A stretch of 64,000 bases of DNA, taken from positions 2,034,001 through 2,098,000 of the forward strand of contig NZ_CP029287.2 of NCBI RefSeq assembly GCF_003201675.2. The letters run 5' to 3'. Position numbers and translations under genes: made by a program. Under the pieces are notes generated by a model. It was not told where the DNA came from. It worked only from the letters and a program-made list of their open reading frames with translations, and did not search any database. The DNA comes from Metallosphaera hakonensis JCM 8857 = DSM 7519. Its GTDB lineage: Archaea; Thermoproteota; Thermoprotei_A; Sulfolobales; Sulfolobaceae. This document shows positions 1 to 64,000 of the stretch, in pieces (position 1 is the stretch's first letter; each line of letters begins with the position of its first letter).

Positions 1-2
1 CG

Positions 3-98
3 GAGGATGAGATAAGAATGATAGAATTAAATGCCATGGAATATGTGGAGGAAATATTAGCGATTCGCAGGGAGATGAGAGGTAAGGACAATATGTAG
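3..98 (+). CDS. C-terminal end of a truncated unknown protein
   Basis: An open frame enters from the left window edge and ends at a TAG. The 31 visible residues are charged and helical in character (…MEYVEEILAIRREMRGKDNM) with no recognisable motif. Only the tail is visible, so no function can be given. The following stretch to the first repeat is AT-rich and holds no gene that I can see. Confidence 0.45.
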   Translation, partial: EDEIRMIELNAMEYVEEILAIRREMRGKDNM

Positions 99-237
99 CT
101 ACTTTTTTATCTACTCTAATTATGTTTATTCCTATAAATAATAATTGTTAAATCAATATTACAATCTTCAATTTACTTTTTATATTGCTTAACTAAAGAA
201 ATTATTTAATGAAAAGGTCATATGTGATAACTAAGTG

Positions 238-396
238 GGGCGATTGTATCAATTGCTAATTGTAATTCTGGCTAAGAGAGATCAAATAAAGGAGATTATT
301 AAGCACGAATCTTTACCTAGACCCTAAGAGTGATCAATTAAACTTGTTCTATTTTTATAAATAGATTGAATTCGCCATGAGTCCCTGAATCGACCC
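238..396 (+). repeat. MITE-like element, family 2, copy 1 (159 bp)
   Basis: The element begins GGGCGATT and ends AATCGACCC, so its ends are inverted repeats (imperfect beyond the first bases). It is flanked by a perfect 8-bp direct duplication, ACTAAGTG, at 230-237 and 397-404. A clearly homologous copy lies in the opposite orientation at 16997-17158; the interior block AGATCAAATAAAGGA is identical in both. It has no coding capacity. Size, inverted ends and target duplication fit a non-autonomous miniature transposable element; the parental IS is not in the window. Confidence 0.75.
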
Positions 397-404
397 ACTA
401 AGTG

Positions 405-488
405 TTAGTCATGGCTCCTCCTCCGGTGGCAGAAAATTGACGTTACTGCGACGCTCCAGGTTGTTAGAGGCTAGGCATGTGGAGCCTC
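405..488 (+). repeat. 84-bp dispersed repeat with conserved helices, copy 1 (possible small RNA)
   Basis: This segment aligns along its whole length with 40067-40149, sharing GGTGGCAGAAAA, ACGCTCC and TTGTTAGAGG blocks. Both copies can fold into the same nested helices: an outer stem (CATG 410-413 with CATG 476-479), a CCTC/GAGG stem, and a GTGGCAG/CTGCGAC stem with one mismatch here. One outer pair is T-A here and C-G in the other copy. It starts at the end of the MITE duplication and runs into the 3' end of xerA. A small structured RNA is possible; strand and function are unknown. Confidence 0.4.
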
Positions 489-1346
489 TTTCTCAGCCTC
501 AAAGGCCTTCCTATAGGCGTCCGCCAGATCATCTGTTATAAGATGAGTATATATTTGAGTAGTCTTTATGTCCTTATGTCCCATTAACCTTTGTACAGCA
601 GGGAGCGGAACTCCTTTCCTTATTGCGTTAGTTGCAAATGTATGTCTTAGTATATGAGGTCTCAGCCAGGGAATACCTATTTTGTTCCCCAATCTCTTCA
701 CGAGCTTATATAATGCTTGATAAGATATATCAAAGAGCTTCGATTCGTAATCCCTTTTATATTTTTTTAAGTATTGCTTAAGGAGGTTTGCAGACCTCGA
801 GGTAAAGAAGACTATCCTCTCCTCACCGTTCTTTGTCTCCTTGACTATGATAGTCATCTTCTCTAGATTCACATCGCTAACTCTTATGGAAAGCAGCTCA
901 GAAGAACGTAAGCCTGTATCTACCAAAAGTGAGATCAATGCCTTATCCCTTAGTTTTCTACATTTCGAGAGAAGCAGTGTTACGTCCTCTTCTCTTAGTG
1001 CCCTTCTTTCTGGACCTCTGGCCCTTGGTATTGGGGGTTTTACATTTACACCTAACCATTTAAGGAATCTCCTAACTGCAATCACATAGCTCCTTATCGT
1101 GGAGGTCCTACTCCTACGATCAAATGACTTAGATCTTCCCTGCCTAGAATAAAGAGAATTTATCCAATTAATGAGATCTTGCGTTGTAGACTTCCTCGGA
1201 TCCTTACCAATAAACCTCAGGAAGTCCTGAATTGCAGAGGAGTAGAGCTTTATTGTTCCTGAACCAGCACCTGAAAACCTAAGCGAGTCAACGAAGTATT
1301 GGAAGGGATCCGCATCAATAGGTGGATCTCCAAGCTGAAGCCTCAT
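471..1346 (-). CDS. xerA: XerA-type tyrosine site-specific recombinase
   Basis: Tyrosine recombinase of the Xer type, which in archaea resolves chromosome dimers at a dif site. The 291-residue protein has an N-terminal SAM-like core-binding domain and a C-terminal catalytic domain with the full set of residues: Arg147 (DTGLRSSELLS), a Lys in ETKNGEE, His231 and Arg234 (HILRH), His257 (MGHKDIKTTQIYTH) and the nucleophile Tyr266. I chose the ATG at 1346 because a CTTTTATTG TATA-like box lies about 26 nt upstream, as for a leaderless mRNA; an upstream start would add 15 residues. No phage genes or tRNA-overlapping att duplications accompany it, so a housekeeping role is more likely than an element integrase. 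Confidence 0.85.
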   Translation of the reverse strand: MRLQLGDPPIDADPFQYFVDSLRFSGAGSGTIKLYSSAIQDFLRFIGKDPRKSTTQDLINWINSLYSRQGRSKSFDRRSRTSTIRSYVIAVRRFLKWLGVNVKPPIPRARGPERRALREEDVTLLLSKCRKLRDKALISLLVDTGLRSSELLSIRVSDVNLEKMTIIVKETKNGEERIVFFTSRSANLLKQYLKKYKRDYESKLFDISYQALYKLVKRLGNKIGIPWLRPHILRHTFATNAIRKGVPLPAVQRLMGHKDIKTTQIYTHLITDDLADAYRKAFEAEKEAPHA

Positions 1347-1440
1347 ACTAAAATCTTTCGACGAGAATACAATAAAAGTTCGCAAGCCCAAAAAGATCTA
1401 GGGATATCCAACATCATCAGACCATTTACGAGTTCTTGGA

Positions 1441-3117
1441 TCACGATTTATACGCATTCAAATTAAGCGTAAGTGTTGCACCGTTGGAGAGTGATAGCGT
1501 TGCAGAGTAATCTTGACCATAATTGAGGGATGGAATCGCAAGATGACCTCCAAGTACTACGAAGGAATATGTGACGCCAAAATAGAATACGTAATGATGA
1601 ACCCCTGGATATACTGGGACTAACTCCTGTTGAGCAGAATCGTAAAAGGTTGGCGACCACGATCCGATATAATATTGATTGCCTGTAAATCCATTGAACT
1701 CAACAGGTCCACCCATATAAACAACCTGAGGGTATGTTGAGTCCAGCGTAACATTAACTTGGTAAAAGTATAGATCCCCTGCTGTATAATAACAACTGAT
1801 TCCAGTATTGATCAAGGTTATGCCACCAGCACCGATTTGAGTTATGTTGCCCTTAGGAATTTCAATAGGTGTTGAGTTTAAAACTTTCAAGCTCGCTAAG
1901 AGCACGTTTGGTGTCCCCGTCACTTGATAGGAGCTAGGATTGGGTCCACGATTCGTATAAGGACAGAAATACTCAGTGGCGTCAGTCCCTGCCGGGAGGT
2001 TAAGAATTGCCTGACCATTGAGAAGATGGGCGGGAATATATGGAGTATCTTGCAAGTTTACATTATTCCCAGTAACTGAATTGAAGATTAGAGGCTCTCC
2101 ATTTACAACAAACTCTAATCCGTTATTTGTGTCTTGAATAGTTAAGTTCATGTTTTGATGATATGCCTGGGCTTGTGCTAAACCTGTAATTCCGTTAACT
2201 CTAACCTCATAATAACCTACATTTGGATTATTCATTAAGTTCAGGGGGCAAGCGTAACCTAAGGAGCTGATACTATAGGAATATTGCGAATAACTTTGAT
2301 ATTTGATCCATATGCTTTCCTCGCCCTGAGGAGACGTGATAACAAGGGAGACAGGTAAGGTAGAGTAACCTAATTCGGTTGTACCTACGATAGCCATATT
2401 GGAGCAGTACAGAGTACTGAGTACGCCGTTATTTTCCTGAACTTTGGCTAAAGGCATTGTAAGATCCAAACTAACAGCTGATCCATAAAGCGGAAACAGA
2501 ACGGAAACGTTGTATAGCGAGCCATAGAGATAATGTACAGGATCTATGAAGGAGAAACCTTGATTCATTTCTGGATTAAAGTTTGAAAAAACAGAACTAA
2601 CATATCCCTGGAAAAACGAAGGAATCTCACTTCCCACTCCGTACTGACCAGGTATGTAATAGTGATTTGAACCTCCATATTGAATTAAGTAACCTCCTAG
2701 AAAAGATCCTGCCGGTAAACCGGGTAAGAGGGCTTGCCCGCCTGAGGCCGGCTCCTGAATATTTGAGATGTTATAGGTTTGACCTTGGTCAGTAACCAGA
2801 ATTGCCCAATTATAACCTCCCAGTAATGGCTGGACAGAGAGAGGGTCGGAACTCAGGGTCATGTTTAGTTTCTGTATGTTTCCGTTGGGAAAGATAACGT
2901 ATTTCACAGTGACGGGTTCGTTAGAATATATCCTATCTCCGGGTAATTCCACTATAGATCCAGGAATATTGTTTATTTCCGACGAAATCGAATTGATGCC
3001 CTTGAAAACATTACTTTGGAGATACAAAATGGTGCTTACACTCGAAATAAAGATGATTATGAGGATCAAACTTGAAATAATACCGGATATAGCTTTTTTA
3101 TACTTTCTTCTGATCAT
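1441..3117 (-). CDS. Large surface protein with class III (pilin-like) signal segment
   Basis: The 558-residue product starts with a basic stretch (RRKYKKAISG) followed by a hydrophobic segment of about 20 residues (residues 13-33) and then a long Gly/Asn/Tyr/Ser-rich, beta-type extracellular region. This layout matches archaeal proteins processed by the PibD/archaeal prepilin peptidase and anchored like type IV pilins or archaellins, though these are usually 120-250 residues. No pilus ATPase or membrane platform gene is nearby. I infer an exported, membrane-anchored or filament-tip protein. Family membership beyond the signal segment is not recognisable. Confidence 0.55.
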   Translation of the reverse strand: MIRRKYKKAISGIISSLILIIIFISSVSTILYLQSNVFKGINSISSEINNIPGSIVELPGDRIYSNEPVTVKYVIFPNGNIQKLNMTLSSDPLSVQPLLGGYNWAILVTDQGQTYNISNIQEPASGGQALLPGLPAGSFLGGYLIQYGGSNHYYIPGQYGVGSEIPSFFQGYVSSVFSNFNPEMNQGFSFIDPVHYLYGSLYNVSVLFPLYGSAVSLDLTMPLAKVQENNGVLSTLYCSNMAIVGTTELGYSTLPVSLVITSPQGEESIWIKYQSYSQYSYSISSLGYACPLNLMNNPNVGYYEVRVNGITGLAQAQAYHQNMNLTIQDTNNGLEFVVNGEPLIFNSVTGNNVNLQDTPYIPAHLLNGQAILNLPAGTDATEYFCPYTNRGPNPSSYQVTGTPNVLLASLKVLNSTPIEIPKGNITQIGAGGITLINTGISCYYTAGDLYFYQVNVTLDSTYPQVVYMGGPVEFNGFTGNQYYIGSWSPTFYDSAQQELVPVYPGVHHYVFYFGVTYSFVVLGGHLAIPSLNYGQDYSATLSLSNGATLTLNLNAYKS

Positions 3118-3200
3118 ATATTGCCTACCAGTTATTTAGTTATGGACACTGGACTGAAACTTAAGGCAAATATTTTTAGATGAATCTTCAACTCTTTGTT

Positions 3201-4199
3201 ATGCGAATAAGATCGTTCACGGCCTTCTCATCTAACATTTCAAGGGATTCACTCGAGGAACTTGCGATCAAGCTCACTTCAATAAAAGAGGACTCCTTCT
3301 CCAAGAGGATAACCCTTCCCCCACCACCTAGAAATATGAGTCTTGAGAAGATCTTGGACCTATTGCCTGATCAGGATCTCCTGTTTTCTCTCGGCGGACT
3401 TAGGAATAATGATCCAAGGATCGAAACTATCCCAGATATTCTGAAAACTTCTGATTCTATTTTCATCCATGTTCTCCTCACTAATCAAGTAAATCTTGAG
3501 AGTATTGTGAAGACCATATCTAAATTGGAACCGGAACAAGCAACTAGGTTCGCTATATTACTGAACGATGAGTTCCTACTCAGCCCTTATTATCCCACTT
3601 CGGCAGGCGATGGTATACATACAGGTTTCGCCATCTCTCTTATTCATGTGAATGAGGTAATGCTGGGAAGGATGACTGAGTCCCTCGTTAAGGCTAAGGA
3701 AATAGGCCAAATAGTAGAGAAAAATATTGGGTTAAAGTTCTTGGGTATAGATCCTTCGATCTCGCCTTGGATGCAAGAGAGTGTTGGCAAGCTCATCGAA
3801 TATAAAACTGGAATGGAACTCTTCTCGTTAGGGGCACTTTCAGTTATATCAGAGATAAACCAGCAGATAACAAAGAGTTCCATTGAAGCCGATATCAGGT
3901 CTTTGGGCTACTCTGAGATTATGATTCCAGTGGTTGAGGATGACGTTCTAAGACAGAGAGTCTTAGAGGGAAAGTTAACCCTTTCCCATCTGATGCTCAT
4001 GAGCACTGCTTGTGCGGCAGGACTTGACATGATAGGTATTAACTATGATTTAAAAATTTATACAATACTCCTCAAAGATTTGATGACTATCCACTTCTTG
4101 AAAAAGAGACCCTACGGTATAAGAATCATACCTTCCTATGGGGAAGAGAAAATATCCACCAAAAATTTCGGGATTATACCAGTAGTCAAAGTAGTATAG
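3201..4199 (+). CDS. DUF711/UPF0210-like protein
   Basis: The product resembles the DUF711 (UPF0210, PFL-like) family of unknown biochemical function: an N-terminal MRIRSFT strand, RFAILLND and YYPTSAGDGIHTGFAI segments, and GIDPSISPWMQESVGKLIE, which matches the family's 'GxDxSLxP…SVG…IE' region. I chose the ATG at 3201 because an ATATTTTTAG box lies about 26 nt upstream; an ATG at 3180 would add seven residues. At 332 residues it is shorter than bacterial members (about 450). It is transcribed divergently from the pilin-like gene. Function cannot be inferred from its neighbours. Confidence 0.5.
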   Translation: MRIRSFTAFSSNISRDSLEELAIKLTSIKEDSFSKRITLPPPPRNMSLEKILDLLPDQDLLFSLGGLRNNDPRIETIPDILKTSDSIFIHVLLTNQVNLESIVKTISKLEPEQATRFAILLNDEFLLSPYYPTSAGDGIHTGFAISLIHVNEVMLGRMTESLVKAKEIGQIVEKNIGLKFLGIDPSISPWMQESVGKLIEYKTGMELFSLGALSVISEINQQITKSSIEADIRSLGYSEIMIPVVEDDVLRQRVLEGKLTLSHLMLMSTACAAGLDMIGINYDLKIYTILLKDLMTIHFLKKRPYGIRIIPSYGEEKISTKNFGIIPVVKVV

Positions 4200-4214
4200 A
4201 TCAAGTTTAAATTA

Positions 4215-4224
4215 CTTTTATATA
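4215..4224 (+). promoter_or_regulatory. TATA box of the PhoU-like gene
   Basis: CTTTTATATA is centred about 29 nt before the ATG at 4249, the spacing expected for an archaeal promoter producing an mRNA with little or no 5' leader. No Shine-Dalgarno sequence lies between it and the start. Confidence 0.55.
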
Positions 4225-4248
4225 CTCTTCTACTGTATATAGAGTTGT

Positions 4249-5298
4249 ATGGAAGTTAGAAGAGTTCAAAAATTTGGGAAATCTACCCTTATGGTTTCAC
4301 TTCCAGCTGACTGGGTAAAGGAGGTCAGCCTTAACCCAGGTGAGAGTATTTACCTAGAAGTTGACGAGGATGGGAGCCTTAAGGTTTATCCCCCAAACTT
4401 GAAAACAGAGAACGTTCCCAGAGAAATGAAGGTGAAAATCTCCGTAACTACATCACCGGAGTTAGTAACAAGGATAATTTACAGTCTTTATATTCTTGGA
4501 TTCGATAAGATCATTATAGAAACCTTAAACGGTCCATTCAGTGAGGATCTTTTGAGGAAAATCAAGGAAACTGCCAGAAGCCTGATAGGGCTGGAGATAG
4601 TATCTCAAGACGTCACCAGTATCCAAATTCAGTCCTTCCTAGATCCCACAAAGTATAACATTGGTAGCCTTGTGAACAGGTTGACTAATACACTTAAGCA
4701 GATGCTTCATTACCTCAACCTTGGGATAAGGGAGGCGAGCAGAACCTTTCTTCAGGAAGTAGTCGAGCTTGAGAAAGAGATAGATAGACTTTATTATCTC
4801 TCTCTCAGGCAATTGCTTCTAGCTCAGGTAAACAGAAGCCTTGCCTATATGATAGGGGTCAAGAGAATCCAGATCGTGGGAAATAGGATCTTAATGAAGG
4901 CGGCAGAAGAAGCCGCAGACGAAATCAGCGAGGCCGCCAATGATCTCCTGAGTCTTCATCCAGAAGATCTAGCATTACTTAAGATGTCTTGGGATAAAAT
5001 GGATATGCGAATTGATCAGACCGCAGTAGTCATAGATCACGTAGTTAAAGTCCTTAATAAGGAAGACATTAAGTTGGTTAACGAAGCGTTGGAGGAACTA
5101 AGAACCCTCAGAAGAGTTCTCCTATCTGATGCTCTTCTTCTTGAGGAAAGAATACAGAGGATGAATGCACCAAAGGTCGCTACTGCAATAAGAACATTGA
5201 ACTTAAGACTTTACAATGCTATAAGGAGGATGGAACCAATAGCCGAGATAGCCTTCAATAGAGGAATAGAAGGACTTAAAGAGGTAGTAATAGAGTAA
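4249..5298 (+). CDS. AbrB/PhoU-domain regulatory protein
   Basis: The N-terminal 45 residues ([31 protein letters not shown]…) are a SpoVT/AbrB swapped-hairpin DNA-binding domain. The rest, about residues 110-345, is helical with two PhoU-like repeats ([14 protein letters not shown]…; [22 protein letters not shown]). Archaeal proteins with this layout are annotated as PhoU-family phosphate-uptake regulators. No pst transporter genes are beside it, so it may regulate in trans. Its 3' end nearly abuts the convergent nicotinate phosphoribosyltransferase gene, with a T-rich spacer shared by both. Confidence 0.75.
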
Positions 5299-5299
5299 A

Positions 5300-6469
5300 T
5301 TATTTTTCGTTTTTACTCTGGGTCTTAGTCAGCTGAGCTATTTGCGAAAGAACCTTGCTCCTTATTTCCGAGGGAGAGGGTAAGTCCCCAGTTAATTTGC
5401 CTCCTTCCATGTATTTTTTAAGAAGTGGTTCACATTCCATCTTTGTATCCCAGGGGACTATTCGATCCTCAGTACCGCATCTATAAACCTGTTTAAAGCC
5501 AGGCCATTTCCCTCTCTTGGTCATGGGCACCCATTTACCATTAATATATTTCTCTACTATGTCTGCGCTGAAGTCAACGCTTTCGGGAAATGCAACACTG
5601 GTTCCGATCCCGAAACCATCTACCCAATCCCTTAACTCGGAGACCTGGGCCTCATCTAATCCCCCACTCACTATAATTTTGACGTTGTTAAATCCATGGA
5701 GACTTAGGGTCCATCTCACCTCCTGTATTATTTTCTTGAAGTTACCTCTTCGGCTTGAAGGAGTGTCAAGTCTTATCCCGTATAGTTTATTTCCAAGGAG
5801 CTGTGCAGCCTTAAGAGCTTCTGTTCTCTCATCTTCAAACGTGTCAACCAATAGGATTCTGGGAACGTCAGGATCTACCCCAGAATCAAATATTTTCCAC
5901 GCCTCGACGTTATCCCCCACAGCTAACATCAAGGCATGAGGCATGGTTCCTGAGGGCTTGACTCCAAGTTCCCTTTCACTGAAGGCGCCAGAGACCCCGT
6001 CCATTCCTCCTATGTAAGCCGACCTATCAACCATTGGGGCTATTGCCGGGTGTACTGACCTTAGACCAAAGAAAATCATCTGTTTATCAATTGCTAAACT
6101 CTTTATCCGTGCAGCCTTAGTTGAAATGCTACTTGCATGTCTCAGAACTCCCAATAGGGCAGTCTCTAGAACTCCAAAATCTAAGTAGTTTCCTTCAATT
6201 ACCATAACAGGTTCAATTTCTCTAAACAGAGTTCCTTCATCCATTGCATAGACATTCACGTTTATTCCTTCTAGGAGATATAGGGCCTCTTCAAGCCCTG
6301 CGAAAACCCCCCATTCATATCCTTGTGGTAAACCGTAGGAGTGAAATTCCATCCTAACCTTGATTTCTGTTATTCCAGCCTTTTCCAATGCCTTAGAGGT
6401 CCTCTCAAAATAGATGTCGGTTATTTTACCCTCCTTTATCTCCTGAGCTGTAGCTATGTGTAGCTTCAC
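5300..6469 (-). CDS. pncB: Nicotinate phosphoribosyltransferase
   Basis: Converts nicotinate and PRPP to nicotinate mononucleotide in NAD salvage. The 389-residue product has the family's features: an N-terminal domain ([16 protein letters not shown]), the [18 protein letters not shown] helix, a TIM-barrel segment with [17 protein letters not shown] and [12 protein letters not shown], and a C-terminal zinc-ribbon-like Cys region (YRCGTED…KMECEPLL) seen in archaeal members. A TATA-like TTTAAAAAT lies 26 nt upstream of the ATG, so the mRNA is probably leaderless. The gene shares that promoter region with the divergent S19e operon. Confidence 0.88.
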
Positions 6470-6490
6470 GTGTCCATATTGATGAGGTTA

Positions 6491-6499
6491 ATTTTTAAA
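6491..6499. promoter_or_regulatory. Shared, near-palindromic TATA region between pncB and rps19e
   Basis: ATTTTTAAA contains TTTAAA and reads as a TATA box on both strands. It is 26 nt from the pncB start and about 34 nt from the S19e start. The 59-bp divergent spacer has no other obvious TATA element, so both transcripts may use this site. Confidence 0.45.
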
Positions 6500-6528
6500 C
6501 CTTGGGGATGACCTACTACTGAATCTAA

Positions 6529-6996
6529 ATGATTACAGCCAATATGATACCACCGGATCTGATGGTTAAGAGGCTTTCAGATTACATAAAGACCAACGTC
6601 CGCGAGGTTCAACCCCCTGAATGGTCTCTGATCACTAAAACTGCGTCTTTCAAGGAGAGGGTACCTGACGATCCCCAATCCTGGTGGTATGTGAGGGCAG
6701 CTTCAATTCTAAGGAAACTTTATGTAAAGGGACACTTTGGAGTAGCCGAGTCTGGTAGGATCTATGGTGGAATCAAGAGGAGGGGGACCAAACCACCAGT
6801 ATCTGCAAGAGCCTCTGGCCATTCTTCGAGGCTCATATTCCAGCAATTGGAGATGGCTGGTCTTGTCTCTAAGACAAAGTCAAGAAAGGGAAGGGTCTTA
6901 ACTCCTAAGGGAAGGGCACTCCTGGACAAAATTGCTCACGAAATCTTTATAGACCTAGCAAACAATAATCCTGCTTTGAAGAAATACTCGGAGTGA
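6529..6996 (+). CDS. rps19e: Ribosomal protein S19e
   Basis: Archaeal/eukaryotic-specific small-subunit protein with a winged-helix-like fold. The motifs [32 protein letters not shown] and [18 protein letters not shown]…[16 protein letters not shown] are characteristic, and 155 residues is the normal length. First gene of a co-directional cluster running to ftsY in which adjacent genes overlap or are separated by a few bases, so it is probably co-transcribed with them. Confidence 0.95.
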
Positions 6997-7002
6997 TGTA
7001 TA

Positions 7003-7356
7003 ATGTCTCAAGATGACTACTCTGATCCAGAGTTAGAGGAACTTCTCAAGAGACGAGCCCAAACAGAGAGCAGGAGGGCTGCTGAGGAGAGGCAAAAGAA
7101 AGCTGAGCTCGAGGCTAGAAAGGAGTCAATACTGAGGACAATACTTACAACTGAGGCGAGACAAAGGCTAACTAATGTGAAATTGATCAAACCTGAACTT
7201 GCGGAATCGTTGGAAGACCAACTCATTGCCCTAGCTCAAAGTGGAAGAATTAAGATTCCAATAACCGACGACGAATTAAAGGAAATTCTCTCTCAAATAG
7301 CTGGACAGACAAAGAGAGACTTTAAGATCCAGATTAAGGAGAGGGGTTGGAAATGA
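7003..7356 (+). CDS. PDCD5 / TFAR19-family DNA-binding protein
   Basis: 117 residues, typical for archaeal PDCD5 homologs. It has a charged helical N terminus ([23 protein letters not shown]) followed by the three-helix core ([53 protein letters not shown]). The family binds DNA or chaperonin in different systems; the archaeal role is not established. It lies 6 bp after S19e and overlaps L39e by 4 bp, an arrangement conserved in many archaea. Confidence 0.9.
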
Positions 7357-7508
7357 GTAGATATAAACCTTCAGGTCTAAAGAAGAGGTTGAGTAAAGCG
7401 TTGAGGTCTAACTCCTCTGTTCCAGCGTGGGTGATTCTGAAAACCAACGGAAAATTCAGGTTTAATCCAAAGAGAAGAAATTGGAGAAGAAACGATTTGA
7501 AGGTGTGA
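7353..7508 (+). CDS. rpl39e: Ribosomal protein L39e
   Basis: A 51-residue, very basic protein ([20 protein letters not shown]… then [16 protein letters not shown]), the smallest protein of the archaeal large subunit, lining the exit tunnel. The ATG overlaps the PDCD5 stop (ATGA), indicating translational coupling. Length and the C-terminal R-x-N-W-R-R motif match the family exactly. Confidence 0.95.
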
Positions 7509-7510
7509 GT

Positions 7511-7777
7511 ATGGAGCAAAAAGACAACTTTGAAATGGTTATTAACTTTAGGCGAGCACATGACTCAAAGAGACCAAAGAAGTTTAAGACTGCGGTAAAT
7601 AGCATCAGGGATACAGTCAAGAGGCATTTCGGAGCTGAAAAGGTAATCTTAGACCCATTCCTCGTAGCATATATCTCTACGGACTCTAGGGAAAAAGTGG
7701 TCAGAAGAGTAAGGATAGTTGTAAATAAAATAGGAGAAAAGACTTTTCTTGTGAAACTAGCAGTGAAACCTGAATGA
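7511..7777 (+). CDS. rpl31e: Ribosomal protein L31e
   Basis: 88 residues with the family core [39 protein letters not shown]…. Large-subunit protein near the tunnel exit. The start at ATG 7511 is preceded by GGTGTGA as Shine-Dalgarno; an in-frame ATG upstream lies inside rpl39e and is unlikely. Its stop overlaps the aIF6 start. Confidence 0.93.
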
Positions 7778-8445
7778 ACCTTCAGAGATTTAGTATATTT
7801 AGTAGTGACAACATAGGAGTATATATTTTTACAAATAATAAATATACTATTATTCCACCTAACTTAGATAATCAAAGTAAGAGTATTCTACAAGAGAATT
7901 TGAAGACAGAGCTAATCGAGACAACGGTAGCCGACAGCTTCCTCAACGGAGTATTTATAGCTGGGAATAATCAATCGATACTCCTTCCCAGAATAGTTAG
8001 GGAGGGGGAGTTGAGAAAGATTAAGGAACAAGCCAAGGATATTACAGTGGAAATCGTTGACGTTAGAGCAACCGCACTCGGTAATATAATACTCGCCAAT
8101 GATAGAGGAGCACTTGTTTACCCAGAGTTTTCAGATGCAGAAATGAGTGCAATTGGCAAGGCCCTAGGGGTTAAGGAAATCAGGAAAGGAACTATTGCTC
8201 AAGTAATGGTAGTCGGTTCAGCGGGAGTTATCACCTCAAAGGGAGGGCTTGTTCACGTAGAGGCCTCTGAAGAGGAACTAAAGACTCTATCTTCCTTATT
8301 TGGAGTCAATCTTGAGGTGGGAACTGTGAACTTCGGGAGTGCCTTTGTGAGAAGTGGAATGGTTGTAAATGACAACGGCATACTAGTTGGTTCCTCTACT
8401 ACCGGGCCAGAGATTTTAAGAATACAGAGAGCTTTTAGTGATTGA
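7774..8445 (+). CDS. eif6: Translation initiation factor aIF6
   Basis: Anti-association factor that binds the 50S subunit and prevents joining. 223 residues forming the five-fold pentein repeats: [85 protein letters not shown] and [29 protein letters not shown]. Begins in an ATGA overlap with rpl31e, so translation is coupled. Confidence 0.95.
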
Positions 8446-8446
8446 G

Positions 8447-8707
8447 ATGAGTGAAGTTAAAACTTATATGGTTAGGGGAACTGCTCTCTTCAATGAGAGT
8501 GAATTTCCTGTAAGGCAAAATTTCGTCAAATACGTTAGGGCGCTCAACGAGAATCAGGCTAAGGAGAGAGTCTATGCGGACTTCGGGAGTAAAAACAAGA
8601 TAAAGAGGAAAAGTATTCAGATCCTAGAAGTCAAGGAAGTCGATCCTTCCACAGTTAAAGAAAAAAGAATAAAAGAATTATCTAAGTTAGACAAAATAGT
8701 ATTGTGA
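8447..8707 (+). CDS. rpl18Ae: Ribosomal protein L18Ae (LX / L20a)
   Basis: 86 residues with VKTYMVRGTALFNES…FVKYVRALNENQAKERVYADFGSKNKIKRKSIQILEVKEV, characteristic of the LX family. ATG 8447 was preferred over the GTG at 8438 because GTGATT just upstream can serve as the Shine-Dalgarno; the family also starts close to the conserved 'TYMVRG'. Located between aIF6 and prefoldin alpha as in many archaea. Confidence 0.92.
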   Translation: MSEVKTYMVRGTALFNESEFPVRQNFVKYVRALNENQAKERVYADFGSKNKIKRKSIQILEVKEVDPSTVKEKRIKELSKLDKIVL

Positions 8708-8712
8708 TCAAA

Positions 8713-9147
8713 ATGACCGAATCCAACGGCAGACGGATGGTAGTTAGCCTAGAGGACCTCCTCGCGCAGGCCGATGCTCTCAGGAAAGAAATAGACGCGC
8801 TTCAGAAGCTAAGGGATGAGATATACGAATCTCTTAACTCGGTCAAGAGCGCAAAAGAGGCCATAAACCTCATCAAGGGACAGGGAAAGGATCTTATGTT
8901 GTCAGCTGATAGAAGGGGCTTCATTTTACTCACAGTTACCGAGATACCTGCCTCAAAAGTATTAGTGAATCTTGGATTAGGTTACTACGCCGAGATGGCT
9001 CCTGAGCACGCTTCTAAGATTCTCGATGAAAGGGAGGATCAACTTAACAAGAGCCTTCAGGAGGTAACAAACAGGCTTAATACAAGTGTTAACGCGTACT
9101 CTCAGATAGCTGAAATTTTGAACAGGGCGCAACAACAGGGTGAGTGA
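8713..9147 (+). CDS. pfdA: Prefoldin alpha subunit
   Basis: Subunit of the hexameric prefoldin chaperone that delivers unfolded proteins to the thermosome. 144 residues: N-terminal coiled coil (LEDLLAQADALRKEIDALQKLRDEIYESLNSVK), central beta segment (SADRRGFILLTVTEIPASKVLVNLGLGYYAEM) and C-terminal coiled coil (ILDEREDQLNKSLQEVTNRLNTSVNAYSQIAEIL). ATG 8713 is chosen over GTG 8704, as GTGATC can act as Shine-Dalgarno. Overlaps ftsY by 4 bp. Confidence 0.92.
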   Translation: MTESNGRRMVVSLEDLLAQADALRKEIDALQKLRDEIYESLNSVKSAKEAINLIKGQGKDLMLSADRRGFILLTVTEIPASKVLVNLGLGYYAEMAPEHASKILDEREDQLNKSLQEVTNRLNTSVNAYSQIAEILNRAQQQGE

Positions 9148-10277
9148 GCTGTTTCGACAAGTTGAAGAAGGCTTTTTCCTCGTTTGCGGAGAAGCTCTCC
9201 AGTAAAGTTGAGGAATCCCCGAACAGATCTACCCAAGATAGAGCTACTACTTCTAATCAGGCTTTTCAGGACAAGTTAGGGCAGCCTAAAAGTGAACAGG
9301 TACAGGACAATGAGCAACCCCTTTCTCAGAAGGAAGGAGCTTCTTCATCAGGGCAACTCGGGCCTGGATCTGAGCAGAGAAGCGAGGAACCAAAGAAGGA
9401 GAAGTCTGGTCTCTTTGACTTCCTTCGATTCAAAGAAATAACGGAAGACGATGTTTCAGATCTAATAGAAGAGCTACGGATAGAGCTCCTGGAAGACGAT
9501 GTTTCCATGGAAGTGACTGATAAAATACTTGAGGATTTAAAGAATAGCCTTGTAGGGAAGAAGGTCTCGAGACGGGAGAACGTGGAACAACTTATTCAGG
9601 ATTCTCTAAAAAAGTCTCTAAGGGAGATATTAAGAAAAAACTACGGGGAAAGAGACGTAATTGATACCATTAAGAAGGCTAAGAAACCTTACGTTATTGT
9701 TTTCTTTGGGGTTAACGGTGTAGGAAAAACAACGACCATAGCAAAGTTTGCAACCCTTTTAAAGAAGAATGGGCTATCGGTGATCATTGCTGCCTCAGAT
9801 ACATTCAGGGCAGCAGCCCAGGAGCAATTGGCCTTTCATGCCACAAAACTTGAGGTTCCGTTGGTCAAGGGTAAATATGGTGGAGACCCCGCATCGGTGG
9901 CATTTGATGCCATTCAATCTGCTAAGAGTCGAGGTATAGACGTGGTTCTAATTGACACCGCCGGTAGGATGCATACTGACAAGGACTTGACGGAGGAATT
10001 AAGAAGGGTTGTGAGGATAGCTAAACCGGATCTAAAGATCTTAGTTTTAGACTCCCTTGCTGGGAACGACGCCCTACAACAAGCCGAGTACTTTGAAAAG
10101 AACATAGGTTATGATGCCGTAATACTCACTAAAGTCGACGCGGATGCCAAGGGAGGAGTAGCCCTCTCCCTGGCATATGAGCTGGGGAAACCAGTGATCT
10201 ACCTCGGAATGGGCCAGGACTATGATTCCCTTGTGAAGTTCAACCCTGATTGGTTTGCAGATCGGCTTCTAAGCTAA
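9144..10277 (+). CDS. ftsY: Signal recognition particle receptor FtsY
   Basis: SRP-receptor GTPase that docks ribosome-nascent-chain complexes at the membrane. The 377-residue protein has a low-complexity Ser/Gln/Glu-rich N-terminal region (about residues 20-90), an N domain (95-175) and a GTPase G domain: G1 GVNGVGKTTT (189-198), DTFRAAAQEQL insertion box, G3 DTAGRM, G4 TKVDADAKGG and closing GMGQ. GTG start overlapping pfdA. Last gene of the S19e cluster. Confidence 0.95.
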   Translation: MSCFDKLKKAFSSFAEKLSSKVEESPNRSTQDRATTSNQAFQDKLGQPKSEQVQDNEQPLSQKEGASSSGQLGPGSEQRSEEPKKEKSGLFDFLRFKEITEDDVSDLIEELRIELLEDDVSMEVTDKILEDLKNSLVGKKVSRRENVEQLIQDSLKKSLREILRKNYGERDVIDTIKKAKKPYVIVFFGVNGVGKTTTIAKFATLLKKNGLSVIIAASDTFRAAAQEQLAFHATKLEVPLVKGKYGGDPASVAFDAIQSAKSRGIDVVLIDTAGRMHTDKDLTEELRRVVRIAKPDLKILVLDSLAGNDALQQAEYFEKNIGYDAVILTKVDADAKGGVALSLAYELGKPVIYLGMGQDYDSLVKFNPDWFADRLLS

Positions 10278-10425
10278 GGTAGGGAAAACCCACAAGTCAT
10301 AATTTGCTATTCTGGGTTAGTATGGTTGGGCACATTCAGATAGGGTAATAGAAAAAATCATAGATGATGGAGAGAAACCCGGTACATTGAGTTAAATTAA
10401 TATTTACACGTACCACTATGAGAGT

Positions 10426-10605
10426 ATGGGTTTAACTGATAGAATAAAGAAGCTGAGAGAAGATTGGAAAAGAATAGTCAGCGTGGCCAAAAAGCCCGAT
10501 AAAAACATGTATTATCTTAACCTTAGGGTTACTTTGATTGTGTTATTATTTGTTGGACTTCTAGCATTCCTAGTTCAGTTGGCTTTCTCAATTCTCCTTG
10601 GTTAG
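10426..10605 (+). CDS. secE: Preprotein translocase subunit SecE (Sss1-like)
   Basis: A 59-residue protein with an amphipathic N-terminal helix (LTDRIKKLREDWKRIVSVAKKPDK) and a single C-terminal membrane helix (LRVTLIVLLFVGLLAFLVQLAF), the normal form of archaeal SecE/Sec61gamma. It is followed 11 bp later by spt5, the classic secE-nusG/spt5-L11-L1-L10-L12 order. The about 150-bp spacer after ftsY, with AATTAATATTTA upstream, is likely to hold a new promoter. Confidence 0.93.
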   Translation: MGLTDRIKKLREDWKRIVSVAKKPDKNMYYLNLRVTLIVLLFVGLLAFLVQLAFSILLG

Positions 10606-10616
10606 AGGGATGAACG

Positions 10617-11078
10617 TTGGAGGCTCCAAAGATTAGGAACTTCTACGCCGTCAAAGTTACCGGTGGACAGGAAATAAGTGTGGCCATAATGCTAGAGGAG
10701 AGGATCAAAACAAACGATATAAAGGACGTCTACTCTATCGTTGTCCCACCTGGACTAAAGGGCTATGTTATCATAGAGAGCTCAGGTCCGCATGTGGTCA
10801 AGTTCATTATAACCGGGATCAGGCATGTTAGGGGAGTAGCTCCTGGATTAGTCCCTAAGTCTGACATAGTGAGCATGGTATCTAAGAAACCTACAGGGCC
10901 AGCAATTAAGATGGGCGATATGGTAGAGGTTGTGGCTGGACCCTTTAGGGGTATGCAGGCTCAGGTCGTAAGCTACGACTCTAGTCGTGGAGAAGTAGTT
11001 TTAAATATACTAGAGTCAGCCTTTCCTTTACAGGTAACAATACCTGTAGACCAAGTTAGACCAGTAAAGAAGACGTAA
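10617..11078 (+). CDS. spt5: Transcription elongation factor Spt5 (NusG family)
   Basis: Processivity factor that binds the RNA polymerase clamp with Spt4. 153 residues: NGN domain (about 8-85, [22 protein letters not shown]…[12 protein letters not shown]…RGVAPGLVP) and KOW domain (95-150, [22 protein letters not shown]). The start is TTG at 10617, preceded by a GAGGGATGA Shine-Dalgarno-like run; the nearby ATG at 10610 runs into a stop after six codons. Confidence 0.93.
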
Positions 11079-11089
11079 AGGTGAATTTA

Positions 11090-11593
11090 ATGGCTAAAAA
11101 GTCCGTAAAAGTAGTGGTAGAGGGAGGGAACGTTAAACCCGGTCCACCCCTCGCTCCAACCCTATCCCAACTTGGGTTAAATGTTGGGGAAGTAGTTAAG
11201 AAAATAAACGAGGCCACGTCGCAGTTCAAGGGGATGACAGTCCCCGTAACCCTCGATGTGGACACAGACACTAAGAAATATGAGGTGTCCGTGGGAGTTC
11301 CGACCACTACTTCTCTCCTTCTTAAGAAGGCAGGAGCAAACGAACCATCTGGTGATCCAGAGCACAAGAAGGTCGGAAACATATCGCTTGACGACGTGAT
11401 TGAGGTCGCCATCTCAAAGAAACCGTCTCTTACAGCGAAGGAGCTTAAGGGAGCAGTAAAGAGCATATTGGGAACTGCCAAAAGTATAGGTCTCACAGTG
11501 GAGAATAGAGATCCGAAGGCTTTAGTGGGAGAGGTAAGCGAAGGGAAATACGACGACAAGTTAAAGCAGATGGAAGAAAAGTGGAGTTCTTGA
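11090..11593 (+). CDS. rpl11: Ribosomal protein L11
   Basis: Large-subunit stalk-base protein binding the GTPase-associated rRNA. 167 residues with [34 protein letters not shown] and the C-terminal rRNA-binding domain [15 protein letters not shown]…[28 protein letters not shown] 11090 is preceded by a good GGTGA site at 11080-11084; the in-frame GTG at 11081 is part of that site. Confidence 0.95.
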
Positions 11594-11603
11594 GGTGTCA
11601 TGA

Positions 11604-12260
11604 ATGATAGTTCCTAAGGAAAAAATAGAAGAGGCAGTAAAGCAAGCCCTTGATAAGGGGAACAATCCCAAGAGAGAGTTTACGCAAAGCGTAGAGTTAG
11701 TCATTGCGTTTAAGGACGTAGATATGAAGAGAGGGGACATAAAGCTAAGGGAAGCCATTGTCCTTCCTAAACCACCGTCAAAACCTAGGAATGTACTCGT
11801 GGTTCCTTCCTTAGAACAAATGGAGTCTGCAAAGAGGGCTGAACCAAACGTAATCCTTTCCAAGGAGGAACTCCAGAAACTTCAAGGGGCTAAGAGAACA
11901 ATCAAGAAATTGGCAAGCAAGAACCAGTGGTTCCTAATAGCCCAGGATTCCATGTCTCTTGCAGGTAGGATACTGGGACCCTCCCTAGGTCCTAGGGGGA
12001 AGTTCCCGACCCCGTTACCCTCTTCTTCTGATATTTCAGAGTATGTGTTAAGATACAAGAGGTCAACTCTAGTAAAGACAAAGGACCAACCCCATACCCA
12101 AACTTTCGTGGGAACTGAGGATCAGGCAGCTGGAGATCTGACTGAGAATATCTTCGCAGTACTCAATGGAATAGAGGGCAAGATTAAGGGACCTGCTTAC
12201 GTCAAAGCTATATACGTGAAAACTTCAATGGGTAAACCAGTTCAGATCAGTTTGAAGTGA
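11604..12260 (+). CDS. rpl1: Ribosomal protein L1
   Basis: L1-stalk protein; in archaea it can also repress its own operon by binding an mRNA site resembling its rRNA target. 218 residues with [16 protein letters not shown]…[54 protein letters not shown] and [38 protein letters not shown] precedes the ATG. No obvious L1-binding mimic was identified by eye. Confidence 0.95.
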
Positions 12261-12265
12261 TTGCC

Positions 12266-13255
12266 ATGAGTATAACGGAAGAAAGGAAAATCCCAAAGTG
12301 GAAGATCGATGAAGTGGCAGAACTAGAGGAGAAACTGAGGAATTCAACTACCATCATGATTGCTGATATCTCTGGTTTCCCGAGCGATAAGTTGCATGAG
12401 ATCAGGAAGAAGCTAAGGGGAAAAGCCGAAATCAAAGTAACCAAGAACACGCTCTTCCTAATAGCGGCGAAGAGAGCTGGTATTGATGCGAGTAAGATAG
12501 AGAACTATATTACAGGAACAAACGCGTTCATATTCTCAAATGAAAATCCGTTCGCAATTTCTATCTTCCTATCAAGGTTTAAACTAAAGAGGTATCCAAT
12601 GCCTGGAGATAAGGCCGACGAGGAGGTAGTTATTCCGGCTGGGGACACAGGGATGACTGCTGGTCCGATCCTGAGCACGTTTGGTAAGCTAAAAGTTCAG
12701 ACCAAAGTGCAGGACGGGAAGGTTCACGTAGTAAAAGATACCCTAATAGCTAAACCCGGAGATCTCATCCCAGCTGAGGCCGCTCCCATCCTGCAGAAGC
12801 TTGGAATAATGCCAGTTTATGTGAAATTAAGGCTTAAGTCAGCATATCATGAGGGACTAGTAATCCCTGTAAGCGATCTAGAGATCAACCTGGACCAGTA
12901 CTCCTCCATGATAGCAGAAGCATCTAGGAACTCTCTAGCCTTAGGAGTTGAAATCGCCTACCCTGTGCCAGAAGTATTGAAGTTAACACTAGGAAAAGCC
13001 CACATGAGAGCTCTAGCTTTGGCTGGAGAGTCAGGCTTCCTCACCCCAGATACAGCAAACGCTGTTGTAGGTAGGGCAGTGGCCAAAGCCTATGCTCTTT
13101 TGTCTGCGGTAAGCGGAAAGGTTGACCTGGGAGTCGAGGTGCCAAAACAACAATCTGTCCAGGAGAAAAAAGAGGAGGAGAAAAAGGAAGAAGAAGAGGA
13201 GAAAAAGCCCAGTGACGAAGAGGTTGGCGGAGGACTATCTTCCCTTTTCGGCTAA
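12266..13255 (+). CDS. rpl10: Ribosomal protein L10 (P0)
   Basis: Stalk base protein carrying L12 dimers. 329 residues: rRNA-binding L10 domain (1-110), the archaeal/eukaryotic insertion domain, helical L12-binding spine ([21 protein letters not shown]) and a Lys/Glu-rich hinge ending in GGGLSSLFG, the same tail as L12. ATG 12266 follows GTGATT, which serves as Shine-Dalgarno; a GTG at 12257 overlaps the L1 stop. Confidence 0.95.
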
Positions 13256-13266
13256 ATTAGTTTTTT

Positions 13267-13284
13267 AAAGTGGCTCGCCACTTT
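13267..13284 (+). promoter_or_regulatory. Perfect hairpin and T-run in the L10-L12 spacer
   Basis: AAAGTGGC and GCCACTTT form a perfect inverted repeat of 8 bases each, preceded by TTTTTT (13261-13266) and followed at once by the L12 Shine-Dalgarno AGGTGATT. The run TTTTTTAAA could also be a TATA box for an internal L12 promoter. Either would help make L12 in excess over L10; which one operates cannot be told from sequence. Confidence 0.45.
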
Positions 13285-13297
13285 CTAGGTGATTGAA

Positions 13298-13606
13298 ATG
13301 GAATACATATATGCAAGTTTGCTTTTGCACTCCGCAAAGAAGGAAATAACGGAGGACGCAGTTAAAGGTGTGCTTAGTGCAGCTGGAATAGAGGTAGATG
13401 AAGTTAGGGTGAAGGCAGTTGTTGCTGCACTTAAGGAAGTCAATATAGACGAGGTACTGAAGAACGCTACTGCAATGCCAGTCGCAGCTGCTCCCGTGGC
13501 AGCTCCGGCCCAGGAGGCAAAGAAAGAGGAGAAGAAGGAAGAGGAAGAGAAGAAAGGACCAAGCGATGAAGAAATTGCTGGCGGTTTGTCCTCCTTATTC
13601 GGTTAA
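13298..13606 (+). CDS. rpl12: Ribosomal protein L12 (P1)
   Basis: Acidic stalk protein that recruits translational GTPases. 102 residues: helical N-terminal dimerisation/L10-binding domain ([35 protein letters not shown]), Ala/Pro hinge, Lys/Glu run and the C-terminal [11 protein letters not shown] 13298 is preceded by AGGTGATT; the in-frame GTG at 13289 is part of that ribosome-binding site. Confidence 0.95.
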
Positions 13607-13653
13607 AGTTTTTTAGAAGACGTTTTAATCCTCTCTACGATTTTTATAGGACG

Positions 13654-16365
13654 ATGAAAGGTAATCAGGAAGAGTACAGGCTGAAGTTCTTTCTAGATCA
13701 TGAATACGTGAGAAGAGAGTGTAAGGTCTGTAGGACTCCATTCTGGAGTGAGGATAAAACCAGGGATAACTGTGCTGATATCCCTTGTTCGGATTACTAT
13801 TTTCTTGACATGAAAGAAGGCTCGTTAAATTGGTCGGTGGACGAGGCCAGGAGCAAGTTTCTGGATTTCTTTAAGAGGAACGGACACGAGATAATTCAAC
13901 CTAAACCTGTGCTTGCAAGGTGGCGGGAAGACCTTTACCTAACTATCGCCAGTATAGTCGACTTTCAACCTTACATAACTAGTGGGATCTCTCCTCCACC
14001 TGCTAACCCGCTGGTCATATCCCAACCGTGCATTAGAATGGACGACGTAGATAATGTTGGAATAACCTTTGGGAGGCACCTCACTACCTTTGAAATGGGC
14101 GGACATCACGCGTTTAACTATCCAGACAAGTTCCTGTATTGGAAGGATCAAACAGTAGACTATGCGAAGGAGTTCTTTACGAAGGAAATGAAAATACCCG
14201 AGGAACTCCTCAACTTTAAGGAATCTTGGTGGGAGGGAGGAGGTAATGCTGGGCCGTCCTTTGAAGTGACAGTAGGCGGACTAGAGTTAGCGACCCTGGT
14301 ATTCATGCAATACGAGATAAGAGGAGAGGAGTATGTTCCCCTGAAGTTGAAGATTGTGGACACCGGATATGGAATTGAGAGGTTAGCCTGGTTCACTCAG
14401 AAGACTCCTACTGCGTTCCACGCGATCTACAGCTACCTCTTGGACACGTTCTTCGATAAACTGGGCTTACCAAAAGTCGACCCTGAACTACTGAAGGTGG
14501 CGTCTAGGTTGGCCGGAAGGATAGACCCAGATGTCCCGACTACAATCCAAGAGCATAGGGAACAAGTTGCCAAGACAATGGGGTTTGACGTAAAGACAGT
14601 GAACGAGGAACTCACCAGAGCAGCTAGGGTATTCCAGGTCCTTGATCACACTAAAACCATAGCTCTAATGTTAGGAGATGGTCTAGTACCATCGAGCGCT
14701 GGAGAGGGATACCTGGGAAGGCTACTCATAAGGAGGACACTTAGAACTCTTAAGCTATTGAACGTTGACGTGAGGCTTTCGGAATTAGTGAATATGCAAG
14801 TTGAATTCTGGGGGAAGCATTTCACCCAGTTGCTCAGAAATAGGGACTATATTCTGGACGCTGTGAATTTAGAGCAGGAGAAGTTCAGGGAGGTTCTAGG
14901 TAAAATGGAGAGCGCTATCTCCTCCTTGTCCAAGAGGAAAGTAGGGATGGAGGACCTTATCCAGCTCTATGACTCACAAGGAATCCCGCCCGATCTCCTC
15001 GGAGAGGAGATGAAAGCTAGAGGGATAAGTATAGAGATTCCCCACAACTTCTATTCAATAGTAGCCAAGAGACATCAGAGTGCTCCAGTGAAGAAGGAAT
15101 GGGACGCGACCAAGTTGCCTCCAGAGATAGTCGACCAAGTAAAGGACCTCCAGCCCACGGAGAAGCTATACTATGCAGATCAGTACGCCAGAGTTTTTGA
15201 GGGAGAGGTAGTAAAGTCTCTAGGGAAATATCTTGTCCTAAATAAGACTGTGTTCTATCCTGAAGGAGGAGGTCAACTTGGAGATCAAGGATGGATATTT
15301 GTTAAGGGGGAGAGAGTGAAGGTTGTGGACACGCAAAAGGTTAACGATGTTATAGTTCATTTATTGGAGAAGGAGATTCAACTTTCCCAGGGAGAGAGGG
15401 TTAAGGGAGAGATAGACTGGATAAGGAGGTTTAGAATGATGAGGCATCACACCGGAACTCATGTGATCCTGGCTGCGGCAAAGAAGCTTCTGGGAGATCA
15501 TGTATGGCAGGCAGGAGCAGAGAAGACCCCAGAAAAGGCTAGACTGGATATAACACATCATAGGAACTTAAGCAGAGAGGAGATCAAGAGGTTAGAACAG
15601 ATGGCTAACATGGTCATTGATGACAGGAGACCAGTTACTCCCTTTGAGATCAATAGGACTGAGGCTGAGAGTAAATACGGGGTCTCAATATACGAAGGTG
15701 GGGTTCCGAACAAGGCAACCATTAGGCTCTTAGAGATAAAGGATTGGGATATTGAGAGTTGCGGAGGAACCCATGTGAGCAACACTGCTGATATTGGAGG
15801 TATAAAGATTGTAAATGTCGATAGGATTCAGGATGGGATAATCAGACTTGAATATGTTGCTGGTGACGTGATCTCTTCCTATGCTGGAAGCCTAGAGGAA
15901 AAGATAGAGGGATTAGCTAGGAGGTTGGAGACATCCTCTTCCCAGATAGAGAGCAGAGTGGAGAAATTGGTGGAGGAGAACGAGAAGATGAGGGAGCTTA
16001 TGTCCTTCTATAGAAGGCAGTTCCTAGAGGGGTTAGAGAAAAACGTTGAAGTGAAGAGTGTCGGGAATGTGAAATTAGTAATTCTCCCGACCCTGAGGGA
16101 CAGCGAACTGGAGAGGGAGGCAATGAAGAGGTTAACATCTGGAAACGGGACAATCGTGGTTCACATTGGCCATGTAAACGGGAGACTGCAGGTAGACATA
16201 GGTACAAGTAAGGACATAAACGTTACGCATATAGTGGGCGAACTAATGAAATCAGGTGGAAAGGGAGGAGGGAAAGGAACCTTTGGGTCAGTGATGATGG
16301 AGAAGGGAAGTAGGGAGGAGGTAATTGATATCGTGGAGAGAGCAATTAAGAGAGGCAATACTTGA
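13654..16365 (+). CDS. alaS: Alanyl-tRNA synthetase
   Basis: Charges tRNA-Ala and clears mischarged tRNA. The 903-residue enzyme is of the archaeal type, with an N-terminal Cys-containing extension ([31 protein letters not shown]), a class II catalytic core ([37 protein letters not shown]), a tRNA-recognition domain, an editing domain with HHTGTH (about 597-602) and CGGTH (about 703-707) zinc ligands, and a C-terminal domain with the Gly-rich [13 protein letters not shown]. It follows L12 by 47 bp and overlaps the next gene. Confidence 0.95.
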
Positions 16366-16954
16366 TTATAGATACCTTCTAGACAGAGGGTATGGAAGTA
16401 AAGCGTCTCTTGACCTAGTAACCGGGAGATACGGCCTGACTAGAGAAGAGAGATTATTGCTTTTCAGATGTATCCATCCTTGGAGTAGAGCAGAGGAGAT
16501 CAGGAATAAGATGGGGATTAAGGAGCCCATAATTTTGGACGGTTTTAACATAGGAATCACTTTAATTAATGCGTGGGATGGAGAACAATTATTCCTTTGT
16601 GACGACGGTTTTGTAAGGGACTTGAGTGTGGGAAGGAAGAAGGGCGATTCTAGATTAGTATCTGCCCTGTTAGTTGCCGGAGAATTACTAATATCTTTGG
16701 GGCTTGACTTCTCAATAATCTTGGACTCTCAAATAAGTAGAAGCGGCGAGGTTGCTAAGGGATTAAGAGAAGCGGGACTAAGTGCAGACGTTGTAGGTAG
16801 GGCAGACAAGGAGGTCATCGTCCGTGGTGGAACATCAGTAACCAGTGATTTCGTCATTCTTCTTAAGTCGGAGAATGTCTTCAATATCATATCTTTCCTA
16901 ATTGACCGAAGTCAGATTATAAGGATAAATGAGTTTGCTAATTTAGATCCATAG
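16325..16954 (+). CDS. DUF434-domain protein
   Basis: The N-terminal segment [42 protein letters not shown] matches the DUF434 family; the C-terminal half ([33 protein letters not shown]…) is the partner domain usually found with it, a possible nuclease-like fold by its Asp-rich DGFN and CDDGF motifs (inference). The only usable start is TTG 16325, which overlaps the end of alaS by 41 bp. Its function is unknown. Confidence 0.7.
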
Positions 16955-16996
16955 AAGTACTATTATGTTAACTAAGTAGGGGTACATACTTAACAG

Positions 16997-17158
16997 GGGC
17001 AATTCACGCCTCCTTTGCGAATTCAGTTTATTTATAGAAATAGAATGAATTTAACTGAATGCTCTCGTATGGACTGGGTAAGGATTTTCGCCTAACAACT
17101 TCCTTTATTTGATCTTTTTTGCCATAATTACAATTCGCAATGGAAACCTGAATCGCCC
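16997..17158 (-). repeat. MITE-like element, family 2, copy 2 (162 bp)
   Basis: Read on the minus strand it begins GGGCGATTCAGG and ends GAATTGCCCC. The two ends form clear inverted repeats: GGGCGATTCAGG…CCATTGCGAATT at one end against GGGCAATTCACG…CCTTTGCGAATT read inward from the other. It aligns over its whole length with 238-396. No flanking duplication is visible here (CTTAACAG left, GGATCCTT right), so it may be older or rearranged. Confidence 0.72.
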
Positions 17159-17232
17159 GGATCCTTGAGGAGAGTACTTCAAAGACCGTCATTGTTTAGC
17201 ACAAATTAGCCCATATTGGATAAGCATTATTA

Positions 17233-17323
<91 letters not shown>

Positions 17324-17458
17324 CTACACTTAAAGATGGTGGGTACCAAAAAAGATTTACGCTCTGAATCCTTTTTCTTCACATTTTAGAAGAATATTCA
17401 ATCATTAAATGAGTTAACCCAGAACTACGGGGAATAGGATATCATGGGAAGTTTTTGA

Positions 17459-17529
17459 GGGGCTACCGGGTACAGTTGTGTATTTTACCTGAAAATGACG
17501 TTTCTTACACATCTATACATGGTAGCCTC
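17459..17529 (+). repeat. 71-bp miniature hairpin element, copy 1
   Basis: The element starts GGGGCTACC and ends GGTAGCCTC (inverted ends), with an inner pairable stem TGTGTA/TACACA around CCTGAAAATGACG. It is flanked by a perfect 8-bp duplication, GTTTTTGA, at 17451-17458 and 17530-17537. Homologous copies lie at 38763-38831, 53801-53873 and 63437-63507. It lies between two tRNA genes and encodes nothing. Confidence 0.8.
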
Positions 17530-17722
17530 GTTTTTGATCTCGGAGCTCATAAACGAAAGATGAGAACTCCATCCCAAAGTCCAGAACGGGTAAGGTTAAG
17601 TGAGAGTTTATGAACGACTAAGTTGACGGGGATAAAGACGTCTAAACCATTGTAATTTTCTAAAAGATATCTCAAGCAGTTAATCGGAAATGAGACAAAA
17701 CAAACAAGAATGCAAAATGTGG

Positions 17723-17811
17723 CGGGCTCGCCGGGATTCGGACCCGGGACCTACGGGTACCTCCCATAGTGGTTAAGAGCCCGTCGCTCTACCTGGCTAA
17801 GCTACGAGCCC
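17723..17811 (-). tRNA. tRNA-Lys (CTT), intron-containing
   Basis: Cloverleaf on the minus strand: acceptor GGGCTCG/CGAGCCC, D arm GCTT…GAGC, anticodon stem ACGGG/CCCGT, T arm CCGGG-TCCGAAT-CCCGG. The anticodon loop reads C-T-CTT-A-A once an intron of about 15 nt (ACCACTATGGGAGGT) at position 37/38 is removed. CCA is not encoded. Confidence 0.88.
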
Positions 17812-18020
17812 ACGGTAAAGCTAAGGTAGAATGTTCACGTAAATATTTAAAGTAAACGAAAGAGAAGGCGAAGATATTTTACGGTCCAGAGAAGAGAATT
17901 TTAGTAATAAATAAAAAAGTATATCCTCTCTTACATTAATATAGAATCTGAAAACAGCTAATAGTAGAGAGAAAGAAAGTGCAAGCTACTGCCTTTACTC
18001 TAAGTCTTTTAATCCCTAGC

Positions 18021-18149
18021 TGCTTTATGGATCACTTGGATTTTTTTAGGTATTAAGCCCATTGCATCTCCTAAATTCAAAATTTAACGTTAATTTAAAA
18101 GCAAGATTAGATCTTACTTTGTAAATCTTGAAATAATCCGCAGATCGCA
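18021..18149 (+). repeat. MITE-like element, family 1, copy 1 (129 bp, degenerate)
   Basis: Begins TGCTTTATGGATCACTT and ends ATAATCCGCAGATCGCA, decayed inverted ends. It matches the 129-bp element at 18505-18633 along its length, including the identical block CGTTAATTTAAAAGCA. The flanks share only CCCTA, so any target duplication has decayed. It is non-coding. Confidence 0.65.
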
Positions 18150-18495
18150 CCCCTAATTTGTTTCTTAGAACTAGATTAGCATTACTTATTCCCTAAACTC
18201 GTAGGGCAAATACTAGCTGATGACAAGTGGGAGATAATATTGCAGAACCTTAACGAAGTAACGGCAAACCGTTCTAGCCTTCAGGATACTTTGAACCAAA
18301 CTAGGACTACTGCGGTCCTTAGCTGAGCTTTAGAGAAGGCATCTTGATGTCTTTCTGAAGCTTGCGGAGCGAAGTTCTTTAGACAAGATCTCTGTTGCAA
18401 CTATATTAAGTATAGTTGCCTACTTCACCCAAAAGAGAATTCGTCTACCTAATCCATATCGGAAAAGCGTCATATACGTAAAAGGTTTTAAATCG
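18150..18495. other. Gene-free spacer between two MITE copies
   Basis: No open frame of credible length and no tRNA here. It contains one notable structure, a perfect inverted repeat GCAACTATA-ttaag-TATAGTTGC at 18397-18419, of unknown role. The whole 16955-18687 gap is otherwise occupied by repeats and two tRNA genes. Confidence 0.4.
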
Positions 18496-18504
18496 TCCTT
18501 CTAC

Positions 18505-18633
18505 TGCTTTGTGGATCACTTCAATTTTCTCAGGTGTTAAGCTTATAGATTTTTCTTAAATTCTAAATCATTCGTTAATTTAAAAGCAGGTTTCACGTCG
18601 ACCTTGATAAAAATTGAAGTAATCCACAAAGCA
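18505..18633 (+). repeat. MITE-like element, family 1, copy 2 (129 bp)
   Basis: Perfect-looking miniature transposable element: ends TGCTTTGTGGATCACTTCAA and TTGAAGTAATCCACAAAGCA are inverted repeats over about 24 bp with one mismatch. A perfect 9-bp duplication, TCCTTCTAC, flanks it at 18496-18504 and 18634-18642. It is the same length as the copy at 18021-18149. It lies about 50 bp upstream of the AMP-ligase gene, so it may carry or displace promoter elements. Confidence 0.82.
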
Positions 18634-18687
18634 TCCTTCTACACAATATTAATATACTAAAAAGAGATTTAGAGGAGAGATATTGTC

Positions 18688-20043
18688 ATGAGCATAGCAA
18701 AGGTCCTTCAAGAATGGGCTAAGTCATCTCCAAACAGATACCTTATCACAGACACATTAACTTATGAACAGGCTAGAGATAAGATATCAAGATTGGCATC
18801 AAAGATACCAGAAGGAGGAACCGTTGTACATCTTATGACAAATTCTGTAGAATCTATACTAGTCTATATTGCAGGATTTTGGGCAGGTGCTAAGGTCGTC
18901 GCGTTAGACCCCTTAACTTCTGCCGAGGACCTCAGGTTTATTTTAGAGGATGCTTCACCTGATTTAGTTTTGGTAGACGAGGAAATTCAAAAAAGGGAAA
19001 AGGAGATAATAAAGGACTTTAAGGCAGAGATCCCTACTTTTAATGGCGATATTAAGGAGAGGCCATTCGAGTATAGTGACTCTACTCCAGGCCTGTCTTA
19101 TTATTATGCTGGAATAGCAGGAAGAACAATGGAGGTAGTTCACAGCGGGCTAAGAGTTGAGTTAAACAACAAGATTTTGTATGAGGCTCTTGGCCTTTCC
19201 ACTATCTCCACTGTACTTACAGTCCCAATAGCCCATGTTTTAGGAAATAGCGTACTAGGAGTTACCCTGGAGTCAGGGGGACATTTAGTTCCAATCAAAA
19301 AGTTTGACCCAGTTGAGGTCAGTCAACTCATAAATAAATATGAGATGAATTTCCTTGCAACGGTACCAATGGTCTACGATTCCCTAATAGAGAGGGGGAA
19401 CGGGTTAACCTCCTTAGAAACTTGTATAAGTACTGCTGCCCCTCTATTTCCTTCCACAGTCAGGGGATTTAAAGAGAAGTTCGAAAAGGACATAATTCAG
19501 CAGTACGGTTTCACTGAGGGTCTAGTTCTAACTCTTCAACCTAGAGACGTAACCGGAGTTATCACGATAGGCAAACCTTTGAATAAGGTCGAAATAAGAT
19601 TGGTTAAAGACGACGGAAGTGAGGCCAAGCCAGGCGAGGTCGGAGAATTGTGGGTGAAAGCTCCATGGCTAATGTTGGGATATAGGGACACCAGAGAAAA
19701 CTCAACTGTATGGAATAACGGTTGGCTGAAGACTGGTGACCTAGTCTCCTTGGATGAGAATGGGTTACTATACTTTAGAGGTGTAAAGAAAAGAATGCTC
19801 AAGTATAAGGGTTACCCCATATTTCCCAAGGACCTTGAAAATATTCTGATGCGTCATCCCGCAGTCAAAGAGGTTAAGGTTTTTGGCGAGGATGCAGGAA
19901 ACTTGGGCCAGCAACCGGTGGCCAACGTTGTCATAAAGGAAGGTTTTACGGTTACAGAGGACGAGCTACTAAACTATGTAAACTCTAAGGTAGCGTTTTA
20001 TAAGAGGTTAAAGAAAGTAAACATAGTGGGAAACCTTGAGTGA
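18688..20043 (+). CDS. Acyl-CoA synthetase/AMP-ligase family protein, atypical
   Basis: ANL-superfamily adenylate-forming enzyme by its QYGFTEG, KTGDL and YFRGVKKRMLKYKGYPIFPKDLENILMRHPAVKEV motifs (substrate unknown). Two things are odd. The Ser/Thr/Gly-rich ATP P-loop ('YTSGTTGxPK') is replaced by YYYAGIAGRTMEV. The protein also stops at 451 residues, just after FYKRLKKVNIV, without the usual PRTxSGKI catalytic-lysine segment. It may be inactive, regulatory or use a divergent mechanism. A thioredoxin gene overlaps its 3' end by 8 bp. Confidence 0.7.
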   Translation: MSIAKVLQEWAKSSPNRYLITDTLTYEQARDKISRLASKIPEGGTVVHLMTNSVESILVYIAGFWAGAKVVALDPLTSAEDLRFILEDASPDLVLVDEEIQKREKEIIKDFKAEIPTFNGDIKERPFEYSDSTPGLSYYYAGIAGRTMEVVHSGLRVELNNKILYEALGLSTISTVLTVPIAHVLGNSVLGVTLESGGHLVPIKKFDPVEVSQLINKYEMNFLATVPMVYDSLIERGNGLTSLETCISTAAPLFPSTVRGFKEKFEKDIIQQYGFTEGLVLTLQPRDVTGVITIGKPLNKVEIRLVKDDGSEAKPGEVGELWVKAPWLMLGYRDTRENSTVWNNGWLKTGDLVSLDENGLLYFRGVKKRMLKYKGYPIFPKDLENILMRHPAVKEVKVFGEDAGNLGQQPVANVVIKEGFTVTEDELLNYVNSKVAFYKRLKKVNIVGNLE

Positions 20044-20434
20044 GTTAGAACAATTAGCAAAGGAAATATCGGAGAGACTCAGTAGGAAAGCGAAGGAACT
20101 GGAAAAGAAAAGCGAGGATAAGTTATTCGCCGTGACCGATGATAGCCTAGATGAAATACTCTCCAAGAATAAAGTAGTTGTGATAGATTTCTGGGCACAA
20201 TGGTGTGCTCCATGTCATTTATACGAGCCCGTTTTCAAAAGAGTTGCCTCTAAGTATGGGGATAAAGCATTGTTTGGGAGACTTAACGTAGACGAGAACC
20301 CGAAAACTGCAGATAAGTTTGGAGTTATGAATATACCTACTACCTTGATATTGGTTAATGGAGAAGTTAAGGAAACTTTGGTTGGTGCAATTGACGAGGA
20401 GACTTTAGAGAGCGCATTGAGAAAATATATCTAG
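20036..20434 (+). CDS. Thioredoxin with charged N-terminal extension
   Basis: Disulfide reductase. A helical Lys/Glu-rich segment (residues 1-32) precedes a thioredoxin fold with the active site FWAQWCAPCHLYEPV (CxxC, Ala-Pro between the cysteines) and the cis-proline loop NIPTTLILVNGE. TTG start inside the end of the upstream AMP-ligase gene, so the two are translationally coupled. The extension is longer than in most thioredoxins and may mediate a partner contact. Confidence 0.9.
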   Translation: MSELEQLAKEISERLSRKAKELEKKSEDKLFAVTDDSLDEILSKNKVVVIDFWAQWCAPCHLYEPVFKRVASKYGDKALFGRLNVDENPKTADKFGVMNIPTTLILVNGEVKETLVGAIDEETLESALRKYI

Positions 20435-20478
20435 CACTCTAGTCATCTTTTTTAATAATAAGGGCCCGCTAATTAAAT

Positions 20479-21084
20479 GTGTTAGACATTTCTGTAAAGA
20501 AGAAGCTCGGAAACTTTTTCTTAAATGCAGAGCTTCATGATGGTGGAGTTATTTGCGTTACAGGTCCAAATGGTTCAGGGAAATCCACTCTCCTTAATAT
20601 AATTGCAGGATTCATAAGGCAAGATCAAGGCTCCATAGTGATATCAGGTAAGGATGTATCTTTTTTGCCTCCAGAAAGGAGGGGGATCGTTATCATAACT
20701 CAGGACTCCTTTATTCCATCGTTAACTGTAGATTCCCATTTAATGTTCGGAGTTAAGTTAAGTAAAACTAAAGTGGATAGCAATGAGCTTGATCGCCTTA
20801 AGGCCCTCTTCTCAATAAACTTCACGGGTAAGATGAAGAACCTAAGTCTGGGTCAAAGGGAGAGGGTGGCGATTTTAACTGCGTTATTAAGAAAGCCTCG
20901 TCTTATCCTAATAGACGAAGCTACTGCCAATATAAGCGACAAGGAGACTTTCATCAAGACCCTAACTGAGGAAAGAAGGAATTATGGATTTGATCTGATA
21001 TTTACGACTCAAGATGTTAACGATTCTGCTTTCGCTGACCACCATTATGTGATGAACAATGGTCTTCTGATGAAAAGATTCTAA
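20479..21084 (+). CDS. Orphan ABC transporter ATP-binding protein
   Basis: A 201-residue ABC ATPase with Walker A GPNGSGKST (29-37), Q-loop VIITQDS, signature LSLGQRERVA (122-131) and Walker B LILIDEA (142-148). The switch-loop position reads FTTQDVND, so the usual His is Gln, which would weaken ATP hydrolysis. GTG start. No permease or binding-protein gene is adjacent, so the substrate is unknown. The closest sequence style is the short nucleotide-binding subunits of molybdate/sulfate-type importers, but this is a weak resemblance. Confidence 0.75.
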   Translation: MLDISVKKKLGNFFLNAELHDGGVICVTGPNGSGKSTLLNIIAGFIRQDQGSIVISGKDVSFLPPERRGIVIITQDSFIPSLTVDSHLMFGVKLSKTKVDSNELDRLKALFSINFTGKMKNLSLGQRERVAILTALLRKPRLILIDEATANISDKETFIKTLTEERRNYGFDLIFTTQDVNDSAFADHHYVMNNGLLMKRF

Positions 21085-21174
21085 TTTTCTGCTCAATAAA
21101 TCCCGTGATTTTCTAAGTACTTTTTAATAAAGTATTTAAGTTATTGGAAATCTTTTATTATAAAAAGAATCAGG

Positions 21175-21183
21175 CTTTTATAT
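21175..21183 (+). promoter_or_regulatory. TATA box of glnA
   Basis: CTTTTATAT centred 26 nt before the ATG at 21205, the standard spacing for a leaderless archaeal transcript. No Shine-Dalgarno sequence precedes the start. Confidence 0.6.
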
Positions 21184-21204
21184 CCCTGTAGTTAAGCGTG
21201 ATAC

Positions 21205-22617
21205 ATGCCAAAGACCCCTGAAGAGGCAGTTGAATACGTGAAACAAAATAAAATAGAATGGATAGATTTACAATTCACTGATTTACCAGGTAGGTTACAG
21301 CATGTCACAATTCCAGCCTCAGATTTCACTGTGGAGGGAATAAAGGAGGGTTTCGGTAAACTTGACGGAAGCAGCATAAAGGGATTTACTACGATATATG
21401 AAAGCGATATGGTTTTATCACCTGTATTGGAGACCCTAACCTCGTTACCTTGGTCACCATCAGTCGCAAGGGTTTTAACGAAGGTTTACTGGGGAGGAGG
21501 AAGGGGGAGATTTGAGAGAGATCCAAGATATATAGCGGAAACTGCGGAGAGCACCCTTAGCGCAGAAGGCTACGTTTCCTACTATGGTCCCGAACTCGAG
21601 TTCTTCCTGTTTGATAGGGTAGACTTAGATGTAAAGACACCACAACAAGGTACTGGATATAAGATCACTGCGAGAGAGGCACCTTGGAATGGAGGTGGAG
21701 GATACGTAATTAGATATAAGGAGGGCTACTATCCAGCTCCGCCTGTTGACCAACTAATGGACGTAAGGTTGGACATTATCCAGACCCTCACTAAACATTT
21801 TGGGTTCATAATTGAAGCTGCTCATCATGAGGTCGCCACTGCAGGACAAGGCGAAATAGACTTCAGGTTCTCTACTATGGTTGAAACAGCTGATAAACTA
21901 CAAACTCTTAAATACGTTATAAGGAACGTTGCATCCAAGTATGGTTTGGTTGCTACATTCATGCCTAAGCCCATGTTTGGAGATAATGGGACGGGGATGC
22001 ACACTCACTTCAGTTTATGGACTAAAAATGGAAAGAATCTTATGTATGATCCCAATGATGAATACGCGGAGTTAAGCCAGACTGGAAGGTATGTGATTGG
22101 AGGTATCCTAGCTCATGCCAGGTCGCTGTCTGCCATAGTATCTCCTACCGTAAACAGCTACAGGAGATTGATCCCAGGTTTCGAGGCACCCGTATATGTG
22201 GCTTGGAGTAAGGGAAACAGAAGCGCTGTGATTAGAGTTCCTTCATATTATAAGGGGATGGAGAAGGCCAAGAGGATAGAATATAGGGCACCCGATCCTT
22301 CTACCAATCCCTACTTGGCATTCGCGGCCATAGCAGCTGCAGCGTTCGACGGAGTGAAGAAAAAGATAGATCCAGGTAACCCTGTTGATACCAATATCTA
22401 CCACTTAACTCCTGAAAAGAGAAAAGAGTTGGGAATAAATGAGCTACCAAGGTCCCTAGACGAAGCCCTAGACGAACTAGAGTCAGACAATGAGTTCCTA
22501 AAGCCTATATTTAATTCATCAATATTAGAGACCTACATAGATTTGAAAAGAGAAGAGAGCAGAACCTTGCAAATGTATCCACATCCCATGGAACTTTACT
22601 ACTATCTAGACGTTTGA
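21205..22617 (+). CDS. glnA: Glutamine synthetase
   Basis: Type I glutamine synthetase that assimilates ammonia into glutamine. 470 residues: N-terminal beta-grasp domain ([49 protein letters not shown]) and catalytic domain with [62 protein letters not shown] and [19 protein letters not shown]. It is monocistronic, with its own promoter, and no P-II gene is beside it. Confidence 0.95.
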
Positions 22618-22690
22618 GCTTCGGTACACATTTTTGGAATAATTTGTTTTTAAGTCAATTTTTCTCATTTTTGGTAGGTTCCCAAAAATT

Positions 22691-23320
22691 TTATCCCAAT
22701 CTCATCCCTTTCTTACTTGAAATCTCTAGCATTTTGAATACGTAGTTCCTCAGCCCTCTGTTACTCTTGAAAACTCCCCGGGTGGCAACGGAAAGTAATT
22801 TGGCCTCTTTGTCCTTAACTCCTCTGACATATGAACACATATGTATTGCATCACCAACTACCATCACACCTTTAGGATTAAGGTCACTTTGCATTATGGC
22901 GTCTGCAATTTCACTGACCAGTCTCTCTTGTATTTGCGGCTTAGAAGCATAGAAGTTTACCGTCCTTATTATCTTGCTAAACCCTGCGACCTTTCTCTCG
23001 TCTCCCACTACATAGGCTACATGAATTTTCCCAATAAATGGCAGTAAATGATGCTCGCATAAAGAGGAGAACTGGATATCGGATGCTAAAACTATCTGAT
23101 CTTCTTCGTAATAAGCTCCATCTTCTCCCAGATTGAAGACCTTTATCTCAGGTTGAGTGGTCCTCAAAGCTGAGGTCATTTCTAGGAATGCCCTTGCGAC
23201 TCTATTGGGAGTTTCGGCAAGTCCTTCTCTATCAGGGTTTTCTCCTAAGAGTTCTAGGATTTCTCTAACCCTTTTTGCTATTTCTTCTTCAAGTTTTTCC
23301 TTGCTTAATGAGGTCTCCAT
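22691..23320 (-). CDS. folE: GTP cyclohydrolase I (FolE type)
   Basis: Opens the GTP ring to dihydroneopterin triphosphate, the first step to folate/pterin cofactors. 209 residues with the zinc ligands Cys88, His91 ([20 protein letters not shown]) and Cys162 ([17 protein letters not shown]), plus [19 protein letters not shown]. This is the IA class, not the MptA/FolE2 class used by many archaea. It lies downstream of M24 peptidase and moaA on the same strand. Confidence 0.93.
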
Positions 23321-23374
23321 GGCTAAACAGTAATCATAAGAAGTATCAACTAAAAATTCTTATATTAAATGGAC

Positions 23375-24433
23375 TTACAATGTCTTAAAAAGGGTCTCCA
23401 TTACCTCTGGCTTGCCTTTTCTTACAAGAATGGTATCCTCAATTCTAACACCTGTTTCTCCATGAAGGTATATTCCTGGCTCTACAGTTACTATCATCCC
23501 TTCCTTGAGGATGTCTTTAGATCTCATGGATATTGTGGGACTTTCATGAACTTCTATGCCAACTCCGTGGCCTGTTGAATGTACAAAATACTTTCCGTAG
23601 CCTGATCTCTCTATCCTATCGCGAGCTATCTTATCTATCAATGAAGATTCTACACCGTCCGTAACAGCGTCTATAGCCTCGAGCTGTGCCTCTAACACCA
23701 CTTCGTATATCCTTTTTTCCTTTTCTGTTGAATCAAATAGAAAAGTCCTGGTACTATCAAACGAATATCCATCGTACTTTGCTCCAATATCAACTACTAT
23801 GGAATCTCCCTTTCTTAAAGGCCTCCTCGTTGGTATATGATGAGGCTCTGCGGAGTTCTCGCCGAAGGCTACAATTGAAGGAAACGCATAGTCTTCAGCG
23901 CCACCTTTTCTCATGGCCATGTCTATTATTCCTGCAAGCTCAACTTCTTTGATCCCCTCAGTTATGGCTTCCTTAGCTTGTTTCATTGCTAACGAAGTGG
24001 CCTTATGAGCGTTCCGAATTGCTTCAATTTCTTGTTCTTCCTTGATAGATCTTATCTGAAGTATCTTATCCGTGATGTTCTTAATTTTGTACTTTGTGTT
24101 TAATTGAAGAAAAAGGTCTACTGACGTATACCCAACGTCTACCAGGAGTTCTCCGGATTGAGGGCATAGAGTCTCCACTGCTCTTACTAGATTCCCCTCG
24201 ATAACATCGTTCTCTAGCTTTACTGGATAATAGGCTTTCACGTCTAGCTCCTTCAGTTTTGTAGCTCTGTTCCGTTCGAGGATTGGTACAATTAAGGTTC
24301 TGGACCCATCGCAATCCAATAAACCTCCAACTCCTCTATACCCTGTAAAATAGAATAGATTGGGCTCTCCGACAATAAGGAGATTTTTAGCGTTGTTCTC
24401 TTCCTTTATTTTGTCAAGCTTGTTGACTCTCAA
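23375..24433 (-). CDS. pepQ: Xaa-Pro aminopeptidase/prolidase-like M24 metallopeptidase
   Basis: 352 residues: creatinase-like N-terminal domain ([20 protein letters not shown]) and pita-bread catalytic domain with the dinuclear metal ligands Asp ([19 protein letters not shown]), His ([14 protein letters not shown]) and Glu ([22 protein letters not shown]). Cleaves peptides at proline. Overlaps moaA by 20 bp, so the two are probably co-transcribed. Confidence 0.9.
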
Positions 24434-25367
24434 GATTCATCATGTACTTAAAGTTAGGCTCCCTAATAGAAATAGCTACCTCAAATGCGTGCCTTAATAG
24501 CTCCAATCTCTCTTCCAGAGCCAAGGAGTTAGCTGTTAGAGCGTACATAACATCTATCTCCTTATCATCCCTATACAGGCACGTCTTCAATTTTCCATCC
24601 ACCGTAAGTCTAACTCTATTACATCCTGCGCAGAAAATTGGATTCGCATAGGGCTTAACGATCTCTATGACAAGGCCAGAGGGTAGAACGTATCTAGGTC
24701 TAAAATGCTTGCTCCTGATTTCTGATTTCACAGCCATTCTCGCTATCTCTTCCTCCAAATTTCTCATGCTCTCGTGATAGGTGAATGATGACTTCCCCAG
24801 TCCAACAGGATGTAGTTCTATTAGATGCAGTTCATCGATCTCGTTTTGTTCACTAAACTCAATGATTTTCTTCGCCTCATCATGGTTCCTCTTTGTTAGA
24901 ACGTAGTTGAGCTTAATTGGCTTGAATCCATGGTTCTTCACTTCCCTGATTCCAATGACAACTCTGTCCAGTCCGTCCACTCCAGTAACCTCCTTGAACT
25001 TCTCCCTAGTGAGGGCATGGAGACTTATATTGATTCTATCAAGTCCTGCATCCTTCAGCTTTCCGGCAATAGCTGGGAGGAGAAACCCATTGGTTGTCAT
25101 TGAAACCTCCCTAACTCCCGTAGACTTTATGGTAGATATCACCTCAGCTAGGTCTCTCCTTAACGTCGGCTCACCTCCTGTAAGTTTGACGCTTTTGACA
25201 CCGAACTCGGTTGCAACCTTGGAAACTAAACCAATTTGTTCTGGAGTTAAACCCTCGATGGTTTGACTCCCCTCACCTTCCATATGACAGAAGAAGCAAG
25301 AGAAATTGCACACATGAGTAAGCGTGACTCTCAAATCCTCTAGTGGTCTTCCATATCTGTCAATCAT
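24414..25367 (-). CDS. moaA: GTP 3',8-cyclase MoaA (molybdopterin biosynthesis)
   Basis: Radical SAM enzyme for the first step of molybdenum/tungsten cofactor synthesis. 317 residues with the N-terminal 4Fe-4S cluster cysteines 20, 24 and 27 (CNFSCFFC), SAM-binding [12 protein letters not shown], and the C-terminal cluster motif [20 protein letters not shown]. The usual C-terminal double glycine is absent and the tail is [10 protein letters not shown]. It is divergent from the small zinc-ribbon gene. Confidence 0.9.
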
Positions 25368-25405
25368 TAAGTTTTATACCCGTGGAGTAACTTATAAACT
25401 CGAAT

Positions 25406-25591
25406 ATGAACGACGTCATCTGTCCAAGATGCGGGGTTAAAATGGAGTTCATATCAGAGGCAGAGACCACTAACCAAAGGAAGACCATAAGGTACTTTTA
25501 TAGATGCCCAGCCTGTGGAATGAAAATAGCCGATTCTCAGATAGCATTAGAGAAAACAGAGAACGAGCTCATAATCAGAGTTCAGAAGTGA
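25406..25591 (+). CDS. Small zinc-ribbon protein
   Basis: 61 residues with two CxxC knuckles, CPRCG (residues 6-10) and CPACG, separated by a polar beta segment, forming a single zinc ribbon. Such proteins are common in Sulfolobales but function is not known. It overlaps the 3' end of the convergent kinase gene by 17 bp. Confidence 0.7.
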   Translation: MNDVICPRCGVKMEFISEAETTNQRKTIRYFYRCPACGMKIADSQIALEKTENELIIRVQK

Positions 25592-26237
25592 TTTTTCTTA
25601 CTGTCGTTAAATGCAATGGTGGGAATAGGGATAGTAGTTGAACGTTCCTTAGGCTCACTATATGTGTAGCAATATCTCTACTAGCTCCATATGTTTCTAG
25701 AAAGCCTAATAGAACCTTCTCAAAGGTTTTCAGGTCCTGAATATATTTGTAGGATACAAAAAGAAAGAAGACAAGTATATCCCATCCTCTCAATGCGGGT
25801 TCCGTACTTACAATAGCCTCTTCAGCGTCAATAACGTAAACTCCTTCATTAATTAAGAAGTTCTCGAACTTGGTGTCACCCATTACAAATCTATTATCGT
25901 GAATCTCTCTCAATGCGATCCCAATACTTATTAACTCCTCTTCGGTTTCTGGAGGTTTTCCATCTACGAACTCCCTGATAACGCACTTATCCTTGACGTC
26001 AAAATCAATTATTTTAGGCACCTTTATTTTTCTCCAGGGATATGTCATAAACTCTAGTTCTCTGCTCATTCGAGTCGTAGCGCTGGCAACATATGGAAAA
26101 GGTCTGAACATAGATGAGATAAAGTACCACTTCAGCGCTACGCTTGAATCGTAGCATTTAATGACGTACTTCTCTCCTTGATTCTCAACTATTTTAGACT
26201 GTGCGTAAAGGATCTTGATTGCATCCTCAATTTTCAT
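25575..26237 (-). CDS. RIO/Bud32-like protein kinase
   Basis: A 220-residue small kinase. The likely ATP-binding Lys27 (KYVIKCYD), the helix-C Glu region (SRELEFMTYPW), hinge-like REFVDGKPP, catalytic loop MGDTKFENFLI (Asp121, Asn126) and metal-binding VIDAEE (Asp137 in place of DFG) are all visible. It lacks the long activation segment of Hanks-type kinases, as in RIO, Bud32 and lipopolysaccharide kinases. KEOPS genes are not nearby, so it is not obviously Bud32 itself. Confidence 0.65.
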   Translation of the reverse strand: MKIEDAIKILYAQSKIVENQGEKYVIKCYDSSVALKWYFISSMFRPFPYVASATTRMSRELEFMTYPWRKIKVPKIIDFDVKDKCVIREFVDGKPPETEEELISIGIALREIHDNRFVMGDTKFENFLINEGVYVIDAEEAIVSTEPALRGWDILVFFLFVSYKYIQDLKTFEKVLLGFLETYGASRDIATHIVSLRNVQLLSLFPPLHLTTVRKITSEL

Positions 26238-26514
26238 ATATGCTTAAAGTATTTTTTTCCAATTAATAATCTCCTCTCTCCTGTGATCAGTCAAACTAAT
26301 GTGGCACTTTCCTGAAATCTTCTTAATTTGTATTATTCAATCCCACTCTCTGAAGCTTTGCTCCTACAGATCATGAAAGAGTATTTAAATAAATGAACCG
26401 TCCACTCCTATTTCGCAAAGCGAAGCTTACAATAAAATATATCAGATTCTTCTATAATATAACTCGGGCTAATATTATGGTTAAGCGGTGATTTCTAAAG
26501 GAAATAAAGATAAT

Positions 26515-27402
26515 TTAATGGATGAAGTTATTTAATTCCTCAAGGTACTTAAAACCGTCATCGGGAAACACCAAGACTGTGACCTTTTTATCAGAGAAAC
26601 GGTCAAATGCAGTTACTGTGGCCCCGGAGCTAAGTCCAATTAATATCCCTGTGGTCCTTGCTACCTTAATGACTCCGTCAATCGCTTCCTTAGTTGTAAT
26701 ATCTATAACTCTATCAATCTTGGCTGAAGCTGATAGCGTGTCTCCGTTCTGTCTCTTTATCCCAGGTATTCTTTCATTTTCAGCAGGTTGTACTCCCACT
26801 ATTTCTATTTTATCTCCATACTTTTCCTTAAAGTACCTAGAGATTCCAGCGATATGACCACCAGTGCCCATTGTGGCTACTATTCTCTCGGGAAACTTAT
26901 TGATGGATTTCATCTGTTCATCGATTTCCTTTGCCGTTGTCTCCATATGTGCCTTTACGTTTAAGGGGTTGTTAAATTGATTCAAATGATAGCTTCCAGA
27001 AGATAAGGCGAAACTTTTCACAAGGGGCAAGAGATCATTTGTGGATTTGCCAGCCTCTACCACCTCTGTTCCCAGGATTTTCATGGCCGTTTTGAAGACC
27101 TTTGGTGCCTGTGTGGGTATAAATGCTATGAACTTTCTTCCGTATATTGCAGAAAGCGATGATAAAGCGACCCCCACATTACCGGACGTGGCCTCGGTGA
27201 TTTGTTTTGCGTCCTCTTTTAAGGCTTCCCTAAACAGGAAGAGCGCCGTTCTGTCTTTAATACTCCTGCTAAACGGATTAAAGAACTCCAGCTTAGCCCA
27301 GAGGTCTTCACCAAAGGGCATTTTTAGAATAGGTGTAGGCCAATTATCTTCTAGTAATTGAACCGGATTGAAGTAGACCTTTTCTGGGTACACAATACGC
27401 AT
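26515..27402 (-). CDS. cysK: Cysteine synthase family PLP enzyme
   Basis: Beta-replacement enzyme making cysteine from O-acetyl- or O-phosphoserine. 295 residues: PLP lysine in [12 protein letters not shown], phosphate/substrate loop [28 protein letters not shown] and the Gly/Ser-rich [12 protein letters not shown]. The acceptor substrate cannot be told by eye. It lies 37 bp downstream of the TusA-like gene on the same strand, making a sulfur-transfer cluster. Confidence 0.82.
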
Positions 27403-27439
27403 CTACCCGTAGAAAAGGAAGAAACGGTAATATAATAAT

Positions 27440-27658
27440 CTATCTTTTCAACTTCAGTCTAATTATGAACTTTCCCTTCTCCTTCGAATGACCTAGATAT
27501 TCATTACCGGTCTCTGCGCACCATTTTTGTAGCTCTTGAGTGACAGCCTCCCAGGGAGTCTTTACAACAAGTTCCTCTTCTCCAATCACAGTCCTCCATT
27601 CCCTCATTACCTTTAGAATCACTACTGGACAAACCTCGTTGGTCTCGATTTCTTTCAT
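27440..27658 (-). CDS. TusA-like sulfur carrier
   Basis: 72 residues with the conserved N-terminal CPVVILK (Cys10-Pro11) of the TusA/SirA fold, followed by a basic beta strand ([12 protein letters not shown]). TusA proteins carry persulfide sulfur between sulfurtransferases. Its start overlaps the DsrE-like gene by 4 bp, and a cysteine synthase follows. DsrE-TusA pairs in Sulfolobales are linked to sulfur oxidation and thiosulfate handling. Confidence 0.75.
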
Positions 27659-28056
27659 AGAGTAACCACCACGTCAGAGTCTTGGGCCTCTTTAAGGTAA
27701 GTTATTCCACCCGATAGTTTCACATTATCCAGTAGATCTTCTCTTCCCAGATGGGCTATCTTTAGTCCAACTTCGTCTACGTAAAACTCGACTCCCTCTT
27801 TTATTGCTTCGTCTATTAATTGAGCCGGATCAGGGAGTCCCATTCTTTTCATTTCAGTGGAAACAAAAAGCCTTGCCAAAAACCCCAATCTGAGTTTCGA
27901 TTTCCCCTTGAATTTTTTTGTGAAAATAGATACGGCCTGGGAAGTGACGAAGAATTTCACCGACCAATCGAGAGATCTCGCGTCCAGAGCCAGGACAAGT
28001 CCATGATATAGCTTATCCATACTATTATCAGCTAGCAAAATTGTTAATTTGCTCAT
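27655..28056 (-). CDS. DsrE-family protein
   Basis: 133 residues, DsrE/DsrF-like Rossmann-type fold: [45 protein letters not shown] and a C-terminal [41 protein letters not shown]. The usual sulfur-binding Cys near the middle is not evident, so it may act as a partner of the adjacent TusA rather than a carrier itself. ATG 28056 is chosen because the conserved KLTIL strand starts there. Confidence 0.72.
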
Positions 28057-28176
28057 GGATAACAGAGATAGCAAACTTGATAATAAAGATGCAGAAAGCC
28101 AGGTTAAATTCTTGACAAGAAGATACTTGATTTGAGGAGATAAATCCCACTTAAGTCTTATAGATTAAGGCAAAAA

Positions 28177-29235
28177 CTATTTTCTATACGAAGGCCCGAC
28201 TACTGAGCCGTGGGGGATGCTCTCCCCAGGTGATATTAACGCGCCAAATTTATCAGTACCTTGTCTCTTTGTAGTGGCTGGATAACTAGCTGTGATGACT
28301 GATGCTCCTATCTTGGCTTCATCTCCTATAACGCTGTAAGTCACGTATGATTTGGAACCAATAACGGCTCTCCTACCGATAAGTGAATGGGCGATCTCAG
28401 AGTAAGCCCCAATTAATGCACCATCTTCTATGGAAGAGGAATCTCTGATCAGTGAGAATGAACCCACATATACATCTTTTCCAATGTATGCAGGTCCCTT
28501 CACTATGGCGAAATCTTCAATCACTGCTCCTTCCTCAATTATCACGCTGTTTCCTATTACCGCGGTACTCGCGATTCTCGCCTTGTTTGATATCCTTGAT
28601 GATCCCGATCTCAAGAGTTCTTCTATGGAACGTATTATGTCCTCAGGATATCCAATATCAGTCCAGGATCCGCTCCAGACGAAGTACTCTGCATCCTTAG
28701 CAATGTCATCAAGATACTGTAGAAAATTCTTAAAGGGTCTCTTGGGTATAATGTAAGCTCCTGCTAGGGCTAAAGTAGATCCCTCGGTGACGACGTGTAG
28801 TCCTTCATTAACCTTTACTAGCCCATAGGTATCGAACCCAGACGAAATAGGTACCGTAGAGAATACGGGAGAACCCGCCCTGTGAAAGGTAGCTAGCAAC
28901 TCCTTGTAGAATTCTCGTGGCGTAATTATATCCCCAAAGGCAAGGACAAACATATCGTCCATTTTCTCCATGCCATCAAGGATTGCTCCAGAGATGCCAG
29001 GAGTTTTCTGTCTTACGGTCTCTATGTCAGCATCTACATCTTTGATCGAGTTAAGGATCTGCTCTTCCTTCTCATTGACTACTATGGTGAATTCGGTTAT
29101 GCCAACAGAAAGTAAACCCTCAATACTATACAGTATAACTGGTTTGCCTGCTATCCTAATGGCCTCTTTCTGCATCTTTTCAGTGTAAGGGCTCAATCCC
29201 TCTCCTTTACCTGCAGCTAGAATTAATGCCTTCAT
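28177..29235 (-). CDS. Bifunctional sugar-1-phosphate nucleotidyltransferase with left-handed beta-helix
   Basis: 352 residues: a nucleotidyltransferase domain (MKALILAAGKGEGLSPYTEK, FVLAFGDIITPREF, VWSGSWTDIGYPEDII; residues 1-215) and a hexapeptide-repeat beta-helix (230-350, e.g. AVIGNSVIIEEGAVIEDFAIVKGPAYIG). Sulfolobus relatives act as GlmU-like enzymes making UDP-GlcNAc or dTDP-sugars. It is shorter than the well-studied ST0452 type (about 400 residues). It overlaps glmS, supporting a role in UDP-GlcNAc synthesis. Confidence 0.85.
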   Translation of the reverse strand: MKALILAAGKGEGLSPYTEKMQKEAIRIAGKPVILYSIEGLLSVGITEFTIVVNEKEEQILNSIKDVDADIETVRQKTPGISGAILDGMEKMDDMFVLAFGDIITPREFYKELLATFHRAGSPVFSTVPISSGFDTYGLVKVNEGLHVVTEGSTLALAGAYIIPKRPFKNFLQYLDDIAKDAEYFVWSGSWTDIGYPEDIIRSIEELLRSGSSRISNKARIASTAVIGNSVIIEEGAVIEDFAIVKGPAYIGKDVYVGSFSLIRDSSSIEDGALIGAYSEIAHSLIGRRAVIGSKSYVTYSVIGDEAKIGASVITASYPATTKRQGTDKFGALISPGESIPHGSVVGPSYRK

Positions 29236-31016
29236 CTAACCGTCACCGTCTTAGCTAGGTTTCTTGGCCTATCTGGGTTTGTTCCCCTCTCTTTTGCAGC
29301 GTAGTATGCAATCAATTGTAAGGGAGGTGCTAGAGCTAGGGTAGTTAATCTGGGATCACTTACTTCTAGTACAATTTCTCTGGTTTCACTATCACTTTTC
29401 AATTCGGGACCAGCACTTATGACGTAAGTTCTAGCCTGTCTACTTTGCATCTCCTTTAGATTGTTTCTTAATTCGTCTACCAGTTCCCCGGTGTTAACAA
29501 AGATTACAGGAAATCCCTTTTCCACGAGCGCGATGGGACCATGTTTGCTCTCTCCTGCAGGATAAGCTTCTGCATGAATGTATGCAATTTCCTTGATTTT
29601 GAGGGCCCCCTCCATTGCCATGGGAACCCCTAACCCTTTGCCAAGATAATACATACTAGATTTGTTTGCAACTTCGCGTCCTATTTTCTCCATGTAACCA
29701 ATTGATTTCGAGAAACTGTTTGCGACTACGGTCTCAGCCTCTTTGAGGTAGTCTATACTTTCACCAATAATCATTGACGACAGAAGGAGTAGAGCCCCGA
29801 CTTGAGATGTGAATGTTTTTGTTGCTGCTACCCCTATCTCAGGTCCAGCCCTAGTGTGAAGAGCCACGTTACTGTAGGAGGAGATGCTGTTACCGAGGGT
29901 GTTTGTGAGAGAGATCACAAAGGAACCGTTACTCTTGAATCTCTTTAATGCCAGGAGGGAATCCATGGTTTCTCCGCTCTGGCTAATGACTAGAATGGCA
30001 TCGTCTTCATCAGTTTCAAGAAACTCGTGCTCTGAGGCAATCACTGGAATAACGGTCTTGCCATTTCTCAATAGTCTCAACGAAAAAATAAGTCCAGCAT
30101 GAAAGCTAGTACCCGCAGCAACTACGAATACTCTCCGAGCTCGATCCAACGCTTTTACAGCCTTTCCTATTTCAACGTCTCCCATCAACCCCGCGATGGT
30201 ATCTCTAACAGCTCCCCAGCTCTCCCTGATCTCCTTAATCATGAATGACTCGTAACCCTCCAGGGATATCGCAGAACTATCTATCTGCTGGACTATTAAC
30301 CTAGACTTAAGGTCTATTTTTTCACCGTTAAGCTTCTCAGCGTAAATAGAGGTTGCAGTAATATGACCAATCTCGTCGTCTCCAATAGGTATAGTTCTAT
30401 TGGTAACGTGGATTAAGCTCCAAATATCGCTCGAGATAAGGTTCATCTCATCTCCTAAACCTATTACGAGGGGATTGTTCTTTTTAGAAAAGAATATCCT
30501 ATTATCTCCCTTCACTATTGCCAGGACTGCGTGATCCCCTTGGATACTCTGTATAGCTTGTTTGAAAGCGGAGAAGTTGTCCATTCCAAGCTTTCTAAAA
30601 TGTTCGATTAGATGGGCTATGACCTCAGTATCTGTATCGCTGGTGAACTTATGACCCTTAGAGATAAGGTCATGTTTCAGCTCAAGGAAGTTAAGGACGG
30701 TTCCATTATGAATAACCGCCACTTCTCCCGTACAATCTAGATGAGGATGTGCATTAATATCATTGGGTTCGCCGTGGGTCGCCCAGCGTGTATGTCCAAG
30801 GAAAATGGTACCTTTCATGGAAAGAGGTCTTCTCAGTTTCTCGAATTTCTCCACATTTCCTGCACATTTTCTTACCTCTAAGTGACTGCTATCCATGGAT
30901 GCCATTCCAACGCTGTCGTATCCCCTATATTCGAGGCTTTTCAGAGCATCTAGAGTTATCTTGGCTAACACGTCGTCCTTAGGACCAATAGAGGCCACTC
31001 CGATTATTCCGCACAT
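29232..31016 (-). CDS. glmS: Glutamine-fructose-6-phosphate aminotransferase (isomerising)
   Basis: Makes glucosamine-6-phosphate. 594 residues: class II glutaminase domain with N-terminal nucleophile Cys2 (MCGIIGVAS) and HTRWATHGEPNDINAHPH, and two SIS isomerase domains (VAAGTSFHAGLI, VISQSGETMDSLLALK, GVAATKTFTSQVGALL, GKGLGVPMAMEGALKIKEIAYIHAEAYPAGESKHGPIAL). Sits between mevalonate kinase and the GlmU-like gene in one operon. Confidence 0.95.
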   Translation of the reverse strand: MCGIIGVASIGPKDDVLAKITLDALKSLEYRGYDSVGMASMDSSHLEVRKCAGNVEKFEKLRRPLSMKGTIFLGHTRWATHGEPNDINAHPHLDCTGEVAVIHNGTVLNFLELKHDLISKGHKFTSDTDTEVIAHLIEHFRKLGMDNFSAFKQAIQSIQGDHAVLAIVKGDNRIFFSKKNNPLVIGLGDEMNLISSDIWSLIHVTNRTIPIGDDEIGHITATSIYAEKLNGEKIDLKSRLIVQQIDSSAISLEGYESFMIKEIRESWGAVRDTIAGLMGDVEIGKAVKALDRARRVFVVAAGTSFHAGLIFSLRLLRNGKTVIPVIASEHEFLETDEDDAILVISQSGETMDSLLALKRFKSNGSFVISLTNTLGNSISSYSNVALHTRAGPEIGVAATKTFTSQVGALLLLSSMIIGESIDYLKEAETVVANSFSKSIGYMEKIGREVANKSSMYYLGKGLGVPMAMEGALKIKEIAYIHAEAYPAGESKHGPIALVEKGFPVIFVNTGELVDELRNNLKEMQSRQARTYVISAGPELKSDSETREIVLEVSDPRLTTLALAPPLQLIAYYAAKERGTNPDRPRNLAKTVTVR

Positions 31017-31032
31017 AAGATATGCTTACAAT

Positions 31033-31983
31033 CTAGTTACTTATTTCCTTTATCGTTACGCCTGTTTTATTTAGTTCAGTATTGACCAACCTGAATCCCC
31101 TTGACTCTAAAAGGAGTTCAGCTTTGTGTGACTTTAAACATATAACCGACCCTCCTCCACCACCACCGCTCATTTTACATCCCAGGAGACCCATATTTCT
31201 TGCCGTGGAGACTAATTCGTCTAGAGGCGGCGAAGTGACTCCTAGCGACATGAGCAATCCGTGGTTTACGTACATCAGTTGACCTACAGACTCCATATCA
31301 TCTCTCTCCAGATAGGTTTTAGCATCGTCTACAATTTCTCCTACTATCCTAAGAATTTCGTCAAACTCTCTTCCCTTTTCCTTTATTGCCTTAACTCTCC
31401 TAAGAATTTCAGCTGTGGTGGAAACTCGTCTAATGTACCCACCATTAATATCTATCTTCGAACTCAACCTCTCCACCGACTCAGAGTTTCTGGGGAAATA
31501 GAGGATACCACCAAGAGATGTTGTATAGGTGTCCATCCTACTACCTAACCCTTGAACCCTCTTCTCTATATTCCTAGATATCTGAGCGATTTCTTCCTTA
31601 GAGTACTCGTAGCCTAGGTATTTGGAATACGCCGCAACCGTCCCCACTATTACGGCCGCACTGGTCCCAAGCCCTACTGAGGGATCCACAGAGGACTCGA
31701 TATTTATTATGGCCGGTTTCCTGTCCTCAAAATAATTTAGGGCCTCTATGGCATAAGACAGGGCTTTACTTATTTGATCGCTCTCAACCCTCATGTCCTC
31801 AAGGTCAACTTTGATATTCTCGATACGAAGGGAAGATGATGAGATTATGGTCTTATGATGTTCCATGACGGAAACCTTCATAGTCTCAGATATGGCCATA
31901 GCGATGGCCGGTTCTCCATATACAATGGCATGCTCTCCGAAAAGTGTTAGCTTTAACGGTACCGTGGCTTCAACCTTTCTCAT
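31033..31983 (-). CDS. mvk: Mevalonate kinase
   Basis: GHMP kinase phosphorylating mevalonate for archaeal isoprenoid lipids. 316 residues with VPLKLTLFGEHAIVYGEPAIAMAI, the ATP loop DPSVGLGTSAAVIVGTVAA, RMDTYTTSLGG and the C-terminal GCKMSGGGGGGSVICL. The other pathway kinases lie at 61-63 kb. It overlaps the upstream ThrRS editing gene by 14 bp. Confidence 0.93.
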   Translation of the reverse strand: MRKVEATVPLKLTLFGEHAIVYGEPAIAMAISETMKVSVMEHHKTIISSSSLRIENIKVDLEDMRVESDQISKALSYAIEALNYFEDRKPAIINIESSVDPSVGLGTSAAVIVGTVAAYSKYLGYEYSKEEIAQISRNIEKRVQGLGSRMDTYTTSLGGILYFPRNSESVERLSSKIDINGGYIRRVSTTAEILRRVKAIKEKGREFDEILRIVGEIVDDAKTYLERDDMESVGQLMYVNHGLLMSLGVTSPPLDELVSTARNMGLLGCKMSGGGGGGSVICLKSHKAELLLESRGFRLVNTELNKTGVTIKEISN

Positions 31984-33130
31984 TTTTTGATTTCAACTCC
32001 TTCATGCTAACAGGTAAATTCGATTGTATCAGAAGATCATCCGTCCTCTTGATAGTCTCCTCTAATTCGTCAATTGTCATGGGTTTCTGCTCCGAAGTCT
32101 CCCTAACTCTTACCGTAAGACTCCCAGTCTTTAACTCTCTCTCGCCCGCGATAGCCACAAATGGAATCCAGTCCATTCCAGCTCTCCTTATTTTGTTACC
32201 AAGGCTATCGTTTAAGTCATCTATTTGAACCCTAATTCCCCTAGAGCTAAGGATTGAGGCTATTCCGCTAACGTCGTCCACCTCCCTCACCCTTAGTATT
32301 CTCACGTGGGTCGGAGATAGCCAGAGAGGTAGAGATGGAGTTGATTTCTCCCTTGAAGAATGAAGAAAATAATAGAGTAAATTCCCCACATTCACCTTAA
32401 GCTTCCCCTCGTTACTCCATATGACGTAACTATTTACAGAGTCCCTAAACTCCCTTGGATAAGTCAGTTCATTATTTCCTCTGTACGTTACCTCGATAAC
32501 GGGATCTTCATTGACACATGGCAATATTCTCCCTTCTGGTTTCTTGAATTTCACGTTGAGATATCCTGGAACTTCATTATCACCGTAGATAATTCCTGAT
32601 GCTTTAAGGTCCTTCCTTAACCTTTCCATTACCGCGATCTTCATAAATGTGGATTCTGGGGAACTGGGGAAACCGAACTTGGAACATACTTCCATTTCTT
32701 TGCTTTTCTGATACTCAGCTGACTTAGTTATCCTTCTCGAGAGCTCGCTAAGAGGATGCCCGTAACAGCTTATGTTGAATGCCTTATACCATCCGAAGGG
32801 CGCTTTGGAGACTTGGTTGAACTTTTGTTTAGCACCTTCGTAAACTGTATTTAGAACCTCAATAGCCTTTCTTGGTTCGGCCAAATTAGATGAGAGGTGA
32901 GCGTATGGATAGATTACCAACGTCTCGGGTTTCGTTTTACTTATGATATCGTTAATGTCATTTAGTGCTTTGGCTATTATCTCATTGTCGTCCTCCTTTT
33001 CCACTGTTATAAATACCACGAGTGTGTTTTGAGAGGAAAAAGATCTAGGGACTGGGTCTTCTGCGATTTCCGTAGCCTTCTGTTTTACCTCAAATGAGAA
33101 GTTGGAGGCATGAATGAATAGCAGTATCAT
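31970..33130 (-). CDS. Stand-alone threonyl-tRNA synthetase editing protein
   Basis: 386 residues comprising an N-terminal archaeal ThrRS editing domain of the DTD-like fold ([64 protein letters not shown]) and a C-terminal anticodon-binding domain ([15 protein letters not shown]…[22 protein letters not shown]). The catalytic class II core is absent. In several crenarchaea ThrRS is split in this way; this protein hydrolyses Ser-tRNA-Thr in trans. The catalytic partner is the gene at 48592-50220. Confidence 0.85.
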
Positions 33131-34392
33131 ATCCGTATTTCTTGTCCATTCTCGGGTACTAAAACCTCTACTCCAAGCTTCTCCTTGACGTAATCGGAAA
33201 ATGCCTGGGCACTGTCAGGAGACGCGTGGACTACAACTATCTTCTCTAGTGATTCTGAAGTTTTAACTATGTCAAGTAGTTGGTTCTTACCTGCATGACT
33301 AGAGAAATCGAACATCTGAAGCCTAGCCTTTAAAAGTGGAGATGTTTCGTCGAATTTACCAAGCTCTAACAACTTTCTTCCCGGCGTGTTCTCAGCCTGA
33401 TAACTAACCAAGTAAACTGCGTTCTTCTGACTATCAGCTAGTTTCTTAAAGTAATAAACAGCTGGCCCACCTTTAAGCATCCCAGCGCTAGCAACTATAA
33501 CACCGTTATTTCTCCAAGCTTTTCTCCTATCCTCCCACCCCTTCACGTAGTTAAACTCGTCATAGGCCTTCCTCAAAGCCTCTTTATTATTTATGTACTG
33601 GCTGTTATCTATCATGATTTCCATTATTGTCCTAGCTAGGCCGTCATAATATACGGGATATGAGATGTTTCTCTCAGCTAAGATAGATAGAATCTCCTGA
33701 CTCCTGGACAAACTAAAGGCAGGCACCAGGACGGTACCACCGCCTTCAAGTACCTCTATCACCGAGTTGTAAAACTCCTCTTCCACACTTTTCCTTGTTG
33801 GATGATTAAATTTCCCGTAAGTTGCTTCAGTGATTATAACTCTCGATTTTTTCATTATCTCTAGTTCAGCCGGCTTGACCAATTTGGCCATAGTTACGTT
33901 GATATCGCCAGTATAGGCTATATCTCCTTTTTCGGTTTTTATTACAGTTATTGCACTACCAGGAATGTGTCCTGCACTTGAGGTGGTGACTGTAAACGGA
34001 CCTATTTCTATTTCATCGCCGTAATTGAACGTCTTGAAGTTATCCATGGTCTTCTTGACCTCAACCCACTCATACGGTACCCTGGGCCCTGATAATTTAA
34101 TGAAATCCTTGAGCATAAGTTCAGTGATATATTTTGATATTCCAGTTCCATAGACCGGTTTGTTGGAGGAAATCTGATATATTGGTAATGCACCCACATG
34201 GTCCAAGTGGGCATGAGAAACTACAAATCCCCTAACCTTTGAGGGAACCTCCTGTAAAGGAAAGTTTGGTTCATCTTTTTGATTAAAATTTACTCCGTAG
34301 TCAAGGATTAGGCTCTCGTCGGAATTGGATATCTCTATCCCGGCTCTGCCAACCTCATTGCCTCCGCCAAGTATTTTTATGGAATACTCCAT
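33127..34392 (-). CDS. Beta-CASP ribonuclease aCPSF2
   Basis: Metallo-beta-lactamase/beta-CASP RNase of the archaeal CPSF2 group. 421 residues with metal motif HAHLDH (60-65), [33 protein letters not shown] and the C-terminal [10 protein letters not shown] and [12 protein letters not shown]. The KH-domain extension of aCPSF1 is missing, which assigns it to aCPSF2. First gene of a five-gene operon (aCPSF2, ThrRS editing, mvk, glmS, GlmU-like) with overlapping ends. Confidence 0.87.
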
Positions 34393-34426
34393 GTCTATTA
34401 ATCATCTTTAACCGCAAATATTAAGT

Positions 34427-34798
34427 TTGAGTAATAGGACAAAATATCTAATGAAGGTTAATCCTAAGGATCTTAAGAAACTTGAGAAGATGGGAATAAA
34501 AACTCAAAATATAGACGCATTACGCGTAATCATTGAGACTCAAAACGAGAGAATAATTATAGAATCCCCGATGGTAACCAAGGCAAATGTGATGGGGCAG
34601 GAGGCCATAACCATAGTTGGTGGAACGACTAAGGTAGAACCCAAATCCTCTACCACGGTTCAGATAAATGAAGACGACGTTAGGTTCGTTATGGATCAAA
34701 CCGGCAAGCCTGAACCTGAGGTAAGAGAGGCACTGAAGAAGGCGAACGGGGACATCGCTAAGGCTATTCTGAGTTTGACCGAAGGGCAAGGCCCCTAA
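34427..34798 (+). CDS. nac: Nascent polypeptide-associated complex protein
   Basis: Ribosome-associated factor that shields nascent chains. 123 residues: NAC domain ([50 protein letters not shown]) and C-terminal UBA domain ([36 protein letters not shown]). TTG start; an internal ATG eight codons later is an alternative. Divergent from aCPSF2 and overlapping the convergent HTH gene by 35 bp. Confidence 0.92.
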
Positions 34799-35483
34799 GT
34801 CCTGATAGAAGTTCATCTTCAGTTCTTTTGGTCGATACTACTACATTTATGTTTTCTTTATTGGCGATATAAATTGAGAGTGGATCCATTTTAGCCGGTC
34901 TATGTAATACAATTAATTTCGGTCTTATTGGTGCTATTTTCAAGGCTATCATGGGTGATCTGCCACTTGAGACTTTGGTAAATACCAGAACCTTATTGAA
35001 AGTGACTGAAAGGAATTGATAAAATTCCATTCCCGTTAAGGCTGTAATTGCCTTTATGCTATCTGTGATTACGTATCCGTAAACCTGTATGTTACTGAGT
35101 TCGGCCAAGATTGGGATTCCGTCCACAGCAACTACAATGTCTTGGAAAGTCACTGGCGATACAAAGTCTGACATATCCATGATAAATGGGAAGTTTAGGG
35201 CGAAAAGTCTTCCAAGCTCGTTGGTAATTTTATAACCTCTTTTTGAATCGGATTCGATCAATCCTTCCACGAACTTCTTAACAACGTAACTTCCAGGCTG
35301 TCTCCTATTTCTCTCATAGTCTGCAACAACAGATTGGGAAACTCCCAGGATTCTGGCCAGTTCCGATTGTGAAACCCCAAAGGTTTCACGCCACTTCCTC
35401 ATGGCTAAGCCTGGATTTTCGCTCCACACGATATCTCCTGCTATCCTCTTTGCAACATTTTCAATGACATATTCAGTGGCCAT
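34764..35483 (-). CDS. HTH (Xre-type) transcriptional regulator
   Basis: 239 residues: helix-turn-helix at about 30-60 ([30 protein letters not shown]) and a C-terminal domain of archaeal regulators of the COG1709 type ([47 protein letters not shown]…). The ligand or target is unknown. Its promoter region adjoins tRNA-Pro on the opposite strand. Confidence 0.8.
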
Positions 35484-35526
35484 TGAAAGCTTTTATAAAT
35501 GCGGATATTATAATTTCATTGCGTAA

Positions 35527-35602
<76 letters not shown>

Positions 35603-35820
35603 TTTATAACCATGAGGGTTTAGCGGTTAGGTATTCCGCGATCTTAGATATGCCGATATCCCACAAAAAGGACATACTTCGCATGTTTCATGGAGTCATC
35701 TATCATTATTTGCTAAAATCTATCATAAAGATCTCATGCAAATTTTAATATATAATACATATAACGGAATTATTGGTACCTAGCTTTATAAATTTACTTG
35801 CAAGATTTATCATGATTATT

Positions 35821-37638
35821 ATGCTAGTTTCGAAGCCTAAATTAATGCTAGGTAATGAGGCCATAGCATACGGGGCCTTGGCATCAGGGGTTGCTATTGC
35901 AGCCGGATATCCAGGTACACCTTCAACTGAAATTATAGAAACTCTTATGAGATTCAGAGACGTGTACACGGAGTGGAGCTCCAACGAGAAAGTCGCATTT
36001 GAGACTGGATTCGGAGCTGCAATGATGGGAGCAAGAGCTTTAGTAACAATGAAGCATGTGGGAATGAACGTGGCGTCGGATTCCCTGATGTCGTCCTCCT
36101 ACACCGGCGTCTCTGGAGCCTTGGTAATCGTTTCTGCCGGAGATCCTGGTATGTGGTCCTCACAAAGCGAACAGGATATAAGGCATTATGGACTAATGGG
36201 TATGATTCCGGTCCTGGAGCCCTTCAACCCGCAGTCGGCACATGATCTCACGGTTGAGGCATTCAATTTGAGTTCTAGTGTCGGACATCCGGTAATCATT
36301 TCCACTAATACAAGGATCAGCCACGTGAGATCTCAAGTTAATGTCCTTCCCAAGCAACCACCAATTTACGGTAAGTTTCAGAAAGATCCTGGAAAGTACT
36401 CTCTGGTACCCGAGATTGCAAAGAGGGATAGAGAGGAGCAGTTAAACCGATGGGAGAAGATCAAATCCCTTACCTCTCATTTGGTAGAGTCCCATGGTGA
36501 TGGAGAAGTAGCAATATTGGGAGTGGGCATTTCATACTCATATGTCAGGGAGGCATTAAGGACCCTAAACATAGACCAAGTTAAAATCGTGGGGACGTCA
36601 TGTTCAGTCCCACTTCCCTATACGATCATAGATGAGCTGATTGGAGTGGAAAAGGTATTGGTGATCGAGGAATTAGATCCCGTAGTCGAGAATCAGTTAA
36701 AAGCCTTGCTAATTGACAATGGATTGCATATCAGAGTAGAGGGCAAGAACTTAACTGGTTACGCTGGTGAAATGACCTTTGAAAGGGTACACAGGTCTAT
36801 ATCTAAATTCTTGGGTGTGACCATAGAAGAGGAAGAATCCCCCATTAATTTAACCGAGGTCCCTAGGAGACCTCCAGCCATGTGCCCAGGGTGTCCGCAT
36901 AGATCAAGTTTCTTCTTCCTTAAGAAAGGGTTAACTCTGGGAGGTATACAGAGCACCTTCTACTCCGGCGACATAGGTTGCTACTCTTTAGGCGTTCTAC
37001 CTCCCTTTAATGAGCAGGACAGTTTGGTATCTATGGGAAGTAGTTTAGGGATAGCTAACGGAGTTTATAGATCCACTCACGTAATCCCTGTGGCGATTAT
37101 AGGCGATTCTACGTTTTTCCACACTGGTCTTCCCGCTCTCGCCAATGCAGTATACAACAAACTACCCGTTCTTATAGTGGTTCTGGACAACAGGTCCACT
37201 GCTATGACAGGACAACAGGGCAGTCCATCGTTGGTTATAGACATAGCAGACGCAGCCAAGGGGATAGGAGTAAAATATGTGGAAATAGGTGACCCCTTTG
37301 ATCCAAGTTTCGCCAAAACCGTTTCAAAGGCAGTAGAGTGGGTAAAGAAGAATCAGAGTCCCGCATTAATAGTGGCTAAGAGAGCCTGTGCGTTAGAAGT
37401 TATAGATAAAGTGAAGCCGACTCAGGTCGCTTTCGTTGATCCAAATAAATGCACTGGATGTACCATCTGTTACGATTACTTCACGTGTCCAGCCATTCTC
37501 AAGCGTGACGATAAGAAGGCTATTATAAGCCAACAGGATTGTATAGGTTGCGGAGCCTGTGTTCCAGTCTGTCCCTTCAATGCAATAAGGCTTGAAGGAG
37601 ATAAGCCAGAGGGGTGGGATCAGGCATGGACAAGTTAA
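35821..37638 (+). CDS. iorA: Indolepyruvate ferredoxin oxidoreductase alpha subunit
   Basis: Oxidatively decarboxylates aryl 2-oxoacids from aromatic amino acids to acyl-CoA, reducing ferredoxin. About 605 residues: pyrimidine/PP domains ([29 protein letters not shown]; ThDP-binding PPFNEQD…[31 protein letters not shown]) and two C-terminal 4Fe-4S motifs ([26 protein letters not shown]). I chose ATG 35821 because the upstream in-frame codons lack family similarity. It overlaps iorB. Confidence 0.93.
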
Positions 37639-38201
37639 GCGTTCTAATAGCTGGTATTGGGGGTCAGGGTGTAGTTACTGCTGGCAGGATAATAGCTGAG
37701 GCTTTCAGTGTTAAGGGTTTCAAAGTATTTGAGGCGGAAACCCATGGGCTTTCCCAGAGAGGAGGCGCTGTAAATGTCCATGTAAGGATTGGTAACGTTG
37801 ATGGGCCGTTAATAAGTAAGAGCGGGGCAGATATATTGATAGCCTTGGAGGCCACGGAGGCTCTCAGGAACATAGAGTACCTCTCGAATCATGGAGCGAT
37901 CTTTCTTAATGCCTCAGTTAAACCCCCTTCCCTGCCCAAAGTGAAGGTGTATCAGTTATCGGAAATTACAGAGATATTGAAACGATGGAGGACATATGTC
38001 TTGGACTGTAATGAGATAGTGGGAGAGACGGGCAGATGCAACACAGGAATTTTAGGCGTAGTTTATCAGGCCAGTTTTAGTAAGTACTTGGATAAGGATG
38101 ATTTTCTAACGCTATTCAAGGATCAAGTGAACAGGGATTCATTTTTGGCAGGAATAAGGTACTGGGAGAAGATGAAGTATTTGTTGACGGAGACCATGTA
38201 G
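37626..38201 (+). CDS. iorB: Indolepyruvate ferredoxin oxidoreductase beta subunit
   Basis: Gamma-type 2-oxoacid oxidoreductase subunit of 191 residues: [63 protein letters not shown]. Pairs with IorA to complete the enzyme. ATG 37626 lies inside the last codons of iorA, implying coupled translation. Confidence 0.92.
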
Positions 38202-38292
38202 AAAATCGAGGTTATAGAGGGTATACATGAATTTTTCTGTTTAAAACAGCTTTGCCTAATGTGTTGAATAGGGAAGCTTCAAAAATTAGAAG

Positions 38293-38762
<470 letters not shown>

Positions 38763-38831
38763 GAGGCTTCCCTTATAGATATCTAGTTAACGTTATTTTT
38801 AGGCTAGATACAACTATACTCTGTAGTCCCC
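38763..38831 (-). repeat. 69-bp miniature hairpin element, copy 2
   Basis: Read on the minus strand: GGGGACTAC…GGGAAGCCTC, with the shared core AGCCTAAAAATAACGTT and a perfect inner stem TATCTAG/CTAGATA. The flanks TGATTATA and AGGATTCA do not give a clear duplication, so this copy is older or rearranged. Related copies are at 17459, 53801 and 63437. Confidence 0.68.
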
Positions 38832-38966
38832 AGGATTCAGGGCAGAAGGTCCTATCCCTTCTCCTTTAAGGTCCGGGAAAATATAATCCAGGACTAACAT
38901 ACTTTTTGTACACTGAGGTTCAGACTTAACTAGAGAACCTTATTAACTCAGTAAATTTGAATCTCC

Positions 38967-39509
38967 ATGGTTTACATCGTGGCAGGAGTTTGGTATACCG
39001 GATCAGGCGATTCAGGAACTACGAAGGTACCTTCTGTAGGTAAAGTTTGGAAGGATGATAAACTCGTCGAGACTTTAGGTAATTTAGACGAGTTGAATTC
39101 TATCCTAGGAGTAGTTTCATCATTGTACCCACCAATTAGAGATGAATTACAGGACCTCCAGAGGGATATATTCGAGATTTCGTCAGAAATAGCTGGATTT
39201 GAGATGGGATTTAGCATAGAAAAAGTGAAAAAAGTGGAAGAACTAATTCGTTTTTATGGGGATAGGCTAGAGCCCTTAAGGAACTTTGTTCTTCCAGGTG
39301 GACATGGCGCCTCTTCATTCACTCATCTAGCTAGAGCAGTATGTAGAAGAACCGAGAGAAGTATTGTGAGTCTAATGAGATCCAATCTGGCCAAAGAGGT
39401 CCATGTAATCTATCTAAACAGATTATCTAGTTTGCTATTCGTGTTGGCTCTATGGATAAACAGAGCTACAGGAAATCCGGATGTTATATGGAAAGGAAGT
39501 TCCAAGTGA
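38967..39509 (+). CDS. ATP:cob(I)alamin adenosyltransferase (PduO type)
   Basis: Adds the adenosyl group to reduced cobalamin. 180 residues: [24 protein letters not shown] (ATP-binding N terminus), [42 protein letters not shown] and [17 protein letters not shown]. The product would serve adenosylcobalamin enzymes such as methylmalonyl-CoA mutase, which is not in this window. Confidence 0.9.
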
Positions 39510-39603
39510 TATTGCGAGACCTGTGATCTAATCTATGTCTCTCTAAAATTACCCGTAATAAATCTATATTTCAATAAGTTTTCTGAGAAATTGTCACATG
39601 AAG

Positions 39604-39879
39604 TTAATCTGCCTTCAAAACAAAATTAGGTAAAACTATCTGGACTTTAAATCCTTCCCTCTCCCACCTTCTCAATTCTCTTCTAAGGTTTATTTTTCGC
39701 TCTATTCTTATTATCAATGGCTCCATCGTGTCCAGATCTGTGGACTTTATATATTCTACTATTTTCCCCTTGTTTAAGGGAATCATTATCACATCGGCAG
39801 TTGTAGTCCTAATTATGGAACCAATATCAATTTTCTGTTCTAAGTCTGTGGCTTTTCTCCAGTTGATCAGTTTGACCAT
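39604..39879 (-). CDS. Small hypothetical protein
   Basis: 91 residues, not recognised. It is rich in hydrophobic strands and basic residues (IIRTTTADVIMIPLNKGKIVEYIKS…LIIRIERKINLRRELRRWEREGFKVQIVLPN). No signal peptide or membrane segment. It is a lone gene convergent with the adenosyltransferase gene. Confidence 0.5.
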   Translation of the reverse strand: MVKLINWRKATDLEQKIDIGSIIRTTTADVIMIPLNKGKIVEYIKSTDLDTMEPLIIRIERKINLRRELRRWEREGFKVQIVLPNFVLKAD

Positions 39880-40066
39880 GTTTTTACCCTAGGAAAAGGT
39901 TCCAAATATTAATATTGACCATTGCTTATCGTTCATATTTCCTACTAGTTTTCGTTGAGTGTTACAGAAAACTTGTTTCAAACTAACGAATAATGATGAG
40001 TGTGAAGACGCATTGAATTAATTTGCTCACGATTTCATTAAGTTTTTCATTTGTAGCACCTAGATA

Positions 40067-40149
40067 GTTAGTGACGCGCCTCTCGTGGTGGCAGAAAAGT
40101 CGCGATCTGCCACGCTCCGACTTGTTAGAGGTAAGGCGTGAAGAGCCTT
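40067..40149 (+). repeat. 83-bp dispersed repeat with conserved helices, copy 2 (possible small RNA)
   Basis: Homolog of 405-488. Helices: ACGC (40074-40077) with GCGT (40136-40139), CCTCT with AGAGG, and a perfect GTGGCAGA/TCTGCCAC stem closing a 10-nt loop AAAGTCGCGA. Compared with copy 1 the outer helix has a T-A to C-G compensatory change, and the third helix is repaired. It ends 44 bp before tRNA-Ala(TGC). Confidence 0.45.
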
Positions 40150-40193
40150 AGACGATAACATTTTTTAGTTAAACGTTAATCAACATTTAGAAT

Positions 40194-40268
40194 GGGCCGG
40201 TAGCTCAGCCTGGAAGAGCGCTCGGCTTGCAACCGAGAGGTCCCCGGGTTCAAATCCCGGCCGGTCCA
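40194..40268 (+). tRNA. tRNA-Ala (TGC)
   Basis: Acceptor GGGCCGG/CCGGTCC with G3-U70, D arm GCTC…GAGC, anticodon stem CTCGG/CCGAG with loop C-T-TGC-A-A, T arm CCCGG/CCGG-type with TTCAAAT loop, discriminator A. No intron. Confidence 0.92.
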
Positions 40269-40335
40269 CTCGCTATTTCATAGGGTACACCTGGTTGACT
40301 TTCCCTTATAGGAAAAGAAGCGATTAAAAAGAAAT

Positions 40336-40770
40336 TTAATGAGTTTTCCTTGCAGCCTTATTTCTGAGTTTACTCTTCCTTGGAAATTTCCTCGAGATCA
40401 CATATCTAGCGACTGCCCCTGTGACAACCAATCCGCCTAGAGTTAGTAAATCTAGATAATTGAAAGGGGGAGTAAGTATCTCAATGATAATTTCCCTAGA
40501 TACAAAAGATATCATGGCATCTATTACATATATTACGCTCCTACCTTTGCCCTTGAAGAAGTCTAGGGCACTAAGGTAAACCTCTAAGAAAACGATAATC
40601 AACAAAACATTTTCTAGAACAATGGACGCAACATAAATTAGCCCAGTTTGAAAAGCCACTACTACTTGAATAAAGGTACTAGCTACTGTGGCAGCTAGCC
40701 CAATGAGCAGGAGTATTTGTACAACTAGCGACACTATCTTGAAGACAAGGGTGCTACTGATTAATTTCAT
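40336..40770 (-). CDS. PsiE-like four-helix membrane protein
   Basis: 144 residues with four hydrophobic segments (IVSLVVQILLLIGLAATVAS; YVASIVLENVLLIIVFLEVYL; ISFVSREIIIEIL; LLTLGGLVVTGAVARYVI) and a very basic cytoplasmic tail (RKFPRKSKLRNKAARKTH). The layout and the SREIIIEIL segment match the PsiE (phosphate-starvation-inducible E) family, whose function is unknown. It is isolated, with its own promoter region upstream. Confidence 0.65.
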   Translation of the reverse strand: MKLISSTLVFKIVSLVVQILLLIGLAATVASTFIQVVVAFQTGLIYVASIVLENVLLIIVFLEVYLSALDFFKGKGRSVIYVIDAMISFVSREIIIEILTPPFNYLDLLTLGGLVVTGAVARYVISRKFPRKSKLRNKAARKTH

Positions 40771-40995
40771 ACAACGAGATAATATTGGCTATTCATATAT
40801 TTTTTGGTGGCTCTTTTGACGGGAAGTCAACTAGAAACTCTCCAAGATCTCTGGAGATCTGAGCTCATAGCGCTCTCATGCCCTTTCTCATAGGATCTAT
40901 TTGGTGTGTTCCAAAATTAATAACTTCTGAAACTCCGTGAAACCAATCATTGGAGTTATATCCGAAGACTATGAGTACTTACGCCCAAACTTGAT

Positions 40996-42315
40996 TCATG
41001 TTACTAAACGATTATAGCCCTTCATAGCCTCCTCTAGCGCCTCTTTAACCCTATGTATTGCGGTGGTAACTGAACATTGCTTTAATGTTTCGTATCCTCT
41101 CTGTCCTAAATTGTCTGAATTCTTAACAGCTTCAATTAAGGCACTAGTCATCTGTTCAGGTTTTTCCGGTGAGAAGGTGTATCCATTGACCCCATTGATA
41201 ACTAATTCACTGGCACCTGCTCCCTCACTGACAACAACAGGTTTTTTATAATTCCATCCCTCGCATATGGTTAAGCCAAAACCCTCGCTCCTTGAGGTAA
41301 GGGTCACCACATCGCTTCTCTGATACAGTGCCATTAACTCTCTATCCGTAACATAGCCTGTAAATACAACCTTATCTTCAACCTTCAATTCTTTAACCAA
41401 TTCCCTAAGCTTCCTAGCCCACATGCTTGCCTTGTCGTGACCTAGAGACTTACTTGTGAAACTTCCATTTCCTGCTATAACTAACTTGAGATCTGTGTTC
41501 TTTATAGCCTTAATTGCAATGTCTTGACTTTTAATTGGATCCATTCGACCAACCAAAAGTACAACCTTATCTTGATCCTTCAAACCAAATTTCGTTGATA
41601 TCATGTCAACTTCATCCCTAGATACACTTGAGTATGCTGAGGGATCTATGAAAGGATAAATCTGTTTCACTTTTACCTTTACACCTGCCCTCACCATACC
41701 CTCTAGATCACGTTTCGTACTGGATATGACAAGGTCAAATCCTTCGAACGATCTGACAAGGAATTCCCTTATTCTATCGCTAAGTTTCTCAGGGATGAAC
41801 GGTATATGATACCATAGTACTGCTGGCGCTGAGGGACCAATTATTCCGCCGATGAGTAATTGTTGGAAATCATTCACCAAATAGACATCAGTATCAGAAT
41901 AAAATTCTAAGAGTTTGGTTGCACTTAGCCAATTGTAGGAAGCATATGCAATGTACTCTGGCCCCACTAAGTGGTATTTGTAAAGCCCATGGGCCTCATT
42001 ATATAGTCCTTCTTTGAATTTGGTGTAATTTGAGAGGAGCTGTGGTGGTAAATCTACAAAGTGTATATCTATCCCATTCAGGGTTACTTGGGGAGGGTAA
42101 CCTGGTCCTAGAGCCACCCATCTGGATTTGAGATCCGAATTCCCAATCAGGGACAGCATCATTCTGGCTACTCCTCCCACAGATATCTGATAGTCCTGAT
42201 CAGAGAGGTTACTCAGGTCCAGAGGTATTGATAGCTCCCCATATCTCTCAAGTAACTCTTTGTAGGTGAAGCTAAACCTAATTGGTGGAGTTTGAGTGTT
42301 TATGGCAATTTTCAT
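40996..42315 (-). CDS. GT4-family glycosyltransferase
   Basis: 439 residues with a GT-B fold: N-terminal acceptor domain and C-terminal donor domain with [95 protein letters not shown]. The E-x7-E motif (EGFGLTICE) is intact. The sugar and acceptor are unknown; glycogen/trehalose-type synthases and glycan transferases share this pattern. Confidence 0.82.
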
Positions 42316-42474
42316 AACAAGAGTTTTTACTCCATGTTATAAAAACCTGGTAAGATTAAGGAGGACCACTTACAAAACGTGGTCAGATATACTCATACTT
42401 TAGCGTGAAGATAACTTAGTAATATTGGCTTTCTAATATAGGTGTGTAGAAAACATGATTTTGGGTAAAACATG

Positions 42475-43936
42475 CAGTGGTGTTTCACCAATTAAGTTCA
42501 TCTAGATGATATATAGTTTGTACTTTTAATCATTGATTGATATAGAATAAATATTGACTAAATGCAATGAAACATAACATGTTTAAGTATTTTTGGACAT
42601 ATTTAGCCAGTATATTCGACCAAGATCAGTGGATTCTGAATTTTTCTCACGTGGTTGGGAGGGCGTACATGGCCCATCCTGCACGCCCCGGTTTTTAGAG
42701 AAGTTTGATGAAGGAGTCGAAGGAGATGAACTTCTTGCCTGGAGTGATGTAGCCGAAGACGACACGGTTGAACAGGTTCCACGCGTTGTCCAGTATCGTG
42801 TAGCAGAGGAAGAGGAGAACCTTGTTCCTGAGCTTCCTCACCAGCTCTATCCTGGCCTTCTTGACCTTGAAGCCCTCCTCGATCTGCCACCTTAGCCTGT
42901 AGAGTTCAGCTAAGGTGTAGGGGTCGCCCTTGAAGTTGGTGACGAAGGTGAAGTGCCTGGGCCTCTCCTTGTCCTTCACGTAGACCACGTCGTAGTAGTA
43001 GAGGCCGTCGAGCTCCAGCTCCCTGTACGCCACGTAAGTCCTGTCTTCCACCTTCCTTACGCTCTCCTGGAGACGAAGGGAGGAGAGCTGCTGAAAGCCC
43101 TTCAACCCGGACTTCCCCCTCACCACGATCTTCACGGGCATCTCCCTCAGTACCTGGAAGTTGAGGAAACCCGCGTCTGCGAGCACGTAATCTACCTCCA
43201 CGTGCTTCACGACCTCTTGCACCGAGTGGAGGAGGAAGAGAGAAGGGCTCTCTCCTCTCAGGTCGGCGAACTGGAGCATGAGGGAACACCTCACTGGGTG
43301 AACTAAGTCCACGCTCCTGGCCTTCACTCCCTTCCTCCTCCACGGGATGAGCCCAACTCCATCCCTCAAGGCCTCCAACTCCCCCTTCTCCCCCACCGTG
43401 AGCCCGCTCTCGTCGACTGCAAGCACGGTCCCGAACTTCCCCTTACCCACCTTCCCGCACTGGTCCCAGAACGTGAAGGTCTTGCCCACAAGCGAGCCCA
43501 ACCCCTCTCCCAACCTCGTGAGGTACACGTAGTCCTTCCCCCTGTTCCCCTGAAGTAGGGAAGGAGCTGCCTGGACCAGCTTCTCGGGATTGGGGGAGAT
43601 AAGTTTAAACTGCTCCAATGCCATAACTTGAGCGAGGGACTCCAACCTCTCTTGGGAGTACACGGGAACTTGTACTCCGCTTAACATGGTTTGCATATTG
43701 GGGCTCTGGGGTCCCTCGCTTAAATCTTTTCTCCCTCAACTCCACCCCACTTGATAATACTAGACATTTAGTATTACAGCACGCGGGAAAACACGTCTCC
43801 TCTCTCCTTCATCGCGCGTAATTCAATCTTTCTCGTTCATTACATCGTAATTAAACGTATTTCCCCAACTTCATGTGAGATATACCCGTGTTTAAGAAAT
43901 TTCCTCTTAATGAGTAAAATTGGTGTAACACCACTG
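42475..43936 (-). mobile_element. IS4-type insertion sequence, copy A (1462 bp)
   Basis: Ends are inverted repeats CAGTGGTGTTTCACCAATT and CAGTGGTGTTACACCAATT (read inward). Exactly the same length as copy B at 51048-52509 and nearly identical, but in opposite orientation. The flanks TAAAACATG and TATACTTGT do not match, so a target duplication is missing here. The coding part is visibly more G+C-rich than the neighbouring chromosome. Confidence 0.9.
42695..43696 (-). CDS. IS4-family DDE transposase, copy A
   Basis: 333 residues. DDE residues are visible in AVDESGLTV, VLADAGFLNF and the YREK signature YRLRWQIEEGFKVKK (Tyr-x2-Arg-x3-Glu-x6-Lys) that defines IS4. It differs from copy B at a handful of positions (e.g. 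VKIVV/VKVVV, YTLAEL/YTIAEL, VLLFLCY/VFLFLYY), so both are probably functional or recently so. Long shadow frames in other phases come from its high G+C content. Confidence 0.92.
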   Translation of the reverse strand: MQTMLSGVQVPVYSQERLESLAQVMALEQFKLISPNPEKLVQAAPSLLQGNRGKDYVYLTRLGEGLGSLVGKTFTFWDQCGKVGKGKFGTVLAVDESGLTVGEKGELEALRDGVGLIPWRRKGVKARSVDLVHPVRCSLMLQFADLRGESPSLFLLHSVQEVVKHVEVDYVLADAGFLNFQVLREMPVKIVVRGKSGLKGFQQLSSLRLQESVRKVEDRTYVAYRELELDGLYYYDVVYVKDKERPRHFTFVTNFKGDPYTLAELYRLRWQIEEGFKVKKARIELVRKLRNKVLLFLCYTILDNAWNLFNRVVFGYITPGKKFISFDSFIKLL

Positions 43937-44246
43937 TATACTTGTAAACTAATTTCATTCATGTTTAAGATCCTAGATTCAAGCCTAGGATAAAATACAA
44001 CCTCATCTCTCTAGATCTAAACGAGCCTTTAGGAAAATTGAGATCAAAAAGTTTGCTCATAGCACGTGTGAGCTGTCTCTCGTCCTCTAGATAGTCCCTT
44101 AAACTATACGTTAACTCAAAATCAAAGGGGAAAATCGTTTCCTGTCCTGAACATGTTAATCTGTGAAACCGTATGGAGATCTCAATGAATTGGAAGCATT
44201 CAAACTAAGGTGCATAGATTTAAGCCATTACCCATGATTTAAGTTA
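43937..44246. other. Gene-free spacer right of IS copy A
   Basis: No gene, RNA or repeat was recognised. Near the end, AGATTTAAGCC and TGATTTAAGT are possible TATA elements for the following gene. Confidence 0.35.
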
Positions 44247-44789
44247 ATGGGTAAAAATGGAAATGTTACCATAACAAGGGATGATAATGGGTTCTCCTTT
44301 GATGGCATTAAAGAGGCGTTTAGCATAGGGAGGCTTCATGTCTCACCGTTTATCGATGGGATCATCCATTTCTATATAGAGGGAAAGAATCTCCTAATCT
44401 CCTTGAACGAGTCGGAATTCCTTGATGTTCTTTTCTCCATATCGAAGGAAGATACCACGCTCACTAACAAGGGATTAGAAATATCGCAGATAGGCATCGT
44501 ATACAAGTTGGAGTCTAACTCGCTAGAGATAATCAATGTCGCAGACTGGTCATTTCAATCTATGTTCACGTTAGTTAATGGAGAGAGAGTCAAATTAACC
44601 ATTGGACCTAATTGTGAATATAATGATTGCGTGTATTTAGCTGTGTTTCCTCTGGGAGATCGAATCTTCAGTCTCAAAATAAGATTCTCGGAGGGAAGTC
44701 TTGAGGCCCACGCTTACTCTGTTCTCGCATCTGCACTAGAAAATGAACTTATATTTCATATGCTAAAGCATACACTTAGATTATTCTAG
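44247..44789 (+). CDS. Hypothetical protein
   Basis: 180 residues, not recognised. It is a soluble beta-rich protein (ITRDDNGFSFDGIKEAFSIGRLHVSPFIDGIIHFYIEGKNLLISLNESEF…) ending in a helix (AHAYSVLASALENELIFHMLKHTLRLF). No cysteine ribbon or known catalytic motif. The gene lies between the IS and the AbrB-like gene. Confidence 0.6.
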   Translation: MGKNGNVTITRDDNGFSFDGIKEAFSIGRLHVSPFIDGIIHFYIEGKNLLISLNESEFLDVLFSISKEDTTLTNKGLEISQIGIVYKLESNSLEIINVADWSFQSMFTLVNGERVKLTIGPNCEYNDCVYLAVFPLGDRIFSLKIRFSEGSLEAHAYSVLASALENELIFHMLKHTLRLF

Positions 44790-44867
44790 TTACACTTTTA
44801 CACTAAGGATGGGTATAAGGTACATGATAGGGAAAGGTTTTAAAAAATCAGACCTTGCTATTATCTT

Positions 44868-45065
44868 ATGAAAGAAAGAGAAGTCGAGGCAAAAAGGCTT
44901 GTTGGGAAAAAACAAGTTAGGGGAAAAGTCTATGAGTACGAATACTATACTCTGCCCTTGAACCTATATATTCCAAAATCGATGGTAGAAAAATTTGGTA
45001 AAAAATATATGTTGCAAGTCGACGAAGACACCGGAACTATAACAATAAAGCCAAGAAATGTGTAA
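44868..45065 (+). CDS. Small AbrB-like protein
   Basis: 65 residues. The C-terminal part (YYTLPLNLYIPKSMVEKFGKKYMLQVDEDTGTITIKPRNV) resembles a SpoVT/AbrB swapped-hairpin unit (strand-PKSMVEKFG-strand), preceded by a basic stretch. This may be a DNA-binding protein or antitoxin-like regulator, but no toxin partner is adjacent. A TATA-like GTTTTAAAAA lies 27-30 nt upstream. It nearly abuts the convergent sucD. Confidence 0.55.
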   Translation: MKEREVEAKRLVGKKQVRGKVYEYEYYTLPLNLYIPKSMVEKFGKKYMLQVDEDTGTITIKPRNV

Positions 45066-45066
45066 A

Positions 45067-45924
45067 CTACTTTCTGATTATCTTAGTTAAGATATCCCTT
45101 ATTTCATAGGGTGTATTGGCAACCGGTATGTTAGCCCTTTTGAAGGATTCAACTTTACTTTCGAAGGTACCCATTCCCATGTAAACTACCGCACCCGCAT
45201 GACCCATCCTTTTTTCTTTGGGCGCCGTTAAACCTGCGATGTAACCTACTATGGACTTTCTTATTTTTCCATCTCTCTTCATTTGAGCTACTTTCTCTTC
45301 CATAGTCCCACCAATTTCGCCAATTATTACTATTGCTTCTGTGTGCTCATCACTATCAAACTCTATAACTACATCCTGAAGAGACGTCCCAACGATAGGA
45401 TCTCCTCCGATCCCTATCACCGTGGACTGGCCAATGTCTCCTACCAGATGTGAAACTTCGTAGGTTAGAGTTCCAGATCTAGAGACTATGCCTATACTCC
45501 CTTTCTTAAAGTATTTTGATGGGAGGATACCCAGGAGAGATTCGCCAGGTACTACGAGTCCAGGGCAATTTGGTCCAATTACTCTTGAGCCTCTTACCTT
45601 AGCATATCTGACGAATTTGGCAACCTCAACTACTGGAATGTGCTCAGTAATTACGACAATGAGTTTGACGCCAGCATCAACAGCCTCGTATACAGCGTCG
45701 CTGGCAAATTTTGCGGGTACAAATATTATTGAGGCATCTATCTCATGTTCCTTCGTAGCTTCCTGTACTGTATCGTAAACTGGAACCCCATTTACCTGAC
45801 TCCCTCCTTTACCTGGTGATACGCCTGCAACAACCTTCGTTCCATACTTTAACATCATCGATGTGTGGAAGCTTCCTTCTTTCCCTGTAATTCCCTGAAC
45901 CAATACCCTTGTATTTGAGTTTAT
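45067..45924 (-). CDS. sucD: Succinyl-CoA ligase alpha subunit (unusual start)
   Basis: Forms succinate and ATP/GTP from succinyl-CoA with SucC. Rossmann CoA-binding domain ([35 protein letters not shown]), [40 protein letters not shown] and active-site His in MGHAGAVV. The conserved N terminus [11 protein letters not shown] is encoded, but no ATG, GTG or TTG precedes it in frame; ATA overlaps the sucC stop (ATAA), with GGTGAT 11 nt before it. The only canonical start, TTG 45903, would remove seven conserved residues. Confidence 0.88.
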
Positions 45925-46934
45925 GAACGTAGAGCATCACCTATTGCAGCTAATGCGTCCTCATAGACCTTTATACCATGACTTTGCAACATTTTTTTAC
46001 CCTCCTCTTCATTGGTTCCAGTTAGCCTAACGTAGATTGGTTTACCAATCTTTGTGTAAGCGTTTAATATTCCCTTAGCTACCTCATCACATCTGGTTAT
46101 TCCACCGAATATGTTTATGACTATCTTCTTCACCTTCTGGTTACTTCCCACTCTCATTATGGCAGAGGTTACCTTCTCCGTATCTGCCCCTCCTCCCACA
46201 TCAAGGAAATCCGCTGGATTTCCCCCCATTAATTTCACTAGATCCATGGTAGCCATGGTTAGCCCAGCACCGTTACCGATTATGCCCACGTCCCCATCTA
46301 ACTCCACATAGGAATCAGATTGGCTTTTTTCTCTCTGGAATTGCTTTAGCAAATCTTCATGTCTGTATAACGCGTTATCATCCAAGATTACCTTAGAGTC
46401 CAGAGCCAGCGGCCCCTTCTCGGTCACGGCTACCGGATTGATTTCCGCCAACTCTGCATCGTATTCTAGCACGAGCCTCAATAGTCCTTCTAACATTGGC
46501 TCCAACCCTCTAACGCCAACGTATTTCTCTACCGCATCGACGTCATACCTCATTAGTTTTCTATCTAAGGGAATTGTAAAGATCTTGACTTCCTTGCTTT
46601 CCTCTATATTAATTCCGCCTTGTGGGGAAGCTATAATCATCGGATTTCCGGTCTCCCTATCCATCATAGCCGAGAGGTAGATTTCCCTTGAATGAGGTAC
46701 GAACTCCTCGATAAGAAAAATGCTTACTCCTTCCCTCATGAGTTCCGATATGGTGGTATAACTGTCCTCAGTAACCCTAACTAGTCCTCTTTTTCCCCTT
46801 CCTCCCTCCAGCAATTGAGCCTTTACGACCACTTTTCCCTGCACTTTCACTGGTTCCCTTACTACTTGCCCATTCGGCGTTGGTATGCCCACATAGGAGA
46901 AAAGTCTCTTCCCCTCATACTCGTAAAGCTTCAT
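45921..46934 (-). CDS. sucC: Succinyl-CoA ligase beta subunit
   Basis: 337 residues: ATP-grasp domain ([78 protein letters not shown]) and CoA-ligase domain ([58 protein letters not shown]). Overlaps the upstream glycosylase gene by 4 bp. Confidence 0.93.
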
Positions 46935-47602
46935 GGGTATCTATAATTATATTCGCATACTTGTTTAAGAAAGCATCTATTGCACTTAGGCTTAGATTGT
47001 AAACAAAAAGCTTTTCCAACAGCACCTAAACCAGCATGCAAAACCTTATACGTATATAGATCTGGTTTCGTACTCTCATGAACAATGTTTTGAACGTCCC
47101 TCTTTCGCAGATCTTTATTTGTGAGTCTACTAATTACTCTGCGAGAATATTCGGTTGCTGGAAAAATCAACTGATGACCTGCAAATAATAGAATGGAGTC
47201 TGCGGTTTCCTCTCCCACACCTTCCTGCTTTAGTAGTAGATGTCTGTTCTCCAACTTTAGAAGATTAGTGAGCCCTCCCATGCTTCTGGCAAATCTCGAG
47301 AAGTTTAGTATTCTTCTGGATTTAGTTTTATAAAAGTTGATTGACTTCAAGAACGATTCCAGGGTAGGTAAATCTAATTGGGCTATGGAATCTATGCTAG
47401 CTAGATTAGCCTTTTCTAGGGAACTGATAGTTGCTTTTACCGATTCCCATTTTGTTAGCTGAACGAGAAAAGCTGATATTACAATCTTATCTGCAGTATC
47501 GAAACCGTCCCACCATTCGAAGGAGTACGGCTCCGATATAATCCATCCTGTCTCCCTTATTATGTCTCTATTATTCTGAAAGATCTCCACTAAACTACTC
47601 AA
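46931..47602 (-). CDS. HhH-GPD (endonuclease III-like) protein lacking the usual catalytic residues
   Basis: 223 residues with the Nth/MagIII fold, helix-hairpin-helix [16 protein letters not shown] (125-140), and a complete C-terminal 4Fe-4S motif C200-x6-C207-x2-C210-x5-C216. The position of the Nth catalytic Lys (GVGxKTA) is Glu, as in monofunctional glycosylases. The otherwise invariant Asp (VDT/VDAYTRR) is Thr150 in [10 protein letters not shown]. It may therefore be a DNA-binding or non-classical glycosylase. Embedded between the Alg-like gene and sucC in one operon. Confidence 0.78.
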
Positions 47603-48545
47603 GGTAATTCATGATCACCTTAACTAGTTTCTCGGTTCCGGGCTGATGAGACTTGGGTTTGTATGGATTCTCAAGAAATTTAGCTAACTCCTCATTACCC
47701 CAAGTTGAGGGATCATCCAAGAAGTACGCTCCGATTATGGTAGAGTAACGCCTTACATCTTCATATGTTGCAGCCCTAGTAAGGTCTTTATTAAACACAA
47801 TTACAGTTGGCTTACCATACAGGACGGCCGACTCCATGGCCGTCTTGCCCTGATGAGTGATAACAACGTTTGCTCCAGCTATTAACCTTTCAATATCAGG
47901 GTCAAAACTGAACGCCTTTACACCCTTTCTAACGTATATCTGTGGATCTACTTTTCCAGTCTGGATAACAACGTTGTTTAAACCAATTTCTAAAACCTTA
48001 TCGAAAAGAGATCTGAATCCTTCTGTTCCCGCGGTTACAAGAACGTAACCCTCGTTCTTTGGATCATATTTCCTTTTCTGTAGCACAGGTCCCACCACTA
48101 TCCCGTTCCTGTAGAGGGATCTCTGCTCCTCCCAATGTAAGAAAACTCCCTTTGAAAAATGTGAAAGGATCGAGACGGCCTTTCCTTTGGTTACTATCCT
48201 GTCCTGACTCTCAAGTGTAAATATTGTGGAGCCCTTAGTCCATTGAGCAAATGATGGAAATAGTGAGTGATTTGAACCAGTAGCCAATGTAATATCATAC
48301 TTGGGCAATGAAAAGGACTGGGATATGGCCCTAGATGCCTTAGGAATAGTCGATAGATTTGAGCCTGTAGGTTCTCGGGGCTTGCTAACTTCATAGATTT
48401 TTTCGGCGTATGGAGATAACAAGTTCCTGGAGTTTAGATCACCTTCAGGGATAACGAAGTCAACCTTAAATGGCATGTACTCTGCCACTGCCCTAGCGAA
48501 ACCTGTATGTCCTCCACCGCTAGCAATTACTAGAAGTCTCTTCAT
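47595..48545 (-). CDS. Alg14/Alg13-like single-chain glycosyltransferase
   Basis: 316 residues. The N-terminal half has the Alg14-like RLLVIASGGGHTGFARAV nucleotide-sugar fold, and the C-terminal half the Alg13/MurG-like YVLVTAGTEGFRSLFDKV, VVIQTGKVDPQIYV and NVVITHQGKTAMESAVLYGKPTVIV. In yeast these are two proteins adding the second GlcNAc to the dolichol-linked glycan; here they are one chain. Role in archaeal N-glycan assembly is inferred. Overlaps the glycosylase gene by 8 bp. Confidence 0.72.
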   Translation of the reverse strand: MKRLLVIASGGGHTGFARAVAEYMPFKVDFVIPEGDLNSRNLLSPYAEKIYEVSKPREPTGSNLSTIPKASRAISQSFSLPKYDITLATGSNHSLFPSFAQWTKGSTIFTLESQDRIVTKGKAVSILSHFSKGVFLHWEEQRSLYRNGIVVGPVLQKRKYDPKNEGYVLVTAGTEGFRSLFDKVLEIGLNNVVIQTGKVDPQIYVRKGVKAFSFDPDIERLIAGANVVITHQGKTAMESAVLYGKPTVIVFNKDLTRAATYEDVRRYSTIIGAYFLDDPSTWGNEELAKFLENPYKPKSHQPGTEKLVKVIMNYLE

Positions 48546-48591
48546 GTTTGAAGTATAAGATTTTTACCTGTCCGGTTTATTAAAGGCTAAC

Positions 48592-50220
48592 ATGGAGTCG
48601 TACAGAGGATTATGGTTGAAGGGAGCCATAATAATGGCACTAAACATGATTGAAGAAGGTTTAACTCCAGTTGAAATAGGTTTAGGTGAAAGGGACTTTT
48701 ACATAGACCTTGAGTCAGAAACTGCTCTTTCCTTACAGGAGGCTGAGAGATTCGCTCAGGCCAAGAGTCATAGTTTTGAAATCAAAGACGGAGTCATAAA
48801 TAGTAACGGGAAGCAAATAATAGTGCAGGGAGACGCTAGCCCTTCCGGCGATCCAAAGTACTATAAAGTTCTAAACATATCGGTACATCATCCATCAGCC
48901 GGAGTTCAACTGGTCAGGATCAGAGGTGTTTCGTTTGAAACCAAGGAACAGTTAGAGGATTATTTGCAATGGCTAGAGAAAGCCTCGGAAACCGATCATA
49001 GGATAATTGGGGAGAGAATGGATCTCTTCAGCTTTCACGATGAGTCAGGCCCTGGCTTGGTCCTTTTTCACCCGAAGGGACAGCTAATAAGAAACGAAAT
49101 GATAAATTATATGAGGGAAATTAACGACTCGATGGGATATCAGGAGGTTTACACGTCCCATGTGTTCAGGACAGTACTTTGGAAAATCAGCGGGCATTAC
49201 GAGGCTTATAGGGATAAAATGCTGATATTTCAAAAGGACGATGACGAACTTGGAATAAAGCCAATGAACTGCCCTGCTCACATCCTCATCTATAAATCGA
49301 GAGTGAGAAGTTATAGGGATCTCCCTCTTAGGTTTTCTGAGTTTGGAAATGTGTACAGATGGGAGAAAAAAGGAGAGCTATATGGGCTACTGAGAACTAG
49401 AGGGTTCACTCAGGACGATGGGCATATTTTCTTGAGGGAAGATCAAATTAAAGAGGAAATAAGAAAGCTGGTTACCAAGACGCTCGACGTACTTGGAAAG
49501 TTTGGTTTCAGCGGGGATGACGTTAGGATTAATCTTAGCACTAGACCAGACGAGAGCATTGGAACTGATGAGCAGTGGGATAAGGCTACCAAGTCGCTTC
49601 TTGATGTGCTGAAGGAGCTTGGTACCCCCTTTGTGGTAAAGGAGAAAGAAGGTGCATTCTATGGCCCTAAGATAGACTTCGATATAAGGGATAGCTTAAA
49701 CAGATGGTGGCAGCTATCAACTATTCAAGTTGACTTCAATCTACCTGAAAGGTTTAAGCTAGAATACGTTGACGAAAATGGCAATAAAAGGAGACCAGTA
49801 ATAGTTCATCGTGCTATTTACGGATCCTTAGATAGGATGATAGCTATTCTACTTGAGCATTTCAGAGGCAAATTGCCTACCTGGTTAGCCCCTGTTCAGA
49901 TTAGAGTGTTACCCATAAGTGAAGACAACGTAGAATATGCCAATAAAGTGGCCGAAGTCCTCAGAGAAAATAGGGTTAGGACTGAGTTAGATCTAACCGG
50001 GGACACGCTCTCCAAGAGAATAAAGAGAGGATATGACGATGGCGTTCCATATATGTTAATCCTAGGCAAAAAAGAGTCGTCAGAGGAAAAGGTAACAGTG
50101 AGAGCTAGAGGTAATATTGAGGTCAGGGGAGTTCCTCTTTCTAGGTTCGTCAAGGAAGTTCTAGAGGAAATAAAAACTAGAGATGTTGAAAATTCAGCTA
50201 TAAAGAGGATACAGGGATGA
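48592..50220 (+). CDS. thrS: Threonyl-tRNA synthetase, catalytic protein
   Basis: 542 residues without an editing domain. Class II catalytic core: [23 protein letters not shown], zinc-binding Cys in MNCPAH (about 227), motif 2 [30 protein letters not shown], motif 3 [20 protein letters not shown], and C-terminal anticodon domain ([16 protein letters not shown]…[20 protein letters not shown]). It charges tRNA-Thr; proofreading depends on the separate protein at 31970-33130. Overlaps ogt by 4 bp. Confidence 0.95.
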
Positions 50221-50681
50221 TAAAATATGGACTTTTTATGAGCCCATTAGGGCCCATCTCAGTAGCCTCAGAAAATGACGAGATAGTGATGCTAGATTTT
50301 TGTAAATGCGTTGAAACGACGCTTGTAGATAATAATAGTTTCAGGATCCTTTTTGACAGACTCAGGAATTACTTTGAAGGTAAGAAAGTTGAATTCGACG
50401 ATATACCGGTGAAGATGCCCCAAAACCATTTTCGAGCCAGAGTATTTAAAGAGGTCCGAAAGGTCAAATGGGGTCAGTTAGTTAGATATAAAGACATTGC
50501 AGACTCCCTTGGAACATCACCTAGAGCTGTTGGAATGGCTCTTTCAAAAAACTCTGTGCTAATAATAATTCCGTGTCATAGGGTAGTGGCAGAAAATGGA
50601 CTAGGTGGATATTCTAGGGGAATTGGTTTAAAAAAGAAATTATTAATTTTGGAGGGACATAACTTCACCGAGTCGGTATGA
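50217..50681 (+). CDS. ogt: Methylated-DNA-protein-cysteine methyltransferase
   Basis: Suicide repair protein removing alkyl groups from O6-alkylguanine. 154 residues with [37 protein letters not shown] (HTH and Arg finger) and the alkyl-acceptor Cys120 in [18 protein letters not shown]. Starts in an ATGA overlap with thrS. Confidence 0.94.
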
Positions 50682-50862
50682 GCTCGACTTCCTCCGATTG
50701 ATCTATGTACCAGTCTCTTATAGCCTTCTCTATGCCCTTATCCCTAAGTTCTTTCAGCATCTGATTAAAATGTTCTATTGCTAAATCTTGACAATCATTC
50801 GGCAATCTTGATATTAATTCATTTACTATTTTTCGAATTATATTTACTTCCTCTGGTTCCAT
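50665..50862 (-). CDS. Small hypothetical helical protein
   Basis: 65 residues, acidic and helical ([65 protein letters not shown]), not recognised. ATG 50862 has a TTTTAAG TATA-like box about 23 nt upstream; a TTG 15 nt earlier is an alternative. Its end overlaps the convergent ogt by 17 bp. Confidence 0.5.
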   Translation of the reverse strand: MEPEEVNIIRKIVNELISRLPNDCQDLAIEHFNQMLKELRDKGIEKAIRDWYIDQSEEVELIPTR

Positions 50863-51047
50863 TGGTAAGTGTCTCAACTTAAAACCAGAGAGACCATATC
50901 GTTACTGACTTTCTAGACCAGGCTCAGGTTCACTCATAGGTAGTTTGTATCTAATGTGTTTGAGACTTAGTCAAGAAGGGGCAATTTCCTCATCTATGAT
51001 TAGTCAAAATCCACGCACGTAAGAGATCTTATGTGATACTATGTTTA

Positions 51048-52509
51048 CAGTGGTGTTACACCAATTTTACTCATTAAGAGGAAATTTCTTAAACACGGTT
51101 ATATCTCTCGTTAAGTTGGAGAAATACGTTCAATTACGATGTAATGAACGAGAAAGATTGAATTAATTGCGAAGAAAGCGAGAGGAGACGTGTTTTCCCG
51201 CGTGCTGTAATACTAAATGTCTAGTATTATCAAGTGGGGTGGAGTTGAGGGAGAAAAGATTTAAGCGAGGGACCCCAGAGCCCCAATATGCAAACCATGT
51301 TAAGCGGAGTACAAGTTCCCGTGTACTCCCAAGAGAGGTTGGAGTCCCTCGCTCAAGTTATGGCATTGGAGCAGTTTAAACTTATCTCCCCCAATCCCGA
51401 GAAGCTGGTCCAGGCAGCTCCTTCCCTACTTCAGGGGAACAGGGGGAAGGACTACGTGTACCTCACGAGGTTGGGAGAGGGGTTGGGCTCGCTTGTGGGC
51501 AAGACCTTCACGTTCTGGGACCAGTGCGGGAAGGTGGGTAAGGGGAAGTTCGGGACCGTGCTTGCAGTCGACGAGAGCGGGCTCACGGTGGGGGAGAAGG
51601 GGGAGTTGGAGGCCTTGAGGGATGGAGTTGGGCTCATCCCGTGGAGGAGGAAGGGAGTGAAGGCCAGGAGCGTGGACTTAGTTCACCCAGTGAGGTGTTC
51701 CCTCATGCTCCAGTTCGCCGACCTGAGAGGAGAGAGCCCTTCCCTCTTCCTCCTCCACTCGGTGCAAGAGGTCGTGAAGCACGTGGAGGTAGATTACGTG
51801 CTCGCAGACGCGGGTTTCCTCAACTTCCAGGTACTGAGGGAGATGCCCGTGAAGGTCGTGGTGAGGGGGAAGTCCGGGTTGAAGGGCTTTCAGCAGCTCT
51901 CCTCCCTTCGTCTCCAGGAGAGCGTAAGGAAGGTGGAAGACAGGACTTACGTGGCGTACAGGGAGCTGGAGCTCGACGGCCTCTACTACTACGACGTGGT
52001 CTACGTGAAGGACAAGGAGAGGCCCAGGCACTTCACCTTCGTCACCAACTTCAAGGGCGACCCCTACACCATAGCTGAACTCTACAGGCTAAGGTGGCAG
52101 ATCGAGGAGGGCTTCAAGGTAAGGAAGGCCAGGATAGAGCTGGTGAGGAAGCTCAGGAACAAGGTCTTCCTCTTCCTCTACTACACGATACTGGACAACG
52201 CGTGGAACCTGTTCAACCGTGTCGTCTTCGGCTACATCACTCCAGGCAAGAAGTTCATCTCCTTCGACTCCTTCATCAAACTTCTCTAAAAACCGGGGCG
52301 TGCAGGGTGGGCTATGCACGCCCTCCCAACCACGTGAGAAAAATTCAGAATCCACTGATCCTGATCGAATATACTGGCTAAATATGTCTAAAAATACTTA
52401 AACATGTTATGTTTCATTATGTTTAATCAATATTTACTCTATATCAATCAATGATTAAAAGTACAAACTATATATCATCTAGATGAACTTAATTGGTGAA
52501 ACACCACTG
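51048..52509 (+). mobile_element. IS4-type insertion sequence, copy B (1462 bp)
   Basis: Same element as copy A, in opposite orientation. Terminal repeats CAGTGGTGTTACACCAATT and AATTGGTGAAACACCACTG. A perfect 9-bp target duplication, CTATGTTTA, flanks it at 51039-51047 and 52510-52518, showing a recent, unrearranged insertion. Confidence 0.95.
51288..52289 (+). CDS. IS4-family DDE transposase, copy B
   Basis: 333 residues, near-identical to the copy A product, with DESGLTV, LADAGFLNF and YRLRWQIEEGFKVRK. Starts at ATG about 240 bp inside the IS, with ATAAGCC…TTTAAGCG sequences upstream typical of an archaeal promoter. It appears intact. Confidence 0.93.
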   Translation: MQTMLSGVQVPVYSQERLESLAQVMALEQFKLISPNPEKLVQAAPSLLQGNRGKDYVYLTRLGEGLGSLVGKTFTFWDQCGKVGKGKFGTVLAVDESGLTVGEKGELEALRDGVGLIPWRRKGVKARSVDLVHPVRCSLMLQFADLRGESPSLFLLHSVQEVVKHVEVDYVLADAGFLNFQVLREMPVKVVVRGKSGLKGFQQLSSLRLQESVRKVEDRTYVAYRELELDGLYYYDVVYVKDKERPRHFTFVTNFKGDPYTIAELYRLRWQIEEGFKVRKARIELVRKLRNKVFLFLYYTILDNAWNLFNRVVFGYITPGKKFISFDSFIKLL

Positions 52510-52608
52510 CTATGTTTAGTGAGGAAAACCGGGATAGAGACAGTTTAATTGCATTATCATCATTGTGTTGAAGATTGCTTTTAACCTGCGATCTCAATAT
52601 TATCTTAT

Positions 52609-52962
52609 ATGTTTGATACTCTCGTTCAGATAGCAAACGAATTAAATAGAGGTAATATAAGCAGGGCCGGTAAGATGATTTTAGACTTAACTAGAGACGA
52701 AGATAATGAAAATATACTAAAAGTATCCTCAGAGATAGAGCGATTACTTAGGGAAATAGAATCTAGGGATTCTTTCGTTGACTATCTAGGAGAGGAAGCT
52801 ATTGAACTTGATCAGATAGAACAAGAAATGAACGAGCTAAGGAAAAGAAAGCTAAAGATCTTATCGGTATATCTTTTGAGAAAGCTTAGCAAGGGAAATC
52901 TGATCATCGAGAATATAATCAAACGGAATTTCGTATCTCAGAAACCCCAAACCTATATGTGA
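52609..52962 (+). CDS. Hypothetical helical protein
   Basis: 117 residues, highly charged and almost entirely helical (MFDTLVQIANELNRGNISRAGKMILDLTRDEDNENILKVSSEIERLLREIESRDSF…IEQEMNELRKRKLKILSVYLLRKL), likely coiled coil. Not recognised. It ends just before the convergent tRNA-Thr gene. Confidence 0.55.
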   Translation: MFDTLVQIANELNRGNISRAGKMILDLTRDEDNENILKVSSEIERLLREIESRDSFVDYLGEEAIELDQIEQEMNELRKRKLKILSVYLLRKLSKGNLIIENIIKRNFVSQKPQTYM

Positions 52963-52964
52963 GG

Positions 52965-53050
52965 AGCCGCGGCCGGGATTTGGACCCGGGGCCTCTGCCT
53001 GCCCAGGATTTTACCAGGGCAGCGCTCTAGCCAGGCTGAGCTACCGCGGC
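52965..53050 (-). tRNA. tRNA-Thr (GGT), intron-containing
   Basis: Acceptor GCCGCGG/CCGCGGC with U73, as usual for archaeal tRNA-Thr; D arm GCTC…GAGC; anticodon stem CTGCC/GGCAG; T arm CCGGG-TCCAAAT-CCCGG. The total of 86 nt leaves a mature 75-nt tRNA if an intron of about 11 nt (AAATCCTGGGC) is removed after position 37. This intron is very short, and its exact ends are uncertain because GGGCAG/GGCAG repeats allow alternatives. Confidence 0.85.
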
Positions 53051-53189
53051 ACAGTTATCTAAGAATCAAGAGTAGTTCAAAAATTTAACCTAAGGAGGTT
53101 TGGAGTCAAATCAGAACTTAATGCCCCATATTATCAAAGTGGATTTATTGTTTAGGAGCTGTATACCTTGGAGGTTTAGGACAAGCACT

Positions 53190-53960
53190 CATAACTAACG
53201 TTTCTGATAAGTTCTTGGCTAGCGATCAGAGTTGCTAGGGGTAAATATTTCCAAAATATTAACGTAGACTTAGACAAGTTAAGATATAATGTAAGTTATC
53301 AGGGCGAAAACATGGATTATTCCAAAAAGTCTCTAATCCTCCTTTCAGTTTAAGGAAGTTAGACATGGGTACTTTAACAATAGCTTAATGATATCTGAAA
53401 GGATAAACATCATAATGAACGAAAGTTATACATTGCTATCATAGCGCTTCTCTAAATCCCTTAAGGACGTAGTCTGGAGGTCTCAATCCTAGTTGCGCTC
53501 CGCACCGGCAAGCAAGATAATAAGTTAGAGCCCATTCTCTTTATCTTGACGGTATCCAAAGGGGGCAGAAGACTCCGTCCCCAAGGATGGATAGTCCCTT
53601 TGTAGTCAATCTAAATACAAAAAAGGACTCACATACCTTAATAACAGTGACTGACGGAGTAAGCTTCACCGAGACGCCTTGGTTAAAGCGGGAGTTGATG
53701 TGATACGTCTTTGCTCCTGGCAGTAGTCCTTAGGATATCATGTTCACTTTTGGGTGGTGAGACTCTCAGATGTGGAGCTCCGCCCTCTACCCTCTGGGCA
53801 GAAGCTTCCATGTATGGATATGTAAGAAACGTTATTTTCAGGTAGAAACATACAACTATAGTCGATAGTCCCCTCTGGGCAAGGTGGAGCTGAGAAGGAG
53901 GAGACCCCTACCTTGAGATGGAAGCCACGTTCGCTAGATCGGGGTGGGTTCACAGTGAGT
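53190..53960 (+). pseudogene. Decayed tnpB (IS200/IS605-type) remnant
   Basis: No intact frame, but broken coding pieces remain. FKEVRHGYFN near 53355-53380 resembles IKEVRHKYFN of the intact TnpB at 57843-59006. A C-terminal piece, once the hairpin element at 53801-53873 and one duplication are removed, reads DVELRPLPSGQGGAEKEETPTLRWKPRSLDRGGF. The adjoining GAAGCCACGTTCGCTAGATCGGGGTGGGTT is typical of IS200/IS605 right ends. I infer an old TnpB element. The upstream part is too decayed to place exactly. Confidence 0.5.
53801..53873 (-). repeat. 73-bp miniature hairpin element, copy 3, inserted in the tnpB remnant
   Basis: Minus-strand sequence GGGGACTATC…GGAAGCTTC with the shared core ACCTGAAAATAACGTTTCTTACA. 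A perfect 8-bp duplication, TCTGGGCA, lies at 53793-53800 and 53874-53881, and a further CCC also matches. Removing the element and one duplication restores an open frame across the site, which shows that it inserted into pre-existing tnpB sequence. Confidence 0.8.
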
Positions 53961-54008
53961 AAACCATCTATCTGATACATAGTAAATCCTAGGATGAAGT
54001 CTCAATCT

Positions 54009-54431
54009 CTACTTTATTATGAGCACGGGTATTTTTGACTCTTGAACGACTCTACTGGAAACGCTCCCCAGTAATATCCTCTTAAACGTTGATAGACCCC
54101 TACTTCCCATAACCACCAGAGATATGTTATTCTTTTGGATGTAATCAAGGATTATTGTGCCTGGATCACCCTCTAAAGCCTCTCCTACCCCTTTTATGCC
54201 TGCGCTGTGTACTTCCTGTAATGCCTTATCTACATCCTCTTTAGCCTTCTTTTCCAGTGCTTTTACCGCGTTCAATGGTGGTAATACACCCGCGTTATAG
54301 AAAATAGTCTCGTCCACAACTTCTAGGACATAAATCGTGCTTCCATATTTCTTTGCTAAGTCTATAGCTACTCGAAGAGCCTTAACTGAATGTTCCGAGC
54401 CGTCAATGGGGACAAGGATCGATTCAAACAT
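54009..54431 (-). CDS. Universal stress protein
   Basis: 140-residue UspA domain: MFESILVPIDGSEHSVKALRVAIDLAKKYGSTIYVLEVVD and the ATP-binding signature VVMGSRGLSTFKRILLGSVSSRVV (G-x2-G-x9-G-S). Likely ATP-binding. Its cellular role is not evident from neighbours. Confidence 0.9.
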   Translation of the reverse strand: MFESILVPIDGSEHSVKALRVAIDLAKKYGSTIYVLEVVDETIFYNAGVLPPLNAVKALEKKAKEDVDKALQEVHSAGIKGVGEALEGDPGTIILDYIQKNNISLVVMGSRGLSTFKRILLGSVSSRVVQESKIPVLIIK

Positions 54432-54769
54432 TTCAATTTGTTTATAGTTAATTTTGTCCTATAAAGTGAACTACTAGATTTTCCATTACTAAACCAGGAA
54501 CTAAAGCTTGATCAAGATGATGTCAATGATTCTACTGCCCCTGACGTTTAATTTATCTTATTCAATCTTCTTTCTCTCTGAAAGCAATAATAAAAATCTA
54601 CAAGCACTAACTCTTATACATTTACATGATGTTTGCAATAGAGAATTTGCCTTGATGCTTTCCTTAAACCATTACTTTTCATGATATAGAAGCTCAAGCA
54701 TAAAGCAAGTTTTGGCTCCTAATTGAAGGCGGAAATATTATCTATTCTTAACTTCAATTATCTAAAGCA
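54432..54769. other. Gene-free spacer between usp and the MinD-like gene
   Basis: AT-rich, without a credible gene or RNA. A weak C/D-box-like arrangement near 54517-54540 was considered and not accepted. Confidence 0.35.
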
Positions 54770-55450
54770 ATGATACGTTTCGCTGTCATGGGCTCTAAGG
54801 GCGGAGTTGGAAAATCTACCATTGTGTATGGAATATCAAGGTTGCTATCCGAAAGGTATATAGTTACTATCGTTGATTTAAGTTCATCCAGGACCATATG
54901 TAATGTATATGGAGTAAGAGGTAGTTTAATGGATGGTCATGATTACATTGTAGACCAAGGTAACCTTAAGATTATCTCACTTTACTCTCAATTATCAGGT
55001 AACGCAAACCTGGCCAAGTTTAAGGATATATATCTAGATCTCATAACCGAGACCGATTACTTAATCTTAGATTATGGCGTACATTTATACGATAAACTAG
55101 TCTCCGACGAACTGATAGTATTCTACGAAAACATGTCAGTTCCAACACATTTGATTGCAGTGAGTACACCTCAGGAATTTATTATCAGTTCTACAGAAAA
55201 GATGTCGGAATCATATATTAATCTGGTTCATGGTATTAAGGAAGATGCTCAAGTAGTACTTGAATACTTTGTTTTAAATATGGTAAGAGAAAAAACAAAA
55301 TTCAAAACGTTAGCGAAACCTAAGATGGGCTTTGTTGAAATTCCGTTCTATAGAGACTTGTCTTTTAATGGATTTTGGAATGCCAATATACCAAAGGAAA
55401 TAGTATCCATGGCAAACAACTTTGAAGGTTTTTTGGAGTCGAGAGGTTAA
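54770..55450 (+). CDS. MinD/ParA-like P-loop ATPase
   Basis: 226 residues with the deviant Walker A GSKGGVGKST (8-17), YIVTIVDLSSSRTI (switch I region) and DYLILDYGVHLYDKL (Walker B). It belongs to the SIMIBI class that positions or assembles cellular machinery. No partner (ParB-, MinE- or pilus-type gene) lies beside it, so its cargo is unknown. The C-terminal part lacks an obvious amphipathic membrane helix. Confidence 0.78.
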   Translation: MIRFAVMGSKGGVGKSTIVYGISRLLSERYIVTIVDLSSSRTICNVYGVRGSLMDGHDYIVDQGNLKIISLYSQLSGNANLAKFKDIYLDLITETDYLILDYGVHLYDKLVSDELIVFYENMSVPTHLIAVSTPQEFIISSTEKMSESYINLVHGIKEDAQVVLEYFVLNMVREKTKFKTLAKPKMGFVEIPFYRDLSFNGFWNANIPKEIVSMANNFEGFLESRG

Positions 55451-55530
55451 CCCTCATGCTTGAAAATTGTTTCAGATTTTATAGTCAAAACTAGTTTTCG
55501 TCTAACTTCTTATTCCTTCTCTCTTCAGGC

Positions 55531-55564
55531 CCTGGTTACTATTAAGACCTGGTTACTATTAAGA
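55531..55564. repeat. Perfect 17-bp tandem duplication
   Basis: CCTGGTTACTATTAAGA occurs twice head to tail in the 381-bp spacer after the MinD-like gene. The rest of the spacer shows no gene. The duplication is most simply a replication slip. Confidence 0.8.
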
Positions 55565-55810
55565 ACTGCCTTTCCTCTTTGCTATTATTTTACTCTTTCA
55601 TTAATAATATCAACAGAAAGACACTATATAAATAAAAAATCATTTCCAACTTCTCCCTAAAATGCATAGTGAATAACTTCAATTCTCCTCGATATTAATC
55701 TCGCCAAATCTCCTTAAATCTAAAATCAAATCTTAAATTAAAATAGGCCCCAACGTTAACTTTCATAGATATTGAAGTAGAGCACTAAATAGCTTTGTAA
55801 GTAACCTTAA

Positions 55811-56554
<744 letters not shown>

Positions 56555-56570
56555 ACTACCCCGCCCTCAC

Positions 56571-57796
56571 CGGTAGACCCAAAATCATTTTACGAAAAAT
56601 AATTCTGGTTGGGTAGTATCAGATTCGTAAAAAGTAATAGAATTTATTGCTTTGTGAAGAGCGCAACAAATTGAAGAAAGGTTTAAGGCGAGGAACCCGG
56701 TATTATCACGTGGTGAACCTAAGGTGGTAACACCGGGTCTTCCTCACCAAAATAATCTACAACAAATAGGATATAAATTACTTTCCATGTTAACCTTCAA
56801 GGGGAGAAGGGCGGAGGAGGTAGCGAGAGTTCTGGTCTCCGCATGCTTGTGGAAGGACTCCGTGGAGGGCAGGTCCAACGGGTACAACGTGTCACCTCAG
56901 ACCGTGAGGAACTACGTGGAGGAGCAGGGAAACGAGGTTGTGGAGAAGCTCCTGGAGTCCATGAGGAGGATTTCCATGGAGATGCTCAAGGGAGTGAAGG
57001 AGGTCGACGTCTCCATAGATTGGACCACGAAGACGTGGTACGGTAAGCCGGTGAACGGGTTGGGTAGTTCGGCCAAGGGGAGCTCGTGGAACTACGCCAC
57101 CGCGACCACGAAGTATCAGGGAATGGTGCTCCTCCTGGCCTTCGTTCCCCAAGTTAACGGGATGACCAAGGACGAGATCGTGAAGTTCCTCGTGGAGCAA
57201 ATTGCGGGAATGGGCTTCAAGGTGAGGCTCGTAACCCTGGACGCGGGCTTCTACACCGTGGAAGTCCTCAGGTTCATATCGCAGTTCAAGTACGTGATAG
57301 GAGTCCCCGTGGGGGACGTGAAGATATACGAGGAGTTCGACGGGGAGTACGCGACCAATAGCAAGAGACGTAAGAAGGAAGAGCAGGTCAACTTCAGACT
57401 TCTGGTGTATGGTAAGGAAATCGTTAAGAAGAAGAGGAAGACCGTGGTGTACTTCGCGAGGGCGACCAACCTCAACCTAACCAAGAGGGAAGTGCTGAAG
57501 CTGTACAACAAGGTTAGGGGTCCCATTGAGACGTCTTACAGGAACATCAAGGCCTTCCTTCCCTTCACGAGCTCCACCAAGTTCGTCTTCCGCGAGTTGA
57601 TCTTCGTGCTGGCCATGGTCTTCTACTCGCTTTACACCGTGTTCAAGGACGTCATGAGAAGGGAGGAGTTCAGGTTGCTGCTCATCCTCTGCTTTCTAGA
57701 CGATCTATCGGGTCTCAAGGATTTTATATTTACTCTTGAGAAAACACTTAATAACAAGATAGATTTATTTTTACGGAGGTGATTTTGGGTCTACCG
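56571..57796 (+). mobile_element. ISH3-type insertion sequence (1226 bp)
   Basis: Perfect 17-bp terminal inverted repeats CGGTAGACCCAAAATCA and TGATTTTGGGTCTACCG. TCAC on both sides (56567-56570, 57797-57800) is a 4-bp target duplication, or 5 bp if one terminal base is ambiguous. It carries one transposase and is inserted in the right end of the TnpB element. Confidence 0.92.
56724..57782 (+). CDS. ISH3-family DDE transposase
   Basis: 352 residues: helical N-terminal region, catalytic Asp in VDVSIDWTTKTWYGKPV, second Asp in VRLVTLDAGFYTVEVL, and Glu in GPIETSYRNIKAFLPFTSS. This spacing and the RRLLILCFLDD-type C-terminal tail fit the ISH3 group found in Sulfolobus. GTG start; ATG 56787 is an alternative. 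No frame disruption is visible. Confidence 0.85.
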   Translation: MVTPGLPHQNNLQQIGYKLLSMLTFKGRRAEEVARVLVSACLWKDSVEGRSNGYNVSPQTVRNYVEEQGNEVVEKLLESMRRISMEMLKGVKEVDVSIDWTTKTWYGKPVNGLGSSAKGSSWNYATATTKYQGMVLLLAFVPQVNGMTKDEIVKFLVEQIAGMGFKVRLVTLDAGFYTVEVLRFISQFKYVIGVPVGDVKIYEEFDGEYATNSKRRKKEEQVNFRLLVYGKEIVKKKRKTVVYFARATNLNLTKREVLKLYNKVRGPIETSYRNIKAFLPFTSSTKFVFRELIFVLAMVFYSLYTVFKDVMRREEFRLLLILCFLDDLSGLKDFIFTLEKTLNNKIDLFLRR

Positions 57797-57842
57797 TCAC
57801 GGACAGGGCTTTGGGGTTTCCAGTACCCTTCACGGAATACCT

Positions 57843-59006
57843 TCATCTCCCCTTCGGGCCGTTTACGGAACCCCGACCCGTACCTCTCGTTAAGGCACGG
57901 GCTATGTTAATTGAGGCGTTCAAATCGCGATTATATATCATCCCGCATTTAGGACATCTGTATTCTCTCCTATCTGCACGGGTAACATGTCCACATCTGT
58001 GGCAAGTCCTGGATGTGTTCTTAGGGTTGATGTAAATCACGTTAATGTCCTCGAGTTTTGCTTTATACTCTATCATACTTTGTAATTTTCTAAACGGTAG
58101 GGAGTGGAACCTCCTATTGAGCTTCTTCCCCCTCTCAAAGTTCTCCCTGATCCCCGTGAGCCTCTCCATAACAATCACTGGGGAGGGAAACTGTTTAGCG
58201 TATTCAACGATCTTCTTAGATATAACGTGAAGCTCGTGGTTCACTATCCTCCTCTCTTTTCCCCTAAGTCTCCTAACTACGTCAAGCCTCCTCTTTTCTT
58301 GGAGCTTTTTCCTGATGTTGAAGTACTTGTGCCTCACTTCCTTTATCTTAGAACTCCTAAAGAAAGTACCCTTGACGGGTTTGTCATTAACCAGCGCAAC
58401 TACGGTAGCTAGGTTTCTTTTCCCCAAGTCTATACCTATAGCTGTTTGTGGCTTGTACCCCTTGAAGGGCTTCTCTAACGTGAAATATGCATACCATTCC
58501 CCACCTCTCTTTACGAGTTCAACTTGTTGCAACGACCATTCATCTTCAACTAGAGCGTCTTCTATCATCTCCTCCTGTCTTTTACCGAACTGCACCGGGT
58601 ACCAAGCTCCCTCTCCGTCAAGTTGAAGATATAACCAGTAAGGTGTTAGCTTGGTGTCCCTCTTCACCAGTTTGAATGCACGATAGTTCACACGTATAGA
58701 CACGCGATGTACATGGAACTCTCTTCCTTCGTTTTCCTTTACCAGTTCCACCGCTTTGTCCCTCGCGGTCTGCGTGAGCGTAGAAGACAGACCGAACCTC
58801 ATTCTAGCCTCCTTATACGCCTTCTCCTGAAGGAGCGTTTTATCCCTTATCTTAAAAGAAGCGAAGAACTTCACGGCCTTCCGATACTTCTCCAGGACAA
58901 CATTCAGTTTGTGTCTCTTCTCCCTATTAGGGTTCAGAATCTTACCCTGTATTGTTACCTTCACTTCCGCCTTCAGGGAACGTCCCAAAAATATTTGGTT
59001 TGCCAC
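57843..59006 (-). CDS. tnpB: TnpB, RNA-guided nuclease family
   Basis: 387 residues with all RuvC-type parts: first Asp (AIGIDLGKRNLATVV), Glu (VIVMERLTGIREN), zinc ribbon CHRCGH…CPKCGM and final Asp (YNRDLNASINIAR). TnpB relatives are nucleases guided by an omega-RNA made from the element's 3' end. Here that 3' end is interrupted by the ISH3-type IS after about 46 bp downstream of the stop, so a normal guide RNA cannot be made from this locus. Confidence 0.9.
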   Translation of the reverse strand: MANQIFLGRSLKAEVKVTIQGKILNPNREKRHKLNVVLEKYRKAVKFFASFKIRDKTLLQEKAYKEARMRFGLSSTLTQTARDKAVELVKENEGREFHVHRVSIRVNYRAFKLVKRDTKLTPYWLYLQLDGEGAWYPVQFGKRQEEMIEDALVEDEWSLQQVELVKRGGEWYAYFTLEKPFKGYKPQTAIGIDLGKRNLATVVALVNDKPVKGTFFRSSKIKEVRHKYFNIRKKLQEKRRLDVVRRLRGKERRIVNHELHVISKKIVEYAKQFPSPVIVMERLTGIRENFERGKKLNRRFHSLPFRKLQSMIEYKAKLEDINVIYINPKNTSRTCHRCGHVTRADRREYRCPKCGMIYNRDLNASINIARALTRGTGRGSVNGPKGR

Positions 59007-59059
59007 TACAATTTATACTTAATTCCCCACCCTTGCGGATGGGGTCTCTGGTGTTAGAG

Positions 59060-60307
59060 ATGAAATTAATTAGGGACCCAATTCATGGCTATATAGAAGT
59101 TCCAGATAAGCTCCTTCGCATAGTATCGAGCCCACTTTTTCAACGCCTGAGATACATTAAGCAGACGGCTCTGGCATATATGGTTTATCCTGGTATGAAC
59201 CATACTCGCTTTGAGCATAGTCTTGGTGTCATGTATCTATCCATGGAGTTTTTCAAATACATTAAGGCAAACTCCTCATTGGATTTCCCATTGCCAGAAC
59301 ATGAATTCATAGAGCTAATTGGGGCAACAGCAATGCTGCATGATATAGGTCATCTTCCCTTTTCTCATACCTTTGAGAATGCCTTATTCGTGGCAAAGCG
59401 AGTATACGGCCTGAATGTTTTCGAGAAGGATAAGAAGACCCACGTTATTCTAGGAACCAAACTCATTGAAGAGGGTTTCTCCTCTGAATTAGAAAGGAGT
59501 TTCAAGGATTTAGGAGATCCAGTGAAGTTCATTTCAAGAGTTCTCATGGAGACACCCTCTAATAGTGAGGAAAAGTTGGCTAATTTGATAATCTCAAATT
59601 TCATTGATGCAGATAGAAGCGATTATCTTTTAAGGGACTCGTATTATGCAGGTGTTGGATACGGTAGGTTCGACATTGAGAGGCTCAAAAGGTTTCTCCT
59701 TTTCGAGAACGGAATGTTAACTGTTATGAACAAAGCTTTGCCTATAGTTGAACAATTCCTCCTTGCAAGAATGTATATGTTTCAAAATGTATACTTTCAC
59801 AATGTCGTAGGGTTATATAATGCGATTTTATCTCAAGCAATAGCCCACCTACTCAGGGACGGTTACATATCTGTGCCTGAGACTCCTGAGGAATTTCTCT
59901 ACTTTGTTGATAACATTATTTTCTCTAATCTTCTTAAGGTGAGAAAGGAGTTGACTAACGCGTTAATGTATAGGCAGGGGTTTAAGAGAATAAAGATCGA
60001 TCCATCAATAGAATGTATAAGATTCTTGGACTCAATGAGGGACGAAATATATGAGGATATGAGGGTCTCTGATGGCCTCTTCGTATACCATGAATTCAAC
60101 GATGTCCCTTACAGAGAGGAAAAGGATGAGGCAGTTTATATTTTGAGTCCCCATGGGGTAGAGAGATTGAAGCAGGTTTCCCCATTGATAAGATCCCTTA
60201 GTGAGATAAGGAAGGTAGTATTTGGATACCATGAGGGAGCGGAAAAACTTGGACGGAAGTACGAGAGAATTCTTAGCGATTGTGAGTCAGGAAAAGAGGA
60301 CGCATGA
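59060..60307 (+). CDS. HD-domain phosphohydrolase (dNTPase/SAMHD1-like)
   Basis: 415 residues: LIRDPIHGYIEV, FQRLRYIKQTALAYMVYPGMNHTRFEHSLGVMYL (His53), MLHDIGHLPFSHTFE (His94, Asp95) and NFIDADRSDYLLRDSYYAGVGYGRFD, the metal-binding set of the YdhJ/SAMHD1 group. dNTP or nucleotide hydrolysis is the likely activity. ATG 59060 is used; a longer reading would run into the tnpB element's left end, which lies immediately upstream and may have replaced the original promoter. Confidence 0.87.
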   Translation: MKLIRDPIHGYIEVPDKLLRIVSSPLFQRLRYIKQTALAYMVYPGMNHTRFEHSLGVMYLSMEFFKYIKANSSLDFPLPEHEFIELIGATAMLHDIGHLPFSHTFENALFVAKRVYGLNVFEKDKKTHVILGTKLIEEGFSSELERSFKDLGDPVKFISRVLMETPSNSEEKLANLIISNFIDADRSDYLLRDSYYAGVGYGRFDIERLKRFLLFENGMLTVMNKALPIVEQFLLARMYMFQNVYFHNVVGLYNAILSQAIAHLLRDGYISVPETPEEFLYFVDNIIFSNLLKVRKELTNALMYRQGFKRIKIDPSIECIRFLDSMRDEIYEDMRVSDGLFVYHEFNDVPYREEKDEAVYILSPHGVERLKQVSPLIRSLSEIRKVVFGYHEGAEKLGRKYERILSDCESGKEDA

Positions 60308-60808
60308 TAACAAACATTAGAGGATTAATAATGATTTTTCAGATACCCTAAAGCTATACCTGATGGTTACCTTTGACGCAGAGAAACTAAACAAGCAAGG
60401 GAATCCTTGAGAACTTCCAACTGCTCCCCAATAGGTAAGGATATTAAGGCTTTGTGAAGGAGTATACACAACGTGATTAGACCGTTATTTTATCAACAAC
60501 TTTTGCGAGAAGTTATTTATAGAAGTTGTTCTAACTTTCCCTCGTAATACATGATCTCCAGTATTGCCAAGAAAGTTTCCCGGCAATTATTTGACTGAGT
60601 CAAAAGTATGGAGGAATTTCCTAGGTTTATTGACATAAATTTTAGAAAAACCTCGGGCCGATGAAGATGTTTAGCCATGCAAAAGTAGAACAACTGCCGT
60701 TATTTACTTCTCAAATACCTAGATTTAACAACAAAAGGGCTATATCTACGTTGCAAATTAAGTTTTCTACATCATTTGAATCATTCTAAAAGGTTCCAAA
60801 TCTAGAAG
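60308..60808. other. Gene-free spacer between convergent HD and mvaD genes
   Basis: 501 bp with only short frames, the longest an ATG frame of 42 codons at 60661 without a promoter or similarity. No repeat or RNA was recognised. Confidence 0.35.
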
Positions 60809-61783
60809 TCATGAAATTATATATGGACCTTTTCCTATTTTACTAATAATAACTTTAACCGCACCCTCGCTTTCCAGGAACTCAGTAACCTCCTTAACGT
60901 CTTCCTCAAGCGTAAATATATGTGGATTGGGTCCGGCATCAAATGTGTATCCAGCCCTACCGAACTCGGCTACCCACTCCATTACTCTGAAAGATCTATC
61001 GTTCAAGTAATTCAATGGTGGCCAGGAATCCAGTATGACCGCATGCATGCTGTTACTATGCCTCATAGTTAATTCAAAGAATAATTTAGCGTTACGAGTA
61101 CGAATGGAATCAATAACTTCTCCGAATGTCCTCTCTACGAATTCAAGTCTACACTTAAGAAGGCTTGAGCTTAGGGTTGTACTTTGCATCCCGGATCTAG
61201 ACGATACTTTTTTCCTCTCTTCCTTAAAGATCCCTATAACATCGACAAGGTTAGGCCAATGATCTGGTGTGAAAATCTCCTCACAGAACGAGTCTTCACC
61301 ATTTTCCAGTTCCCCTTTGTTCCACTTTACAAATCCCCCGAACAGGCTTCTACATGCGCTTCCTGACCCTATCCTTGCAATCTTCGACAGTTCTCTCTTA
61401 CTTAGATTCAGTCCTAAGGCCTCATTGGAAGCTATGACTAATGCGGCTATACCTGCTGCGGAAGACGCTAAACCCGCTGAACTTGGAAAGTTAGTCGATG
61501 ATTCTACCCTTGCATATATCCTCCTTCCATAAAAATTCCTAAAGATATCTAGAACTTTCCCTGCGTAGTCCTTAACCTCCCCATCGCTTAATTTGTTACC
61601 ATTAATTGTAACCACATCCCTTTCAAACCCTTCGTCAAAGATTACCTTTGATCTAACCCAGAGGGAATCAAGGGACACGGACAGTGAGGAGTTTAGGGGT
61701 AAATTAAGTTCCGTGTTTCTTTTTCCCCAGTACTTTACTATTGCTATATTTGAAGGTGCTACAGCCTCAGCTTCAACCCTCAA
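60809..61783 (-). CDS. mvaD: Diphosphomevalonate decarboxylase
   Basis: Converts mevalonate diphosphate to isopentenyl diphosphate. 324 residues, GHMP fold: [87 protein letters not shown] and [16 protein letters not shown] chose TTG 61783 because GGTGTT precedes it by about 4 nt and the family N terminus starts there; an ATG frame extends 10 residues further into pmk. Together with PMK it indicates a classical mevalonate pathway. Confidence 0.92.
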
Positions 61784-62741
61784 CTCTAACACCTTCGTCC
61801 TGTTTAACATCAATTGTCTTAATGCCTATTTTTTCCCACGCCTCTCTAACCTTGGCTAAGTTTTCACCTAGAGCAAACACGAGATCTCCGCCTGCTGCTC
61901 CCGGCATAAGGGATAATATCGCTCCATTGTTCTCAGCAATTTCCATTATCCTTATATCGTTCTCGGTCTCCAAAACAACCCCAACTACATTTTTTGCCAA
62001 CAAATTTAGATTTCTTCTAGCTAATTTGATATGTGGAATTGCAGCGTCTATTTTCCCCAATTCCAATAGCCTTATCGCCATACTATTATCAATTTCGATT
62101 TCCTGCATTATCTCCTTAAATCTCCAATCGTTCTTAACTTCCTCGAATTTTCTCACCAAGTTTACAGTGTTTGCACTTCTCCCAGTAAATCCCAGAAGTA
62201 ACTGGAAATTGTCAGGTAATTTGAGCGGTTTCACCTCAGAGTCAACTATCTCTATATCTTTAAACCTTCTGTATATTACACTGCCATATACGGCCGCAGC
62301 TATATCGAAGCCGCTTCCAGTGCCTCCTTGGCGGATGTAATTAGCTTTCTGGGATAGCTTGTAAACTTCCCCGGTATCCAGTTTCCCAGAATACAATGTG
62401 ACAAGACATCCAATGAGAGCTACAGTTGCAGCGGACGAGCTTCCAAGGCCAGTCTTTTTTCCATCCATCTGAAATGCCTTATCGTTATACAGGTATACTC
62501 TGACAGGTTCAACATCGTAACTCGCTCTCACTACTTGAAGAACGCTATCTATTAGCTCGTTTTTGCCTTCGGTGAAAACTCCATATGTTGTAATAAATTC
62601 CATTTTATCGGATTTTTCGCATTGACTTACGACTCTCTTATCTATGGCTAAAACGTGTGATATCCCTCCGAACACTACCGAATAACTTCCTATCCAGAGG
62701 ACCTTTCCAGGTGCACTTACTTTTAGCAACCCAACGTTCAT
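61773..62741 (-). CDS. Phosphomevalonate kinase
   Basis: 322-residue GHMP kinase: [51 protein letters not shown] (ATP loop), [24 protein letters not shown] and [15 protein letters not shown]. Matches the Sulfolobales/eukaryotic type that phosphorylates mevalonate-5-phosphate. Overlaps mvaD, so the two are co-translated. Confidence 0.9.
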
Positions 62742-62841
62742 GTAATTGATACGGATAAAAGGAAAAGTTTTTCCTCTATTTTATTAAGGAGAACTAAAGA
62801 ACTGAAGCTAATTTCTTTATTTGAAAATTCAACTTTCCGGC

Positions 62842-63435
62842 ATGGAGTTTCTAGATAAGAAGCACAGGACGGTTCTAGTAGCCATAGCCAAGGAAGGATA
62901 TGAGGGTGTAACTGTGGACCATCTTATATTAAGTCTGTCATCTTTTCTTTCTAAAGACTCTATTATAAAAATAATTGAAGATCTATACTTTTCACAATAT
63001 ATAACAGTGCTAAGGGACTCTAATGAGGTGAGGTATATTGCCAGTAAAGCCGTGAGGAATGCTATGATATCCCTCGAGCTCCAGAGATTCAGATTAACTA
63101 GGTTCCTTGAAAATCTCAAGTCTCTAGGTTCTTCACACGAACGGAAAAACGAGGAAATACTCAAAATCGTGGACAAAGGTTTGCGAATAATTTCCACGGG
63201 TTATCTCCAATTGTTAACCGAGACTCCTGAGCTTACGATTCCAGAGTATAGCGAGCTTATGGAAATGCTCACAAAAGAGATTTTCAGTAAACTAGTACAG
63301 CTAACTGAGAAGGAGACCTCCAGTGAAGAAGTTGAGAAATTGTTAGAATTAATAAAGAAGTACAGAGGGGAAAAAGATGCTGAAACAATAAGGAATCTAT
63401 TATCACTGAGCTCGAAGACGCAGGCACAGCAGTAA
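62842..63435 (+). CDS. Hypothetical protein with winged-helix-like N terminus
   Basis: 197 residues. The N-terminal 75 residues (FLDKKHRTVLVAIAKEGYEGVTVDHLILSLSSFLSKDSIIKIIEDLYFSQYITVLRDSNEVRYIASKAV) look like a winged helix; the remainder is charged helix, likely coiled coil, ending KTQAQQ. ATG 62842 is preferred over TTG 62821 because TTTCTTTATT lies 27 nt upstream. The stop codon lies inside the target duplication of the hairpin element that follows. Confidence 0.6.
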   Translation: MEFLDKKHRTVLVAIAKEGYEGVTVDHLILSLSSFLSKDSIIKIIEDLYFSQYITVLRDSNEVRYIASKAVRNAMISLELQRFRLTRFLENLKSLGSSHERKNEEILKIVDKGLRIISTGYLQLLTETPELTIPEYSELMEMLTKEIFSKLVQLTEKETSSEEVEKLLELIKKYRGEKDAETIRNLLSLSSKTQAQQ

Positions 63436-63436
63436 A

Positions 63437-63507
63437 GGGGCTACCAGTTATAGTTGTGTATTTCGCCTAAAAATGACGCCTCTTACACATCTATACGGGA
63501 AAGCCTC
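63437..63507 (+). repeat. 71-bp miniature hairpin element, copy 4
   Basis: Begins GGGGCTACC and ends GAAAGCCTC, with inner stem TGTGTA/TACACA and core CGCCTAAAAATGACG. A perfect 8-bp duplication, GCAGTAAA, flanks it at 63429-63436 and 63508-63515; the left copy contains the stop codon of the preceding gene. Same length as copy 1, with most positions identical. Confidence 0.82.
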
Positions 63508-63646
63508 GCAGTAAATCCATATAAAAAGAATCCATAGTGAAACATGTTAATTTCATTGAGCTTTTCTGAGGGATATCTTTAATTATTTTTAATTTAATAA
63601 ATTAAAAATAAATCTCTCTTTAAAAACCCTCATGATATAAGGATAA

Positions 63647-63656
63647 TACTTAAATA
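63647..63656 (+). promoter_or_regulatory. TATA box of the Sso10a-like gene
   Basis: TACTTAAATA centred about 28 nt before ATG 63680, with no Shine-Dalgarno in between; a leaderless transcript is expected. Confidence 0.5.
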
Positions 63657-63679
63657 GAATCCTCATTTAATATCTACAT

Positions 63680-63964
63680 ATGAGAACTAGGAGAACTTCA
63701 GTGGAGATAGTTGCTGATATCCTAGAGGTAGTGAGCACTGGGACAGGGAGTAAGTCTTCGGTAATGCGTAATGCCAACTTAAGTGAAGGATTAACTGAGA
63801 AGTATCTGGGGATGCTGGTATCTAAGGATTTATTGGAATTTCGTGACGGCTCCTATAGGCTAACGGAAAAGGGAAGGCGAATACTTCAAAACTTTAGGGA
63901 GATTAGAAAATTGGAGTTAAGGTTAGATGAACTCTTAAATTCGACATTAGCAGAACTTTCTTAG
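63680..63964 (+). CDS. Sso10a-like winged-helix DNA-binding protein
   Basis: 94 residues: winged helix (SVEIVADILEVVSTGTGSKSSVMRNANLSEGLTEKYLGMLVSKDLLEFRDGSYRLTEKGRRIL, residues 7-70) and a C-terminal coiled-coil helix (FREIRKLELRLDELLNSTLAEL) for antiparallel dimerisation. This is the Sso10a fold, an abundant dimeric chromatin or regulatory protein of Sulfolobales. Size and both elements match. Confidence 0.8.
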   Translation: MRTRRTSVEIVADILEVVSTGTGSKSSVMRNANLSEGLTEKYLGMLVSKDLLEFRDGSYRLTEKGRRILQNFREIRKLELRLDELLNSTLAELS

Positions 63965-64000
63965 ATGGAGTTTAATTTCGTTCAGTGGGCGTTGCTGTTC
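63965..64000 (+). CDS. Start of a truncated gene, possibly a membrane protein
   Basis: An ATG directly after the preceding stop opens a frame to the window edge (MEFNFVQWALLF). Only 12 residues are visible. The hydrophobic content hints at a membrane segment. Confidence 0.35.
   Translation, partial: MEFNFVQWALLF

Follow-up and report, generated by a model that had tools for sequence, protein, structure and literature searches.

Between a tRNA-Lys gene and a gene for an AMP-ligase, the window (the whole 64,000-nt stretch of Metallosphaera hakonensis DNA that was analysed) carries two MITE copies of one family, the second of which ends directly before a predicted core promoter. The features are as follows.

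17720-17811, minus strand: tRNA-Lys gene, the left neighbour
18021-18149, plus strand: older, decayed MITE, 97/129 identical to the intact one of the same family
18496-18504: left copy of the 9-bp target duplication TCCTTCTAC
18505-18633, plus strand: intact SM3-like, ISC1058-type MITE of 129 bp, recognised by terminal inverted repeats, own-genome matches and a 9-bp duplication
18505-18528, plus strand: left terminal inverted repeat TGCTTTGTGGATCACTTCAATTTT, the first 19-23 nt of which match ISC1058-type IS ends at 95-96%
18610-18633, minus strand: right terminal inverted repeat, also matching ISC1058-type IS ends
18634-18642: right copy of the duplication TCCTTCTAC
18643-18656, plus strand: predicted BRE and TATA box (ACAATATTAATATA) of the AMP-ligase gene, the best site upstream of its ATG
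18688-20043, plus strand: AMP-binding acyl-CoA ligase-like gene, 451 aa, with Pfam AMP-binding and AMP-binding_C domains

The arms of the intact MITE, 24 nt each, are complementary at 23 of 24 positions (96%), and its TCCTTCTAC flanks are identical (9/9), in agreement with the near-perfect inverted ends and 9-bp duplication described in a sequence-only reading of this DNA. The ORF list contains no ORF of at least 60 aa inside 18505-18633; the element is short and multi-copy, has inverted ends and a target duplication and lacks a transposase, as is characteristic of MITEs. The left copy had been called equal in length but decayed, and indeed aligns with the right one along 129 positions, with 97 identities and a duplication eroded to 3/9 in register or 6/9 with a shift. 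Since the flanking duplications differ, the copies arose by two separate insertions, not by duplication of one block, and their unequal decay bears out the claim that the locus was struck at least twice, at different times. Both are 129-bp copies, as stated, but ‘side by side' is loose, as 355 bp separate them. Two copies within 500 bp are unremarkable at the copy number of the family; 2 pairs less than 600 bp apart were observed in this genome, with 0.4-0.9 expected. The right copy is also ‘young' only in relative terms: against a consensus built from 30 own-genome copies its identity is ~95%, and the genome yielded no intact transposase.

The AMP-ligase assignment of the downstream gene is confirmed by the Pfam domains of its ORF. 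The young copy had, however, been placed where the promoter of this gene is expected, and here the result is different: the predicted BRE/TATA ACAATATTAATATA begins immediately after the right-hand duplication, at its first following base, and lies wholly outside the MITE, which thus abuts the predicted promoter and does not occupy it. On the criterion set in the sequence-only reading, such a position would speak against its point. When the empty site was rebuilt, no site within 200 nt upstream of the ATG scored higher than ACAATATTAATATA at -45 (0.82; the next, 0.76, was at -69). The best site is at the same position (-44/-45) in four of five congeners without the MITE (L124, L125, L126 and L128; not L127), and no match to the MITE was found upstream of the AMP-ligase gene in the stretches compared from these five (L124-L128). 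DNA similarity to another genome (G004) extends upstream as far as 40 bp before the ATG and thus does not quite reach the duplication. A weaker promoter candidate, AAAGGTTTTAAATC, lies beyond the far side of the intact MITE; no clear promoter was seen adjoining the older left MITE.

A stretch of unique sequence in the spacer between the MITEs (18285-18425, plus strand) has a strong predicted RNA structure (z -3.5). It gave one 24-nt match among 31 other genomes and no Rfam family, and may be a small RNA or a remnant. An RNA gene or riboswitch over the MITEs themselves was considered and rejected, no Rfam family reaching the gathering score; their hairpin energies (z -6.8/-8.7) result from the inverted repeats.

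About 20 kb (~2031.6-2052 kb, from a GHMP-kinase-like gene to the tRNA block) are inverted relative to congeners, with breakpoints at 17812-18642, the MITE-bearing spacer, and at genome positions 2030530-2031683. The MITE was discarded as the cause of the inversion, as there is no MITE at the other breakpoint and the duplication of the intact copy is perfect. In another congener (G005; L160, 15394-19299) three genes beside the AMP-ligase were flipped independently, which makes the promoter side of this gene a repeated rearrangement point.

Copies of the element and its parent insertion sequence

Searching the genome with the window MITE gave 53 alignments, read as ~41 places, so that its reading as a MITE is not a matter of chance. 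We fetched 30 of the 41 places, the remainder being mostly fragments; in nine of the 30 the 9-bp flanks are identical (in one case when shifted by 1 bp), and all nine are among the 13 copies most similar to the window MITE. Of 98 genomes searched, 14 contain the element or its relatives, the own genome among them, and all 14 belong to the 31 Sulfolobaceae genomes. With ~41 places here and 13 other Sulfolobaceae genomes, the absence of the family elsewhere, which the sequence-only reading had named as counter-evidence, is not borne out. Plasmid and phage records gave no match to the MITE. The interior of the MITE is ~75-84% alike across genera in all carrier genomes, though unrelated to the IS described below. 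Horizontal transfer as an explanation was not built upon, as the forks in a tree of 48 copies were mostly weak.

Relatives contain pairs of inverted repeats ~1,055 bp apart, which are IS elements with MITE-like ends and a 9-bp duplication (1,058 bp in G019; 1,057 bp in G029, by inferred name S. islandicus Y.N.15.51). These parent-type IS encode a DDE transposase of 299-302 aa, which is of the IS5 type (NCBIfam transpos_IS5_2, 159.5 bits against a cut-off of 140) and also matches Pfam PF01609. Comparison with IS terminal repeats, which had been proposed earlier, shows that the ISC1058-type ends match those of the MITE at 95-96% over 19-23 nt, and both have 9-bp target duplications. The common ends and 9-bp staggered cut suggest that the window MITE is non-autonomous and would be moved in trans by an ISC1058-type DDE transposase. 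The interior of the MITE has no similarity to the IS (489 of 500 shuffles score as good or better); only the ends are common, and an origin of the interior by internal deletion of the IS is not supported.

Matches to the transposase occur in 18 of the 31 family genomes; none was found in G008, G014, G017, G021 and G024, which have several MITE matches each. A search of plasmid and phage records returned one close match, in the S. islandicus plasmid pYN01. In the window's own genome, a scan for inverted ends (at most 2 mismatches) found no pair at IS distance, and the three transposase copies present are all broken.

Genome 484627-485474: transposase with a frame break, which could be a sequencing error
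Genome 2461117-2464428: broken IS, split by ~2.5 kb
Genome 287801-288682: decayed transposase copy

Two ISC1058-type IS of this genome (L245, 1360-2400; L246, 1271-4854) have perfect 9-bp duplications and a broken transposase, and L246 holds ~2.5 kb of other DNA. As only broken transposase copies were found, the family is probably immobile in this genome at present.

Similar elements are known from Sulfolobus. PMC3718332 describes SM3A MITEs as dependent on ISC1058 for mobility, and PMC10969869 gives a copy number of 44 for SM3. SM3/SM3A resemble our element in being multi-copy Sulfolobaceae MITEs without an ORF and with ISC1058-type ends; SM3A is 164 bp long (PMC3718332) versus 129 bp here, a comparison by description and not by sequence. 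The parent IS agrees with ISC1058 (IS5 group) in length (~1,058 bp), DDE transposase (~300 aa) and 9-bp target duplication; the name here rests on length and on PMC3718332, not on comparison with the named reference. In the genome of the window, the ISC1058-type copies are all broken.

Insertions relative to gene starts

A rule of position was first noticed in the window's own genome, where several copies end ~45 bp before an ORF begins, and was then tested with copies fetched from relatives together with the own copies. We used 95 of 102 loci, 7 being left out as same-site copies; L066, at a contig end, was excluded from the test. Distances were measured to mechanical ORF starts and compared with random intergenic positions of the same loci. 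As many as 94 of the 95 deduplicated insertions are intergenic, and one is inside an ORF. Start-side distances of 40-60 bp were found in 25 of 100 cases versus 4.5 expected: 7/28 versus 1.0 in the own genome (binomial 5e-5) and 18/72 versus 3.6 in relatives (binomial 1e-8). The relatives' counts replicate an idea formed on the own-genome copies. Distances below 40 bp were depleted (5 versus 9.3 expected), those of 60-100 bp numbered 11 versus 8.4, and on the stop side 7 of 81 were at 40-60 bp versus 3.4.

Register relative to predicted promoters

We removed the insertions from 59 MITE loci with target duplications of at least 7/9 and read the 118 sides of these empty sites outwards. Promoters in this analysis are predicted: the BRE/TATA score is a crude consensus, with weights fixed beforehand for the window locus only. 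BRE-/TATA-like DNA runs from the first base after the duplication, the mean score at this offset 0 being 0.539 versus 0.424 (sd 0.012) elsewhere, 9.5 sd above background. We read a secondary peak near -27 as a near-palindromic TATA box seen from the opposite side. A score of at least 0.7 at offset 0 was reached at 39 of the 59 sites versus 10.6 expected from intergenic positions of the same loci, where the largest of 10,000 draws was 23. Such promoter-like sites recur in every well-sampled genome (own, 11/16; G002, 5/6; G030, 5/8; G027, 4/6; G029, 6/9; G019, 4/8). Matrices trained on one set cross-predict the other above the null 95th percentile (relatives to own, 9/16; own to relatives, 18/43). 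A hard a-priori matrix was abandoned as badly scaled, since it ranked clear sites low, and later tests used the fixed score.

Full-length IS behave in the same way. From 25 loci fetched, ends were found in 19 (the others being L239 and five G028 loci with a transposase ~50% identical), 16 of which have target duplications of at least 7. At 14 of these 16 a BRE/TATA-like site lies at offset 0±1, versus 2.5 expected and a largest draw of 9, and the two own IS copies whose ends are intact each have an offset-0 site (0.74 and 0.71). As the parent IS obeys the same register, the rule belongs to the transposase and not to the MITE. The S. islandicus IS copies L220-L222 and L224, near-identical to one another, share the pattern, which points to insertion and not to long retention.

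As a control we used one unrelated family in the same genome, with 40 matches listed.

17459-17529: 71-bp MITE, with 8-bp duplication GTTTTTGA at 17451-17458 and 17530-17537

Of 30 fetched copies, 19 were kept (duplication at least 7/8, unique flanks), and a promoter-like site is at offset 0 in 2 of the 19 versus 1.9 expected. Promoters are plausibly accessible DNA, and any mobile element of these archaea might enter them when open, the ISC1058-type family being nothing special; given the absence of a signal in the control MITE, we find this quite improbable.

These results also bear on whether the pattern could arise after insertion. If elements inserted at random, with purifying selection clearing genes and core promoters and host benefit keeping copies upstream of promoters, the depletion below 40 bp would be as expected. 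Removal alone, however, cannot yield a five-fold excess at 40-60 bp with near-background numbers at 60-100 bp, nor a single-base register; near-identical, recent IS copies carry the same register, which the 71-bp control MITE lacks. This makes shaping by selection very improbable. The picture given by the sequence-only reading, an ordinary MITE that happens to lie near a gene, was right about the element, its inverted repeats and its duplication; as regards position, it is refuted at the family level and is extremely improbable, since the position is a family rule and not a single event. The adjacency of MITE and promoter in the window is not accidental. In several Sulfolobaceae genomes, MITE and IS alike very probably insert at a fixed register beside a predicted BRE/TATA.

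Sequence motif or promoter

A fixed register could be explained in a simpler way: the transposase itself might prefer an AT-rich motif (AAAA..TTTATA-like) at a fixed distance, so that promoters are struck for containing it. The motif is indeed at a fixed register, and for IS it is stronger than the proximity to gene starts (14/16 sites versus 4/18 sides, the latter counting those promoter-like sides downstream of which an ORF starts at the expected distance). For the full-length IS, guidance by working promoters is, thus, less clear. The weaker side of the MITE sites also scores slightly above background (z 4.4), which is what a weak symmetric sequence preference would give.

Against this, an ORF start follows 28-60 nt after 17 of 42 promoter-like MITE sides with an insertion (40%), versus 239 of 3538 equal-scoring intergenic sites without one (6.8%; Fisher 1e-9, approximate since background sites overlap). 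The signal is one-sided (over the 59 MITE sites, one side in 36, both in 3, neither in 20) and the scores of the two sides are negatively correlated, although a symmetric dimer of the transposase should read both sides. Furthermore, only 1 of 95 insertions is in an ORF, though the equal-scoring background sites are split almost evenly (3434 coding and 3538 intergenic); selection may contribute to this. We therefore regard the AT-rich motif as a possible but rather unlikely explanation. The excess of ORF starts and the one-sided signal argue for real promoters over a mere AT-rich motif, and we lean towards a transposase guided by promoter-bound proteins; the 20 of 59 MITE sites without such a score on either side count against promoter targeting.

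Discussion

Taken as a whole, the data are best explained by a MITE moved by an ISC1058-type transposase that inserts at a fixed register beside predicted promoters, perhaps directed there by proteins, and we hold this with good confidence. MITE and IS would target the 9 bp immediately upstream of a predicted core promoter, so that the element abuts the promoter without breaking it. Promoter-bound factors (TBP/TFB or the pre-initiation complex), and not the DNA sequence alone, may direct the transposase. At the window locus, the AMP-ligase gene would keep its core promoter, the DNA upstream of -54 being replaced by the MITE.

The yeast elements Ty3 and Ty1 integrate next to Pol III genes under the guidance of TFIIIB/Pol III. 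The likeness may lie in a fixed place beside a TBP-bound promoter that is itself spared, the promoters here being predicted; Ty3/Ty1 are, however, LTR retrotransposons, whereas here a DDE transposon and a MITE act in archaea. In its most specific form, in which ISC1058-type transposases recognise TBP/TFB on BRE/TATA and insert IS or MITE immediately upstream as a counterpart of Ty3, the proposal has, in our judgement, slightly better than even chances.

Correia elements, bacterial MITEs with outward promoters, are likewise enriched just upstream of genes, according to PMC10969869; unlike in those MITEs, the predicted host core promoter is kept here, outside the element. Promoter-register targeting is unmentioned for SM3/SM3A in the accessible portions of PMC3718332 and PMC10969869, and we found no report of it in the open-access papers searched. 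Older primary papers beyond that scope (Redder 2001, Filee 2007, Blount and Grogan 2005, Guo 2011, Florek 2014) may describe it. The elements themselves are of a known kind; a single-base register at core promoters of archaea would be new as a targeting behaviour.

If the transposase reads TBP/TFB, the family would offer a simple archaeal model of the way in which mobile DNA locates promoters, and, if the rule is true, its insertions would naturally mark promoter positions throughout the genomes of these archaea. The rule would also account for elements reaching high copy number in gene-dense genomes with little damage, upstream control regions being replaced: they would spread without breaking promoters while repeatedly rewriting upstream regulatory DNA.
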